DNA of 48,591 nt from positions 1 through 48,591 of the IMG/VR virus record IMGVR_UViG_3300034018_001336; one strand, 5' to 3'. The position numbers and the translations under genes were made by a program. This document shows, piece after piece, positions 1 to 48,591 of this stretch (position 1 is its first letter; every line of letters starts with the position of its first letter). The stretch comes from a virus. The notes beneath the pieces were generated by a model. The model saw nothing but the letters and a program-made list of their open reading frames with translations. It did no database searches and was not told the DNA's origin.

Positions 1-127
1 CCAGCGCGATCAATCGGCCCGAGTACATCCAGACGCTCCTGCAAATGCTCGGGGCGTCGATCGGCAAGATCGAGCAGGCTGGTGGTATGCCGACCATGGA
101 GCGTGTGATGGGCTTGGCGAACGTGAT
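1..127. repeat. Terminal direct repeat (circular-contig overlap)
   Basis: Bases 1-127 are identical to 48465-48591. The repeat lies inside the portal coding sequence and the reading frame continues exactly across the join. The length 127 is a common assembler k-mer size, so I read this as the overlap of a circular assembly, not a true phage terminal repeat. Real packaging ends are not visible. Confidence 0.95.
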
Positions 128-536
128 CCAGCACATCCAAGAGCAGATGCAGCTGATTTCCCAAGACCCCGGCCAGGAGCAGAACATGAAGCTCTACAAC
201 GACGGCATCAGCCAGGCGTCGAACTACATCAAGGGCTACGTGCAGCGTCTCCAGGAGCAGGCTCAGGCTCAGGCCGAAGCCGGCGCAGCTGGCAACGGTA
301 TGGACGCCCAGACGGCGGCCAAGGTCCAAGCGATGCTCATCACCGCGCAGTCGAAGTCCGAGATCGCCGCTGCGAACGCCGAGCAGAAGCGCATCCAGAA
401 GCAGGTCGCCTTCGATCAGGACCAGCAGCGCAAGAACGCCAGCACGATCGCCGAAGCCCAGCGTAAGGGCGCCATGACTCGGGCGGACATCGCGGCCATG
501 GATCTCAAGACTCAGGCAAACATCCTCAACCAATGA
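1..536 (+). CDS. Portal protein, C-terminal part (continues from 46730-48591)
   Basis: This is the C-terminal end of the portal gene that starts at 46730. The frame here uses codons beginning at base 3, matching the frame at the right end through the 127-base overlap, and stops with TGA at 534-536. The joined protein has about 756 residues, in the size range of large podovirus portals. The visible tail is Gln- and Ala-rich and helical, typical of the barrel or C-terminal region of portals. An ATG at 45 would give a 163-residue protein if the contig were read as linear, but that is an artefact of the break. The stop overlaps the start of the next gene (ATGA). Confidence 0.85.
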   Translation, partial: SAINRPEYIQTLLQMLGASIGKIEQAGGMPTMERVMGLANVIQHIQEQMQLISQDPGQEQNMKLYNDGISQASNYIKGYVQRLQEQAQAQAEAGAAGNGMDAQTAAKVQAMLITAQSKSEIAAANAEQKRIQKQVAFDQDQQRKNASTIAEAQRKGAMTRADIAAMDLKTQANILNQ

Positions 537-796
537 TTCAAACCCCCAAGCAAGAGTTTCAGCGCGACAAGGATCGCGTGATGGAGCTTGAGCGCCTACT
601 GGACAACGCCAACTTTCAAGCCGCGCTGTTGGCCGCCTTCAACAATCTCTGCTGGAACCTGCCAGCATCCGAAAACCCTCAACACGGCTGGAACGCTAAC
701 TGCCGCCGGCAGGGCGCCAAGGCGTTGATCGAGGAGCTTCATGGGTTGGTGACCACGCAGAGAGAAAAACCGACCGTAAAACAGAACCTTGAATGA
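533..796 (+). CDS. Small conserved-context hypothetical protein between portal and scaffold
   Basis: An 87-residue protein that I do not recognise. Its ATG overlaps the portal stop (ATGA at 533-536) and its own stop overlaps the ATG of the scaffold gene, so it is translationally coupled on both sides. The N-terminal half is charged and helical with a DRVMELERLL stretch. A possible role in head assembly is suggested only by position. Confidence 0.7.
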   Translation: MIQTPKQEFQRDKDRVMELERLLDNANFQAALLAAFNNLCWNLPASENPQHGWNANCRRQGAKALIEELHGLVTTQREKPTVKQNLE

Positions 797-2040
797 ACTT
801 GCTGCTATCACCTGACGCGCCAACTGAACGGGGCGCAGATTACACTGAAGCCTTCGCCGGCATCGACGCACTCGAAGGCAACGCGCTTGAAAACCCGATG
901 GGGTCACCGGCGCCTGTCGCTCCTGTCGCGCCACAAGCGCCAGAACCAGTCGCCACGCCAGAACCGCAGGCGGTCACACCGGCTGCCCCTCAGAAGAACG
1001 AAGACCTGTTCAACCTCGACAAGTTGGTCTCCCCCAAGACCGAGGTTGCTGCACCTGCCAAAACGCCGGATCCGGCCCCGAAGAATGAGCCTGCCTCGTT
1101 GAAGCAGTTTCGCGAGCAGTACGAGATGACCAAGAAGGAGCGCGACGATCTGGCCTCCAAGATCCAGGAGCTTGAGCGCGCCAAGGCTGACGGCACCCGT
1201 AAGGAGGTTGAGGAAGCCACGAAGTCTCTCAAGGCGGAGATGGATGCGATCCGCAAGAACGCCGAGGAACTCGATACCGAGGTCCGCTACCTGAACTACA
1301 CGCGTTCCAGCGATTACAAGCAGAAGTACGAGACGCCCCTGCGCGATGCCTGGCAGACGGCTCTGGGAGACATCGAAGGCATTCGTGTCACCGATGAAGA
1401 CGGCACTGAGCGCGACGCCAATCACCAGGACATCATGGTGCTCTTGAACGTGCCGGTGGCCAAGGCGGCTATCATTGCTCAGGAGACGTTTGGCCCGGCA
1501 GCGCCCGAGATCATGGCGCACCGCCGCCGGCTCATCGAGTTGACCCAGGCGCGGGACAAGTCCATCGCCGAGTGGAAAGAGAAGGGCGCCCAGCGTGAGG
1601 TCGAATCAAAGAAGCAACTGGAGAGTCGCCAGACGCGCTCGCGTGACTTGTTCGAGTCGCAGTTCGCTGACTACGAGAAGACCCACGCCCAGCTGTTCGG
1701 CCGGGACGACAGCGATGAAGAAGGCAACAAGCTCCTGGACGAAAGCGACCGCCTGGTCCGTATCGCACTCAAGGGCGAGGGCATCGACGCCGACATGGGC
1801 TACGACGACAAGGTTGACCTCATCACGAAGGCTCAGGCCCAGGTTGCTCTGCGGGCGCGGGCCTACGGGCGCGAGCGCCTGCGGGTGATCCGCCTCCAGC
1901 AGAAGGTGGCCGAACTTGAAAAGAAGGTCGGCAAGGTCCGGTCGTCTGAACCCGGCCAGGGCGAAGGCACCTCGACCGCTACCCGGGTGTCGCCAAAGAA
2001 CGCGGAGGACGCGATCGACGAACTGCCCTCAGCGTACTAA
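793..2040 (+). CDS. Scaffolding protein (inferred)
   Basis: A 415-residue, highly charged protein directly downstream of the portal. Residues 1-110 are low-complexity, rich in Ala, Pro, Val and Glu. About residues 110-165 form a coiled coil (KKERDDLASKIQELERAKAD and following), and a second coiled coil sits near residues 355-390, followed by a polar tail ending in DAIDELPSAY. Length, composition, coiled coils and place between portal and the end of the head operon fit podovirus scaffolds. No protease motif is seen. There is no sequence-level proof, so the call rests on architecture and context. Confidence 0.7.
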   Translation: MNLLLSPDAPTERGADYTEAFAGIDALEGNALENPMGSPAPVAPVAPQAPEPVATPEPQAVTPAAPQKNEDLFNLDKLVSPKTEVAAPAKTPDPAPKNEPASLKQFREQYEMTKKERDDLASKIQELERAKADGTRKEVEEATKSLKAEMDAIRKNAEELDTEVRYLNYTRSSDYKQKYETPLRDAWQTALGDIEGIRVTDEDGTERDANHQDIMVLLNVPVAKAAIIAQETFGPAAPEIMAHRRRLIELTQARDKSIAEWKEKGAQREVESKKQLESRQTRSRDLFESQFADYEKTHAQLFGRDDSDEEGNKLLDESDRLVRIALKGEGIDADMGYDDKVDLITKAQAQVALRARAYGRERLRVIRLQQKVAELEKKVGKVRSSEPGQGEGTSTATRVSPKNAEDAIDELPSAY

Positions 2041-2189
2041 CGGGCGGCCTTGCGCCTACCAGCAGCGGCTCGGCGTTGGAACTCTTCCGCGCCGAGCTTT
2101 TTTCTGCCGATGGATGCCGCGAGAGCGCGAGGATCATCCGCACCTTGATTCTTCAGCTTGCGGACCAGTTTGGCGTATTTCGTTTGCAT
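2037..2189 (-). CDS. Basic 50-residue protein at the end of the lysis cluster
   Basis: Begins MQTKYAKLVRKLKNQGADDP and ends in an Arg/Ala-rich tail. The chosen ATG at 2189 has GGTGA five bases upstream. It converges with the scaffold gene (stop codons overlap by four bases) and its coding strand is antisense to the plus-strand terminator at 2068-2103, whose stem encodes part of its Lys/Glu-rich middle. Function unknown. Confidence 0.6.
   Translation of the reverse strand: MQTKYAKLVRKLKNQGADDPRALAASIGRKKLGAEEFQRRAAAGRRKAAR
2068..2103 (+). terminator. Intrinsic terminator of the terminase-portal-scaffold operon
   Basis: Arms GCTCGGCG (2068-2075) and CGCCGAGC (2090-2097) pair perfectly. An inner GGAA/TTCC pair (2078-2081/2085-2088) extends the stem, and TTTTTT follows at 2098-2103. 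It lies 28 bases past the scaffold stop and inside the convergent minus-strand gene 2037-2189. There is no T-run in the minus direction, so it should act on plus-strand transcripts only. Confidence 0.85.
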
Positions 2190-2193
2190 AGAG

Positions 2194-2439
2194 TCACCAT
2201 GCGCGGCAGGACCAGTACTTGGCCGACAGCTTCGTTCCTGGGGTATCGCAACCGTGCCGCGCACGGAAGCTCTTCCGGTTCTTCGGGATGTGCTTCTTGA
2301 TCGGCATTTTGGGGTCGCCGAAGCGCACGAGAGCGACCTTGCCGTCTTCCTTGGCTAGCACGGCAGACTTCTTGGACGCGCCTGGGGTTGACTTGGGCTT
2401 GTTGTAGCCGGCGAACTTCTGGCCTCGGTACGTGATCAT
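2194..2439 (-). CDS. Small basic conserved phage protein ending in a KYWSCRAW-type motif
   Basis: 81 residues, Lys/Arg-rich, with FGDPKMPIKKHIPKNRKSFR in the middle and a C-terminal SAKYWSCRAW. I recall the pattern RKSFRARH...CD...YWSC from small proteins of marine T7-like phages, but no function is known to me. Two Cys near the C-terminus (RHGCDTP and YWSC) could bind metal. The ATG at 2439 overlaps the stop of the lipoprotein gene. Confidence 0.7.
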   Translation of the reverse strand: MITYRGQKFAGYNKPKSTPGASKKSAVLAKEDGKVALVRFGDPKMPIKKHIPKNRKSFRARHGCDTPGTKLSAKYWSCRAW

Positions 2440-2651
2440 TTGGTTTTGGGCAGCACGTACCACCCAGCTGGAAGGGTAACCTTATCCGGGCCCGAGAGCT
2501 TCCCGTCCTTGTCGAACGCGTACACGCGAGCGCGGACGGGTTCTGCTAACATCACCGGGTCACCGTTTGGGACCAGGATCACCTTGGTCTGGCAGCCCAG
2601 GAAGATGGGCAATGCGATCAGCCAGATCAGACTTGAGAGCTTTGGGTGCAT
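2436..2651 (-). CDS. Small lipoprotein of the lysis cluster, possible outer-membrane spanin
   Basis: 71 residues with a clear lipoprotein signal: a short Lys start, the hydrophobic run LIWLIALPIFLG and a lipobox cysteine at residue 20. The mature part is about 52 residues. Its place after holin-like genes and the overlap with another small gene in a different frame (2560-2730) recall the nested Rz/Rz1 arrangement, so an o-spanin role is plausible. Unlike typical Rz1 it is not very proline-rich, and no classic i-spanin partner is evident except possibly the neighbours. Confidence 0.65.
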   Translation of the reverse strand: MHPKLSSLIWLIALPIFLGCQTKVILVPNGDPVMLAEPVRARVYAFDKDGKLSGPDKVTLPAGWYVLPKTK

Positions 2652-2730
2652 TTCCGTCTTGGACTGTCGGCGTAGGCGTTTCCCGGATCCAGTCCAGGAA
2701 CGCCTTCACCAGTTGGTAGATCCAGTTCAA
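2560..2730 (-). CDS. Nested small ORF with TTG start, lysis cluster
   Basis: A TTG at 2730 overlaps the holin stop (TTGA), as other genes here overlap by ATGA or GTGA. It would give 56 residues starting NWIYQLVKAFLDWIRETPTP, an amphipathic aromatic helix, followed by a soluble charged tail. It overlaps the lipoprotein gene by 92 bases in another frame. Without it there would be a 75-base hole in an otherwise gapless operon. Function unknown. Confidence 0.5.
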   Translation of the reverse strand: MNWIYQLVKAFLDWIRETPTPTVQDGNAPKALKSDLADRIAHLPGLPDQGDPGPKR

Positions 2731-2909
2731 GGAGCCGGCGGAGTCTTGGACTTCCGGTTGTTCCAGGCAGACCAAGCGACCGCGATGATCGTGATCACGG
2801 CACCTGCCAATTCGTTGGCCTGGTCAACGGTGACGAGCCCCTTGGCGACAAGGAACCCGCCTCCGAACGAGAGGCCGTGGCGGACGATAGATTTGATGGA
2901 GTCGTTCAT
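2727..2909 (-). CDS. Holin-like small membrane protein
   Basis: 60 residues with a hydrophobic central segment (about residues 13-24 and 34-49, AGAVITIIAVAWSAW) and a basic C-terminus (NNRKSK). Size, topology and position next to the XhlA-like and lipoprotein genes fit a small holin that would let the endolysin (16720-17094) reach the cell wall. The ATG at 2909 overlaps the stop of the preceding gene. The family was not identified by search. Confidence 0.65.
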   Translation of the reverse strand: MNDSIKSIVRHGLSFGGGFLVAKGLVTVDQANELAGAVITIIAVAWSAWNNRKSKTPPAP

Positions 2910-3112
2910 TTCAGGGTCATCCTACCAATCAGTTGTGCCAGCACAACCAAAACCCCGAGGCCACCAAACAGCTTCCATTGGAACTGCTTGAGGCCTTCGA
3001 GGGTGGCTTTGATTCCGTGGATGTCGGAGACCATCCCGGCGTCTTTATCACCGATGATGGTCTCCAGTCTCACGATGCGTACCTCAAGGTTGTGTAGGCT
3101 CTCCTCCGGCAT
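2906..3112 (-). CDS. XhlA-like holin-associated membrane protein
   Basis: 68 residues: a heptad-patterned helix (LHNLEVRIVRLETIIG) followed by a single C-terminal membrane segment (LFGGLGVLVVLAQLIG) and a short basic end. Coiled coil plus one C-terminal transmembrane helix is the plan of XhlA/hemolysin-like phage proteins that act with a holin. It overlaps the holin start and the upstream gene. Confidence 0.65.
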   Translation of the reverse strand: MPEESLHNLEVRIVRLETIIGDKDAGMVSDIHGIKATLEGLKQFQWKLFGGLGVLVVLAQLIGRMTLK

Positions 3113-3302
3113 TGGCGGGGGCGGGTTGAGTGGTCACAGGGTTGGCTTTCTTGAACTCAGCATCCTGACGGATGAGTTCGCTGATGATGGCCACCGCAGT
3201 GCGGGCGACCTGGAAGTCACCCTGCCGTCTGGCGACCTCCAAGGCCGTGATGAGGGCGTTGGCGTTGGCGGGATCGAGGTTGAGCGTGAATGTTTGAGGC
3301 AT
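3084..3302 (-). CDS. Small hypothetical protein
   Basis: 72 residues. Residues 1-45 look like a small helical fold (LNLDPANANALITALEVARR), and the last 25 are Pro/Thr/Ala-rich and probably disordered. It overlaps the XhlA-like gene by 29 bases. I recall similar short proteins near lysis and tail genes of podoviruses, but function is unknown. Confidence 0.65.
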   Translation of the reverse strand: MPQTFTLNLDPANANALITALEVARRQGDFQVARTAVAIISELIRQDAEFKKANPVTTQPAPANAGGEPTQP

Positions 3303-3304
3303 AG

Positions 3305-3760
3305 TTATTTTTTGGCCGGTTCGGAAGTGTCCGGAGCAGGAGGCTCGATCACGACCGGTGACTCTGTCAAGCTAGGGCTTGACGTGGGCTCGCTGAAAAC
3401 CAACGGAGGGGTGATTTCAACCGGCGGAACCCACGGGAGCGGCAGCACTTCCGGCTCCGGCGGCGGGGTCACCTGCCGCTGAATCTGGATCGCGAGACTC
3501 TCCTCGATTGCGGCGACCTGATCAGGTCCGATGGCCGACTGCACCCATCCGATGACGATCTCAGGGGTGAGATCAGGATACGGGATGAACGGCGAAGACG
3601 GATCAATCGGCGTGAGCGCGAAGTTGCTGTAGTCGGCCGTGTGGCCTTCGCCATCGTCTGCTAAGACGGTGTAGAAGGCGCGGGTGACAACATCGGTTTG
3701 GCCGTCGAAGGTGGGGTAACCGACGAGGGAAGTGGGGGACCAAGTGTAGGTGATGGGCAT
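3305..3760 (-). CDS. Small tail-region protein starting MPITYTW
   Basis: 151 residues; ATG at 3760 chosen because MPITYTWSPTSLVGYPTFDG is the family-like start. Residues 1-65 look like a small beta domain; residues 66-105 (LTPEIVIGWVQSAIGPDQVA) are helical; the rest is a Pro-rich tail. This plan, beta domain, then a helix carrying an IGWVQ-type motif, then a Pro-rich end, is one I recognise from small proteins beside tail-fibre genes. The exact role is unknown. Confidence 0.7.
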   Translation of the reverse strand: MPITYTWSPTSLVGYPTFDGQTDVVTRAFYTVLADDGEGHTADYSNFALTPIDPSSPFIPYPDLTPEIVIGWVQSAIGPDQVAAIEESLAIQIQRQVTPPPEPEVLPLPWVPPVEITPPLVFSEPTSSPSLTESPVVIEPPAPDTSEPAKK

Positions 3761-3761
3761 A

Positions 3762-5660
3762 TCAGTTTCCGTAGACGGGGATTTTGACGAAAGCACCATT
3801 CAGGTAGATGCGTATAAAACCGAGTGAAGCAGCAGGAAGTGCGACAGCACCGGCAGTAGCGGTAGCATAGTAGGTGGCGGCGGCACCGTTGGTGGCGACG
3901 AATTGGCCGCTTGAACCAATTACAAGTTCGTTTGAAGCTCCTACTGCGGTAGCCACAGCACTTCTACCGATACAAATGTTTGAACTGCCAGTGGTGATGT
4001 TGTCTCCAGCAGAAGTTCCAAGAAATGTGTTGTTAGAACCTGTAGCCACAGAATATCCAGCGGAAGTTCCGACAATTGTGTTGTTGGCACCTGTTGTTAA
4101 AGAAAATGCAGCCGTTGCACCAACGATGGTATTGTTGGCACCAGTAACAACAGCACCACCCATCGCGGATGAGCCAACAGCGGTATTACCGGCTCCACCC
4201 GTACTCAACGCCAGAGCCTGCGATCCGATGGCAGTGACATCGTTGGCGGTGGTGGCGCGAGCGGCAATGTATCCGACCGCAGTGTTGTTGGATCCGCTGA
4301 TGACGCCGGCCAGAGCGGAGCGACCGACAGCGGTGTTCTGGGCTCCGGTGTTGTTTACCAACAACGCACCAGCACCGACTGCTGTCAGGTCGCTGACGAG
4401 GGCAGCTTGCAGAGTACCAGATCCAATCGCCACGTTCGTGCTACCAGTCAGGTTCGCGGTCAAAGCATTCGCGCCGACCGCCACATTGTTCGCGCCGCTT
4501 GAGTTTTGAGAACTTGCACTAGCTCCGACAGCGGTGTTCGATCCACCAGACGTATTTGCAAGTGCGGTAAATCCGACAGCAGTGTTGCCGGATGCAATTG
4601 TGCTTGCGGCCAGCGCAGCCCGACCGACAGCGGTGTTGTTGGTGCCAGTGGTGTTGGCCTGCAACGCCCCCGCCCCGATAGCAACCAGATCTGAAACAGT
4701 CGCGGCAGACAGGGCATTGTTGCCGATGGCAACATTGACGCCGCCAGTCTGATTCAACGCGAGGGCGTTTTGGCCGATGGAGACGTTGTTGCTTCCGCTG
4801 GTAATGTTCTGTCCGGCTCCAAGACCGACTGCGATGTTGACCGCACCAGTGGTGACAGCGCCAAGCGTAAGGTATCCAATCGCGACGTTGCTAGGACCAG
4901 AGGATAGATTGCGGAGCGTGTCGCGACCGATGGCAATGTTGTCTCCGCCAGAAACAGTTCCAGCAGAAGACATCGCAGTGGATCCAACTGCGATATTATT
5001 GCTTCCAGTGAAAGCGCCAGTCGATGCGGCAGATGCACCGATCGCCACGTTGGAGTTGCCAGAATTGATTCCAGAACCAGCAGAATTTCCGACAGCCACA
5101 TTGCCAGAGCCGGTCTGAGTGGCGGATGAAAGAGTGCTGTTTCCGACGGCGACATTTGAATTTCCGCTCGTCGAGCGATACATCGCCCGGTAACCGACTG
5201 CCGTGTTGTTCGTCGCACCCGCAGTCGTAGCCGCCAGCGCAGTCGTTCCAACCGCCGTGCTAGTGCCATCATTCAGCAACCCCCGCCAGATATCGACGTT
5301 GGTGCCAACGGTCAGCTTATCCTGCGTCTTGTCGTACAGCAGCCCAGCGTCACCCGCCAGCACCCCACCATCGTTGAAGATCACCTGCGTGTTCGCCCCA
5401 GCACCACCTGGCGCCGGCGGAGCGAACAGGAACTTCATCAACTGGTTAGCGATGATAGATTCGATGTCCGACTTGGGCTTTGTGATGACCTGATAGAACT
5501 CGTTCCACAGCTGTTGTGTGGTCAGGTTTGGATTGAGCGGGGTGCCGACGTTGGCGTTGGCCAAGGCTACGGCGACGACTGACCGCACGGCAGAAATGGA
5601 ATCGAGGTTCAGCACCTGCTGCGCGTCGGTCACCAAGGTTTGAATGGAGGGGGTAGGCAT
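3762..5660 (-). CDS. Tail fibre with YadA-like beta-roll repeats
   Basis: 632 residues. Residues 1-90 form an N-terminal, likely virion-binding domain. About residues 125-590 are a long run of degenerate repeats of the kind NTAVGxxAL / NVAIGxxAL with Gly-Asn turns, the signature of the trimeric left-handed beta-roll of YadA-type adhesin heads. The C-terminus (LGFIRIYLNGAFVKIPVYGN) is a short beta tip often seen at the end of phage fibre proteins. It is probably a trimeric host-binding fibre. A diverged copy of residues about 128-157 occurs as part of a separate gene at 23457-23660. The antisense strand keeps long open frames because of the repeat composition; these are shadows. Confidence 0.8.
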   Translation of the reverse strand: MPTPSIQTLVTDAQQVLNLDSISAVRSVVAVALANANVGTPLNPNLTTQQLWNEFYQVITKPKSDIESIIANQLMKFLFAPPAPGGAGANTQVIFNDGGVLAGDAGLLYDKTQDKLTVGTNVDIWRGLLNDGTSTAVGTTALAATTAGATNNTAVGYRAMYRSTSGNSNVAVGNSTLSSATQTGSGNVAVGNSAGSGINSGNSNVAIGASAASTGAFTGSNNIAVGSTAMSSAGTVSGGDNIAIGRDTLRNLSSGPSNVAIGYLTLGAVTTGAVNIAVGLGAGQNITSGSNNVSIGQNALALNQTGGVNVAIGNNALSAATVSDLVAIGAGALQANTTGTNNTAVGRAALAASTIASGNTAVGFTALANTSGGSNTAVGASASSQNSSGANNVAVGANALTANLTGSTNVAIGSGTLQAALVSDLTAVGAGALLVNNTGAQNTAVGRSALAGVISGSNNTAVGYIAARATTANDVTAIGSQALALSTGGAGNTAVGSSAMGGAVVTGANNTIVGATAAFSLTTGANNTIVGTSAGYSVATGSNNTFLGTSAGDNITTGSSNICIGRSAVATAVGASNELVIGSSGQFVATNGAAATYYATATAGAVALPAASLGFIRIYLNGAFVKIPVYGN

Positions 5661-5663
5661 AGG

Positions 5664-6068
5664 TCAGACGAACTCAGCGAACGTGTACGATGGGTTACCG
5701 GTGACAGGAGCGACGCTGATTGCGCCCGTGTAGCCGTCGAAAGTCAAAGATGATCCGGAAATACCAACAGTTGCCGCGCTTTGAAGGACGTAGTGGTAAT
5801 CCGTGGTTGTGGCTCCGGTGCCAAACTTTACGTGAAGGTGTTCGGACTTCTGGTTCTGGATCACAAATTTGCGGCGCGCCGGGTTGGCCGCAGAGGTGGC
5901 CGTTGCGGTTCGCAAGCCTCCGGTACTGGTCGTGGTCAGCGGCGCACCTGGCGAAGCGGCCTGAATCTGCTGGAGAAGCACCAGCATGAAGCTGTCTTTC
6001 ACGCCCGGCGACAGGCAGTCGAAGCACCCGCTGAGCGAGGCGATCTCCTGGGAAGTTAGGGCTGGCAT
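5664..6068 (-). CDS. Virion-associated beta-sandwich protein (inferred)
   Basis: 134 residues from ATG 6068. The first 35 residues are helical (LTSQEIASLSGCFDCLSPGV). After a short linker comes a beta-rich domain with RRKFVIQNQ, LHVKFGTGA and LTFDGYTGAISV, a pattern I know from small virion proteins placed beside capsid or fibre genes. A decoration or fibre-base role is possible. It follows the acidic protein gene after one base. Confidence 0.6.
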   Translation of the reverse strand: MPALTSQEIASLSGCFDCLSPGVKDSFMLVLLQQIQAASPGAPLTTTSTGGLRTATATSAANPARRKFVIQNQKSEHLHVKFGTGATTTDYHYVLQSAATVGISGSSLTFDGYTGAISVAPVTGNPSYTFAEFV

Positions 6069-6069
6069 A

Positions 6070-6342
6070 TCAGGCTTCCTCCTCCATGTCTTCCATCTCC
6101 ATCTCAGGACCTTCGGCCTCCATCTCTTCCACGTCTTGCCGGCCGGACTCACCCAGCGTGATGCCATCGAATCCGATGATCTCAATGGTGCCACGTGGCG
6201 TGGTGCGCCAGTCAACCATGGCGGTGCCGGAATCGCCTTCGAGGCGCAGTTCCTGGGGTGGGGTGAACTCGACAACCTCGACCTCGGCGCCCATACGGCC
6301 CATGCCGTCCATCTTTCGTTTCCGCATCATTTGTCCGTACAT
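6070..6342 (-). CDS. Acidic Met-rich small protein downstream of the capsid gene
   Basis: 90 residues. The N-terminus is Met/Lys/Arg-rich (MYGQMMRKRKMDGMGRMG), the middle is a short beta-like stretch, and the last 20 residues are nearly all Glu, Met and Asp. The ATG at 6342 has an AAGGAAAGGA ribosome-binding stretch on its mRNA, preceded by three 13-base tandem repeats. Function unknown; position suggests a capsid accessory protein. Confidence 0.65.
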   Translation of the reverse strand: MYGQMMRKRKMDGMGRMGAEVEVVEFTPPQELRLEGDSGTAMVDWRTTPRGTIEIIGFDGITLGESGRQDVEEMEAEGPEMEMEDMEEEA

Positions 6343-6355
6343 CGTAAAATCCTTT

Positions 6356-6394
6356 CCTTGGTGAGAGGCCTTGGTGAGAGGCTTTAGTGAGAGG
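6356..6394. repeat. Three 13-bp tandem repeats before the 6342 gene
   Basis: CCTTGGTGAGAGG at 6356-6368 and 6369-6381 is followed by a variant CTTTAGTGAGAGG at 6382-6394. On the minus-strand mRNA each unit reads CCTCTCACCAAGG and the array ends next to the AAGGAAAGGA ribosome-binding stretch, so the CCUCU parts could pair with it. AGGCTGCCAGCA also occurs twice nearby. Confidence 0.85.
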
Positions 6395-6436
6395 CTGCCA
6401 GCATCCCGGACGCTCCGGAAGGCTGCCAGCACCTCG

Positions 6437-6460
6437 GGGGCTCCCCCGAAGGAGAGCCCC
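6437..6460 (-). terminator. UUCG-loop hairpin just after the capsid gene
   Basis: On the minus-strand RNA, GGGGCTC-TCC pairs with GGG-GAGCCCC around a TTCG tetraloop closed by C-G, 13 bases after the capsid stop. No T-run follows, so it is more likely a partial terminator or an RNA-stabilising 3' hairpin that lets capsid mRNA accumulate over downstream genes. Confidence 0.6.
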
Positions 6461-6473
6461 GTTTGGTGGTGGT

Positions 6474-8057
6474 TTAGATCGCGAACTCCAACGTGACGTT
6501 GGTGCAGCTGCTGCCAGCCAGCTGGATGAGCGTGCCGGACACGACGGACCAGGTGCCCTGGCCAGCGCCGAACTCGGCATCCCAAGCGGCTTGCAACGCG
6601 ATAACCAGAGCGGCCGGAGTGGCGGAACTGATGCCGGCATTCGCGACGATGTTGTCGTCGCACATGATGCCAGTGGTTCCGATGACATAGCGAGCCGGGT
6701 CGGCATCGTTGATGACAGCGGTGAACTGGATGACGCTCGGGCAGACAGGATCCGCAGAGTTGTAGCTCTGAGCGGGGTTGCCGGGGTCGGCCTCGCAGAC
6801 CGGGATGATCTCGATGCAGCCGCGATCGACCTTGTGGAAAATGGCTTCAAGCCATTCCGGATGCTCGGGCTTCACGGCCAACTGGAAGTCGGCGATGAAC
6901 TTGCCCTTGTTGCCGCGACTGTTGTCGATCGGCTTGCCAGCACAGTCCGCGCCCAAGTCGTTGGTCGCGAACTTCCAACGCCCACCGTAATCCCGAACCA
7001 TGAACGGCATATTCGGGTTCACGGCCTCGGGGCGGAACGGCATCACTCGCAGGGCGCGAGGGTTGTTGATGTAGCTGATCTGGTACTGGGCGCGATCGTA
7101 GTCCTCGTTGAAGACGGACTTGATGCCCTCGGTGGCAGCCACGTTCTTGTACGGCAGCACTAAGGTGTAGTTGCCAGCGGTCGCCGTCGCGTTGAAGCGC
7201 AGCGGGAACTGGAGCACCTTCACCATGAAGTCGCCAACGAAACCCATGAAGCCGTACTTGTAGAACTCCTTGGCGGCCGGGGCGAAAACACCGAAACGCC
7301 AGGCATCGTACAGGGATGCGTTCGTCTTCGAAAGATACCGGAAGGTGTCCTTGTCGGTGTGCAGCTGGAGGGAATCGTATCCGTCCTTGCCGGCCTGAAT
7401 GGCGCCCAAGAAATACTGCCGAGTCACGCGGGACTGGAGGATCTCCGGGGTCAAGCGACCCAGCGAGGCAGCGGTAATCGCGGCCGCGGCGTTGTCGGTC
7501 ACGCGCAGCGTGGTGTAGCCAGCGCCAACCCAAGAGAAGTTGATCGGAGGCAGGCCAGCAGCGCAGGCGAAGGCGTTACCTCCCAGCAGCGAGCTGGAAA
7601 GCTCAGCAGCCTTGCGCTGGAGGTAGTACGTGGTGATCCAGTTCGTCGCGGGGCGAAGAACGTCGTCGATGATCTGACGGAAGTGCTCCTTGGCCTTCGT
7701 CTTCGTCATGATCTGGTCGAAGCACAGGATGTCCGAACCCCATGACTGCTTCTCCAGCGAGTATTCGTTGCGGCTCCAGCCCCAACCGATCTTGTTCTCG
7801 GTAGGGTCGCACGGCTGACCGGTACAGGACGCACCGGTCGGATTCTCCCAAGCTCCAGTCACGTTCGGGAACACGCTGTTGAAGCGGTCGAAACGATGGG
7901 TGGTGCCGGAATACGCGTCGAACGATCCGGTGTTGTAGTATCCGATCATCCCGTCAAACGGGCGGATATCCTTGAGCACTTCCTTGTCGTACACAGGTTC
8001 CTGCGAGACGAGGAAGGAAGCAAACTGCTTACAGCTGATTACATTTCCACTGGCCAT
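6474..8057 (-). CDS. Major capsid protein
   Basis: 527 residues. It is the largest protein of the head cluster and the only good capsid candidate: an N-terminal region (VISCKQFASFLVSQEPVYDK), then a long alpha/beta region with FGVFAPAAKEFYKYGFMGF and the Pro-rich PFRPEAVNPNMPFMVRDYGG, and a beta-rich C-terminus that looks like an insertion or surface domain. It has several Cys pairs (CTGQPC; C near the C-terminus). A strong AGGAGAG ribosome site lies five bases before the ATG, and a 5' hairpin and a 3' UUCG hairpin flank the gene. An HK97 fold is expected from the phage type, not shown directly. It is transcribed opposite to portal and scaffold. Confidence 0.75.
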   Translation of the reverse strand: MASGNVISCKQFASFLVSQEPVYDKEVLKDIRPFDGMIGYYNTGSFDAYSGTTHRFDRFNSVFPNVTGAWENPTGASCTGQPCDPTENKIGWGWSRNEYSLEKQSWGSDILCFDQIMTKTKAKEHFRQIIDDVLRPATNWITTYYLQRKAAELSSSLLGGNAFACAAGLPPINFSWVGAGYTTLRVTDNAAAAITAASLGRLTPEILQSRVTRQYFLGAIQAGKDGYDSLQLHTDKDTFRYLSKTNASLYDAWRFGVFAPAAKEFYKYGFMGFVGDFMVKVLQFPLRFNATATAGNYTLVLPYKNVAATEGIKSVFNEDYDRAQYQISYINNPRALRVMPFRPEAVNPNMPFMVRDYGGRWKFATNDLGADCAGKPIDNSRGNKGKFIADFQLAVKPEHPEWLEAIFHKVDRGCIEIIPVCEADPGNPAQSYNSADPVCPSVIQFTAVINDADPARYVIGTTGIMCDDNIVANAGISSATPAALVIALQAAWDAEFGAGQGTWSVVSGTLIQLAGSSCTNVTLEFAI

Positions 8058-8261
8058 ATTGGCTCTCCTGCCTCGGGGTTTACTTCACCTACCCCTCCGA
8101 GACAACGAGGCAGATTGCAGGTCTGTTAAGACCATCAATCCAACCTCGGTGGCGAGTCCGAGCCGTGGAACCGGCGAACGCCCTTCGGCGCTCTTGGCCA
8201 ACTGGAATAACGCGCCCAGTTCGCGCCCGGTTGACGAAACCAGGCTATGCGTCGTGCGGGA
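8058..8261 (-). promoter_or_regulatory. Long 5' leader of the capsid mRNA with hairpin and strong RBS
   Basis: About 200 bases without a convincing gene. In the minus-strand RNA a stem is formed by 8091-8101 and 8072-8079 (CTC, GGA bulge, GGGGT against ACCCCGAG), close upstream of AGGAGAG (8069-8063) and the capsid ATG. The transcript would start near 8255 from the promoter at 8290-8262. Confidence 0.5.
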
Positions 8262-8290
8262 AGCGTGCTAGCGGCTCTTCCGAGTGTCAA
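8262..8290 (-). promoter_or_regulatory. Promoter for the capsid operon
   Basis: On the minus strand: TTGACA (8290-8285), 17 bases, CACGCT (8267-8262). Perfect -35 and ideal spacing; the -10 keeps only the A at position 2 and T at position 6, as do other promoters of this phage. It lies across the end of the RHH gene and points to the capsid gene. Confidence 0.5.
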
Positions 8291-8462
8291 CGCGTTTCTT
8301 GGAGGACTCGATCGCACGATCATGCTCGCACCGCAAGACATGGTCCTCGATCGCAATGATCAGCACCGCAGTTTTCGTCCGGCGGGCTCGAATCGCCTCA
8401 TCTTCCAGCATCTGGGCCACCTCAATCGGCAACCGGTAGCTCACTCGAATCGTGTTACTCAT
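8268..8462 (-). CDS. Ribbon-helix-helix (CopG/Arc type) transcription regulator
   Basis: 64 residues. MSNTIRVSYRLPIEVAQMLE gives the DNA-binding beta strand and first helix; RRTKTAVLIIAIEDHV gives the turn and second helix, the standard pattern of CopG/Arc dimers. The last 20 residues are basic. The ATG at 8462 lies seven bases after a -10 element, so the mRNA should be leaderless. The gene is divergent from the helicase operon and a perfect palindrome (8485-8498) sits between them, so it likely represses its own gene and/or the helicase operon. Confidence 0.75.
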   Translation of the reverse strand: MSNTIRVSYRLPIEVAQMLEDEAIRARRTKTAVLIIAIEDHVLRCEHDRAIESSKKRVDTRKSR

Positions 8463-8469
8463 GCCGGCG

Positions 8470-8514
8470 AGTGTGCAGCTTGTGCTTGACACGTCAAGCC
8501 GCAGAACGCAGCCT
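8470..8514. promoter_or_regulatory. Crossing divergent promoters sharing one palindromic operator
   Basis: CTTGAC-AC-GTCAAG (8485-8498) is a perfect 6-bp inverted repeat. Plus strand: TTGACA (8486-8491), 17 bases, CAGCCT (8509-8514), ten bases to the helicase ATG at 8525. Minus strand: TTGACG (8497-8492), 16 bases, CACACT (8475-8470), seven bases to the RHH ATG at 8462. The two -35 elements interlock in the palindrome, so two polymerases could not bind together, and an RHH dimer bound here would cover both. Confidence 0.65.
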
Positions 8515-8524
8515 GCGGCTCACG

Positions 8525-9907
8525 ATGGAACTGCGCCCCTACCAAAACCAGCTTGCTCAGGATATCCGCTCTGCGTTCGGGTCTGGCGCCAAACGGCCGC
8601 TGGCGGTAAGCCCCACTGGATCCGGCAAGACTGTCCTCTTCAGTTACATCACCTCGCAGGTCCTGCAACGCGGATCCCGGGTGATTATCGTGGCGCATCG
8701 GAAGGAAATCCTTGAGCAGATCGGCGCCACACTGAAGCGCGTCAACGTGCCGCACGGATTCATCCAGTCCGGAAAATTCATGGCTCAACAATCTGCCATG
8801 GTCGCCTCGATCCAGACGCTCGCCCGCCGGTTCGACAAAGTCCCCGAACCCGACCTGGTCATCATCGACGAGGCGCATCACGCGGTCTCGAAGTCCTACA
8901 TCGAGATGTTCGCGACCTGGCCGAAAGCCAAGTTCATCGGCGTCACGGCGACCCCAGAGCGTCTCGACGGCAAAGGTCTCGGTGCCGTGTTCGATCGCAT
9001 GGTCATGGGGCCTACCGTGGGCTGGCTCATCGACAACGGATTCCTTGCCCGGCCGGTCTACTACGCTCCCCGGGAGGCTGTGGATCTCTCAAGCGTCTCG
9101 AAGCTCGCCGGCGATTACAATCTCGGTGAGGCGGCCGAGGTAATCGACACCCCAAAAATAACCGGCGACGCGGTAACGCACTACCGGCGCTTTTGCCCAA
9201 ACCAGCGGGCGGTGGCCTTCTGCATCTCCGTCGCTCACTCGCAGCACGTTGCGGCACAGTTTGAAGCCGCTGGCGTCCCGGCAGCGTCGATCGACGGCCA
9301 GCTGGATCAGGAAACCCGCAAGAAGCGCGTGGAAGACCTGACGGCCGGCCGGATCCTGGTTCTGACCAGCTGCGAGTTGATCTCCGAGGGGTTCGATCTC
9401 CCCACGGTCAACGCGGCTATTCTTCTTCGGCCCACTCATTCGTTGTCCATGCACTTGCAGCAGCTGGGTCGTGCTCTCAGACCCTACCCCGGCAAGACTC
9501 ACGCTGTCATCCTCGACCACGTAGGAAACTGCCTGCGTCACGGCTTGGCCGAGCAGGACCGCGACTGGGACCTCGAAGGGCGCGAGAAGCGCAAGGCTAA
9601 ATCCAAGCCGGTCGAAACCAAGCAGTGTTCGAAGTGCTTCGCAATCTTTGCCGGCACCGCCTGCCCGCAGTGCGGATCCGAACGCGAGATCGCTCCTCGT
9701 GAGATTGACGAGGTCGATGGCGAGCTTCAGCGCCTGTCCATCGAGGACATCGCCAAGAAGCGCGACGAACGCCGCGAGGAAGGAATGTGTCGGACTCTGG
9801 AAGATTTCCGTGCCCTTGCCGCACGGCGTGGCTACAAACCGGGATGGGCTTTCTTCCGCTGGAAAGCACGCTCCCGCAAGACCAGTCTACTTACCTCCAT
9901 CCTGTGA
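8525..9907 (+). CDS. SF2 DEAH-box DNA helicase with C-terminal zinc ribbon
   Basis: 460 residues; ATG at 8525 begins MELRPYQ, the usual Q-like start of this family. Motif I SPTGSGKT is at about residue 30, the DEAH box near 114, VTATPERLDG near 139, and motif VI QLGRALRP near 313. CSKC and CPQC around residues 367-384 make a zinc ribbon. Such SSL2/RAD25-like helicases are frequent in phage replication modules, where they unwind DNA or branched intermediates. No SD sequence is seen; a TTGACA promoter places the transcript start about four bases before the ATG. The stop overlaps the next gene (GTGA). Confidence 0.9.
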   Translation: MELRPYQNQLAQDIRSAFGSGAKRPLAVSPTGSGKTVLFSYITSQVLQRGSRVIIVAHRKEILEQIGATLKRVNVPHGFIQSGKFMAQQSAMVASIQTLARRFDKVPEPDLVIIDEAHHAVSKSYIEMFATWPKAKFIGVTATPERLDGKGLGAVFDRMVMGPTVGWLIDNGFLARPVYYAPREAVDLSSVSKLAGDYNLGEAAEVIDTPKITGDAVTHYRRFCPNQRAVAFCISVAHSQHVAAQFEAAGVPAASIDGQLDQETRKKRVEDLTAGRILVLTSCELISEGFDLPTVNAAILLRPTHSLSMHLQQLGRALRPYPGKTHAVILDHVGNCLRHGLAEQDRDWDLEGREKRKAKSKPVETKQCSKCFAIFAGTACPQCGSEREIAPREIDEVDGELQRLSIEDIAKKRDERREEGMCRTLEDFRALAARRGYKPGWAFFRWKARSRKTSLLTSIL

Positions 9908-10275
9908 CCGAATCCGAACTCCAAGCTCTCATCCTCCGCGCCGCTGGTTCCAAACCCCACGTCCGCGTGTTCCGCAACCAGGTCGGCGAGGGATACGTCG
10001 GCAAGGCCCTGCGCGATCCTGAAGGCGTCTTCCTGATGGACGCCCGTCATGTCCGTATGGGCCTGTTTCCCGGGTCCGGCGACCTCATCGGCTGGCGCAC
10101 CCTAACCGTTACACCCGACATGGTCGGCAAACCGATCGCCCAATTCCTCTCTATCGAAGTCAAAACCCCCACCGGCAAGGTCCGGCCAGACCAGATCAAC
10201 TGGCTCGACCAGATCAACGCCGCCGGCGGCCTCGCCATCATCGCCCGCTCAATTTCCGACACCGACAACCTGTGA
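9904..10275 (+). CDS. VRR-NUC domain nuclease
   Basis: 123 residues from the GTG at 9904, which overlaps the helicase stop (GTGA). The VRR-NUC core is visible: an N-terminal E-containing helix (TESELQALILRAAG), RNQVGEGYVGKA, the D of FPGSGDLIGW, then SIEVKTPTGKVRPDQ with the E-V-K catalytic triad, and a Gln-containing helix. VRR-NUC proteins cut branched or structured DNA and often sit beside SF2 helicases in phage replication modules, which is the case here. An upstream ATG (9787) would overlap the helicase gene and adds an unlikely N-terminus. Confidence 0.85.
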   Translation: MTESELQALILRAAGSKPHVRVFRNQVGEGYVGKALRDPEGVFLMDARHVRMGLFPGSGDLIGWRTLTVTPDMVGKPIAQFLSIEVKTPTGKVRPDQINWLDQINAAGGLAIIARSISDTDNL

Positions 10276-10469
10276 ACAACCCAACCCTCCGCGCCAACAC
10301 CATTACCCAGGCGCTCACTCAGACCGCCCCTAAACACCTCTCACCCGAAGCCACCTACCGCTTCTACGAGCGTCTCGGCATGATCTGCGGCGACAAACCA
10401 GCCACACCTGAACAACTCCAGACGGCCCTCCTTGAGGCCAACGAATACGACCTGAACTCCGAGGACTGA
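10272..10469 (+). CDS. Small hypothetical protein in the replication operon
   Basis: 65 residues from a GTG that overlaps the VRR-NUC stop (GTGA). Acidic at the C-terminus, mostly helical (PEATYRFYERLGMICG). Function unknown. Confidence 0.65.
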   Translation: MNNPTLRANTITQALTQTAPKHLSPEATYRFYERLGMICGDKPATPEQLQTALLEANEYDLNSED

Positions 10470-10498
10470 CACCTCCTCACAACCCCCTACAAGCACCC

Positions 10499-12718
10499 AT
10501 GGAACTCCACGAACTCGCGGACGCACTCGCTGTCCGCGTTGAAGAACTCTGCACGCAACTCCTCCCCGCTGGCCGCCGCATCGGCACCCAGTGGGTCATC
10601 GGCAACGTCTTCGGCGACTCCGGCGACTCTCTGTACGTCGAACTCCAAGGCCCCAAGCAGGGCCTCTGGTACGACCACGCTGCTGGTGAGGGTGGCGATC
10701 TCCTGGCCCTCGTCGCCCAGAACCAGACACTCCCCATCGGCCGGGCAGCCGCCTGGGCTCGCCAATTCCTCGGCATCCGCGACGACTACCAGCCCACCCA
10801 GCGCTCGTTCGATCCCCTCAAGCACGGTCACCGCAACGACGCCTCCCAGCCCTACCGCTACGGCACCGCCGCCTGGCCATACCACAACCCGGACGGCACG
10901 ATCCACGCCTACGTCGTCCGGTTCGACCTCCCCGACGGCTCCAAGGACGTCCGCCCCCTCCGGCTCCTCCCGCCCGAAAACCAACTCCCCGACCCGCTCA
11001 ACCCCCGCCACTGGCGCTGGAAGGGCTGGCCCAACCCCGACCCGGTCCCTCTCTTCAACCTCCACCTCCTCACCCGGCGCCCGAACGACCCGGTCCTCAT
11101 CGTAGAGGGCGAGAAAACCGCTGTCGCCGCTTCCAAGCTCTTCCCCTCCCACGTCGTCATCACCTGGCAGGGCGGCTCCAAGCGGGTCGGCCGTGCGGTC
11201 CTCGATCCCCTGCTGGATCGCACCACCCCGATCATCCTGTGGCCCGACCACGACAAACCCGGCCGGGACGCCATGGTCTACCTGAAAGCCCGCCTGCCAG
11301 CTGCCCGCGTCGTCACTCTCCCGTCCTCCCTCCCCGACGGCTGGGACCTCGCTGACCCCATACCTCCTGACATCTCCATCCAGGGCCTCCTCGACGCAGC
11401 TGGCGATCTCCCACGGCCGGTTCCCGCTCAACCGGCGCCCGCATCTCAAAACCCGCTCGACGACCTCCATTACGATCCGAACTCCGGCCAGTGGTGGACC
11501 CGCAACGCCTGGGGCGATTACGCCCAGATCAACGGTGAGCGTGTCCGTACCCTCTTCACCGAGTCCGGCGTCTCCCCCACCAAGGACCAAACCGGCGCCT
11601 CCGACGTGGACCGCGAACTCCTCCGCCGCACCCGCGATACCCTGATCGAATACGCCGGCCCACTCGCAGGTCACCGCGCCGGCCTCTACGGCACGATCCT
11701 CGTAACCCGCTCCGTCGTCCCGCTCCCGGCTGTCCCTGGCGACTGTTCCCGCCTCCAGACCTACCTCCACAACCTCCTCGACCAGAACGACGACCAGTAC
11801 TGGCGCCTCATCTACTGGCTCTCCCTCCGTCGCCAAGCCGTCCTGACCGGCACCTGGCGATCATCGCAGGCCCTCGCCCTCGTCGGCCCCGCCGCGTGCG
11901 GCAAGTCCTTCGTCCAGTCCGCCGTCATCACCCGGCTCCTCGGCGGCCGCATCGCCAAGCCATACCGTTACATGTCTGGCGCCACCGATTTCAACGGCGA
12001 CCTCTTCACCTCCGAACACCTCTGCATCGAGGACGAGGCCCCCGGCCGCGACATCCACTCCCGGCGCACCCTCGGGTCCAACATCAAATCCATGCTCTTC
12101 GCCCAGAACCAGTCCTGCCACCCCAAGAACCGCCAAGCCATCACTCTCCGCCCCATCTGGGCCATGTCCATCTCCCTCAACGACGAACCTGAGAACCTCC
12201 AAGTCCTCCCCCCGCTCGACCCATCCCTGATGGACAAGCTCATCATCCTCCGCTGCGTCCGCCAGACCCTCCCCTGGCCCGGCGAAGAAATCGCCATCCT
12301 CAAGGACATCCTCGATACCGAACTCTCCGCCTTCGCCCACTACCTCGACGGCCTCACCGTGCCTGACCACCTCGTCGAACCCCGCTGCGGCCTCAAGGCC
12401 TACCAGCACCCAGCCATCCTCGAAGAACTCATGCAGCTGTCGCCAGAGCACCAACTCATCGGCCTCATCGACACCGTGATCTTCGAGAACGAGTTCCTCA
12501 CCTGGAAAGGCACCGCCTCGGACCTGGAAACCGCTTTACGTGACTCCAAGTATTCCCGCGAGGCCGACCGCCTCTTCCGCTTCAATACCGCCTGCGGAGT
12601 GTACCTCGCACGGCTCCATGAGCAGGATTCAGAGCGCATCAAGAAGACGAAATCGAACGGCAAGGTCCGCTGGTCGATCACTCCGCCAACTGGATCGAAC
12701 GCCTCCGTGTGGGCCTGA
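10499..12718 (+). CDS. Primase-helicase (TOPRIM plus SF3/D5-like ATPase)
   Basis: 739 residues. Residues 1-100 resemble the N-terminal part of phage primases (LWYDHAAGEGGDLLALVA) but without the CHC2 zinc cysteines. A TOPRIM domain follows at about 195-285 (VLIVEGEKTAVAAS, then ILWPDHDKPGRDA). The C-terminal ATPase has Walker A GPAACGKS near 462, Walker B LCIEDEA near 507 and a sensor-like SISLNDEP. It should prime and unwind DNA at the phage origin, with host polymerase doing synthesis. Third codon positions are overwhelmingly C, much more than in the structural genes, and this creates long false frames on the other strand. Confidence 0.85.
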   Translation: MELHELADALAVRVEELCTQLLPAGRRIGTQWVIGNVFGDSGDSLYVELQGPKQGLWYDHAAGEGGDLLALVAQNQTLPIGRAAAWARQFLGIRDDYQPTQRSFDPLKHGHRNDASQPYRYGTAAWPYHNPDGTIHAYVVRFDLPDGSKDVRPLRLLPPENQLPDPLNPRHWRWKGWPNPDPVPLFNLHLLTRRPNDPVLIVEGEKTAVAASKLFPSHVVITWQGGSKRVGRAVLDPLLDRTTPIILWPDHDKPGRDAMVYLKARLPAARVVTLPSSLPDGWDLADPIPPDISIQGLLDAAGDLPRPVPAQPAPASQNPLDDLHYDPNSGQWWTRNAWGDYAQINGERVRTLFTESGVSPTKDQTGASDVDRELLRRTRDTLIEYAGPLAGHRAGLYGTILVTRSVVPLPAVPGDCSRLQTYLHNLLDQNDDQYWRLIYWLSLRRQAVLTGTWRSSQALALVGPAACGKSFVQSAVITRLLGGRIAKPYRYMSGATDFNGDLFTSEHLCIEDEAPGRDIHSRRTLGSNIKSMLFAQNQSCHPKNRQAITLRPIWAMSISLNDEPENLQVLPPLDPSLMDKLIILRCVRQTLPWPGEEIAILKDILDTELSAFAHYLDGLTVPDHLVEPRCGLKAYQHPAILEELMQLSPEHQLIGLIDTVIFENEFLTWKGTASDLETALRDSKYSREADRLFRFNTACGVYLARLHEQDSERIKKTKSNGKVRWSITPPTGSNASVWA

Positions 12719-13271
12719 AAAACGGAAAACAGGGTGAGGGTCATTTTGAAATCCAGTGAAAGTAAGCCTCCCCCCTCACCCTCCGTTTTTGCCTTGGTCC
12801 TAAGGCTTTTTGGAACGCTTGTCATGACAAAAGTAGGGGGGGGCGAGGGTCGCGTTAAAATTGACGGCGGGGCGGCGGCGGAGACTGGCGGAGCCGGCGG
12901 ACGGCCACTGGACAATGCGGAACCATTAAGTTGTACTTTACCCTCACACCCCCCTACCAGTAGAACAAAAAAGCCTAAGAATCAGGGCGAAAACGCAGGG
13001 TGAGGGTAAGGCCATACCCTCACTGGCACCCCTGTACTACCCCTCTGATAAAGCGTTCTATGTCGGTTTGGAAAATGGCCTAGGTATTTGGGAGGGGGTC
13101 CCGTATCCGATCCGGTGCCGGGGCGGTCCCTACCGGGGGCAGGGGGTGGGGACGGTCTGGGCCGCAAAGGAATCCCTTTGAGTCCCTGGGCGGCCGGGCT
13201 CCATCCTTTACCAGGCGCGCAGCCATCCGTCGGCATCCTGCGCGGCGTCCTGGTCGGCACACCTCGCAGTG
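12719..13271. other. Candidate replication origin, G-rich with iterated GGGTGAGGG elements
   Basis: About 550 bases without a convincing gene, right after the primase-helicase. An element AAAAC-(0-2)-AGGGTGAGGG occurs at 12726-12740, inverted at about 12770-12790, and at about 12990-13006; shorter TACCCTCA forms occur near 12939 and 13015 on the other strand. AGGCTTTTT (12804) and AAAAAGCCT (12969) form a distant inverted repeat. G-runs at 12836-12843 and at 13120-13151 (four runs of 4-5 G) could form quadruplexes. The strand changes from C-rich coding to G-rich here. Origin function is inferred from repeats, position and composition. Confidence 0.45.
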
Positions 13272-13613
13272 CTAGGGATCTAAGTCCGGGAGGCTGGGAC
13301 CTGGGGAGACATCGACCAGGACAGCCTGACGCTTTCCACCAGGGGAGGAGGCTGGGCGCTTTGTCCATCCGATCAGGTCGAGTAGTTGGGCTTGGACTGA
13401 GACCAGGGCTTTGGCAGCTGAGATCCGGTCTGGCGCTGGGGCGCTGGTATCGGTGGCCAGTTCGCCCATGTCGGCCGCGACTCGGCGCAAACGGAGAACC
13501 ATTTGGCCTGGCATTGTTGCCCTCGCAACTGAGAGGACCGTCCCCATGCGCGCACCTCTCCTTTCCAACGCTCCCGGCTTCAGGTTGGGGTCGATTTTTT
13601 CGAGTCTCGGCAT
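13272..13613 (-). CDS. Lone minus-strand protein of 113 residues, possible small terminase subunit
   Basis: Starts MPRLEKIDPNLKPGALERRG at 13613. The middle (MVLRLRRVAADMGELA, then PDRISAAKALVSVQ) is helical; the last 30 residues are Pro/Ser-rich. The RIxAAKAL-type helix recalls small terminase subunits, and none is found next to the large subunit, but this is a weak resemblance. A promoter-like TTGAAA (13646-13641), 16 bases, CATTGT (13624-13619) ends five bases before the ATG, and TGACTGAC is repeated over it. It could instead be a regulator. Confidence 0.5.
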   Translation of the reverse strand: MPRLEKIDPNLKPGALERRGARMGTVLSVARATMPGQMVLRLRRVAADMGELATDTSAPAPDRISAAKALVSVQAQLLDLIGWTKRPASSPGGKRQAVLVDVSPGPSLPDLDP

Positions 13614-13630
13614 GACTGACAATGACTGAC
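13613..13630. promoter_or_regulatory. Paired TGACTGAC motif at the start of the 13613 gene
   Basis: TGACTGAC occurs at 13613-13620 and 13623-13630, ten bases (one helical turn) apart, covering the -10 region and start codon of the minus-strand gene. The same octamer lies just before the recT ATG (24665-24658, minus). It is a candidate operator for a shared regulator. Confidence 0.4.
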
Positions 13631-13689
13631 AGCACCACGATTTCAACCAATGTTTACCGAGGTTTTCCGTAAAATCTCACACTGAGGAG

Positions 13690-13718
13690 TTGACACGGAA
13701 AGCGTTTTATGGCAGGCT
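13690..13718 (+). promoter_or_regulatory. Promoter of the middle plus-strand operon
   Basis: TTGACA (13690-13695), 17 bases, CAGGCT (13713-13718), then ten bases to the ATG at 13729. Same layout as the helicase promoter at 8486-8514, differing by one base in the -10 element. A start about seven bases past the -10 would leave a four-base leader. Confidence 0.6.
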
Positions 13719-13728
13719 GTGCCCCGTA

Positions 13729-13845
13729 ATGAAACCCACCACCCGAAAACGAATCGCCCAGGCGCTCCTTGCCCTGGCCATCGTCGCCCTGGTCATCGCC
13801 CAAGGCCTCCTGGAATCCTCCCAAGGCTTCACACCCAACCACTGA
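13729..13845 (+). CDS. 38-residue membrane peptide, first gene of the operon
   Basis: Lys/Arg-rich start (MKPTTRKRIAQ) followed by one hydrophobic segment (ALLALAIVALVIAQGLL) and a short polar tail, so a single-pass membrane peptide. No SD; its ATG follows a good promoter by ten bases. Ends five bases before the next ATG. Function unknown; as the first product of an operon it could act early on the host envelope. Confidence 0.6.
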   Translation: MKPTTRKRIAQALLALAIVALVIAQGLLESSQGFTPNH

Positions 13846-13849
13846 ACCA

Positions 13850-14068
13850 ATGAAACTCCTGTACACCATCCTCGACAGCGCCGGCCCCACGACCTACCAC
13901 GGCGGCCGCGCAGCTGCAGCGCTCGATGTTATCCACCGCCTGAACGGCACTGGCCCCCGCAGCCTGACAGGCTCCGAGATCGTCGCAGCGCTTACCAGGT
14001 CCTCCCGTGTTTGGATCCTCACTGAGTCCGGCCGGGAGATCTCCGTTGACTGGCAGGAGCTCGAATGA
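13850..14068 (+). CDS. Small hypothetical protein
   Basis: 72 residues from ATG 13850, four bases after the previous stop. Sequence MKLLYTILDSAGPTTYHGGR and a final VDWQELE look like a small alpha/beta fold. Its stop is followed by the first double-hairpin element. Function unknown. Confidence 0.65.
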   Translation: MKLLYTILDSAGPTTYHGGRAAAALDVIHRLNGTGPRSLTGSEIVAALTRSSRVWILTESGREISVDWQELE

Positions 14069-14130
14069 CCCGGCGAGCTCATCCGTTGGGTGAGCTCTGC
14101 GGATCAGTCGATCCACATAACTACAAGCAC
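14069..14130 (+). promoter_or_regulatory. Double-hairpin intercistronic leader, copy 1
   Basis: 62 bases between genes. Hairpin 1: GAGCTCATCC (14075-14084) with GGGTGAGCTC (14088-14097), 3-base loop. Hairpin 2: GGATC (14101-14105) with GATCC (14110-14114), 4-base loop. An A-rich stretch without SD leads to the ATG at 14131. Copy 2 at 14599-14664 keeps both stems with compensatory changes. May control translation, RNA processing or protein binding. Confidence 0.75.
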
Positions 14131-14598
14131 ATGAAAACCAACTACGGAGAATTCCGGGTTCTTTCGATCCGAGAGACAGCGCCAACCTTCCAAGCCGACA
14201 ACCCGGGCCTCATGGCTACTTACTGGCGCGAGCAGATTGCAACCAGCCCGCACTTCGACTCCGACAAGGAAACAATGGTCGTCGTGCTGATGAATACCCG
14301 GATGCGGATCATTGGTCACGCCGTGGTCGCGGTCGGTGTGGTGGACCAGGTGCTTTGCCATGCTCGCGAGGTTTTCCGGCCGGCAATCATCGGAGCAGCG
14401 AAGACCGTCGTGTTGATGCACAATCATCCCAGCGGTGATGCATCCCCATCGGATTCTGACATCCGGATCACGCGACAGATGGCGGAGGCGGGAAAGATCC
14501 TTCAGATCGAGGTAACGGACCACGTAATCATGGGACAGAAGACGGACATCAGTCGTGGGTTTACGTCGCTGCGGGAGCTTGGATTGATCGGACGCTGA
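14131..14598 (+). CDS. JAB/MPN (RadC-type) metalloprotease-fold protein
   Basis: 155 residues. The JAMM motif is complete: an upstream Glu (KETMVVVLMNTR region), HNHPSGD near residue 97-103, then a Ser and Asp (SPSDSD), with VTDHVIMG near the C-terminus as in RadC. The HTH domain of full RadC is absent, as in many phage and plasmid RadC-like proteins. The biochemical role of RadC proteins is not settled; some JAB domains are peptidases. Start at 14131 was chosen because the upstream stretch is a conserved hairpin element, not protein. Confidence 0.85.
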   Translation: MKTNYGEFRVLSIRETAPTFQADNPGLMATYWREQIATSPHFDSDKETMVVVLMNTRMRIIGHAVVAVGVVDQVLCHAREVFRPAIIGAAKTVVLMHNHPSGDASPSDSDIRITRQMAEAGKILQIEVTDHVIMGQKTDISRGFTSLRELGLIGR

Positions 14599-14664
14599 CC
14601 CACCCGGCGAGCCTATCCACTGGGTAGGTTCTGCGGATCGGTTTGATCCATACAAAAAAACACC
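14599..14664 (+). promoter_or_regulatory. Double-hairpin intercistronic leader, copy 2
   Basis: 66 bases. Hairpin 1: GAGCCTATCC (14609-14618) with GGGTAGGTTC (14622-14631). Hairpin 2: GGATC (14635-14639) with GATCC (14645-14649). TCTGCGGATC is shared with copy 1. Two stem pairs differ from copy 1 on both sides (T-A to C-G and C-G to T-A), so pairing is conserved while sequence changes. A run of seven A precedes CACC and the ATG at 14665; no SD. Confidence 0.75.
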
Positions 14665-15096
14665 ATGAAACTACAAGACGCAGTCAAAGCGGCTCGGGTC
14701 CGAAAAGGACCGGCTACAGGCATAGACGACACTGGCGAATTTTGGGTCATTCCAGAGCCGCCATTGATTGGGATCCACGGAGGTGACGGGGTCGGGAATA
14801 ACGCCAGCCACCGGAAGGCGTTCCTTCACTTGCGCCACTACCGGAGCGGACACGTTGAAGCCGTCGTCCGAATCGCCAGCTGGCACCAGAACGCAGGGGA
14901 GTCTAGCAACTACGTGAACGTGTCAGGGATCTTGGGTGCCATGACGGTGGCCGAAGTGATCTCCGGATTGCTCGCCCGTGAAGTGGAAACCTGCTGGGAG
15001 TTTCTCGATGCGCGCCGAACGGACGACCTGACCAAGTGGCTCGGTGGCCTCGGGATTCCGGCTACAGCCCCCAGCCCTGACGAGGAGGTACTGTGA
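14665..15096 (+). CDS. Hypothetical protein
   Basis: 143 residues, not recognised. Contains FWVIPEPPLIGIHGGDGVG, a His-rich KAFLHLRHYRSGH stretch and a C-terminal helical region (FLDARRTDDLTKWLGGLG). Preceded by a hairpin leader; its stop overlaps the next start (GTGA). Confidence 0.65.
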   Translation: MKLQDAVKAARVRKGPATGIDDTGEFWVIPEPPLIGIHGGDGVGNNASHRKAFLHLRHYRSGHVEAVVRIASWHQNAGESSNYVNVSGILGAMTVAEVISGLLAREVETCWEFLDARRTDDLTKWLGGLGIPATAPSPDEEVL

Positions 15097-15446
15097 GTTG
15101 GTTTATCCTATCCAACCAAAACGGCGCTGAGATCAGCCGCCACCGCACCCTGGTCCGCGCAGTCGAAGCCCAGGAGGCATTCGGGCATCCGTCCACGATC
15201 ACCGGCACGGAGCCGATTGATCTAAACGATCTGTCGATCGCAGCCGAGATCCTCCAAGCATCCCGGGAGCGCCGAGGGTTTGAGTTGAGGAATTACTTCC
15301 ACGGGCTGCGTTTGGGAACCTATGCGACCCGGGAGGCTGCTGAAGCCGCTCTGGCTGAACAGGTTGAGATGAACCCAGCAAACCGGATTAACTGCGGGGT
15401 TGAACCCGTCCGGCAGGAACCCGTCCGGCAGGAGGTGGCCCGATGA
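15093..15446 (+). CDS. Hypothetical protein with a duplicated PVRQE tail
   Basis: 117 residues from a GTG that overlaps the previous stop. Central helices (LSIAAEILQASRERR; TREAAEAALAEQVE). A 15-base tandem duplication at 15402-15431 (GAACCCGTCCGGCAG twice) repeats PVRQE near the C-terminus, a recent in-frame slippage event. Function unknown. Confidence 0.6.
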   Translation: MSWFILSNQNGAEISRHRTLVRAVEAQEAFGHPSTITGTEPIDLNDLSIAAEILQASRERRGFELRNYFHGLRLGTYATREAAEAALAEQVEMNPANRINCGVEPVRQEPVRQEVAR

Positions 15447-15847
15447 AAACTGAGATCCTCGAAGCCCTGGCGCGTTTCATCGGCCAGCGGTCCGGAATCG
15501 ACGGCTCGATTTACGGGAGCCGGGAGACGTTCCTGGGGGATTACCGCCAGATCCTGCGAGACGGGCGGGATGCCCGCGCCTTGCTGCGAGCGGTGGAGTT
15601 GTCGAAGGGTCTGTCTGAGTCCATCCTGGTTGACGTCCTGAAATCCGGCCGACTCACCTGGGACGGAAGCCGGCTGGATTACTGCGCTGGCCAATACTTC
15701 CCGACCGAGTATCGCGCCGCAGCCTGTCGGGCGCTGGCGTCGGCGCTGTGGAATTACTGGCGGACCGAATCCGGTGGTGGCTGCAGAATCCGAGCCGAGG
15801 CAAAACTGAGGTTTGGTCGAGGGATCACCAGCCGCTGGTTCAACTGA
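15443..15847 (+). CDS. Conserved phage hypothetical protein with a DYCAGQYFPTEYR motif
   Basis: 134 residues. LTWDGSRLDYCAGQYFPTEY followed by RAAACRALASALW is a pattern I recognise from small early phage proteins of many GC-rich phages; their function is not known. The C-terminus ends GRGITSRWFN. Start overlaps the previous stop (ATGA). A double-hairpin gap follows. Confidence 0.7.
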   Translation: MKTEILEALARFIGQRSGIDGSIYGSRETFLGDYRQILRDGRDARALLRAVELSKGLSESILVDVLKSGRLTWDGSRLDYCAGQYFPTEYRAAACRALASALWNYWRTESGGGCRIRAEAKLRFGRGITSRWFN

Positions 15848-15909
15848 TTAGAGCACGGCCGGCCTTGCGGGGCCTGCCTTCTCTGGCCAGAAGCGCCGGA
15901 AACAAAAAT
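15848..15909 (+). promoter_or_regulatory. Possible third double-hairpin leader
   Basis: A 62-base gap, the same length as copy 1, with two adjacent stems (GGC/GCC plus GGCC/GGCC at about 15858-15877; CTTCT/AGAAG at about 15878-15893), then GGAAACAAAAAT and the ATG, no SD. Sequence similarity to copies 1 and 2 is not clear, so kinship rests on length and architecture. Confidence 0.4.
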
Positions 15910-16173
15910 ATGAGCACACCAACACCCGGACCCTACCCCCTCAAAATCACACAGGTTGACGAACTGATCGTCGTTGTCACGAATCAGGGTAACCTCTTTG
16001 CGAACACCTTCGACCCTGCTGCTGCTCGTTTGATTGCGGCCGCGCCTGAGTTGCTGGAGGCTCTCCAAGCGGCCTTGGTCGCCGTCCGATACCTCGATGA
16101 TCACGAAGGCGCTGAGGAGCTTATGAAGCAGGTGTGCGAGGCGATTATCAAGGCCAAGGGAGGTGTGAAGTGA
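15910..16173 (+). CDS. Small phage protein with AARLIAAAPELLEAL motif
   Basis: 87 residues. AARLIAAAPELLEALQAAL is a motif common to small phage proteins of unknown function. The first 35 residues look beta-rich and the last 30 helical. The preceding ATG-like frames run into the hairpin gap and were not used. Stop overlaps the next GTG. Confidence 0.7.
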   Translation: MSTPTPGPYPLKITQVDELIVVVTNQGNLFANTFDPAAARLIAAAPELLEALQAALVAVRYLDDHEGAEELMKQVCEAIIKAKGGVK

Positions 16174-16388
16174 AGTTCTACAGTACGCCGCAGCCGTTTG
16201 GTGAAACACCGAAACGCCGTGAGCCGATGACATATCCCAATCTTCAAGGGATGGCGTTACTTATCCGGTTGGAAAACGACTATACGGCATACCGCGAAAG
16301 CTGCGATCTCGGGTATTGCAAGGACGACCCTGAGGTTCACGCCAAGTTCGTTGACGCCATCTCCAAGGCCGAGGGAGGTGCCCGGTGA
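16170..16388 (+). CDS. Small hypothetical protein
   Basis: 72 residues from the GTG at 16170 that overlaps the previous stop (GTGA); an internal ATG would give about 52 residues. Contains two Cys (SCDLGYCKDD). Function unknown. Confidence 0.6.
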   Translation: MKFYSTPQPFGETPKRREPMTYPNLQGMALLIRLENDYTAYRESCDLGYCKDDPEVHAKFVDAISKAEGGAR

Positions 16389-16621
16389 CTGACCTAACGA
16401 TCGAACGAGGCCGGGGCGCGACCTACGCCAGCGACCGCTGGACTGTCTACGAGCACGGCACCTACGGCCGTGACAGCGTGCTGTCTGGCCAGAGCCGCCG
16501 CACCTGGTTGGATGACTTCGACACGCTGGAAGAGGCTGTGATCGCCTACCCAGATGCGGTCGTGTGCGCTTGCTCGACATACCAGCCGCCGCACCTCGGG
16601 CACCTTCGGGATGAAGATTGA
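16385..16621 (+). CDS. Small conserved phage protein
   Basis: 78 residues, GTG start overlapping the previous stop. The pattern RWTVYEHGTYGRDSVLSGQ and FDTLEEAVIAYPDAVV is one I recall from many small phage proteins of unknown function. Ends with an acidic DED. Confidence 0.7.
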   Translation: MTDLTIERGRGATYASDRWTVYEHGTYGRDSVLSGQSRRTWLDDFDTLEEAVIAYPDAVVCACSTYQPPHLGHLRDED

Positions 16622-16719
16622 CCACGCGAACCGCTTACCGTATAAACCCCTCCGCTAGGCCCGGGTGGGGCCGATACTGCCCAACCAGGGGCGCGACTGG
16701 TCAACGCGCACGACTCCCA
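16622..16719 (+). promoter_or_regulatory. Structured gap before the endolysin gene
   Basis: 98 bases with hairpins GGCCC/GGGCC (about 16659-16673) and ACCAG/CTGGT (about 16683-16700), then the endolysin ATG without an SD. The layout resembles the other structured gaps in this operon, but the sequence is not clearly related. Confidence 0.35.
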
Positions 16720-17094
16720 ATGAAAGCTGAACTACTTGCCGCACTGATCGCCGTGGAATCCGGCGGGAACGACATGGCCCGGGGACGCCGTGGGGAGCTT
16801 GGCGCTCTCCAGGTGCGTCCCTGTGTCGTAAAGGACGTGAACCGGATCGCAGGCACGCACTACCGATGGGCCGAGATGACTAACCGATGGGCCGCGTTGG
16901 GGGTGTTCAGAATTTACACGGGGCACTATTGCACCGAGACCCGGCTGGGTCGGCCGGTGACGAATCAGGACCTGGCGCGTGTCTGGCACGGTGGCCCGAG
17001 CGGATGGAAGCGATCGAAGACGGTGGCATATTGGAGGCGGGTGCGGGCTCGGATGGGTGCTCCCCTGGTAGGTGGCACCGATCCGCGCCAGTAA
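16720..17094 (+). CDS. Endolysin, lytic-transglycosylase-like
   Basis: 124 residues. AVESGGND carries the catalytic Glu of the lysozyme/SLT fold; then GELGALQV, VNRIAGTHYRW, the Tyr-containing YTGHYCTETR and ARVWHGGPSGWKRSKTVAYW, the usual order in small phage transglycosylase-type endolysins. It has no signal peptide or membrane segment, so it needs the holin encoded 14 kb away at 2727-2909. Its place in the operon of early-looking small genes, not in the lysis cluster, is odd. An upstream start at 16618 would translate through the structured gap and gives an unlikely N-terminus. Confidence 0.8.
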   Translation: MKAELLAALIAVESGGNDMARGRRGELGALQVRPCVVKDVNRIAGTHYRWAEMTNRWAALGVFRIYTGHYCTETRLGRPVTNQDLARVWHGGPSGWKRSKTVAYWRRVRARMGAPLVGGTDPRQ

Positions 17095-17108
17095 CGCGGG
17101 AACAGATT

Positions 17109-17420
17109 ATGGAAACAAATCAAACGGAAAACCTGACCTTCGGGCAGGCGCTAGAAGCCCTCAAGCAGGGTCAAAAAATTCAACGCAACGGCTGGAACGG
17201 CAAAGGGATGTACCTTTGGCTTCTTCCTGCCTTTTCGGTCCCAGCCGCGTGGTGCAAGGAGCCGCACTTGAAGGCATTGGCTGAAGAGAACGGTGGAGAA
17301 ATCGAGTGCCTTGGATCCATCCGGATGTACACGACGAACGCTGCCGGCCGTCGCGCTGTGTTGACTGGGTGGCTGGCGTCTCAGACTGATATGCTGTCGA
17401 ACGATTGGAGGATCATCTAA
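17109..17420 (+). CDS. tad2: Tad2-like anti-Thoeris protein (DUF2829 family)
   Basis: 103 residues. The family pattern is clear: LTFGQALEALKQGQKIQRNG, WNGKGMYLWLLP, then near the C-terminus LTGWLASQTDMLSNDWRII. Tad2 proteins of this family bind and sequester the cyclic ADP-ribose-type signal made by Thoeris defence, so infection can proceed. The central insertion (CKEPHLKALAEENGG) differs from the shortest members. It lies 14 bases after the endolysin gene. Activity is inferred from family membership. Confidence 0.85.
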   Translation: METNQTENLTFGQALEALKQGQKIQRNGWNGKGMYLWLLPAFSVPAAWCKEPHLKALAEENGGEIECLGSIRMYTTNAAGRRAVLTGWLASQTDMLSNDWRII

Positions 17421-17421
17421 C

Positions 17422-17778
17422 ATGGAAACAGAGAACCAACCAAACGAGGAGGCCCCACTGGTGCCTCCCGCAGTCAGTCAGGCCGCATCGGCCTTGGGTC
17501 GTCGCGGTCGCGGTCGAGCGAAGACCATCACCGATGAGGATCGCCAGCGGCGCAGTGACCAGATGAAGGAGATCAACGCCAAGCGCGTGGTCCGGATTCA
17601 GGGCGTCGTGGTGAATGGGCCGCGTGGCAACACGACGATCCCGCAAACGGTGAAGACCCCGCTGATCCAGCCGGTGACCAACCCGGCGATCGTGGATTCG
17701 ATCAACCGCGCCTCGCAGACCCCGCCGCCGTGGCAGGGTGAGCGCGTGGCCCGAGTGCAGGGAAGGAGGGTCGAATGA
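17422..17778 (+). CDS. Hypothetical basic protein
   Basis: 118 residues, with an Arg/Gly-rich patch (ALGRRGRGRAKTITDED) and a likely disordered C-terminal half. GGAGG lies ten bases before the ATG. Function unknown; nucleic-acid binding is possible from charge. Confidence 0.65.
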   Translation: METENQPNEEAPLVPPAVSQAASALGRRGRGRAKTITDEDRQRRSDQMKEINAKRVVRIQGVVVNGPRGNTTIPQTVKTPLIQPVTNPAIVDSINRASQTPPPWQGERVARVQGRRVE

Positions 17779-17969
17779 CCCGGAAGGTGACCATTGAGAT
17801 CACGGACGCCGATGGTGGGTTTCACCTGTCGATCGACGTGCAGCCTCCCATCCCCGAGGATGGCACCGTGCCTGAGCCGTCTGCCGCGCTGATCGCCGGC
17901 ATGGTCGCCCGGCGTGCGATTGAACAGCTGGTCCAGCAGCAGATGGGGGTGAAGAGTGAAACGAATTGA
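17775..17969 (+). CDS. Small hypothetical protein
   Basis: 64 residues; begins MTRKVTIEITDADGGFHLSI (two likely beta strands) and ends in a helix. Preceded by a GGAGG site; ATGA overlap with the previous gene, and its end overlaps the HU-like gene. Function unknown. Confidence 0.65.
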   Translation: MTRKVTIEITDADGGFHLSIDVQPPIPEDGTVPEPSAALIAGMVARRAIEQLVQQQMGVKSETN

Positions 17970-18258
17970 GATCGCACGCCGGGTGTCCGAGGAGTGCGGC
18001 CTGCTGGTTCCGCACGCGAAGCAGGTGGTGGACTGCGTGATGGAACTGATGGCCGAGGAGATCCTGAAGGGTGAACTGAACCTGCCGGATTTCGGTCAGT
18101 TCCAGGTGCGTTGGACGAAGCCGATGATCGGCCGTAACCCGCTGATCCCGGATGTCGAGATCCCGATTCCCCCGAGGCCGAAGGTGTACTTCAGGCCATC
18201 GAAGGAACTGGCTGATCGGGTGATCAAAACCCTTGCGGTTGTGGGCAAAAAGCGGTAG
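17956..18258 (+). CDS. HU/IHF-like DNA-binding protein
   Basis: 100 residues from a GTG. MKRIEIARRVSEECGLLVPH and a helical pair are followed by LPDFGQFQVR, then the beta-arm region GRNPLIPDVEIPIPPRP and KVYFRPSKELADRV, the standard order of HU family proteins. The arm has Pro in NPLIPDVEIP where most HU proteins carry RNP. It should bend or compact DNA, perhaps at the phage origin or during packaging. It is the last gene of the operon. Confidence 0.85.
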   Translation: MKRIEIARRVSEECGLLVPHAKQVVDCVMELMAEEILKGELNLPDFGQFQVRWTKPMIGRNPLIPDVEIPIPPRPKVYFRPSKELADRVIKTLAVVGKKR

Positions 18259-18292
18259 GGTACCACCGCTTGTAGTTGTTAGGTTGTCACAG

Positions 18293-18324
18293 CCCCTGGG
18301 ATCGCGAGGTCTCAGGGGTTTTTT
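18293..18324 (+). terminator. Strong intrinsic terminator with GNRA loop
   Basis: CCCCTGGGATC (18293-18303), GCGA loop, GGTCTCAGGGG (18308-18318), then TTTTTT (18319-18324). Eleven pairs with two G-T. It ends the plus-strand operon 13729-18258. Confidence 0.93.
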
Positions 18325-18331
18325 GTGGGGC

Positions 18332-18363
18332 TCCCTCCCCCGGCGTCCTGACCGGGAGAGGGA
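18332..18363. terminator. Second hairpin between convergent operons
   Basis: TCCCTC-C-CCCGG (18332-18343) pairs with CCGGG-A-GAGGGA (18352-18363), eleven pairs and one mismatch. No clear T-run on either side. It lies between the plus terminator and the end of the minus operon and may stop or pause minus-strand transcription. Confidence 0.5.
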
Positions 18364-18409
18364 TGGGCCGATGCTAGACCGATGGGTGAAACCACCCCGG
18401 CCACGTCGG

Positions 18410-18619
18410 TTACCCGAAATGGGCTGATAGCACGCCTGGGATCTTCTTGAGGTTCGCCAGGAGCGTGTCTGGATCTTGAGAGTTGGCCACGCAGATGCCG
18501 ATGACATCCTTGCGGGAACGGTCGCTAAGATCCTTGGTGTCGATCACGACAACCCGGTTACCGGACAGGTGAATCCGATGGATGCCGGTGGATTGCTTGG
18601 ATGGTGCGCTGGTCTTCAC
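18410..18619 (-). CDS. Last gene of the recombination operon, hypothetical
   Basis: 69 residues. VVVIDTKDLSDRSRKDVIGICV and a helical tail suggest a small alpha/beta fold. It overlaps the previous gene by 62 bases. Function unknown. Confidence 0.55.
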   Translation of the reverse strand: MKTSAPSKQSTGIHRIHLSGNRVVVIDTKDLSDRSRKDVIGICVANSQDPDTLLANLKKIPGVLSAHFG

Positions 18620-18761
18620 GGATCATGGCTTGGTAGCGCTTGGAGACCTGCTGGCACGTCCAGCATGGCTCACGAAAGCAGCCGCAGCCGAGTCGCTCAT
18701 GCAGCTGGCGGGCTATCGCTTTGAATCTGGAGAGTTCGTCGTTCTCGTGGTTGGTGTCCAT
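18558..18761 (-). CDS. Small Cys-rich protein, likely zinc-binding
   Basis: 67 residues with CGCFREPCWTC near the middle and a preceding helix (ELSRFKAIARQLHERLG). Clustered Cys suggest metal binding. Overlaps both neighbours. Function unknown. Confidence 0.6.
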   Translation of the reverse strand: MDTNHENDELSRFKAIARQLHERLGCGCFREPCWTCQQVSKRYQAMIREDQRTIQAIHRHPSDSPVR

Positions 18762-18939
18762 TTTTGTGACGGTATCGGTGGATGGTTGCGTAGGAGACAG
18801 AGAGGATGCGTGCTAGCTCAGCGTCGGTGACGTGCATCGGGGCACCTTTGATTGCCAGTCGCTTCTCAATGGGGATGCGGGGACGGCCTATTGGTTTTAC
18901 GAGCCCGAGGAATCGTTTGATGAGTTGGATGAGGTTCAT
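18697..18939 (-). CDS. Small helix-turn-helix protein
   Basis: 80 residues from ATG 18939, which overlaps the previous stop. GRPRIPIEKRLAIKGAPM is an AT-hook-like basic start, followed by a helix-turn-helix, VTDAELARILSVSYATIHRY. It should bind DNA; its target is unknown. It overlaps the next gene by 65 bases. Confidence 0.65.
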   Translation of the reverse strand: MNLIQLIKRFLGLVKPIGRPRIPIEKRLAIKGAPMHVTDAELARILSVSYATIHRYRHKNGHQPRERRTLQIQSDSPPAA

Positions 18940-19478
18940 TCGCAGCTGTAGATTTCGGTGGTGGTTTTGAGATCCGTCGGCCACTCGGGCGTGACGAAAG
19001 AGCGGTCGCAGAACAAGACCTTGTCGGTGGGCTGGATGGTCAGGCGGCCGTTGTCCAGCTGCATGAAGCAGAACTCCTTGGCCTGTTCGGGATAGCGGGA
19101 GAATCCATCGTCGATGGGTGCGGCGGTGAAGAGATATTGGCCGGATTGGAATGTGTCAGAGCATTTCACTACGGCTTCCATACCTCGGAGGTAGGTGTAC
19201 TCGATCGTGCTGAACTCCCGACCGTAGCAGTCCCAGCGTTGGGCGTGGTCTTGGAGCCAGATGATTTCAGGTTGTGGATGGAATGCTAGCGCGTGCGGCG
19301 GAACCGCCCGGTAAACCGCGCCGCATTCGAGCATGATGGTGCAGCCCCACATCCGACCTGGGATGGATACTAGCCCGAACCAGACGCAGGGGATAAACCC
19401 GGTGCGGCTGGAGATGAAACGGGCATCGACGAAGCAGTATTGGTGGTGTGGCAGCTGGCCAGATTGGGAGAAGGTCAT
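18936..19478 (-). CDS. Hypothetical protein, 180 residues
   Basis: Starts MTFSQSGQLPHHQYCFVDAR at 19478, overlapping the previous stop. CGAVYRAVPPHALAF and WLQDHAQRWDCYGREFS are motifs I recall from phage proteins of unknown function. The whole looks like a compact beta-rich enzyme or binding fold. It is not membrane-bound. Function unknown. Confidence 0.7.
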   Translation of the reverse strand: MTFSQSGQLPHHQYCFVDARFISSRTGFIPCVWFGLVSIPGRMWGCTIMLECGAVYRAVPPHALAFHPQPEIIWLQDHAQRWDCYGREFSTIEYTYLRGMEAVVKCSDTFQSGQYLFTAAPIDDGFSRYPEQAKEFCFMQLDNGRLTIQPTDKVLFCDRSFVTPEWPTDLKTTTEIYSCE

Positions 19479-19678
19479 GGGTTGGGTTTGGTGTAGAGGT
19501 AGATGCCTGTTTCCAGAAGCCGGTGAATCAGACTGCCTTGGTAGCTGAGAACCCAGGCCGCTGGCGCCGGCTTGCGGTGGATCGTGCCAACGGTCACGGC
19601 TTTCTTCGCTTGGGCGGCTTGGTAGAGTTCTGAGAGGGTGTTGAGTCGGGTTGGTGGAATAGGTGGGTCCGTCGGCAT
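19475..19678 (-). CDS. Small hypothetical protein
   Basis: 67 residues; LNTLSELYQAAQAKKAV is helical and the second half (WVLSYQGSLIHRLLETGIYL) is mixed. It overlaps 85 bases of the zinc-finger-like gene before it. Function unknown. Confidence 0.6.
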   Translation of the reverse strand: MPTDPPIPPTRLNTLSELYQAAQAKKAVTVGTIHRKPAPAAWVLSYQGSLIHRLLETGIYLYTKPNP

Positions 19679-19773
19679 GAGATGCAGGTGACTTTGGATT
19701 TGTAGGTTGTGGTTCGGGCGCTAGCACGTCCGCAGGCAGCGCGTTTAAATAGGTGTCTGTAGTGGGTGGTCAT
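19594..19773 (-). CDS. 59-residue zinc-binding-type small phage protein
   Basis: Sequence runs HYRHLFKRAACGRASARTTT, then KVTCISCRRTH, a pattern (ACGR...VTCxxC) typical of small phage proteins likely to bind zinc. Its ATG (19773) overlaps the stop of the preceding gene (ATGA). It shares 85 bases with the following gene in another frame. Function unknown. Confidence 0.65.
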   Translation of the reverse strand: MTTHYRHLFKRAACGRASARTTTYKSKVTCISCRRTHLFHQPDSTPSQNSTKPPKRRKP

Positions 19774-19943
19774 GGTTTCAGCGCCTCAACAGCGATCTGA
19801 GATTCGGTTGAGCGGTTGCCGCGATAGTCTTGGTTGGCGATCCGGCGAAGTGCTGCCTCCAGGTGCGCGATCCTGGCACGGGCCTCCTCCAGCTCCTTGT
19901 AGGTCTTCACTCCGTCGATGGTTCTCATTTCTTCGATGGTCAT
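19770..19943 (-). CDS. 57-residue coiled-coil protein
   Basis: MTIEEMRTIDGVKTYKELEE and then ARARIAHLEAALRRIA form a helical, coiled-coil-like protein. The stop overlaps the next start by ATGA, as elsewhere in this operon, supporting a real gene. It lies inside the 3' part of the longer frame 19786-20163. Confidence 0.65.
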   Translation of the reverse strand: MTIEEMRTIDGVKTYKELEEARARIAHLEAALRRIANQDYRGNRSTESQIAVEALKP

Positions 19944-20163
19944 GGTTTGGATTCCTGCATTGCTTGATGGCGTCGTCGATGGCTTTACGCATCATCGGCC
20001 ATTCCTCTGGGTTGATGCTGACTTTACCATGGCCATCAGCAGATTGACTTACCTCGACGTACTCACCGCCGCCTTCATCGACGATCTCAATGTCGGTGCA
20101 TTCCATGGAAAGCATGTGGTCGTCGGTAGGTGACAGCACCCATTTGATCGGTCGCAGTTTCAT
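19786..20163 (-). CDS. Hypothetical protein with an unusual C-terminal extension
   Basis: 125 residues. Residues 1-75 (MKLRPIKWVLSPTDDHMLSM through EEWPMMRKAIDDAIKQ) look like a normal compact protein. After about residue 77 the sequence becomes Arg/His/Gly-rich and runs 158 bases through another good gene. Start overlaps the previous stop (ATGA). The tail could be a result of a frameshift, with the natural end near 19940. Confidence 0.55.
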   Translation of the reverse strand: MKLRPIKWVLSPTDDHMLSMECTDIEIVDEGGGEYVEVSQSADGHGKVSINPEEWPMMRKAIDDAIKQCRNPNHDHRRNENHRRSEDLQGAGGGPCQDRAPGGSTSPDRQPRLSRQPLNRISDRC

Positions 20164-20360
20164 CGTCCCTCCAACCATTTTTCGAGGTCATGGAGTTCAT
20201 CCACTTTGGCTTCGAGTTCTTTGATCCGCTGGTTGGCTTCGTTGAGTTCGCGTTCGAGTTGGCGAGCGAATTTGTAAGCGTAATACAAATCTTGGTGTCC
20301 GAAGTTTGAAATTCCAATACCATCGTATTCTAACTCATCCGTCCTCGGTGTATCGCTCAC
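20160..20360 (-). CDS. MSDTPRTD-type coiled-coil protein, paralog 1
   Basis: 66 residues from a GTG that overlaps the previous stop. MSDTPRTDELEYDG is a common start of small phage proteins; ARQLERELNEANQRIKELEA is a coiled coil. Related to the genes at 20656-21087 and 21084-21305. Function unknown. Confidence 0.7.
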   Translation of the reverse strand: MSDTPRTDELEYDGIGISNFGHQDLYYAYKFARQLERELNEANQRIKELEAKVDELHDLEKWLEGR

Positions 20361-20659
20361 GGCTTCACCTCCTTCTCATTCCACAGCAACAAGTCAGCGC
20401 GGAGAGCGTCGTTCTCCTCCTCCAGCCGCTTAATGCGCTCACGAGCTTCATCACGCTGCTTTGTCAGTAGTTGATTTTCACGAGTCTTACATGCCATAGA
20501 TTGTTCTGCCCGTTTCCATTGATTGTCAGCCAATTCAGTGTCGTAAACTGTCCTGCATTCGTAGGTAGCGAATCCGCAGTTATCAGACCTCAGCAGGTTG
20601 CCGCCATGAACCATGATCGGCGATTCGCAGAACGGGCATTTGTCTGGTACGGTTTTCAC
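20357..20659 (-). CDS. Zinc-finger plus coiled-coil protein
   Basis: 100 residues from a GTG overlapping the previous stop. KCPFCESPIMVHG and a later NCGFATYEC give four Cys for zinc; the second half is a coiled coil with RIKRLEEENDALRADLLL. It resembles phage restriction-alleviation-type small zinc proteins (Lar-like) in its CPFC start, but the match is partial. The RIKRLEE coil is shared with its neighbours. Confidence 0.65.
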   Translation of the reverse strand: MKTVPDKCPFCESPIMVHGGNLLRSDNCGFATYECRTVYDTELADNQWKRAEQSMACKTRENQLLTKQRDEARERIKRLEEENDALRADLLLWNEKEVKP

Positions 20660-21087
20660 GGCTTGGCCTCCCCCAAATAAACAACCTGCGACGGGTAGAG
20701 CCACCTAATGTCAACACCGTGCCACTCTCGGTTTTCGGATTGGCCGCTGTGCTGTGCTATTGGATTGAGGCAGGCAATCCACTCCTCCAGCCGCTTGATG
20801 CGCTCGCCCCTGTCCTCGTACAACGCAACGTCCGCAACCAGCGCGGCATGCTTGTTCTTCGCGTCCATTAGATCCTCCTCCAGCCGCTTGATGCGGTTTT
20901 GTAACCGCAGGTTTTCTTCATCCAGCAATTGCTGCTGCCGGATGATTGCGTTGGATGCGTGGAGTTCGCGTTCGAGCTGGCGGCTCCAATCCAAAACTTC
21001 ATCGACTGATGTTGGATCAAACTCCAATTCGGTGTCCGTCCTCGGTGTATCGCTGACCATTTTGTTGGTGTCACCAATATGATTCAC
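20656..21087 (-). CDS. MSDTPRTD-type coiled-coil protein, paralog 2
   Basis: 143 residues from the GTG at 21087 (GTGA overlap); an ATG at 21060 would start exactly at MVSDTPRTD. SRQLERELHASNAIIRQQQL and RLQNRIKRLEED form coiled coils; a C-terminal part contains EWHGVDIRWLYPSQVV. Shares RQQQLLDEENLR with the next paralog. Confidence 0.65.
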   Translation of the reverse strand: MNHIGDTNKMVSDTPRTDTELEFDPTSVDEVLDWSRQLERELHASNAIIRQQQLLDEENLRLQNRIKRLEEDLMDAKNKHAALVADVALYEDRGERIKRLEEWIACLNPIAQHSGQSENREWHGVDIRWLYPSQVVYLGEAKP

Positions 21088-21305
21088 GGCTTGTCCTCCT
21101 TGGCTTTGTACCATTTATCAATTTGTACCAACTTGCTCTCCAACCGCTTGATGTGGTCTTGAATCCGCAGGTTCTCCTCATCCAACAATTGCTGCTGACG
21201 GATGATTGAGTTTGCCGCGTTGAGTTGGCGTTCGATCCTCCTGCACAGCATGCCGAGTTCGGCCACGTTGTGAGGTGTTGAGTCGGAGATAGGGGTATCG
21301 CTCAT
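21084..21305 (-). CDS. MSDTPRTD-type coiled-coil protein, paralog 3
   Basis: 73 residues: MSDTPISDSTPHNVAELG, then RRIERQLNAANSIIRQQQLL and HIKRLESK. The middle is nearly the same as paralog 2, showing tandem duplication. Ends overlapped with the next gene. Confidence 0.7.
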   Translation of the reverse strand: MSDTPISDSTPHNVAELGMLCRRIERQLNAANSIIRQQQLLDEENLRIQDHIKRLESKLVQIDKWYKAKEDKP

Positions 21306-21490
21306 TTACACTCCTTCCATTTGAACTGCGCTTTCCCATTCGTGTCAGCCACCCACTCGGCATGGCCTTTGAGAACGGCTTCTTGTTGTACTTTATCAAT
21401 TCCCCCAACGAATCCAATTCGGTTTAAAGCTAAGAAAGCGATAATAACCGAAAAAACTATTGCTATAATAAGAGGAGGGTTGTCTTTCAT
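21302..21490 (-). CDS. Small single-pass membrane protein
   Basis: 62 residues with one N-terminal membrane segment (LIIAIVFSVIIAFLALN) and a soluble tail ending HAEWVADTNGKAQFKWKE, a tail I recall from small phage membrane proteins. Overlaps both neighbours by four bases. Function unknown. Confidence 0.7.
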   Translation of the reverse strand: MKDNPPLIIAIVFSVIIAFLALNRIGFVGGIDKVQQEAVLKGHAEWVADTNGKAQFKWKECK

Positions 21491-21750
21491 TTCGACTCCC
21501 CCCTCGCTTTGAGCATCGCGTCGGCGTATTGATAGGCATCTTTTGCAAAGTCATCCCAGTCTCCGCCTGATCCAAGACAAGCTAGGGAACCCTGCAACGC
21601 CTTCGCCGCGAAGTAGTCTCTGACAGTGATGCCAGATCTCGAACCGTAATGGGTCATGCAAGGTTGACCGTCTTGGTAGAATCCATGCGTTGTCGCGGTT
21701 GCAGCAGTTGGAAACGCAGGTCCTCCGTCGTTGATTGGTTGGTTGCTCAT
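21487..21750 (-). CDS. Conserved small phage protein with NDGGPAFP and RDYFAAKAL motifs
   Basis: 87 residues. NDGGPAFP at the start, GITVRDYFAAKALQGS in the middle and YADAMLKAR at the end are a widely seen pattern in phage genomes; no function is known. Start at 21750 overlaps the previous stop. Confidence 0.8.
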   Translation of the reverse strand: MSNQPINDGGPAFPTAATATTHGFYQDGQPCMTHYGSRSGITVRDYFAAKALQGSLACLGSGGDWDDFAKDAYQYADAMLKARGESK

Positions 21751-22094
21751 TTCGCCTCCTCCATCACCCCGCACGGAAGCCATGTGACGCCCTTGTCGAT
21801 GGAGTGTTCGTTCTTTAAATAGAAATCCATCCTCATATCATCATTTCCCACATTAAGTATCAACCAGCGGAATTTTGGATCTGCCTGCCTCCTCATCCAC
21901 GCACCCAGCGGCACCTCATCCGCAGTCCACGGGCGGAGTGTCGGGGTGGGTTTGATGCGGTATTCTGTATCGTCCCAGTTCCACCTAGGTACATGTACTA
22001 ATGACCACTTTCCTTCATACATGCTCTGAACGTCCTTCCCATCCACAAATGCCTGCATGATGCGGATGGCTTCTTTGGTTTGTTCTTTAGTCAT
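21747..22094 (-). CDS. Conserved phage hypothetical protein
   Basis: 115 residues. YRIKPTPTLRPWTADEVPLG is a motif I recall from small phage proteins of unknown function; the N-terminus is helical (TKEQTKEAIRIMQAFVDGK) and the rest beta-rich. Coupled to both neighbours. Confidence 0.75.
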   Translation of the reverse strand: MTKEQTKEAIRIMQAFVDGKDVQSMYEGKWSLVHVPRWNWDDTEYRIKPTPTLRPWTADEVPLGAWMRRQADPKFRWLILNVGNDDMRMDFYLKNEHSIDKGVTWLPCGVMEEAK

Positions 22095-22252
22095 TTCGTT
22101 TCCTCCCCTTCGAGGTACTGCGCCACCGCCTCATCGGCGACATACTGAAACTTGTACCCCTTCCTGGTGGCGTATTCCTTGAGCCGCCGATGCGTGTCGT
22201 CCGAGACGACAATCACCTTCGCTGTCGGTCGTTTGGGTTTCACAGTCTTCAT
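22091..22252 (-). CDS. Small ribbon-helix-helix-like protein
   Basis: 53 residues. KVIVVSDDTHRRLKEYATRK and VADEAVAQYLEG match the strand-helix-helix plan of RHH proteins, with a basic N-terminus. The ATG at 22252 overlaps the stop of the previous gene. It probably binds DNA. Confidence 0.65.
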   Translation of the reverse strand: MKTVKPKRPTAKVIVVSDDTHRRLKEYATRKGYKFQYVADEAVAQYLEGEETK

Positions 22253-22458
22253 GGTTTCCCTTCCATGATGATTGACTTTACGAACCGCTTCTTTACCCCG
22301 ATGGCCTTGGCCACGTAGGCCAGGCTCTGGCCCTCGTTCCATAATTTCCAGGCGCGTTTGGCGTTGATCGGCGGAGTTTCGATCCGTGCTGGTACCGCAG
22401 CTGGATCGGGAAAGCTGATCCATCCACGGGCTACGGCGTTGGAAATCAATTCATTCAC
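22249..22458 (-). CDS. Small helix-turn-helix protein
   Basis: 69 residues from a GTG (GTGA overlap). The C-terminal half, AWKLWNEGQSLAYVAKAIGV and KKRFVKSII, looks like a helix-turn-helix. Together with its upstream neighbour (22455-22682) it forms a pair of HTH proteins after the exonuclease gene. Confidence 0.65.
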   Translation of the reverse strand: MNELISNAVARGWISFPDPAAVPARIETPPINAKRAWKLWNEGQSLAYVAKAIGVKKRFVKSIIMEGKP

Positions 22459-22682
22459 GGTTTACCTCCATTGATTAAGTTCCAGATTACGCTGTTCGAT
22501 CGTTTGAATTTCTTCGCCAACTCGCGATAGGTGTACGTCGGATTCTGGCGCTTGGCCTCGATGATCGCTTTGCATTCGGCATCGGTCATCTGCCTCCAGG
22601 TTCCCCTCGGTTGCTCTTCGATGATCGGAACCGGTGGCTGCTTACCGAGCACGCGCTCGATGGCTTCACGGGAGAGTTTCAT
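22455..22682 (-). CDS. Small helix-turn-helix protein
   Basis: 75 residues. The N-terminal part is MKLSREAIERVLGKQP; the C-terminal part, YTYRELAKKFKRSNSVIWNL, looks like a resolvase/Hin-type HTH. ATG at 22682 overlaps the end of the exonuclease gene by 17 bases. Confidence 0.65.
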   Translation of the reverse strand: MKLSREAIERVLGKQPPVPIIEEQPRGTWRQMTDAECKAIIEAKRQNPTYTYRELAKKFKRSNSVIWNLINGGKP

Positions 22683-23460
22683 CTTTGAGGATCCAGGTAG
22701 GCGACTGGATGATCTGGGTTGAATCACCGTTGTACCCGGGCCATGAATCCGTGTCTTCGCAGACGATCCACTGCCTGAGCCACGACTGCCAGGTACGTGA
22801 CCCGACTTCACAGGACTCGGTGTCCAGCTGGTACACAGCGACCGCAAACGGCGCTTGGTCTTCGACGCAGACCCACTGCCAGGCACGCGTCTCACCGGTG
22901 ATGTCTCGGTACAGGTCCCGGTAGTACGCAGCCTGCACGTCGTAACGCAGCTGGCCAATCTGCCGCCGGAACCCGGCCTTGCTAGCATCGCGGCATTTCT
23001 TGAGGTCCACGATCACCGGGGTCGTGTTGGGCAACCAGTCGATCAGGCCCTTGCGCTCGCAGGACTCGAACTCGCCAAACATACCGACCTGGGCCTTCCC
23101 TGGCTCGGCAAACAGCCGGCCGGCTACCGGGTGTTCGCGAACTGCCTCGACCATGCGCTCGACGGTTTCGATCTCCTCCTGCTTGAACACGGTCACGCCG
23201 CGCTCCTTGGTCTCGTCGCGCCACGCACGCGCTTCCTTGGTGCGGAAGTCCTCGTAGGGGGACGTGGTGTAGAGGTACGGCGTGCCTAGGACCTTGTGGT
23301 CCAGCAGGCTTCCGATGTTCATGGCCTCGGTAGGCTCGCGTTCTTCCTCGAAGCCGACCTCAGCGTGGAGCGGCGAGCGGGCGAACGCCTTGAGCGCAGA
23401 GACGTTGATTGCGGGGTGACTGCGGTACTGATGTACGTCGATGGGGTGGATGAGTTTCAT
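22666..23460 (-). CDS. PD-(D/E)XK exonuclease, RecE/YqaJ-like
   Basis: 264 residues from ATG 23460 (MKLIHPIDVHQYRSHPAINV). NVSALKAFARSPLHAE and AMNIGSLLDHKVLG are the conserved front motifs; CERKGLIDWL and PVIVDLKKCRDAS supply the D...(D/E)xK-type active site, followed by the Gln/Tyr helix YDVQAAYYRDL. Together with the RecT-like protein it makes a two-part recombination system: 5'-3' resection of duplex DNA, then annealing. Its start overlaps the 67-residue fibre-like gene by four bases. Confidence 0.85.
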   Translation of the reverse strand: MKLIHPIDVHQYRSHPAINVSALKAFARSPLHAEVGFEEEREPTEAMNIGSLLDHKVLGTPYLYTTSPYEDFRTKEARAWRDETKERGVTVFKQEEIETVERMVEAVREHPVAGRLFAEPGKAQVGMFGEFESCERKGLIDWLPNTTPVIVDLKKCRDASKAGFRRQIGQLRYDVQAAYYRDLYRDITGETRAWQWVCVEDQAPFAVAVYQLDTESCEVGSRTWQSWLRQWIVCEDTDSWPGYNGDSTQIIQSPTWILKDETLP

Positions 23461-23660
23461 GGGTGGACTGAGTCGGTATTCTGCGGTTCTCCAAGCTGGG
23501 TTGACTCGCATTGCTGCTGACCTTGGTTCTCCGAAGGACATATCACTTGGTAACCCAGCCCCGTATTCCTTGTGGGCGTCGCAGTCGTAGCCGTCAGGGC
23601 TGTTTCACCCAAAGCAACACTCGCGCCGTCGTTCAACGATCCGTTTAAGCCGCTGTTCAC
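23457..23660 (-). CDS. Small coupled gene made from a piece of tail-fibre repeat
   Basis: 67 residues from a GTG that overlaps the recT stop (GTGA), ending in a stop that overlaps the exonuclease ATG (ATGA). Residues about 9-37 (LNDGASVALGETALTATTAT then TRNTGLGYQ) match the fibre protein at 5190-5275 with 19 of 29 identical, including at the DNA level. The rest is Gln-rich and unrelated. It is a diverged fibre fragment captured in the recombination operon, possibly expressed. Function unknown. Confidence 0.6.
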   Translation of the reverse strand: MNSGLNGSLNDGASVALGETALTATTATPTRNTGLGYQVICPSENQGQQQCESTQLGEPQNTDSVHP

Positions 23661-24655
23661 TTCCCACCCCCCTTCGCTGCCTGACGAGCGATGCCCCGGC
23701 GGTTGCGGATCACCCAGTTGGCGAGTTCCTCGGGCAGGTCAGCGGCGGTCGGGTACGCCTCGGGGTTCGGCCACCAGCTGAGTTCGGTGGCCATGGCGAC
23801 CAACTGCTCGTAGGTGAGGCCGATGGAGAACAGTGTGCCCTCAACGGTCTCGACGTTGAACTTTTCCGGAGCTGGGGTTTCAGGAACTGCCGGCGCAGGC
23901 GTAGGCTCAGGTGCTGGCACTGGCTCAGGCGCGGTCGGGGTAGGCTCCGGTTCTGGTTCGACCTGTACCGGCGCCGGCTCCTGCACCACGACCGCCTCAG
24001 GCTCCTTCTTAACCTTGCGCGGCTTCGGCTCGGGCGGCGTCGGAGTCACGTCCATGACGACTGGCTTCACGACCTGGTTGGCCTCTGGCGTGTCATGAAT
24101 CTCCTCGGCGGTGTGCATACCGAGAGCGATCTCGGGCGCATAGGCGCGGGTCCAGAACGCAGCGGCGCGGTACTGGAGCATCTGCTCGGGCATGGTCTTC
24201 CATTTCGAGCCGTTCTTGGAATACCAACCCTCGGCCTTGGCCATGGCGATCGTCACCAGGGCGCCGACCAGTTCCAGGTTGCCCTCGCGCTCGACGGCGT
24301 AGGCACGGCATCCCCACTCGTCGGCACCTTCCTTACCAACCCAGCGGAACCGCATCGGGGAGAACCGGCCACAGCTATTGACGGTGGCGATCAGGAACGC
24401 GGCACTCCAGGTGGGCTTGCCGTGGATCGGGACCATGGACTGCATCACGGCCATGACCGATGCGCCGATGCGCTGGCTCAGTTCAAGCGCGATGATGCAG
24501 TTACCGAGGTTGGCCTCGCCCCGATAGGAATCGGGAACGAGCGTGCTGGACGCAAGGGCCTTGGCCATGCGTTGGACGGACACGAACGCGTTCTCCGAAG
24601 AGAAGGCGCTGAGAGGTTGCTGTTGAGGGGTGGCTACTTGCAGTTGGTTGCTCAT
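23657..24655 (-). CDS. recT: RecT-like single-strand annealing protein
   Basis: 332 residues. The annealing domain (residues 1-200) shows the RecT pattern: YRGEANLGNCIIALELSQRI, VMQSMVPIHGKPTWSAAFLI, CGRFSPMRF, WYSKNGSKWKTMPEQMLQYR and AAFWTRAYAPEIALGMHTAE. A long Pro/Glu/Thr linker (about 215-275) joins a small C-terminal helical domain that may contact SSB or the exonuclease. It anneals complementary single strands in phage recombination. It is the first gene of the minus operon; its ATG follows a -10 element by nine bases, with an inverted repeat in the promoter. Confidence 0.85.
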   Translation of the reverse strand: MSNQLQVATPQQQPLSAFSSENAFVSVQRMAKALASSTLVPDSYRGEANLGNCIIALELSQRIGASVMAVMQSMVPIHGKPTWSAAFLIATVNSCGRFSPMRFRWVGKEGADEWGCRAYAVEREGNLELVGALVTIAMAKAEGWYSKNGSKWKTMPEQMLQYRAAAFWTRAYAPEIALGMHTAEEIHDTPEANQVVKPVVMDVTPTPPEPKPRKVKKEPEAVVVQEPAPVQVEPEPEPTPTAPEPVPAPEPTPAPAVPETPAPEKFNVETVEGTLFSIGLTYEQLVAMATELSWWPNPEAYPTAADLPEELANWVIRNRRGIARQAAKGGGK

Positions 24656-24693
24656 ACGTCAGTCACCGTATGGCAACTGACGTGCGCCGTCAA
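24656..24693 (-). promoter_or_regulatory. Promoter and palindromic operator of the recT operon
   Basis: Minus strand: TTGACG (24693-24688), 17 bases, TACGGT (24670-24665), nine bases to the recT ATG. A perfect inverted repeat, ACGTCAGT (24656-24663) and ACTGACGT (24676-24683), spans the spacer, the -10 element and the start. The gap to the end of the large structural gene is only 45 bases, so this is a fresh promoter after it. Confidence 0.65.
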
Positions 24694-24700
24694 TACAGGA

Positions 24701-27700
24701 TTATCGAATTCCCACAGCTTTTTTCGCTTTTGCGTTCGCGATGTCTTCGATCCGGTCCAGCTGCCGTTTGGTGGCGGTTTGAGGATCCAGCTGCGAAATG
24801 CGGGTCTTGAGTTCGACTGCGCGAACCTCCTGCATCCTGGTCAACTCTTCCGGCGTGGCCTGCCGTTGCACGCGGCCGAACTGGAAGAACTTGTTGTTCT
24901 GCGGAGTGGCCGGCGTCCATCCAGTCTTGGCTAGCACCTGGTAGGCGCGGTCAGGATCTTCGCCACCAACGATTGCGGTGCCGCCGGTGAGGATCGACAT
25001 GATGCGCTCCTGGGCACGCGGCGTACCCACCGGATCCCCGAGGAAATTCCGATCGACCTTGCCACTCCAGGGCGTCGGGACTAGCAGGTTGATGAACGTC
25101 TGGTCCTTGGGGTTGAACTGCGCGCCGGACATGGCGGCAGCCTCGCGTAGGAGCGGTGCAAACGGAATCAACGGGCTTACTGCACCAGCGGCGATCTTGC
25201 CCATGTCAGGGGTCTGGCGGTACACGCCGGAGCCGATCATACCGGATGCGGTGCGCCCTTGCGCCACAGCGGAGTAAGCGCCGTAAGCCAACGCACCACC
25301 TACATCCTTCGCAGTGAGTTCGCGGGGCTCAAACTTCAAGCCCTTCTTTTTGGCAGCAGCCTCGGCCTTCTGGTTCAGGCGGTTGCGCCTGGCGACCTGA
25401 TACTGAAGCTCACCGATCGCAGCCAGTGCCGGCCGTACAACCTGAATCGGCCCGGTGTTCAACGACACGCGCAGGATCTTACCGCCAGGCAGTTCAAGCT
25501 CCATGGTGTTCGGACGGTGGCCTTCACGTTCCCAGAGGTCGGCCTCTTCTTTGTCGTCAGGCCACCTGGTGAAGACTCGCAGTGCGCCTGAGAGAACCAG
25601 CGCAGCAAAGGCGCCAGACAGGCCTAACCCGGTCGCAGCCTCAATCTTGCGCTGCGCCTTGTCGGTCTCAGTCTTGTACCAAGCAGATCCCTCGAAGGCT
25701 TTCGGCACGAATCCGCCGCCGGCAAACGTGAGGGCACGGTTGATGCCGATCGCAATCGCGTTGGAGAAGCGTCCGACAGGGTTCGGGATGCCAGTCTTCG
25801 CAAGGAAGTCGCTGGCATTCTTCATGCCTTGCCCGATCACGCCACCAAGCCCACCGGTTTCTTCAACGTTCCAACCGATCGTGGAGCGGAGGTCCTGGGT
25901 GAGTTCCTTGAGCGCACCCGTATCAAGCCCGGCCGCTTTGATGCGTTGGTACTGCCGGGCGCGCACGACGTTCCAGGCAGCGGCGCGGCGCTCTTTCGGG
26001 CTAATGTTGGGATCATCACCAACGATTGCTTGAGCCAACGCGTACTCGGCTATCGCATCTCCGATGATAGTCTTGGCGGTCTTACGAGCCTGCTCGGGCG
26101 CCATGCCCTGAAGACGCAGCTGGGACTCGGTCCATGCACCGATCTCCTGCTGTTCAGCCAGGACGCCTTGGAAGGCATCGAGAGATGAAGCGAACCGGAA
26201 CGATAGCTGAGAGATGCCGATCATTCGCACCAGCGCGGACCTGGCGTAGTCGCCGTTCTTGGCGTACTCGCTGGCCTGCGCGTTGATGCGGTCTAGCGCC
26301 CGGATACCGCTCTGGATACCCATGATAGTATCCTTCTCGGCTCGGCCCTTGGCAGCCTCCAGCGCAGACGTGAGGGCCATGTTGAGCGCATTGAAGCGCG
26401 CCTTGTAGGCGTCTTCGAGCGCAGCACTGGTATCCTTCCACAGTCGGCTTGCGCGGTTTGGATCGCGACTGGTGCGGTATCGCTCTACGGCCGTCGCTAC
26501 TGCACGCGTCGGCGTGTAGTAGAACATCTGGGTAGCCACGTCGATCAGCTGCTTGGTAACGAAGCTCGGTTTGAACAGCAGTTGTGCCGAAGTCACCTCA
26601 TTGATCGCTCGCGCCAGGTTCTGCTTGTTGCCACGGATCGGCATGGTCATACGCGCCCAGCGCATCTGGATCTCGCGCATAATGTCTGCCCGCCTTCCAA
26701 GGTTCTTCGCGGCCTTGATGTCGTCCGTGATACCTTTGCTGATTTCCTCTTCGGTGGCCGTGCTGAGTTCCTGTTCCAGGCGCGCCAGGTCTCGGAGGCG
26801 TGAAACCTCCTCATCGGTAGGCACCTTCCATCCAGCCTTCTTCGCAATGCTTTGCAGGAGCACCGCCGAGTTCATGCCACCTGCGTTCACGAATTCCTCG
26901 ATCTTCTGCCACAGGGGCCGGCCCGGGCCGGCTTCCTCACGCTGCTTCGGCGTGAGCTTTTGTACCGCCAGGTCGAGCGCACGAATGCGCGCCCGCTCGA
27001 ACTTCGCCTGGAACGCCTTGGCCAGCGCAACGCCAGTCTTGTCGGCCAGCGCCTGGTCGATCGCCAGTTCTACCAGCAACGCTTCCGAGAACGCTTGAGC
27101 CAGCTTGGTTTGCCCGGCCTGCGGGGTGTTCAGTACCCGCTTCACCAGGTCGCTCATCTTGGGAACCAACCGCTGCAACGCGGGGTTCTTGGCGACGCTC
27201 TCTGCAATCCGCTGGTCCAGCAGGCCAGCGCGGATACCGCCAGCGAGGCGCTCAACAGCCTTGGCTCGATCAGCTTCCAGCTGCGCGTCGGTCTTCGGCT
27301 GAGCCGGATCGAAGCTAACGTCCTTAGCGCCCACGATCTGAGAGACCACGGCGTTCTCGGCCTCCATCATCCGCTCGGTGAGGTAGGTCCAGACAGCGCC
27401 CTGCATCCACTCATCGGCCAGCTTCTCAGCTGCCGTGATCTGATTCAGCTTGCCGGTAAGGAACGCGAGCTTCTCGGCCCGAGTCCTGGTTGCCATGCCG
27501 GAAAGCTCATCGGCCGTCAGGTAGGTCTTGGCGACACGCTTCAGGAGGTCGCGAGTCTTCTGGGAGCGGTAGCGCGGGTCCTCAGTGATGCCGGCGTTTA
27601 TCAACCGCTGGAGACGGTCGCTCGCAGTCGTGGGACCAGTCTTGGCCTTCACGTCCAGGAAGCTGTTCAGCACGCGCTGGCGGGCCAGTTGCACCTGGGA

Positions 27701-30700
27701 ACCCACGTTAGCCGTGATCATCTGCATCACGCGGGCCTTGGCTTCCGGAGACGCTCCAGCCAGGTCCATGACGCGTTCGATAGCAGCCAGCTGCTCGCCG
27801 ATCACGCGGCTCATCTCAGCGTTGGGTTGTTGAACCAGGCGCGCCAGGTCGATCTTAGCAGGCTCCGGCGGGGCGACCTTCTTCGGCCCGAACTGAGTTC
27901 CCTTGAAGCGCCCACGGATTACGTCCTGGGCGAGCTTCAGGGTAGTCGGCGAGTAGTTCAGGAACCCATCACGAATCGTGCGCCAGTGAGCGTACTGCGG
28001 CAGGTCGAGACCTTTCTCGATCGCCTCTGGATCCGGATCCTCGCCAGCTGCCATGGCGTCACGGTACTGCCCGAGGAGTTCTTCGTTGCCAGCGGCGTCG
28101 GCCATCATCACTCGCCATCCGGCGTTGAACTCAGCTTCCTTCACCGCATCCTCGGTGGCCTTCTGCACCTTGGCCTGCGTCGCCGGGCGGGTCATCAGGG
28201 CCAACCGTTCGTCAGGTGTGAGCTTGCGGTTCGCGGGCTTGGCGGGCTCGGTGACTCCAAGCGCCAGAGCGTTCTCAATGATCTGCTCGATGGCTTCATC
28301 CTCAAGAGCGCGTTGCTCCTTCGCCTTCTGGGTGGGCGCCTTCTTGGTCTTGAGGCGCGCCTGGACAGCGCGGTAAACGCGGCCGCCAGTGTCAGCCAGC
28401 GCCAGGACTCCAAACCGGTTCAGCATCTCCTGGAGGTCAGGCTTCTCGCCAACGATCTTCTGGATCTCTGCTTCAGTGAACTGGCCACGGAACTCGGTCA
28501 TGATCTTGTCGAGCACCCCTTTGACGCTCTCGCCATTAAAGTTGTCGTAGATGGCCGATGTCAGGAATCCACGCACATTACGGGCTAGGGCCACGAAGTC
28601 CTTCACCGAGGCTTTCAAGCTCGCCAGGTTACGGCCGAACTCAGACGCCTCAGACTGACCGATCAGGTAGAGTTCATCGCGGGTCTCGGGGCTGAACGCC
28701 TCGGAGATTCCGAAGTGGTTCCGCAGTGAATTGATCAACTCTGCGACGGTATCACTGCGTCCTTCAGCCTTAGCCTTGGCGATCTTGTCCTTAGCGACAC
28801 GGACCAACTCCCGTCCAGCCGCCTCCTGGTCCACTCCATCAACAGGAGCGAACAGGTTGTCGGCTACTTGCCGGAACTTCACGCCCGCTTCGTTGAACGT
28901 CTCGACTGCCAGCTGGATGCCAGCATTGCGAACTTCAGGGGTGAGCGCCCGGCGTCCAGCCACAACATCCTCAAACCCACCACGCTTGGTCGTGATCGGT
29001 TCGCTGGGCGTGCTGTAAATCATGCCGAAGTCGGTAGTCGCACGCTCGGGCATGGTGGCTACATCAGCGATAACCTCTGGCGTGGGTTCAACCGTTGCTC
29101 CCTGAGCGCGGTCCCAGGCGTACTGCAATGCCGGGCTGAGCTTCAGGCGCAGGCTGGTCGCCCACTGAGATGCGCTCTGGATGCCAGCGCGGATCGCGAC
29201 GGAGGCAAGCTTGGTGAGGGCTTCAAGAACGCGACGTGCAGACTCCTCGGGCGTCGGGCCTTCGGTGATGCCAGCCTTAGGAGTGATGGACTCAACGAAC
29301 TGGGCGATGGCGTCAGAGGCTTCGGCGGCGGCGTCACTGAGATCCATCTGGGTCTGCGCCTTCTCTTGGGCGGCCTTAGCTTCCGCAGCAGCGCGGGCAG
29401 CGGCTTGGGCCTTCTGCTTGCGGGCTTCGATATCCACACCTTCTTCGCCGACCAGGGCGAATGGCTCGGCCTGTGTGCTGGAGATCAGGTCGCCTTGCGT
29501 TTCTCCAGCTGCGAGGCGGGGCTTGCGCTCGGGGGCAGCCGGTGCAGCGGCCGGAGTGTACGCGTCGATGTTGATGCTGATACCGTCAGGGAGATTGATC
29601 TGACCGTAGGTTTCTCCGCCGTCAGCGGTCGCATCCATGGTATCCGGATCGACAGCGGTGATCGTGAGTTCTGAGCCACCAACAGTGATCTTGTCGCCTA
29701 CCGCCAGGTTGCTGGTGTTGACCGCAACCGGGCCGCCTTCTTGGATGGCAGCGTCAAACGCCTGGATCTTCCGGTCCTGCTGAACCTTGGCCGCAAGCTC
29801 CCGCATCTGGGGAAGCAGGGCAGCGCGATCGGCCTCCGAGTTTTGTTCAGGGTTTCCTCCAAGCTGTTGGATAGCGCGCTTCTTGACGGTAGCGAGCGCC
29901 TTCTGGCGGGCCATCTTCGCGGCGATCGAACCTTTGTCTTGGATGTTTCCAGAAAACACCGGACTCAGAAGCGCAGGATCCTCGATCAGCCCGAGGTCAG
30001 GCGCGATGTCGGTCGCCAGTCGGTCGAACTCCTGGGCGTCTTGGCGCACCTGGGAGACTTTACGCTCAGGCTTGGCGGCAGGCGCGGTAACAACCGGCGC
30101 AGCTGGGGGCGTAGGCGGCTGCTCTTGTTTGATCAGGTCCTGCTTGTCAGCCTGATCAGCATTGGCTTCTGAAAACGAATCATCCTCAAAGTTCCAGTTC
30201 TGGATGCTGGCGGCCGTCGTCGGAAGCTCTCCGTGAACGATCGCACCCATGTCGGCCATGCGAGACCCAACCCGCTGAGCTAGTTGCCGATCGAACGGGA
30301 TGTTGTCAGCAAAGAGCCACTGCATCTGCGCGGTGCCTTTCAGGCCGTACCGGGCGGAACGCAGTGATACCTGCTCAACCTGGGTGGCGGTCCACGGCAG
30401 GTTGACGTTGATCTGGGTCGTCGGGTGATTTCCGGTCTTGTCGTGTAGTGATAGGCCGGTGCCTCCCTTGGCCATGGTGGCGACCAGGACCATCGGCTTA
30501 TTGCCACGCCACCGATCGAGGTTCTTCTGGGCCTTAGCGGGCGTGACTGAACCAGTGAAGATCGCGACATTGTCCTCGCCGAACTTCGCCTTCACGGCGT
30601 CTTCAGCGGACGGAATCTCGATCACCGATATGCCGGTCTCCTCCATGAACGACGCCAGTACGTCGGTGATCCCCATCGGTGGGAGCCCGAATTCCGATCG

Positions 30701-33700
30701 GCTCGGGCCGCGCTCATTCATTCGGCGCGCCAGGTCCATCTCTCGGCGCCACTGGTCTTCAAGATCGAGCAACCTCGGGATGTCGATCTTCCGCTCCGCC
30801 TTGGTCTCAACAAAGATGATCGGCCAGCGCCCAGCCTTGAGTGCGTTGTTGGCTTCGTTGATAGCGATGTCGATCTTGGACGCCTCCAGGATGCGCTTCT
30901 GGAAATTCTTGATCCATGCCTTGGAGAATCCTGCGAGGGCGCTCTTGTTTTCTTCGACAGCGTTCTCGAACGCCTTGTAGATCCGGGTGTACTCCTCGTT
31001 CGCTTGGACCTTGACTAGGCGTGAATCCACCTGGTTCTGAGGAAGGCGTGTTTTGCGGGCCGTGAAAATGCCCTCCTTCTTGAAGAAGTTCCGAGCGGCA
31101 ACCTGGTCGGCGTCGCTGGTGTTGGTGCGCTTCCAAACCAGAAGCGTGCCGTTTTCGGTCTTCACCGGTGTGGCACCGTAGGCCAGGGCAAAGTCTTTGA
31201 ATCCGTTGAACGGATCGAAGATTCGTGTGTTCGCTAGATACGCCGCCTGAACCGGGTTCTCGAACGGGGTTGCCGTCGAGAGCACTGGGAACTTGGTCTT
31301 CAGGATCCATTCCTGGCCCTTCTTGGCCTGCTCAGAACCTTCACCGGACAAGTTCTTGATCGCGTGCGCTTCGTCGAAGATCAGCACGTCAGACGCCTCT
31401 GCGGGGCGATCCTTCATCTCCGCGTAGGTGATGAAGTTCACGTCGCCGATGTCGTAGTCCTTTAGGTCCTGCTTGATCTGGGTGATTAACTCCTTACGCA
31501 GCGTGACGTAGGTGATCTTCTTGGCGCCCGAGCGGCGAAGCTCTCGGATCGCCGCGCCCAACACGAACGTCTTACCCGTGCCCGGGGCGCTGGAGAGCAT
31601 GAAGAGTGGACGGCCTTGGCGATACGCTTGGACCATCAGTGCCACGTCTTCGATCTGCTCGTCGATCACGACGCTGGGGATGCCGAAGGCCTCCCCTTGG
31701 CGCATCAGCTGTTGGGTATCTTCACCGACATAGTTCCCAACACCTCCATCAAGTCCGCTTCGGTCGGGCCGGTTGTCAGCATCCGATCGGAGTTTTCGGA
31801 GGCTAGAATCGGAGACGTAAGCTGGTCGGCCACTTGTTGGTCCGACAGCAGCTGTTGCAGCAGGTCGCGCTCGCTCGATGAACTTCCCAAGCCCGTCGGG
31901 AGAGATCCTCCAGGAGCGGTCGGCTGCCGCATACCGGCCTCCGAACTCATTGATGTCGTTGCGCCAGTCGAAGGTACGTCCGGATAACGCAATCTTGCCG
32001 TCTTTCTGGACAGTTGCGGTGATGCCAAGGTTTTTGAGGAGAGCTTGGTTTTCATCGGAAATGGTTGCGGCGGGTGCTGGGGCGGGTGCGGGTGCCGGGG
32101 TGGGTGTCGGAGCGGCAGCTGGAGTTTGGGTGACGGTGACCGCACCTGGGGTTAGGACGACAGCGCGAGCGGGCGCAGGCGTTTGGGCAACCACACCTGG
32201 AGCCGAAACTACAGCGGGAGTGGATTTCTGTCGCAGCCGCGCAATGATCGTGTTCGGGGTGTCGCTTCCAGTGACGGTGACCCCGTTTTCGTTGGCAATG
32301 CGCTCCAAGTTTGCTGTGACGGACATTGGAACTCCGCCGGCATCGACCTTCGCGAGAAGATCAACCGCTTCCTGTGTAATTGGACCTGACTCAACCGGTT
32401 GACTCGGTTTCTGGGCCGTAGGTTCTGTCGCTGCGGCCGGCATCTCAGCCGCCACCGCAGCCACCCCCGGCTTAGTCCATCCAGTCGTTTCATCGAACTC
32501 AAACCCAGCCTGCTCCAGCTGGCGAACCCGTCCGGCGAGTTCCTCGAAGCGAATCAGCTGCTCATCGTTCAGGATGTCGTACACCGACCCACCTTGGGCT
32601 GCATCGAGGGTATCGTTGTACTCCTGCGTCTCCTCAATGGTCAGCGGCTGGACTTCCGCTTGGGCTTCGGCCCCTGCTCCTTCGGTAATCCGCCCTCTTT
32701 GATCCACTTCTGGCAGTCCCACTTCGACTTCGGGTTGCGGCTCTTCTCCGCGAAGCAGGCCTTCATCTGTGATTTGTTCTTGAACGGCATCTGGTGTGGC
32801 AGTTGGGGTTTCGGTAGGCGCGGCTTCTTCTTCAAGGACCATCTCCGGCAAAACGATCTCTTCTTCAGGCGGTACAACATTCGCGCCTGGAGGAGTGACA
32901 CGGAAAGGCCCAGACGGAGCGCCGCCGGAGTTGATGCCAGCGAGGGTGGCAGTGGCGTTGGGGAGCGGAATGTTAGGATCGCCACCGATAGCAGCGACGC
33001 CAGCTGCTTGGCGGTCGATGATCTCCTGAAGACGTTGCCCTCCAGGTGCAGGTCCTTCGACGAGGCGTTGCTCCTGGATCTGGGCCATTCTGCGGCCGCG
33101 AGCCAGCTTCCCGAACCCTCCAATGGTTCCGCCAACCAGAGCGCCAACACCGCCCCCAACGGTTCCAGACTCGTACAAGCCTTCTCCAATTTGCTGCTCC
33201 GGATTGTAAACCTCCTTGGCAACTAGGTTGCTCAACAGCTGTTCGGATGTTTCCTGCGCCGCTTCCTCAAGCCCGGTTCGGAGAGTCTCACGGACAACGC
33301 GTTTCCCGGCCTGGCCCGTAAAGGCGCGACCGAGTGCGGGCACGGCTCCAATAGCTCGCTCCGTGAGCGCTCCGATAGGCGCGGTGTAAATGACGGCCTG
33401 GGCCTGCTTGACAGGTTTCTCCGCCCTAAGGCGATCGGCTTCAGCCGCGTCACCTTTAGCTAACGCATCAGCGATACGCACGTCGTAGAGTTGGCCGGCA
33501 CGTTGCGCCTGGTCTTCGCCAGCGCTGAATCCGTATGTGAGCGGCCCAACTCCAGGGATCGCCGATACAGGAAGCGATCCGATGCCGCTCGCCAGTTGGG
33601 TGAGATAATCATCCTGGCGTAGGGGGTTAATCGGAAACGCTTCCTCTGCTCCACGTTGGAGCGCCTGACCCATCTGGAAGGTAGGGCTGGCTTCCAGTTC

Positions 33701-34024
33701 AGCCGCCCGCGCCTGGAGAACCTCGGGTGGCACTTCCCTCGTTCGCTTCTGCCAATCAGCAAGCCTGCGTTCGTAGGCTGCCATTCCGGCGGGGCTCTCC
33801 GCTTGGGCAGCGGTCATCACCGGGGGCGGCTCTTCGAGGCCTGCACGCGTCAGACCCATCATCGCACCGCCGACCATGCGGCCACCTTCCCGCATCAGCG
33901 CGGATCCAGCGGCGGGTAGGGCGCCTTGTCGAAGGGTTTGCGAGAACTCCAGTAGTTGGTTTTCGCCGATCCGGTCATCAACCTCAACCAGACCGACCCC
34001 TTCGATGTCAACGATGCGTGGCAT
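24701..34024 (-). CDS. Giant polyvalent ejection protein with SF2 helicase domain
   Basis: 3107 residues. Residues 1-340: amphipathic helices and Gly-rich, membrane-active-looking stretches (GSLPVSAIPGVGPLTYG; GGGVGALVGGTIGG). About 345-700: Pro/Ala/Thr-rich linkers. About 770-1330: SF2 (Snf2-like) helicase with APGTGKT near 815, DEAH near 883, STATPFENP, and motif VI SLRSARYG near 1222. About 1400-2400: helical. C-terminal 700 residues: hydrophobic and helical, resembling domains associated with large polyvalent phage proteins (AGIPNPVGRF-like region). It lies last after two smaller internal proteins, like T7 gp16, so it is likely packaged in the virion and injected with DNA, where the helicase acts. 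No lysozyme or peptidase active site was recognised. Confidence 0.75.
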   Translation of the reverse strand: MPRIVDIEGVGLVEVDDRIGENQLLEFSQTLRQGALPAAGSALMREGGRMVGGAMMGLTRAGLEEPPPVMTAAQAESPAGMAAYERRLADWQKRTREVPPEVLQARAAELEASPTFQMGQALQRGAEEAFPINPLRQDDYLTQLASGIGSLPVSAIPGVGPLTYGFSAGEDQAQRAGQLYDVRIADALAKGDAAEADRLRAEKPVKQAQAVIYTAPIGALTERAIGAVPALGRAFTGQAGKRVVRETLRTGLEEAAQETSEQLLSNLVAKEVYNPEQQIGEGLYESGTVGGGVGALVGGTIGGFGKLARGRRMAQIQEQRLVEGPAPGGQRLQEIIDRQAAGVAAIGGDPNIPLPNATATLAGINSGGAPSGPFRVTPPGANVVPPEEEIVLPEMVLEEEAAPTETPTATPDAVQEQITDEGLLRGEEPQPEVEVGLPEVDQRGRITEGAGAEAQAEVQPLTIEETQEYNDTLDAAQGGSVYDILNDEQLIRFEELAGRVRQLEQAGFEFDETTGWTKPGVAAVAAEMPAAATEPTAQKPSQPVESGPITQEAVDLLAKVDAGGVPMSVTANLERIANENGVTVTGSDTPNTIIARLRQKSTPAVVSAPGVVAQTPAPARAVVLTPGAVTVTQTPAAAPTPTPAPAPAPAPAATISDENQALLKNLGITATVQKDGKIALSGRTFDWRNDINEFGGRYAAADRSWRISPDGLGKFIERARPAATAAVGPTSGRPAYVSDSSLRKLRSDADNRPDRSGLDGGVGNYVGEDTQQLMRQGEAFGIPSVVIDEQIEDVALMVQAYRQGRPLFMLSSAPGTGKTFVLGAAIRELRRSGAKKITYVTLRKELITQIKQDLKDYDIGDVNFITYAEMKDRPAEASDVLIFDEAHAIKNLSGEGSEQAKKGQEWILKTKFPVLSTATPFENPVQAAYLANTRIFDPFNGFKDFALAYGATPVKTENGTLLVWKRTNTSDADQVAARNFFKKEGIFTARKTRLPQNQVDSRLVKVQANEEYTRIYKAFENAVEENKSALAGFSKAWIKNFQKRILEASKIDIAINEANNALKAGRWPIIFVETKAERKIDIPRLLDLEDQWRREMDLARRMNERGPSRSEFGLPPMGITDVLASFMEETGISVIEIPSAEDAVKAKFGEDNVAIFTGSVTPAKAQKNLDRWRGNKPMVLVATMAKGGTGLSLHDKTGNHPTTQINVNLPWTATQVEQVSLRSARYGLKGTAQMQWLFADNIPFDRQLAQRVGSRMADMGAIVHGELPTTAASIQNWNFEDDSFSEANADQADKQDLIKQEQPPTPPAAPVVTAPAAKPERKVSQVRQDAQEFDRLATDIAPDLGLIEDPALLSPVFSGNIQDKGSIAAKMARQKALATVKKRAIQQLGGNPEQNSEADRAALLPQMRELAAKVQQDRKIQAFDAAIQEGGPVAVNTSNLAVGDKITVGGSELTITAVDPDTMDATADGGETYGQINLPDGISINIDAYTPAAAPAAPERKPRLAAGETQGDLISSTQAEPFALVGEEGVDIEARKQKAQAAARAAAEAKAAQEKAQTQMDLSDAAAEASDAIAQFVESITPKAGITEGPTPEESARRVLEALTKLASVAIRAGIQSASQWATSLRLKLSPALQYAWDRAQGATVEPTPEVIADVATMPERATTDFGMIYSTPSEPITTKRGGFEDVVAGRRALTPEVRNAGIQLAVETFNEAGVKFRQVADNLFAPVDGVDQEAAGRELVRVAKDKIAKAKAEGRSDTVAELINSLRNHFGISEAFSPETRDELYLIGQSEASEFGRNLASLKASVKDFVALARNVRGFLTSAIYDNFNGESVKGVLDKIMTEFRGQFTEAEIQKIVGEKPDLQEMLNRFGVLALADTGGRVYRAVQARLKTKKAPTQKAKEQRALEDEAIEQIIENALALGVTEPAKPANRKLTPDERLALMTRPATQAKVQKATEDAVKEAEFNAGWRVMMADAAGNEELLGQYRDAMAAGEDPDPEAIEKGLDLPQYAHWRTIRDGFLNYSPTTLKLAQDVIRGRFKGTQFGPKKVAPPEPAKIDLARLVQQPNAEMSRVIGEQLAAIERVMDLAGASPEAKARVMQMITANVGSQVQLARQRVLNSFLDVKAKTGPTTASDRLQRLINAGITEDPRYRSQKTRDLLKRVAKTYLTADELSGMATRTRAEKLAFLTGKLNQITAAEKLADEWMQGAVWTYLTERMMEAENAVVSQIVGAKDVSFDPAQPKTDAQLEADRAKAVERLAGGIRAGLLDQRIAESVAKNPALQRLVPKMSDLVKRVLNTPQAGQTKLAQAFSEALLVELAIDQALADKTGVALAKAFQAKFERARIRALDLAVQKLTPKQREEAGPGRPLWQKIEEFVNAGGMNSAVLLQSIAKKAGWKVPTDEEVSRLRDLARLEQELSTATEEEISKGITDDIKAAKNLGRRADIMREIQMRWARMTMPIRGNKQNLARAINEVTSAQLLFKPSFVTKQLIDVATQMFYYTPTRAVATAVERYRTSRDPNRASRLWKDTSAALEDAYKARFNALNMALTSALEAAKGRAEKDTIMGIQSGIRALDRINAQASEYAKNGDYARSALVRMIGISQLSFRFASSLDAFQGVLAEQQEIGAWTESQLRLQGMAPEQARKTAKTIIGDAIAEYALAQAIVGDDPNISPKERRAAAWNVVRARQYQRIKAAGLDTGALKELTQDLRSTIGWNVEETGGLGGVIGQGMKNASDFLAKTGIPNPVGRFSNAIAIGINRALTFAGGGFVPKAFEGSAWYKTETDKAQRKIEAATGLGLSGAFAALVLSGALRVFTRWPDDKEEADLWEREGHRPNTMELELPGGKILRVSLNTGPIQVVRPALAAIGELQYQVARRNRLNQKAEAAAKKKGLKFEPRELTAKDVGGALAYGAYSAVAQGRTASGMIGSGVYRQTPDMGKIAAGAVSPLIPFAPLLREAAAMSGAQFNPKDQTFINLLVPTPWSGKVDRNFLGDPVGTPRAQERIMSILTGGTAIVGGEDPDRAYQVLAKTGWTPATPQNNKFFQFGRVQRQATPEELTRMQEVRAVELKTRISQLDPQTATKRQLDRIEDIANAKAKKAVGIR

Positions 34025-34027
34025 AGG

Positions 34028-34918
34028 CTACTTTAATGGCGCGTATCCTGCACCAAACGGTGCATTAGGGTCATAGAAAATTCGCCCTACCGGAGCGGCA
34101 TTTGTGCCTGCGCCGGATGCGGGAGGCGCAGCCAGCTTTAAGGCCCTTTCTGCGGCAGCCTGGGAAGCGGTCAGTTTGCGACTCCGTTTTTCGCCTGTGA
34201 TTTCATCAACCGTTGTCACTGTTTCCACAAGCGGTTCATCTTTCAATTTTTCAGCCTTCTTTGGCTTCCCGTACCGCTGCCCAAAGACGGTACGAATGTC
34301 CATGTCCGCGTTGCCTTGGTAGGTTTTCCGGTTTGCAGATGGCTTCCCAGCGGCCTCCAACTCGGCGAGCATTTCTGAATCGTTAACCCCGGTTCCTGTA
34401 ATGGTGGATTCGAGGTCTTCAGAAATGGGTGCCCACCCCTGCGACGCCATGATGCTAGGCATTTTCAGTCGGGTCTCAGACACCGAAACAAGACCCTCGG
34501 CGCGCCCCTGGTTGAACGCTGGCCGCTTCATTAGCTCTTCTGGAATCTCCAGTTTGTCGCCAAAGCCTGATGCCTGCTGGAGAACGACGGCCTTACCGGC
34601 AGCGGCCGCCAATGCGTCCAGATCCTTGATGCTCTTGGCGCCCTTGGCTGAATTAACCAAGTCGATGGTTACCCCATCCGCTTCGTAAACCAGGCCCTCG
34701 CCAAACTTTTCCTTGAGGAGGTCAGTCCGATTCTGAGCGGCAAGTCTTGCCGCCTCCCGCCGCTGCTCAACCAGATCCTGGTAATACCTATCACGCACCC
34801 GCGCCTCTTCAGCACGCTGCGCTGTTGCTTCCTCCCTGGCCTGGCGCTGTTGTGCCAGCTGCAAGCCTGCGAGATACGACTGCCCGATGTTTTCGAGTCC
34901 TGAGAAGGGGTTTGCCAT
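34028..34918 (-). CDS. Internal virion protein (ejection protein), middle
   Basis: 296 residues. Starts ANPFSGLENIGQSYLAGLQL and continues as a long helix rich in Arg, Glu and Gln (QQRQAREEATAQRAEEARVR), then mixed regions. Position between the Gly-rich small internal protein and the giant one matches T7 gp15 in order, though it is shorter. Ejection role is inferred from composition and place. Confidence 0.6.
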   Translation of the reverse strand: MANPFSGLENIGQSYLAGLQLAQQRQAREEATAQRAEEARVRDRYYQDLVEQRREAARLAAQNRTDLLKEKFGEGLVYEADGVTIDLVNSAKGAKSIKDLDALAAAAGKAVVLQQASGFGDKLEIPEELMKRPAFNQGRAEGLVSVSETRLKMPSIMASQGWAPISEDLESTITGTGVNDSEMLAELEAAGKPSANRKTYQGNADMDIRTVFGQRYGKPKKAEKLKDEPLVETVTTVDEITGEKRSRKLTASQAAAERALKLAAPPASGAGTNAAPVGRIFYDPNAPFGAGYAPLK

Positions 34919-34924
34919 AATCGT

Positions 34925-35686
34925 TTAGAGTAGTCCCTCGCGGCCGTAGCCGGTTGGCATTCCAGTTTTGGAGTTCCAGTTTCCGCCTCCACCGCCGCCA
35001 CCCCCAAATCCACCAGACCCAAGCGCACTAAACCCAAGGTTGGTCAGTCCGGATCCAAGTGAGCTAAGGCCTTGGCCGGCGACTCCACCCGCGCTCGGCA
35101 TATTGTATGTGCCAAGCAAAGCGGCTTGTTTCTTGGCCCGTTCATCAGCACGAATGCTGGCGAGCATCTGCGGGGTGAACTCAAAGTTGGCGAGCGGCGC
35201 CAGCGGGGTCGTGCCAAGGATATTCGCAAACTGCTGCCCTCCTGCCTGCTGTAACGCCAGCGACGTGCGACCAAGATCGCGTGCTGTCAGGTTGCTGGCG
35301 GCCTGACTGCCGGCAAACCCTCCGGAGACCGCACGCCCGGCCGCCTGCCGCTGAACCTGCGCCGCGACATCCGGTGGCAGTTCTCCGCGAAGGAGCGCCA
35401 GCGCATTCTGAGTGCGTTGAGACTGCCCTTCCTGATAACCGGGAATCTGGATGCCGAGGGACTCCAGAAGCTGGGCGCGGGCAAACTGATTGCGCTGCGC
35501 TTCAAGCTCACGTGTACGCGGGGCAAGTTGCTCTGCCTCGCCGACGGCGGAAGGAATATCGAGGCCAGGCAGGTTTGCCGCGCCGCGAGCGCCTGCGCGA
35601 TCTTTGCTGGCTTGATTGCCGCTAACCGCTGCGCCCGCCGCTGATCCGACGAGCCCAACTCCTATTGCTGTTCCTACCCAAGACAT
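34925..35686 (-). CDS. Internal virion protein (ejection protein), Gly-rich small
   Basis: 253 residues from ATG 35686. A hydrophobic N-terminus (WVGTAIGVGLVGSAAGAAVS) is followed by a Gln/Ala-rich helix and a Gly-rich C-terminus (GSGGFGGGGGGGGNW). This plan resembles T7 gp14 or P22 gp7, small ejection proteins that insert in the outer membrane. An upstream start at 35779 would run deep into the cupin gene and was not used. It overlaps that gene by 13 bases. Confidence 0.65.
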   Translation of the reverse strand: MSWVGTAIGVGLVGSAAGAAVSGNQASKDRAGARGAANLPGLDIPSAVGEAEQLAPRTRELEAQRNQFARAQLLESLGIQIPGYQEGQSQRTQNALALLRGELPPDVAAQVQRQAAGRAVSGGFAGSQAASNLTARDLGRTSLALQQAGGQQFANILGTTPLAPLANFEFTPQMLASIRADERAKKQAALLGTYNMPSAGGVAGQGLSSLGSGLTNLGFSALGSGGFGGGGGGGGNWNSKTGMPTGYGREGLL

Positions 35687-36126
35687 AGTAAGTATTTGTT
35701 GTCCCTCATGTAAGTGAGGTCGTTTTTGATCTCTTCGTGATCTTTTTTGTTCTGAGGATTCGGATGGACCGTGATCCACACGGTGTCCTCATGTATCAAA
35801 ATTGCCCGTCGCGTCTGCGGCAGGGTGATCCCGTGGGCCGGCGCAGTGTATGTCACCAACCCCTCGGTTTCACTGATTACCGTGAGCTTTCCTTGAAGCA
35901 GGAAAAACGGGTGATCGAACTTGTGAATGCGGCTGGTGATGATTGACCCAGCTGGCGCGAAGATTTCCCGTACATACAGGCCCTCGGGATAGGTGTGTTT
36001 AAGCGGGCACTCAATCTGCGGCTTGTCAGCAACGAAAGCCTCCCACCGATCGAGACGCTCATCGAGCGAGATGTCGCCATCGGTCAAGAACTCCAACCAA
36101 GTGATGGGCTTCTCGACCTCCATCAA
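35674..36126 (-). CDS. Cupin-like virion-region protein
   Basis: 150 residues. YVREIFAPAGSIITSRIHKF, then FFLLQGKLTVISETEGLV, then APAHGITLPQTRRAILIHED and TVWITVH follow the double-psi/cupin beta-barrel pattern. I recall this family next to tail and internal-protein genes of podoviruses, function unknown. ATGA overlaps the upstream gene. Confidence 0.75.
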   Translation of the reverse strand: MMEVEKPITWLEFLTDGDISLDERLDRWEAFVADKPQIECPLKHTYPEGLYVREIFAPAGSIITSRIHKFDHPFFLLQGKLTVISETEGLVTYTAPAHGITLPQTRRAILIHEDTVWITVHPNPQNKKDHEEIKNDLTYMRDNKYLLCLG

Positions 36127-37211
36127 ATGAACCCTCCAAACCGATACTGGATCTTGGCGGAACCCCAGACCTGCACGTTGACCACTGTGCGCTCGTTCGG
36201 GCTGTAGGCTTCCAATTCATTCCGCAAGCTCCGCAGGGCCAGCTGGATCTCGCGCTCGGCCTCGGTGTACTGATTCCGGTCCTCCTTCTGGATGGCCTTC
36301 ATCATGTGCTTGATCGCCTGGAGATTGCCGATAAACAGCCAATCCGAATCCACGACTGCCGGGATAAAGTCCAGGCGCACGATGGCTTCAACCACTGTGT
36401 TGGTGCAGGCTTCATCTGCTGGCACGCAGCCGTCGCCATGGTCGATGCAGTCGTTCTGTGCTTCGGCGTTGCACCCGGAGGTGCCACCGCAGACCTCAGG
36501 CATACCGATCAGGTAGGTGCGGCGATACTCCGGATTCTGCTCACTCGGACCCCAGACGGCGATCTGGGTTTGCAAAAGGGTCGTCGGGTTGTACGCCAAG
36601 ATCGTTAGGCTGCCTTGAGTCAACGGCTTCTGGGCACCGGTAAGGCCCGGTTGCTTGAACAGGTTGACTGTCTGAACGTAGGCGGTCACCGCCGGGTTGG
36701 GCAGCGTGACGTACTCACCCCACACGTACTCGCCGGTCACCGTATCCAGCGTCCGGATCGGGTGCCCGTTAGGGTCTAGCCCCTGAAGAAGCACGCGCTT
36801 TCCGGCGTCGGCCGTCAGCTGCGGCGTCACCCTGATGTAGCAGTTCCCGACCGAATCCCGGAACTGGGTCACCATGCCGCGATCCAGCAGCTGGTCTTGC
36901 TCGCAGCCTTCACGGCCGCAACCGGTGCGCGGCGCCCGCTCGTCGGTCTGGAACTCGTACCACTGGTTCTGGATCGGGATGTTGTACCCGCAGACGTTCA
37001 TCGCCTCGATCGTCTTGACCTCGCGAGGCCAAGTGATGCAGCCGGCGGTGACACAGACGCGGAGCTTCTTGTACGTGCCCCACCACTTGCCCATGTCTGC
37101 CAGGCGCGCCTGAGCCTCGTTCAGCAACTGGAGAAAACGATCGTCGCAGGTGGCGAGACCGACAGCCTGCGGGATCGTGGAGTTCTTGGCTTGGGCGAGG
37201 GTCTTTCTCAT
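36123..37211 (-). CDS. Head-tail adaptor / tail-tubular-A-like protein (inferred)
   Basis: 362 residues. N-terminus RFLQLLNEAQARLADMGKWW followed by a beta region (ITWPREVKTIEAMNV) recalls adaptor proteins of podovirus tails, T7 gp11-like. It holds many Cys pairs in the middle (GCGREGCEQD, CGGTSGC). The C-terminus is a helix and a beta hairpin ending FGGFI. It lies between fibre and cupin genes. The call rests on position and a faint pattern. Confidence 0.5.
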   Translation of the reverse strand: MRKTLAQAKNSTIPQAVGLATCDDRFLQLLNEAQARLADMGKWWGTYKKLRVCVTAGCITWPREVKTIEAMNVCGYNIPIQNQWYEFQTDERAPRTGCGREGCEQDQLLDRGMVTQFRDSVGNCYIRVTPQLTADAGKRVLLQGLDPNGHPIRTLDTVTGEYVWGEYVTLPNPAVTAYVQTVNLFKQPGLTGAQKPLTQGSLTILAYNPTTLLQTQIAVWGPSEQNPEYRRTYLIGMPEVCGGTSGCNAEAQNDCIDHGDGCVPADEACTNTVVEAIVRLDFIPAVVDSDWLFIGNLQAIKHMMKAIQKEDRNQYTEAEREIQLALRSLRNELEAYSPNERTVVNVQVWGSAKIQYRFGGFI

Positions 37212-37212
37212 G

Positions 37213-38178
37213 TTAGCGGATGGCTCGGGCCATGACTTTCCATTTGGCTTCGTCGATCAGGGTCAAAACTCCGGTGGTTTTTCCGTTCACGTAAATCCCT
37301 GAAACGAAGTTGTTGCGAACCATGCCGATAACCGTGGCATTGGAATACGAGGTAATGCGCAGTTCGCTTTGAGAAAGGTCTGTGCGCAGAATGCTTCCAA
37401 CCGGTATGTAATCATTCAAGGCATACGTCGCATTACCACCTACTTCCGTGCAGATAATCCCCACGTCCCACGTCAACGGATCGACGCCCAGGCCGTGCGA
37501 GAACGTGACCGACGATCCTGCTGCTGGGATGGCCTGATAGTTTGCCACCGGCGTAATGTACCCTGACTCCCAGACCGATGCCGGCGTCGAGTTGGTCCGC
37601 AGGAACTGGCGATCCGTTCCAGGTGCGAAGGCTGCCGGGCCGATATTCAGACCCGGATTCAGCAGCTGGAAGCGTGTGCCGTCGTACACGACAACGCACA
37701 TCTGGCCATTCACTATGTCGTTGGCCACAAGCGGCACGGCGCCGTACTTGGTGATCGCCTTGGCCGCTAGCCCGTCGATTGAAAGCGTGCTAGCTCCGGT
37801 GTTTGCAGAGGCTGCACCGAACGCGTAGGTCGCGCCGGTTCGGTAGGCTTGATTCACTCCGGGCGACGCTGGTGAAAGCGTCACGGTGTAGACATTGGCA
37901 GCGCCGCCGCCGACACCGTAGGTAAACTGAGTTGTGAGCCGTGCCCAGCCAGCCGGTGCCGTCGTGTTGTACTTTAATACTTCGACAGGGTTTCCGTTGG
38001 CATCAAGGCGCAACCAGTAGAGCCCGAGATTGGCTGGCGCCACAGCGTTTGCTGCCCATTCCGGCGAGGTCGCAAACTGCGCAATCATGGCGGCCGCGAA
38101 GGCGTCCAAGCGATCTTGCTCGGATGCGAAGCAGGCAGGCGGCGGCAGCACGCCGGCGGTAAGGTTGATCTCAGGCAT
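37213..38178 (-). CDS. Tail fibre protein
   Basis: 321 residues. Ala/Gly/Thr-rich beta sequence (YTVTLSPASPGVNQAYRTGA, ALPLVANDIVNGQMC-like segments, IDEAKWKVMARAIR end) typical of fibre tips. FLRTNSTPASVWESG is a motif often seen in phage tail fibres. Host binding is inferred. Confidence 0.7.
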   Translation of the reverse strand: MPEINLTAGVLPPPACFASEQDRLDAFAAAMIAQFATSPEWAANAVAPANLGLYWLRLDANGNPVEVLKYNTTAPAGWARLTTQFTYGVGGGAANVYTVTLSPASPGVNQAYRTGATYAFGAASANTGASTLSIDGLAAKAITKYGAVPLVANDIVNGQMCVVVYDGTRFQLLNPGLNIGPAAFAPGTDRQFLRTNSTPASVWESGYITPVANYQAIPAAGSSVTFSHGLGVDPLTWDVGIICTEVGGNATYALNDYIPVGSILRTDLSQSELRITSYSNATVIGMVRNNFVSGIYVNGKTTGVLTLIDEAKWKVMARAIR

Positions 38179-38180
38179 GG

Positions 38181-41100
38181 CTAGATGCGGTAAACGTAAT
38201 CGTTGGGCTTACACGGGCCTGGGTCGCATTCAAGCGCCAAACAGCCCTCGGGACAATCGAAATAGAAAAACTGCTCCAGCGGGGCAACGCAGCGCACAGG
38301 ACGCCCCTGGAGGAATGACGGGCCGAACCGGCCGCCGTTGTTTACGACCAAGTTGTTTCCACTCAGGCGCCTGACCGTGTTGCAGCCAATCTGGATGTTA
38401 TCGACGTACCGGAAGAAATTGCCGGTCTCGGAGGTAAACGGCACGTCTGGGCCAGGGTTCGCGCAGGTGAAGGTGTAGAGCGTCGGGGTGCCGGTCACGA
38501 TCACCTCATCGTTGAACGAGGTGTTACTGAAGCCTTCCACAGTAGCGTGATAGCCGGCCGCCATCTGGTGCGCCTTGTCCGTCGTGTACGTGGCGACGCC
38601 ACCGGTGCGGCGGTATCCGATGGGGCGGATCTCCCATGGGAACTGAATCGGACTGTTGATTCCAAGGAATCCGCCGGAGGTCGATGTAACACCGCCAGGA
38701 TTTGCGACCGTGAATGTCGTGGGTGAAGGTGTGCTAGCAACGGTGAAGACGCCGTTAAACGTGCCGTCGGTGACTCCAACTGTCGATACGGCCATGCCTA
38801 CCTGGAGTTCGTGAGGCGATGCAGTTGTGAACGTAGAGATGTTGGCAGTGCGGGATGCGGCCGTGATCGGGATCTGGTAGTCCGTTGGGTAATAATACTC
38901 CGACTTGTTTACGTCGTGATTGTTGACCAAGAACACCGCATCCAGCGGCGCAAACGCGGTCTGGAAAAACCAAGAATCAGGGCCTGTCAGAAGGACATCG
39001 TTGTTCTCGATCAACATGTCCTTGTGGGCTGCAATCAGTGTCGAGTAGGTCTCTGGATTCGGAACTGGGGGCGTGACGGTTTTAATCAGCGTGTACCAAT
39101 CCTGCACTGTCAGTGCGATGAACGCTGAGACGTTCAACGCCGAGTTGTGATGGATGTGAGTGCCTTTGTGCTGGTACGAATCGACGTAGAAGCAGGTGCC
39201 TCTGAATCCATCGAAGTTGTTGTAGCTGATGTCCATCCCGCTGGTTTCGCGGGCCGTGATGGCATGGACTGGGCTCTGCTGGTTGACCACGTCAGGACCA
39301 CCTTGGACGCGGTTGTATTTGAACTCGCACTCTGAGGCGAAGATGCGCTGGCTGCGGAGCATGATCACCTGGCCGTCGAGGTAGAGGCCTGGTAGCACGT
39401 CCGGGCCACCTGTGTTTGCTGTGAATCGGAATGCGTCTGGAGTTGATATGACAGTCAACGATCCAGAGAACCCAAGATTCACGACCCCGAATCCAGTGAC
39501 CACGATTGCCGGGAAAACATCAACCCCCACCTGTGCCACAGTGAACGTAAAGTCGCTAACGACGCTCACCACAGAAAACGATCCGTCGAACGAGTTGTTG
39601 CTGATATCAACAAAAACAGTGTTTCCAGGTGCAAGGAAATGCTTCTGCGATGTTGTAAACGTAACGATGTTCGATTGCCGCTGAGCGGAGATGATTCCAA
39701 AAACGTAATTGCCTATCGTCACCGGAACCACGTCCCCGGCCCGCAACGTGTGTTTCATCACACAGGTAAACGTCGCCACCCCAGCCGATCGTGACACCAC
39801 GTTGATCGGATTGACTAGGCTTGAGAAGCCGCCAATCGCACACTGAGTGTTGGCCTCAGCGTTACCCGGGTACAGCGAGCTTTGGATCGAGTTGCGCCCC
39901 TGATAGCTGAAATCGTTGTTGAGAACCTTGGCGCCCGCCGTCAGGTCATTGACGTTCATCGGCAGGAACGATTTGATCAGGAACGTCTCCGCATCTGCGA
40001 CGCCTACGCCGAAGTCGTAGAACTGATTGTTCTGAATCAAAGCCCTCTCTCCGACATGGTTGATGCCAGCAACCGTGTAGAGTGAATTTACGCCGGCATT
40101 TGTCTGAGCAGTTAGCCCAACATCCGGATAGACGGTCGGCGACCAAGCGCGGGCGTTTTGGCTGACAGGTTTGTAGACGGTGCCGTTTTCAGGTTGCGTC
40201 GGCAAGTCTGCGCCAGCGATTGCAACCTTGAACTGGTTTGAAGCCGGAATCGGGCTTGCAATAAGAAGCTCAGTGCCGTTAAAGCTCGGGATCGAGATGC
40301 CTGAAATGTTGACCTTGTCACCTGGCACGAAATCGTGATCGGTGTTCAGTTCGTAGATCACTTCTCCGGAAATCCGCTCGACGCCAATAACTTGGAATTC
40401 CGTGATTCGGAACAGAGATCCACTGAGCCCTGGAAGAATGGCGGTATCAGCCCCAGCGTTTGCGACGGTAAACTCCGATGACGATACGATGCCTGTAACC
40501 GTAAAGATGCCGTTGAATGATCCGTCGGTCACATTGCTAATCCGAACGATCATGCCCGGCAGAAGGTTGGTCGCGATGACTGCTTTGATGTACGCGACAC
40601 CAGCCAACCGTTGATACGAAAAAATCTGAAGGTAGGGGCTCGTTCGCGTGCAAAACACCTGCTGCGCGTCGATGAATCCGTTGACCGTAAAAGTGCCGTT
40701 TCGAGCAGGATCGGTGAAACCAGTCACCGTGATCGTGTTTCCAACCGTGAATCCGAAGTTCCATTGCGGATGCTTTGTGAACGTGACAAAATTGTACTGA
40801 TTCTGCCGCTGGTTAATCAGCACCACGCGCAGGTCTCGCTCGAAAGAAAGCGAAGTCACGTTCGTGATGCTTCCAAACCCAACGAATGACGAGTCATTTC
40901 CAGGGCCGGATGTCACCACGTCGCTGATGTACTGGCTGATTGCGCTGATGTTTGTGTACGGCGCAGGTGAAATTGGTGGGCTGTAAGCTGGAGGCGCGAC
41001 GGAATAGAACTGAGTTCCCAGAATCCCAGGTGCGTACAGCGGCTTGTCCACGGTGTACGTGTTGACGCCGTTCGTCCGGCTCACCGAAACGATCTTGATG

Positions 41101-41804
41101 TCCGCAACTGAGTTGTTCGCGTAATTGCCGTCGAAGGTAATGCTCTCGATCAGGGTGTTCTTGCAGTTCAGGGCGTTCAATGGAACTCCTGGATATGCAC
41201 CTGGCGCACCAACAACTCCGCTTCCGGTGTAGTTGCCGAGGGTCTTCAGCATCTGGATGTTGAAGCCGAAAGTGTCCCCTCTTTTCGTAGAGGTGTTGTC
41301 AGCAAACTTCAGGATCGTTTTCCCAGCGCCTTTGCCGGTGAACGCCACGTTGTCAATTACACCATTGATAGGCGGGTAGCCCATGACCAATGACGAGGTG
41401 TAACCACCTCCGATCAGGTTGATCCAACCGTCTTCTGCGACAAATGGTGCATCCGGGTATGTCGGAAGCGGCATCGAGACCGTAAATTGAGTTGGGGTAG
41501 GTGTACTGAGAACTTCAAACCCGAACTGTGCAGTGCCGGTTCCGTTGAATGATGCGTCAGTAAAACCGTACAGCGTGATTTTTTCCCCAAGAACAAGCCC
41601 GTGCGGCGTCGCCGTGTTGAACGTCGCGACACCTCCGGTGCGAACGCGGTCGATAATCTTCGCCCCAGGACTCGATCCCAACAGAAACGTGCCGACCGGA
41701 AAATCGCACCGCTTGGCCGCAAACAAGCATTCGTTGATCGCCCACGCGCTGTTTCGCAGCCCGCAAGGATCGGCACCGTAATCGACTGGGTTTGAGGAAG
41801 GCAT
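38181..41804 (-). CDS. Large tail spike with pectate-lyase-like fold and tandem modules
   Basis: 1207 residues from ATG 41804. The start, VDYGADPCGLRNSAWAINEC, is the pectate-lyase-3 type entry to a beta-helix. Between helix parts lie about seven or eight copies of a roughly 65-residue module with VATFTT, H, G and a final FTVANPGAD-type strand, at about 41655-41470, 40830-40640, 40625-40440, 40395-40200, 39800-39510, 38865-38665 and 38625-38425. Likely receptor binding or polysaccharide degradation. Cys-rich C-terminus (CPEGCLALECDPGPCKP). Confidence 0.75.
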   Translation of the reverse strand: MPSSNPVDYGADPCGLRNSAWAINECLFAAKRCDFPVGTFLLGSSPGAKIIDRVRTGGVATFNTATPHGLVLGEKITLYGFTDASFNGTGTAQFGFEVLSTPTPTQFTVSMPLPTYPDAPFVAEDGWINLIGGGYTSSLVMGYPPINGVIDNVAFTGKGAGKTILKFADNTSTKRGDTFGFNIQMLKTLGNYTGSGVVGAPGAYPGVPLNALNCKNTLIESITFDGNYANNSVADIKIVSVSRTNGVNTYTVDKPLYAPGILGTQFYSVAPPAYSPPISPAPYTNISAISQYISDVVTSGPGNDSSFVGFGSITNVTSLSFERDLRVVLINQRQNQYNFVTFTKHPQWNFGFTVGNTITVTGFTDPARNGTFTVNGFIDAQQVFCTRTSPYLQIFSYQRLAGVAYIKAVIATNLLPGMIVRISNVTDGSFNGIFTVTGIVSSSEFTVANAGADTAILPGLSGSLFRITEFQVIGVERISGEVIYELNTDHDFVPGDKVNISGISIPSFNGTELLIASPIPASNQFKVAIAGADLPTQPENGTVYKPVSQNARAWSPTVYPDVGLTAQTNAGVNSLYTVAGINHVGERALIQNNQFYDFGVGVADAETFLIKSFLPMNVNDLTAGAKVLNNDFSYQGRNSIQSSLYPGNAEANTQCAIGGFSSLVNPINVVSRSAGVATFTCVMKHTLRAGDVVPVTIGNYVFGIISAQRQSNIVTFTTSQKHFLAPGNTVFVDISNNSFDGSFSVVSVVSDFTFTVAQVGVDVFPAIVVTGFGVVNLGFSGSLTVISTPDAFRFTANTGGPDVLPGLYLDGQVIMLRSQRIFASECEFKYNRVQGGPDVVNQQSPVHAITARETSGMDISYNNFDGFRGTCFYVDSYQHKGTHIHHNSALNVSAFIALTVQDWYTLIKTVTPPVPNPETYSTLIAAHKDMLIENNDVLLTGPDSWFFQTAFAPLDAVFLVNNHDVNKSEYYYPTDYQIPITAASRTANISTFTTASPHELQVGMAVSTVGVTDGTFNGVFTVASTPSPTTFTVANPGGVTSTSGGFLGINSPIQFPWEIRPIGYRRTGGVATYTTDKAHQMAAGYHATVEGFSNTSFNDEVIVTGTPTLYTFTCANPGPDVPFTSETGNFFRYVDNIQIGCNTVRRLSGNNLVVNNGGRFGPSFLQGRPVRCVAPLEQFFYFDCPEGCLALECDPGPCKPNDYVYRI

Positions 41805-41805
41805 T

Positions 41806-43845
41806 TTATGCTGAGAGTAGCGGACAGGCGACGCGACTGAGGTCGCCGTAAATATCCTCCTGAAGGCGTTGAGCAACCATTGCCACACGCTTGAGGCGGA
41901 ACCGGCCCGTGTTGACGTAGCGAAGTTGGAACTCATAACCATCTCTGGTAAACCCGCCGGTCTGCACGTCGCACTTGTCCGGGGGTTGCGGCAGGGCAAT
42001 GCGCGATCGCGTAGGCGGCTGGTAGTATTTGACCTCCTGGCAGTTGATCACCGCCGGAGGGCAGGAAATCTCACCGGGCTCGCAGTTGCGGTACTTTGCG
42101 CAGTCCTTGAACTCTGCCCATGGCTGCCAGCACTCGCCTTCATTGGCCTTGAAGTAGACCTTGGATTCGATCGAACCCATCACCTGGTCATACCACTGTT
42201 CGGCGCTCACCAGGCGCTTCTTGTTGGTAGGCTCTGCGAAAGTCAGCGAGCGCGTCTCAATGGTCCAGTCGATCGGTGCATCATCGAACCCATCGAAGTC
42301 GAACTGGCCGTTCTTGGTGACCTCGTACAGACCGATGTAGTCCTGGTTCAATCCAAACATGAAGCACCGCTCAGTGCGCTTCACTCGAACCGTGACCATT
42401 TGAAACACGTCAACGCCTGTCCAGATGCCTTCCCATGCAGGCGGCAGCTTTCGGCCCATGCCCGAGACGAGATCGAAATCCATCACGACAAGACCACCAT
42501 GGACGATACCACGGTTGTTGATCTTGCGCGGCTGGATGGTCATCAGCATCCGGTTGTCGAAGTTCACCGCGCTAGCAGCTGTCAGGTAGAACTCTGTGTC
42601 GTAGGCCAGCGCCCGCACGACCTGCCGGCTGATCGGCGTGTTGCCGAACTCGGTGAAATCGCGGCGAGCGTAGATCAACGATCGGATGCCGTCCTGCGCC
42701 CGGAAAATCAGGTCGCCGTTGACCGCAACGATGGACTCTTGGTTGAACGATCCGAAGTTCAGCAGGGCGAATCGCTGGATCGGATAATCGAGATCCTTCC
42801 AAACATCCCGATCGACCGGGGCGTTGAACGCGTAGGTTGCGGTGGGCGTGAAGACCAGCAGGTCGCCGTCTCCCAGCGACGTGTCCAGGTTGGCGGCAAA
42901 CGCCAGTCCAGTGATCGGGCCGTTGGAGACTGCAAAAGCGCCGCCTTCATTGAGGAACGTGTTCTCGGTGAATCGAATGACGCTGTCGCGCCCGTAGCCC
43001 GGATCGCCGTAGACCAAGTCACCGCCGTAGTATTCTGAACCGTTCGCGACCCAGAGGCGCCCCTTGCCGTAGGCCATGGGGCCACCAACAGGGACTTCAT
43101 CGCCAGTTGCGCGCCGCAAGGTTGAACCGTTGTAGAGATACGGCTGGTTCTGGCGATCCTGAATGACCAGCCAGTTCTCTGCCTGCTGAAAGTAGACGTG
43201 CGACGCCTGCGGATCGTTGGTCGCCATCTGGTAGGCGTTGAACAACGGACCAAGCAGCGGACCAGCGTCGATGCCAGGCGAGTACGTCGTGAACGTCGTG
43301 GGGCTCGGGACGGTCTCCACGATGAAATCTCCGAAGAAACCTTCCGGGAAGAACGCACCTGGAGGTTCAGGCAGCCGGACAACCATGCCCGGCGACAACC
43401 CGTGCGGAACGCCGCAAACGTAGGTCGCGACATTGGAAACCCGGCCGCGAGTCAGTACCTGAAACGTAAAATTGATCGGAGTCAGGTCGGTCACCTTAAA
43501 TCCGTTCTGAATGTCGATCTGGTAGACCTTGCCGCTGATCGACGCGAACAGGTACGGAGCGCCAGAATCGGAAACGTAGGTGCCGCAGCCCTGAAAAAAT
43601 CCGTTCAGGAAAGAATCACGGACGGCGCGGTTGTAGTAACCGCCTTGGTAGACCACATCCGGGTCATCGAACGTCAGGCCCTTCACCCAGATTCCCGGCC
43701 GCGCTTTCGGAAACCCGCCGCGCACCGTCGTGTTGACCGCCCACGCCAGCTGGTTGGGCTGAATGAGTGAGGGCGAAAAACCGCTATCCACCCCACCTTC
43801 AGCGGTGAGGAGGCCATCAACGATGCGATTTTTTTCTGCGACCAT
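41806..43845 (-). CDS. Tail nozzle / tubular-B-like protein
   Basis: 679 residues from ATG 43845, near the opposite start of the large terminase. SLIQPNQLAWAVNTTVRGGF and KARPGI recall the N-terminus of T7-like nozzle (gp12) proteins; much of the rest is repeated beta sheet with many Tyr, Trp and Gly, fitting a propeller-like tail tube part. It holds one copy of the module seen in the spike (about 43460-43255, NVATYVCGVPHGLSPGMVV and SPTTFTTYSPGID). Upstream TTG at 43887 would run across the terminase promoter and was not used. The nozzle call is inference. Confidence 0.6.
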   Translation of the reverse strand: MVAEKNRIVDGLLTAEGGVDSGFSPSLIQPNQLAWAVNTTVRGGFPKARPGIWVKGLTFDDPDVVYQGGYYNRAVRDSFLNGFFQGCGTYVSDSGAPYLFASISGKVYQIDIQNGFKVTDLTPINFTFQVLTRGRVSNVATYVCGVPHGLSPGMVVRLPEPPGAFFPEGFFGDFIVETVPSPTTFTTYSPGIDAGPLLGPLFNAYQMATNDPQASHVYFQQAENWLVIQDRQNQPYLYNGSTLRRATGDEVPVGGPMAYGKGRLWVANGSEYYGGDLVYGDPGYGRDSVIRFTENTFLNEGGAFAVSNGPITGLAFAANLDTSLGDGDLLVFTPTATYAFNAPVDRDVWKDLDYPIQRFALLNFGSFNQESIVAVNGDLIFRAQDGIRSLIYARRDFTEFGNTPISRQVVRALAYDTEFYLTAASAVNFDNRMLMTIQPRKINNRGIVHGGLVVMDFDLVSGMGRKLPPAWEGIWTGVDVFQMVTVRVKRTERCFMFGLNQDYIGLYEVTKNGQFDFDGFDDAPIDWTIETRSLTFAEPTNKKRLVSAEQWYDQVMGSIESKVYFKANEGECWQPWAEFKDCAKYRNCEPGEISCPPAVINCQEVKYYQPPTRSRIALPQPPDKCDVQTGGFTRDGYEFQLRYVNTGRFRLKRVAMVAQRLQEDIYGDLSRVACPLLSA

Positions 43846-43850
43846 GACGC

Positions 43851-43879
43851 TTGAACCGATTGAAAGGCCATCGCAGGAT
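43851..43879 (+). promoter_or_regulatory. Promoter of the terminase-portal operon
   Basis: TTGAAC (43851-43856), 17 bases, CAGGAT (43874-43879), nine bases to the ATG at 43889. Same spacing as the recT promoter (17, then nine) and a -10 one base different in class from CAGGCT at 13713. It lies in the 43-base gap between divergent genes. Confidence 0.55.
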
Positions 43880-43888
43880 TCCCGCAAG

Positions 43889-45661
43889 ATGAATGAAAGC
43901 CCCGATTACTTGTCCATACCGTGGCGTACAAAAGACCGCTTTCTGATCGAGGCTGAGATGGTGCGCAAGGATGGGTACATCATGCACGCCGGCGTGAAGT
44001 ACGGGCGCGGCAAATACTACCACTTCCGGCAGGCCATGACTGCGCTCTGGCCGCACTTCGACTGGCACGACTGGTCGGATCTCCTGATCCAGACGTTTGT
44101 CGAGAACCAAGAGGTCGGCATCATGGGGCCAGGATCCTCAGGCAAGACCTACGACTCTGCTGCGTTCGGGCTCTGCACGTTCTACATCTACCCAACCGGG
44201 ACCTCGATTATCATGTCATCGACAACCCGCGAAGGTCTCCAGCTGCGCATCTGGGGCTCGATCAAGGAGTTGCACAACAAGGCCAAGGCCAAGCGGGAGT
44301 GGCTCCCCGGGCGCGTGATCGAAAGCCGGTTCATCCTGACCAGTTCGGATGAAGATGCCGAGGCGCAGGACTTCCGTGATGGAATCATCGGTGTGGCGTG
44401 CAAGGTCGGCGGCACGTTTGTGGGTCTGTCGAACTACGTCGGCTTGAAGAACGACCGCGTCATGTTGATCGCGGATGAAGCGTCGCTGATGGGGCGCGGC
44501 TTTCTGGATTCAGTCGCCAACCTCCGCAAGAACCCGGTGTTCAAGCTGATCGCGATGGGCAACCCGAAAGACCGCAACGACGCGCTAGGCGTGGTCTGCG
44601 AGCCGCACCCTACCATCGGTGGCTGGGAGGGGCTTGAGTACCTCGAAAAGACTCGCACCTGGAGAACGCGGGCGCCCGGCGGTGTGGCCGTCCAGCTGTG
44701 TGGGTACGACACGCCGAATGCGAAGTTTCCCAAGGGCACCAACCCGTACAAGGGCATCATCACGCCGGAGCAGATTCAGGCGGATCTCGATTACTACGGC
44801 CGCGACTCGTTGCAGTTCTCGATGATGAACCTTGGTGTGCTGCCCCGGGACGGCGGCACCAGGCGCGTGGTCACGATGTCCTTGTGCGAGCAGAACCAGG
44901 CGTTCGACGAACCAATCTGGGAACGTGCCGACAAGCTGACAAGAATCATCGGCATCGACGCTGCGTACTCGGGCGTCGGCGGCGATCGCTGCGTAATGAC
45001 GGACCTTACGTTCGGGCCGGATTCATCGGGGCGCATCGTGCTAGCATTCAGTGAGGCACCGATTGTTATCCCGGTTACCGCAGTCAAGGCGCAGCAGGCC
45101 GAAGAGCAGATTGCCGAGTACGTCTTGCTGTACTGCAAGCAGCGCAATATCTCACCGGAGCGTGTTGGGTTTGACTCCACGGGGCGCGGCACGCTCATGT
45201 CTGCGTTTGCTCGGTTGTGGTCGCCTGAGGTTGTTCCGATCGAGTTCGGTGGCCGGCCAAGCGAGCGCCCGGTGCGAAAGGGAGATCCCAAGACTGAACG
45301 AGAGGCCTACGGCAAGATGGTCACCGCGTTGTGGTATTCGTCGCGCCTGTTGATCGAATCCAAGCAGCTGCGGAAACTGCCCCGCGAAGTGGCCGAGGAG
45401 GGCGCGATGCGCGAGTGGGGTATCGCCCGCACCGGGTTGATCGACGTTGAGCCCAAGAACAAGACCAAGGAGCGCATGGGCCGGTCGCCTGACCTCTGGG
45501 ATTCGTTTGTGGTCGCACTCGAAATGGCGCGCCGAAACGGTTTTGAGATTGCAGGCGGTCAGGGGGTTGGTATTGTCAAGCGACAGACACCAAAGTGGCT
45601 GACACGTCTGTCAGACAAGCGGCGCACGATGGCGTCTGAACATTCGCTAACCTATTCATAA
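43889..45661 (+). CDS. Terminase large subunit
   Basis: 590 residues. Walker A GPGSSGKT near residue 80, Walker B LIADEAS near 193, then KLIAMGNPKD as the coupling motif. The RNase H-like nuclease has IGIDAAYSG near 354, the second acidic part near GFDSTGRG (428) and the last Asp in SPDLWDSFVVALE near 532. It packages DNA into the capsid. The start at 43889 is chosen from the promoter at 43851-43879; ATG 43844 or 43763 would overlap the divergent nozzle gene. No SD. A typical small subunit gene is missing next to it. Confidence 0.92.
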   Translation: MNESPDYLSIPWRTKDRFLIEAEMVRKDGYIMHAGVKYGRGKYYHFRQAMTALWPHFDWHDWSDLLIQTFVENQEVGIMGPGSSGKTYDSAAFGLCTFYIYPTGTSIIMSSTTREGLQLRIWGSIKELHNKAKAKREWLPGRVIESRFILTSSDEDAEAQDFRDGIIGVACKVGGTFVGLSNYVGLKNDRVMLIADEASLMGRGFLDSVANLRKNPVFKLIAMGNPKDRNDALGVVCEPHPTIGGWEGLEYLEKTRTWRTRAPGGVAVQLCGYDTPNAKFPKGTNPYKGIITPEQIQADLDYYGRDSLQFSMMNLGVLPRDGGTRRVVTMSLCEQNQAFDEPIWERADKLTRIIGIDAAYSGVGGDRCVMTDLTFGPDSSGRIVLAFSEAPIVIPVTAVKAQQAEEQIAEYVLLYCKQRNISPERVGFDSTGRGTLMSAFARLWSPEVVPIEFGGRPSERPVRKGDPKTEREAYGKMVTALWYSSRLLIESKQLRKLPREVAEEGAMREWGIARTGLIDVEPKNKTKERMGRSPDLWDSFVVALEMARRNGFEIAGGQGVGIVKRQTPKWLTRLSDKRRTMASEHSLTYS

Positions 45662-45665
45662 CCTT

Positions 45666-46091
45666 ATGGCCTCATTCAACAAAGTCATCCTGATCGGCAA
45701 CCTCACCCGAGACATCGAACTCAAGCACCTCCCGAAGGGGACGGCGGTCTGCAACCTGAGCTTGGCGGTGAATCGCCGCTGGAAGACTGAAGCCGGTGAG
45801 GAGAAGGAGGATGTTTACTTTGCTGAGTGCAAGGCGTTCGGGAAGCAGGCTGAAACGATCGCTCAGTACGTCAAGAAGGGTCACCCGCTGATGGTTGAGG
45901 GGCGCCTGACCCGTGAAGAGTGGGACGACAAGAAGACCGGCGAGAAGCGCTCTACCACTCGAATTATGATCGAGACCTTCCAGTTCCTGAAGGGACGCGA
46001 TGAAGGTGCCGCGCCAGCCCCGCGACGTGAGGCTGCACCGGCCGCTGCTGCCCCGAAGCCTGATCTCGACGAAGATGATGTTCCGTTCTAA
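45666..46091 (+). CDS. ssb: Single-stranded DNA-binding protein
   Basis: 141 residues, a standard SSB: FNKVILIGNLTRDIELKHLP, VCNLSLAVNRRW, ECKAFGKQAETIAQYVKKGH, LMVEGRLTREEWDD form the OB fold; an Ala/Pro linker follows and the acidic tip is DLDEDDVPF, the partner-binding end of bacterial SSB. It protects ssDNA and should recruit the phage helicase or host proteins. Its place inside a packaging operon, away from the replication genes, is unusual. Confidence 0.97.
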   Translation: MASFNKVILIGNLTRDIELKHLPKGTAVCNLSLAVNRRWKTEAGEEKEDVYFAECKAFGKQAETIAQYVKKGHPLMVEGRLTREEWDDKKTGEKRSTTRIMIETFQFLKGRDEGAAPAPRREAAPAAAAPKPDLDEDDVPF

Positions 46092-46100
46092 ACCTCACCC

Positions 46101-46373
46101 ATGAACCGACTGACGTTTCCTCCGGGCGGGTGGCAATTCTACGAGCCCAAGACCAACTGGAGCCCGAAGGATGTCATAAACTACGGTTTCTACGAAATGG
46201 CCAACCTGATTCACCAGCATCGGGTTGCGAACAGCATTCCGTCCACAATCGACCAGGCAATCTCTGACCTGGAGGCTTACACTCGGGCGCGGTTCCCCCA
46301 AATGGCGGCCACTCCATCCCACACGACGAATGTACAACCAAGGACTTCAGGCTGTCGCTCGTGCGGCCGCTAA
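46101..46373 (+). CDS. Small conserved phage protein, PPGGWQFYEP start
   Basis: 90 residues: LTFPPGGWQFYEPKTNW, then FYEMANLIHQHRVAN and a helix; ends with Cys-rich GCRSCGR. The first motif occurs in small proteins near terminase genes of many phages; function unknown. Ends within the next gene. Confidence 0.75.
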   Translation: MNRLTFPPGGWQFYEPKTNWSPKDVINYGFYEMANLIHQHRVANSIPSTIDQAISDLEAYTRARFPQMAATPSHTTNVQPRTSGCRSCGR

Positions 46374-46722
46374 ATTGCGCCAGACGGCTCAGGGAGCGCG
46401 GATCCTGGCAGAATGGCTAGGTGAGGGCGGCACGCCTGTCGATCGCCAGAAGGCGCAGGACCGCATTGATACCTGCAACCGCTGCCTGCACAACAAACCC
46501 ACGGATGCGCGGTCGATTACCAAGACCGTTGCCGAGGTCATTCTGGAGCAGGAGCAAGCTCGCAACGATATGGCCATGTTTCTACACGGCGAGGGCCTTG
46601 CGGGCACCTGTGACGTCTGCGGCTGCTACCTGAAGCTGAAAGTTTGGGTGCCGCTCAACTACCTCGGAGACACGGAAATGCCTGATAAATGCTGGATTTC
46701 GCACGAACGGAAAGCAATCTGA
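46330..46722 (+). CDS. Small zinc-finger-like protein before the portal
   Basis: 130 residues from ATG 46330, overlapping the previous gene by 44 bases. Cys pairs CNRCLHN and CDVCGCYLKLKV plus DKCW near the end could bind zinc; the middle is helical (EVILEQEQARNDMAMF). I recall it as a common companion of portal/terminase genes, function unknown. Seven bases before the portal start. Confidence 0.75.
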   Translation: MYNQGLQAVARAAAKLRQTAQGARILAEWLGEGGTPVDRQKAQDRIDTCNRCLHNKPTDARSITKTVAEVILEQEQARNDMAMFLHGEGLAGTCDVCGCYLKLKVWVPLNYLGDTEMPDKCWISHERKAI

Positions 46723-46729
46723 GGTCAAT

Positions 46730-48591
46730 ATGAGTTTCAAAGAACCGAGTAAAGTCTGGAATGTGGTGAGCGCCATGCTTGAGGCAGAACAGCCTCGATC
46801 TCGCAACCGCGCCCGCATCAACGCGACGTTCAACGGCAACCCTCCCTACAGCGATGAGGAGGCTCGGGACAACCGCATCCAGACCAACGTGAACTTCCTG
46901 GAAGGCACCCGGATCATCCATGCCTCCCGCCAGCAGTTCACCAACGCGTTCCTGAAACCGCAGAATTACTTCTCGGTTGGTCTCGATATCGGCCCCCGCG
47001 ACAAGCGCACCCAGTGGGGCAACATCATCACGAAGCAGCTGAACCGCATAATGAAGCGGTCTCCGAAATACTCCACGGTCTTGGAGTCTCAGTTTGCGGC
47101 CACCGTGCTTCACGGTATCGGCCCCGTCACCTGGCTTCGTGATCGCGACTGGTGCCCATCGGCTCGCGGCACCGAGGACATTCTGGTCCCGACGAACACG
47201 CTGACCACGATGGAGAACCTGTCGCACTTCGCGATCTACACGTCCTTCACGGCAGCGGACCTCATCCGAATGACCCGGGGCGAGAACGTGGACCCCGGCT
47301 GGAATCTGAAGCTCGTGAACCAGCTGCTGGCCAACATGATCCAGAACGAGGCGACCAGTCTCCAGGTGAACGACTGGTCTGGCCAATACTTCCCCGAGAA
47401 GGTTGAGGAAGATTTCAAGGAGAACTCTGGCTACTGGGGTTCCGACGCGACGCCGGTGCTGCGCTGCTACGATTTCTACTTCCTGGACACGACCAGCGAC
47501 GACCCCTCTTGGCGCCGCCGGATCATCGTGGACCAGTACAACAGCGGCATCGGCAATATGCAGACCGCCGGCCAGTGGCTCTTCGATGCCGGCGACCGGT
47601 GCTACGGCCGGGATATCTTCGAGTTGATGCACGTCCAGTTTGCCGACGGCGCTGTCGTGCCGCCGTTCCGCTGGCACTCGGTGCGTTCACTGGGCTACCT
47701 GCTTTACGCGGTCTGTCACCTCCAGAACCGGCTACGCTGCAAATTCACGGACTCTGTGTTCGAGCAGATGCTTTGGCTCTTCCGCAACGTCGCCGAGGGT
47801 GACGCTGAGCGGATGGAGAAGATCGACCTGTTCAACATGGGTGTGATTCCCGAGGGGCTCTCATGGGTTCCGCAGTCTGAGCGCCACGTCGTGGATTACA
47901 CGATGCTGTCGGGTGCCATGACTATGCACCGGCAGATCATGGCCGAATCCAGCGCGGCCTACACGCAGGACGTCAACGACGGTTCCTCGAAGGAACTGAC
48001 AGCGACCGAGGTGATGGCCCGCGTGAATAACGCCAACGCGCTGATGGGCTCGATGCTGACCCGCGCCTACACCCAGCAGACCTTCCAGTACCGCGAGATC
48101 GCTCGCCGGTTCTGCACGATTGATCACCCCGACTGCGTTCAGTTTCGCCGCAAGTGCGAGGTCGAAGGCGTTGACCCATCCGTCTGGAACAACCTGGACA
48201 GCTGGGACATCATGCCTGAGCGCGTTATGGGCTCCGGCAACAAGATGCTGGAGATCGCGCAGGCTGACCGACTCATGGCCATCCGGCCGCTGCTGGCACC
48301 GGATTCACAGGCCGAGGTGGTTCACATGTATGTCGAGGCCAACACCGACGATCCCCTCCTGGCGAACCGGCTGGCACCGGTGGACAACAAGCCGGTCTCC
48401 CCGGCCGTCGAGCGCGCTACGCTGGCTTGGGGCACACTCATCGACGGTCAGCCGGTGGTTATCGCCAGCGCGATCAATCGGCCCGAGTACATCCAGACGC
48501 TCCTGCAAATGCTCGGGGCGTCGATCGGCAAGATCGAGCAGGCTGGTGGTATGCCGACCATGGAGCGTGTGATGGGCTTGGCGAACGTGAT
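46730..48591 (+). CDS. Portal protein, N-terminal part (continues at 1-536)
   Basis: The frame runs open to the end of the window and continues at base 1. Starts MSFKEPSKVWNVVSAMLEAE; a short AGGT site precedes the ATG. The core includes VNFLEGTRIIHASRQQF, PVLRCYDFYFLD, VPPFRWHSVRSLGYLLYAVC and a C-terminal helix (SKELTATEVMARVNN) typical of dodecameric podovirus portals of about 750 residues. It forms the DNA gate at one capsid vertex, contacting terminase, scaffold and tail. A linear reading misses it because no stop lies in the window. Confidence 0.88.
   Translation, partial: MSFKEPSKVWNVVSAMLEAEQPRSRNRARINATFNGNPPYSDEEARDNRIQTNVNFLEGTRIIHASRQQFTNAFLKPQNYFSVGLDIGPRDKRTQWGNIITKQLNRIMKRSPKYSTVLESQFAATVLHGIGPVTWLRDRDWCPSARGTEDILVPTNTLTTMENLSHFAIYTSFTAADLIRMTRGENVDPGWNLKLVNQLLANMIQNEATSLQVNDWSGQYFPEKVEEDFKENSGYWGSDATPVLRCYDFYFLDTTSDDPSWRRRIIVDQYNSGIGNMQTAGQWLFDAGDRCYGRDIFELMHVQFADGAVVPPFRWHSVRSLGYLLYAVCHLQNRLRCKFTDSVFEQMLWLFRNVAEGDAERMEKIDLFNMGVIPEGLSWVPQSERHVVDYTMLSGAMTMHRQIMAESSAAYTQDVNDGSSKELTATEVMARVNNANALMGSMLTRAYTQQTFQYREIARRFCTIDHPDCVQFRRKCEVEGVDPSVWNNLDSWDIMPERVMGSGNKMLEIAQADRLMAIRPLLAPDSQAEVVHMYVEANTDDPLLANRLAPVDNKPVSPAVERATLAWGTLIDGQPVVIASAINRPEYIQTLLQMLGASIGKIEQAGGMPTMERVMGLANV
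48465..48591. repeat. Terminal direct repeat, right copy
   Basis: Identical to 1-127; see that entry. The right copy is the continuation of the portal frame. Confidence 0.95.

Follow-up and report, generated by a model that had tools for sequence, protein, structure and literature searches.

The locus

The stretch of DNA analysed here, called the window throughout, comprises positions 1–48,591 of IMG/VR virus record IMGVR_UViG_3300034018_001336 from an uncultured phage. An earlier note on this DNA had pointed out that the gaps 14069–14130 and 14599–14664, which flank a RadC-like gene, contain several words in common and can each fold into two hairpins; coordinates, words and hairpins were all found as described. 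The two gaps are homologous (80% identity across 41 nt). ORFs were called mechanically throughout, and the metagenome contigs are possibly incomplete. The features of the region are listed below, the rod being a longer fold discussed further on.

13850–14068, + strand: upstream small gene (72 aa), its TGA stop (14066–14068) within the 5′ arm of the rod
14061–14111, + strand: element 1, whole rod, with the 5′ arm TCGA-A-TGA-C-CCG-GC at 14061–14074
14075–14097, + strand: element 1, hairpin 1 (10 bp, loop GTT), between the two arms of the rod
14098–14111, + strand: element 1, 3′ arm of the rod, TG-CGG-A-TCA-G-TCGA
14101–14114, + strand: element 1, hairpin 2, GGATC-AGTC-GATCC
14115–14130, + strand: A-rich leader of element 1, without a Shine-Dalgarno (SD)-like word
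14131–14598, + strand: RadC-like JAB-domain gene (PF04002, E = 5.6e-33)
14596–14649, + strand: element 2, with the TGA stop at 14596–14598 and hairpin 1 at 14609–14631
14635–14649, + strand: element 2, hairpin 2 (loop GGTTT)
14650–14664, + strand: A-rich leader of element 2
14665–15096, + strand: downstream gene (143 aa)
15844–15890, + strand: rod 3 (family 2, unrelated sequence), CTGA(stop)TTAGAGCACGGCC...CTCTGGCCAG, before the ATG at 15910
16618–16703 (approximate), + strand: rod 4, unrelated sequence, predicted from a single sequence only

Copy 1 begins directly at the upstream stop codon TGA 14066–14068. Neither the 72-aa gene (13850–14068) nor the 143-aa gene (14665–15096) gave a match in Pfam or PHROG; for the latter one relative was found, in the related contig G006, with 90% identity.

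Hairpin 1 is formed by GAGCTCATCC/GGGTGAGCTC in copy 1 and by GAGCCTATCC/GGGTAGGTTC in copy 2. The compensatory swaps that the earlier note had reported are exact: from copy 1 to copy 2, pair 5 changes from T-A to C-G, pair 6 from C-G to T-A and pair 3 from G-C to G-T, such that 10 of 10 pairs are kept. The fold energies are −25.5 kcal/mol for copy 1 and −23.1 kcal/mol for copy 2 (z = −3.8 and −3.2, respectively), and the window contains the joint pattern twice, versus 0.00 occurrences expected by chance. A calibrated covariance model finds exactly two class-1 copies in the window; a third was not found with the filters off, the next best match having E = 0.29.

Elsewhere in the window, the − strand carries repeated coding segments at 20200–21250, with a 98-nt direct repeat at 20878 and 21138 (85% identical) and TCACGGCTT gene ends in common, and a single ORF of 3107 aa at 24701–34024.

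Relatives of the element

Relatives were sought with patterns over IMG/VR and with a covariance model (R1) in which hairpin 1 alone was paired. Such a model search, which the earlier note had proposed as a check, recovered two classes of copies. Together with DNA scans it yielded 21 class-1 copies, spread over 17 related phage contigs of IMG/VR (G000–G016, the window included), with model E-values between 6e-17 and 9e-11; the majority of the records had also gone into the model (copy 1 of G006, for example, had not). Five more distant class-2 copies lie in the same contig set (G008, G009, G011, G012 and G014). There are 1–2 copies per genome. In a scan that required neither TGA nor GATCC, the hairpin-1 matches in non-coding junctions were known members only, all with TGA and all with either GATCC or an alternative hairpin 2. 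The matches of an early, loose pattern scan of IMG/VR were mostly chance matches in coding sequence.

Against Rfam 15 the window had no match above the gathering threshold and nothing relevant at E up to 5. A DNA relative was not found in collections of isolated phages or plasmids, and a pattern scan of cellular genome contigs gave no convincing member among the matches listed. Four of the genomes in that scan gave no model match among the 150 candidates scored in each, a result that says little on hosts; a host search via terminase, primase, helicase and RadC returned distant and mixed matches only. The element represents an undescribed RNA hairpin family common to the window and sixteen related phages.

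Conservation of hairpin 1

In a 14-copy alignment 96.0% of the cells of hairpin 1 are paired versus 71.9% in shuffles (0 of 500 as high), and both partners differ between copies at 7 of 9 pairs; the sequences are related, so that cell counts overstate independent events, and the shuffle controls ignore kinship. In slid versions of the alignment the pairing collapses. The joint change of paired bases shows that evolution has preserved the fold of the element. The earlier note had argued for structural selection from two copies; covariation in the relatives, the rod and the class-2 copies now support it well beyond these two. Two copies per genome could arise through simple duplication, and the hairpins might then be chance palindromes within duplicated intergenic DNA. 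The relatives, however, contain at least eight distinct hairpin 1 sequences, every one of them paired, and this explanation, which has hardly any credibility, is refuted by the covariation of hairpin 1 together with the relatives found by the model.

Two competing folds

The two hairpins seen in the earlier note are, according to the predictions, one of two competing folds; the other, the rod, had gone unseen. RNAalifold prefers this long rod, which pairs the 3′ side of TGCGGATC with the bases that precede CCGGC, those of the TGA stop among them. In the lower stem of the rod 83.9% of the cells are paired versus 81.4% in shuffles (0 of 500); its covariation exceeds that of every shuffle, yet rests on two double-changed pairs.

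All fold probabilities given here are thermodynamic predictions. For element 1 the predicted pairing of the rod is 0.86/0.85, and when the upstream sequence is masked, hairpin 2 forms with 1.00. In 13 of 15 distinct elements the rod outweighs hairpin 2 or roughly equals it (three being near 50:50). In copy 2 of G006 hairpins 1 and 2 are predicted to win over the rod, and window copy 2 favours a third fold, the standard rod having a probability of 0.02–0.06. Masking of the 5′ stop-codon arm, which mimics a ribosome terminating on the stop codon, leads to predicted formation of hairpin 2 in every element, with a probability of 0.99–1.00 in the GATCC type and of about 0.7–1.0 in the other type. 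Shuffles confined to the 3′ part rarely yield both properties (mean fraction 0.02; the elements are related and the tests non-independent).

Hairpin 2 is invariant across the GATCC type, for which the search patterns partly selected; in L273, L306 and L324, found without the GATCC requirement, it still forms from a different 3′ sequence. The class-2 copies keep the GC/UG internal loop of the rod despite a wholly different lower stem, as in G014, where the lower stem is TTTCAAGC/GCTTGGAA and the internal loop is unchanged. Among all the elements, one copy has AG in place of TG in this loop. A GUGACAG loop is kept in the long forms of class 1 and in class 2, the stems differing, and is lacking in the window copies and the G001 type, which have the loops GTT, ACT and CGTG.

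Placement between stop and start

The position of the element is strand-locked, the order always being stop codon, element, ATG. A TGA lies within about 9 nt upstream of CCGGC in 21 of 21 class-1 copies, and serves as the in-frame stop in 19 of these; G008 and G011, which are near-identical, have their true stop 14 nt earlier, at an apparent small duplication. In the class-2 copy of G014 the stop is further upstream, so that embedding of the stop is not universal. The ATG follows 20–43 nt beyond the 3′ arm in class-1 copies. Between stop and ATG the frame is 0, 1 or 2; the reading frame across the element is therefore unconserved and the element non-coding. Stop-codon readthrough, recoding of the selenocysteine type and fusion are excluded by the same variation of the downstream frame and by in-frame stops in some copies.

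The ATGs at 14131 and 14665 are, as the earlier note had stated, preceded by A-rich tails and lack an SD; no SD-like word lies within 22 nt of them. Among 16 element leaders such a word is absent from 14; the other two have GAGGA at −14 and AGGA at −19. The suggestion in that note that the element may replace SD-driven initiation is weak in that form: formation of the rod is predicted to make little difference to how open the A-rich start region is (mean unpaired 0.73 with the rod versus 0.77 without it). An intrinsic terminator, consisting of a GC-rich stem and a U-run, was rejected, as A-rich sequence trails the hairpins. No promoter-like or terminator-like site was found at either window element, regional counts being equal to those of shuffles.

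The downstream genes belong to several families, and the presence of the element is decoupled from the family of the downstream gene. RadC is joined via the element in the window, G003 and G004 and via an ATGA overlap in G006; gene family 8 is preceded by the element in some phages and by an unrelated rod in others. Other junctions of the operon are ATGA overlaps. Comparison of the copies at the sequence level establishes the conserved fold, the strand-locked position between stop and ATG and the occurrence before different genes. The element is best explained as a cis-acting mRNA element at gene junctions of one variable operon in a group of related phages.

Unrelated rods in the same operon

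Rod 3, whose basal stem includes the upstream TGA, sits right at the stop of the gene 15443–15847. Its family (CTGANNAGAG...CTCTGNCCAG) comprises twelve distinct versions, in which four pairs have changed on both sides, and is present in at least 12 related phages. In rod 4 the stop TGA 16619–16621 is predicted to lie in the basal stem TTGACCA/TGGTCAA, before the ATG at 16720. When all gaps were surveyed, the stop was paired with 0.44 versus 0.38, a small excess in a survey that is noisy because of the mechanical ORF calls; the claim that stops are embedded rests therefore on the named families rather than on every gap.

Comparison with known systems

The early mRNA of phage T7 contains several irregular intercistronic hairpins that are RNase III processing sites, each just before a gene start. 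The phage elements resemble them in that several irregular hairpins of similar size lie between the cistrons of one operon, before gene starts. An irregular stem of about two helical turns with an internal loop, as in the T7 type, is predicted in most elements, but not in window copy 2. The phage elements differ from the T7 sites in their conserved sequence blocks, their embedded stop and their two competing folds, and cleavage is putative here.

Among published systems, the start-associated repeats of mycobacteriophages come closest in position. The SAS and ESAS repeats occur in cluster K mycobacteriophages and cluster EF Microbacterium phages (PMC3203893, PMC7302621). SAS is a 13-bp sequence with an AGGAG core, 3–7 bp before the start codon (PMC3203893); about half of the SAS/ESAS repeats have inverted repeats, and some contain the upstream stop codon (PMC3203893, PMC7302621). 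Like the elements described here they adjoin the starts of non-structural genes of different families. In contrast, the SD core of SAS is absent from the phage elements, RNA pairing is supported here whereas for ESAS the authors found little support for it (PMC3203893), and there are 11–19 copies per genome as compared with 1–2.

The promoter early stem-loops (PeSL) of T4-type phages, consisting of an early promoter and a terminator-like stem-loop (PMC4503421), are likewise conserved stem-loop linkers where genes shuffle, but a promoter or terminator consensus is absent here. The put RNA of HK022, two stem-loops downstream of early promoters that are bound by RNA polymerase (PMC9378689), shares with the element a size of about 70 nt, two stem-loops, two copies per phage and a place in the early operon; the element, however, always lies between stop and start, within the operon and before many different genes. 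ANTAR substrate RNAs, which act as antiterminators, are also small tandem hairpins with alternative pairing; they have hexanucleotide loops with A1 and G4 and overlap a terminator (PMC3369931), whereas the loops in the window are of 3 nt (hairpin 1) and 4–5 nt (hairpin 2) and an overlapping terminator is absent.

Proposed function

We tentatively propose, at somewhat less than an even chance, that the elements are interchangeable mRNA junctions which insulate the next gene through processing of the RNase III type and leave it with an SD-less, A-rich start. In the ground state the junction would be an irregular rod of about 17–20 paired positions with a conserved 5′-GC/UG-3′ internal loop, its base holding the upstream stop codon. 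An enzyme of the RNase III type would cut the rod as at the intercistronic sites of T7 early mRNA, upon which the upstream message would end in a hairpin right at its own stop codon, and the next gene would keep a short, open, A-rich, SD-less leader and thus be expressed as a unit of its own. On reaching the embedded stop, a terminating ribosome would switch the RNA into hairpins 1 and 2, and cutting would thereby be postponed until translation has cleared. Insulation by processing is favoured because unrelated rods of similar size hold equivalent places, as the RNase III sites of T7 do; that these rods also hold the stop codon fits an enzyme reading shape rather than sequence. Against it speak window copy 2 and the G006 relative, which do not favour the standard rod, the embedding of the stop, which is not universal (G008/G011 and class-2 G014), and the strong conservation of TGCGGATC and GATCCA, which a nuclease that reads shape would not require to this extent; part of that conservation reflects selection by the searches.

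The main rival, which we consider unlikely though worth serious attention, is a translation-responsive switch that couples or uncouples adjacent genes in their translation: on arrival at the embedded stop, ribosomes would melt the base of the rod, hairpin 2 would form, and initiation or re-initiation at the next ATG would be altered. The embedding of the stop codon in the rod arm, seen for 19 of the 21 class-1 copies and also for the unrelated rods, the maintenance of two exclusive folds in two divergent 3′ sequence types, and the ATGA overlaps at other junctions of the operon, RadC being found with either, are consistent with such a switch. However, the start region differs little in predicted openness between the two states (0.73 versus 0.77), so that simple unmasking by the upstream ribosome is not predicted, and structure just after an upstream stop was found in a review to correlate negatively with coupling (PMC12548453), which counts against the switch. 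It is rather doubtful that a stop codon built into the base of the intercistronic rod lets the terminating ribosome toggle the two conserved folds and thereby set the processing or the translation of the next cassette, several unrelated rod sequences having converged on this design or diversified within it. Conserved sequence patches on a variable stem and the GUGACAG loop kept across differing stems would also suit recognition by an RNA-binding protein of phage or host, with a regulatory or antiterminating role, whose contacts would be the internal loop, the GUGACA apical loop and the GATCCA segment. This is distinctly unlikely: the window copies and the G001 type are without the GUGACA loop, one copy has AG rather than TG, and no candidate protein was identified. 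We give even less credence to a recombination linker, i.e., conserved junction DNA for the shuffling of cassettes, similar to the PeSLs of T4, with a structure that is incidental or serves recombination. The element does occur before many different genes of one variable operon, decoupled from the downstream family, and it is mosaic, G013 and G016 having the 5′ half in common with different 3′ parts and hairpin 1 being identical between copy 2 of G003 and G015; but covariation and the strand-locked placement between stop and start point to RNA, and homologous recombination needs no compensatory pair changes. Gene shuffling may be a by-product of the junctions.

If insulation by processing is true, compact phage operons can exchange genes by way of standard RNA connectors, which close one gene and open the following one with neither a Shine-Dalgarno sequence nor a promoter. 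The elements, carried by phages that had no isolated relative in the collections covered here, constitute a defined, covariation-backed RNA family with clear testable mutants, and they bear on how genes lacking an SD sequence are started inside operons.

Other features of the related contigs

In L372 (G008) at about 1495–1610, and also in L370, L371 and L373, a second strongly foldable stretch (GGCCTGAGCATGG...CTCAGGCC) follows the class-2 hairpin. It lies upstream of a gene conserved there in the group, resembles a separate structured RNA and is probably non-coding, because near-identical copies differ by single-base indels. Tandem repeats of the CAGGGTTTCAAGACCT type are found directly upstream of the class-2 rod in L376 (G014) at about 1455–1510. 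In L385 (G013) near 6394 and L388 (G016) near 8402 the end of the upstream gene and hairpin 1 are exactly identical, the 3′ part of the element differs and the downstream genes are again homologous, which amounts to a short patch exchange inside the element.
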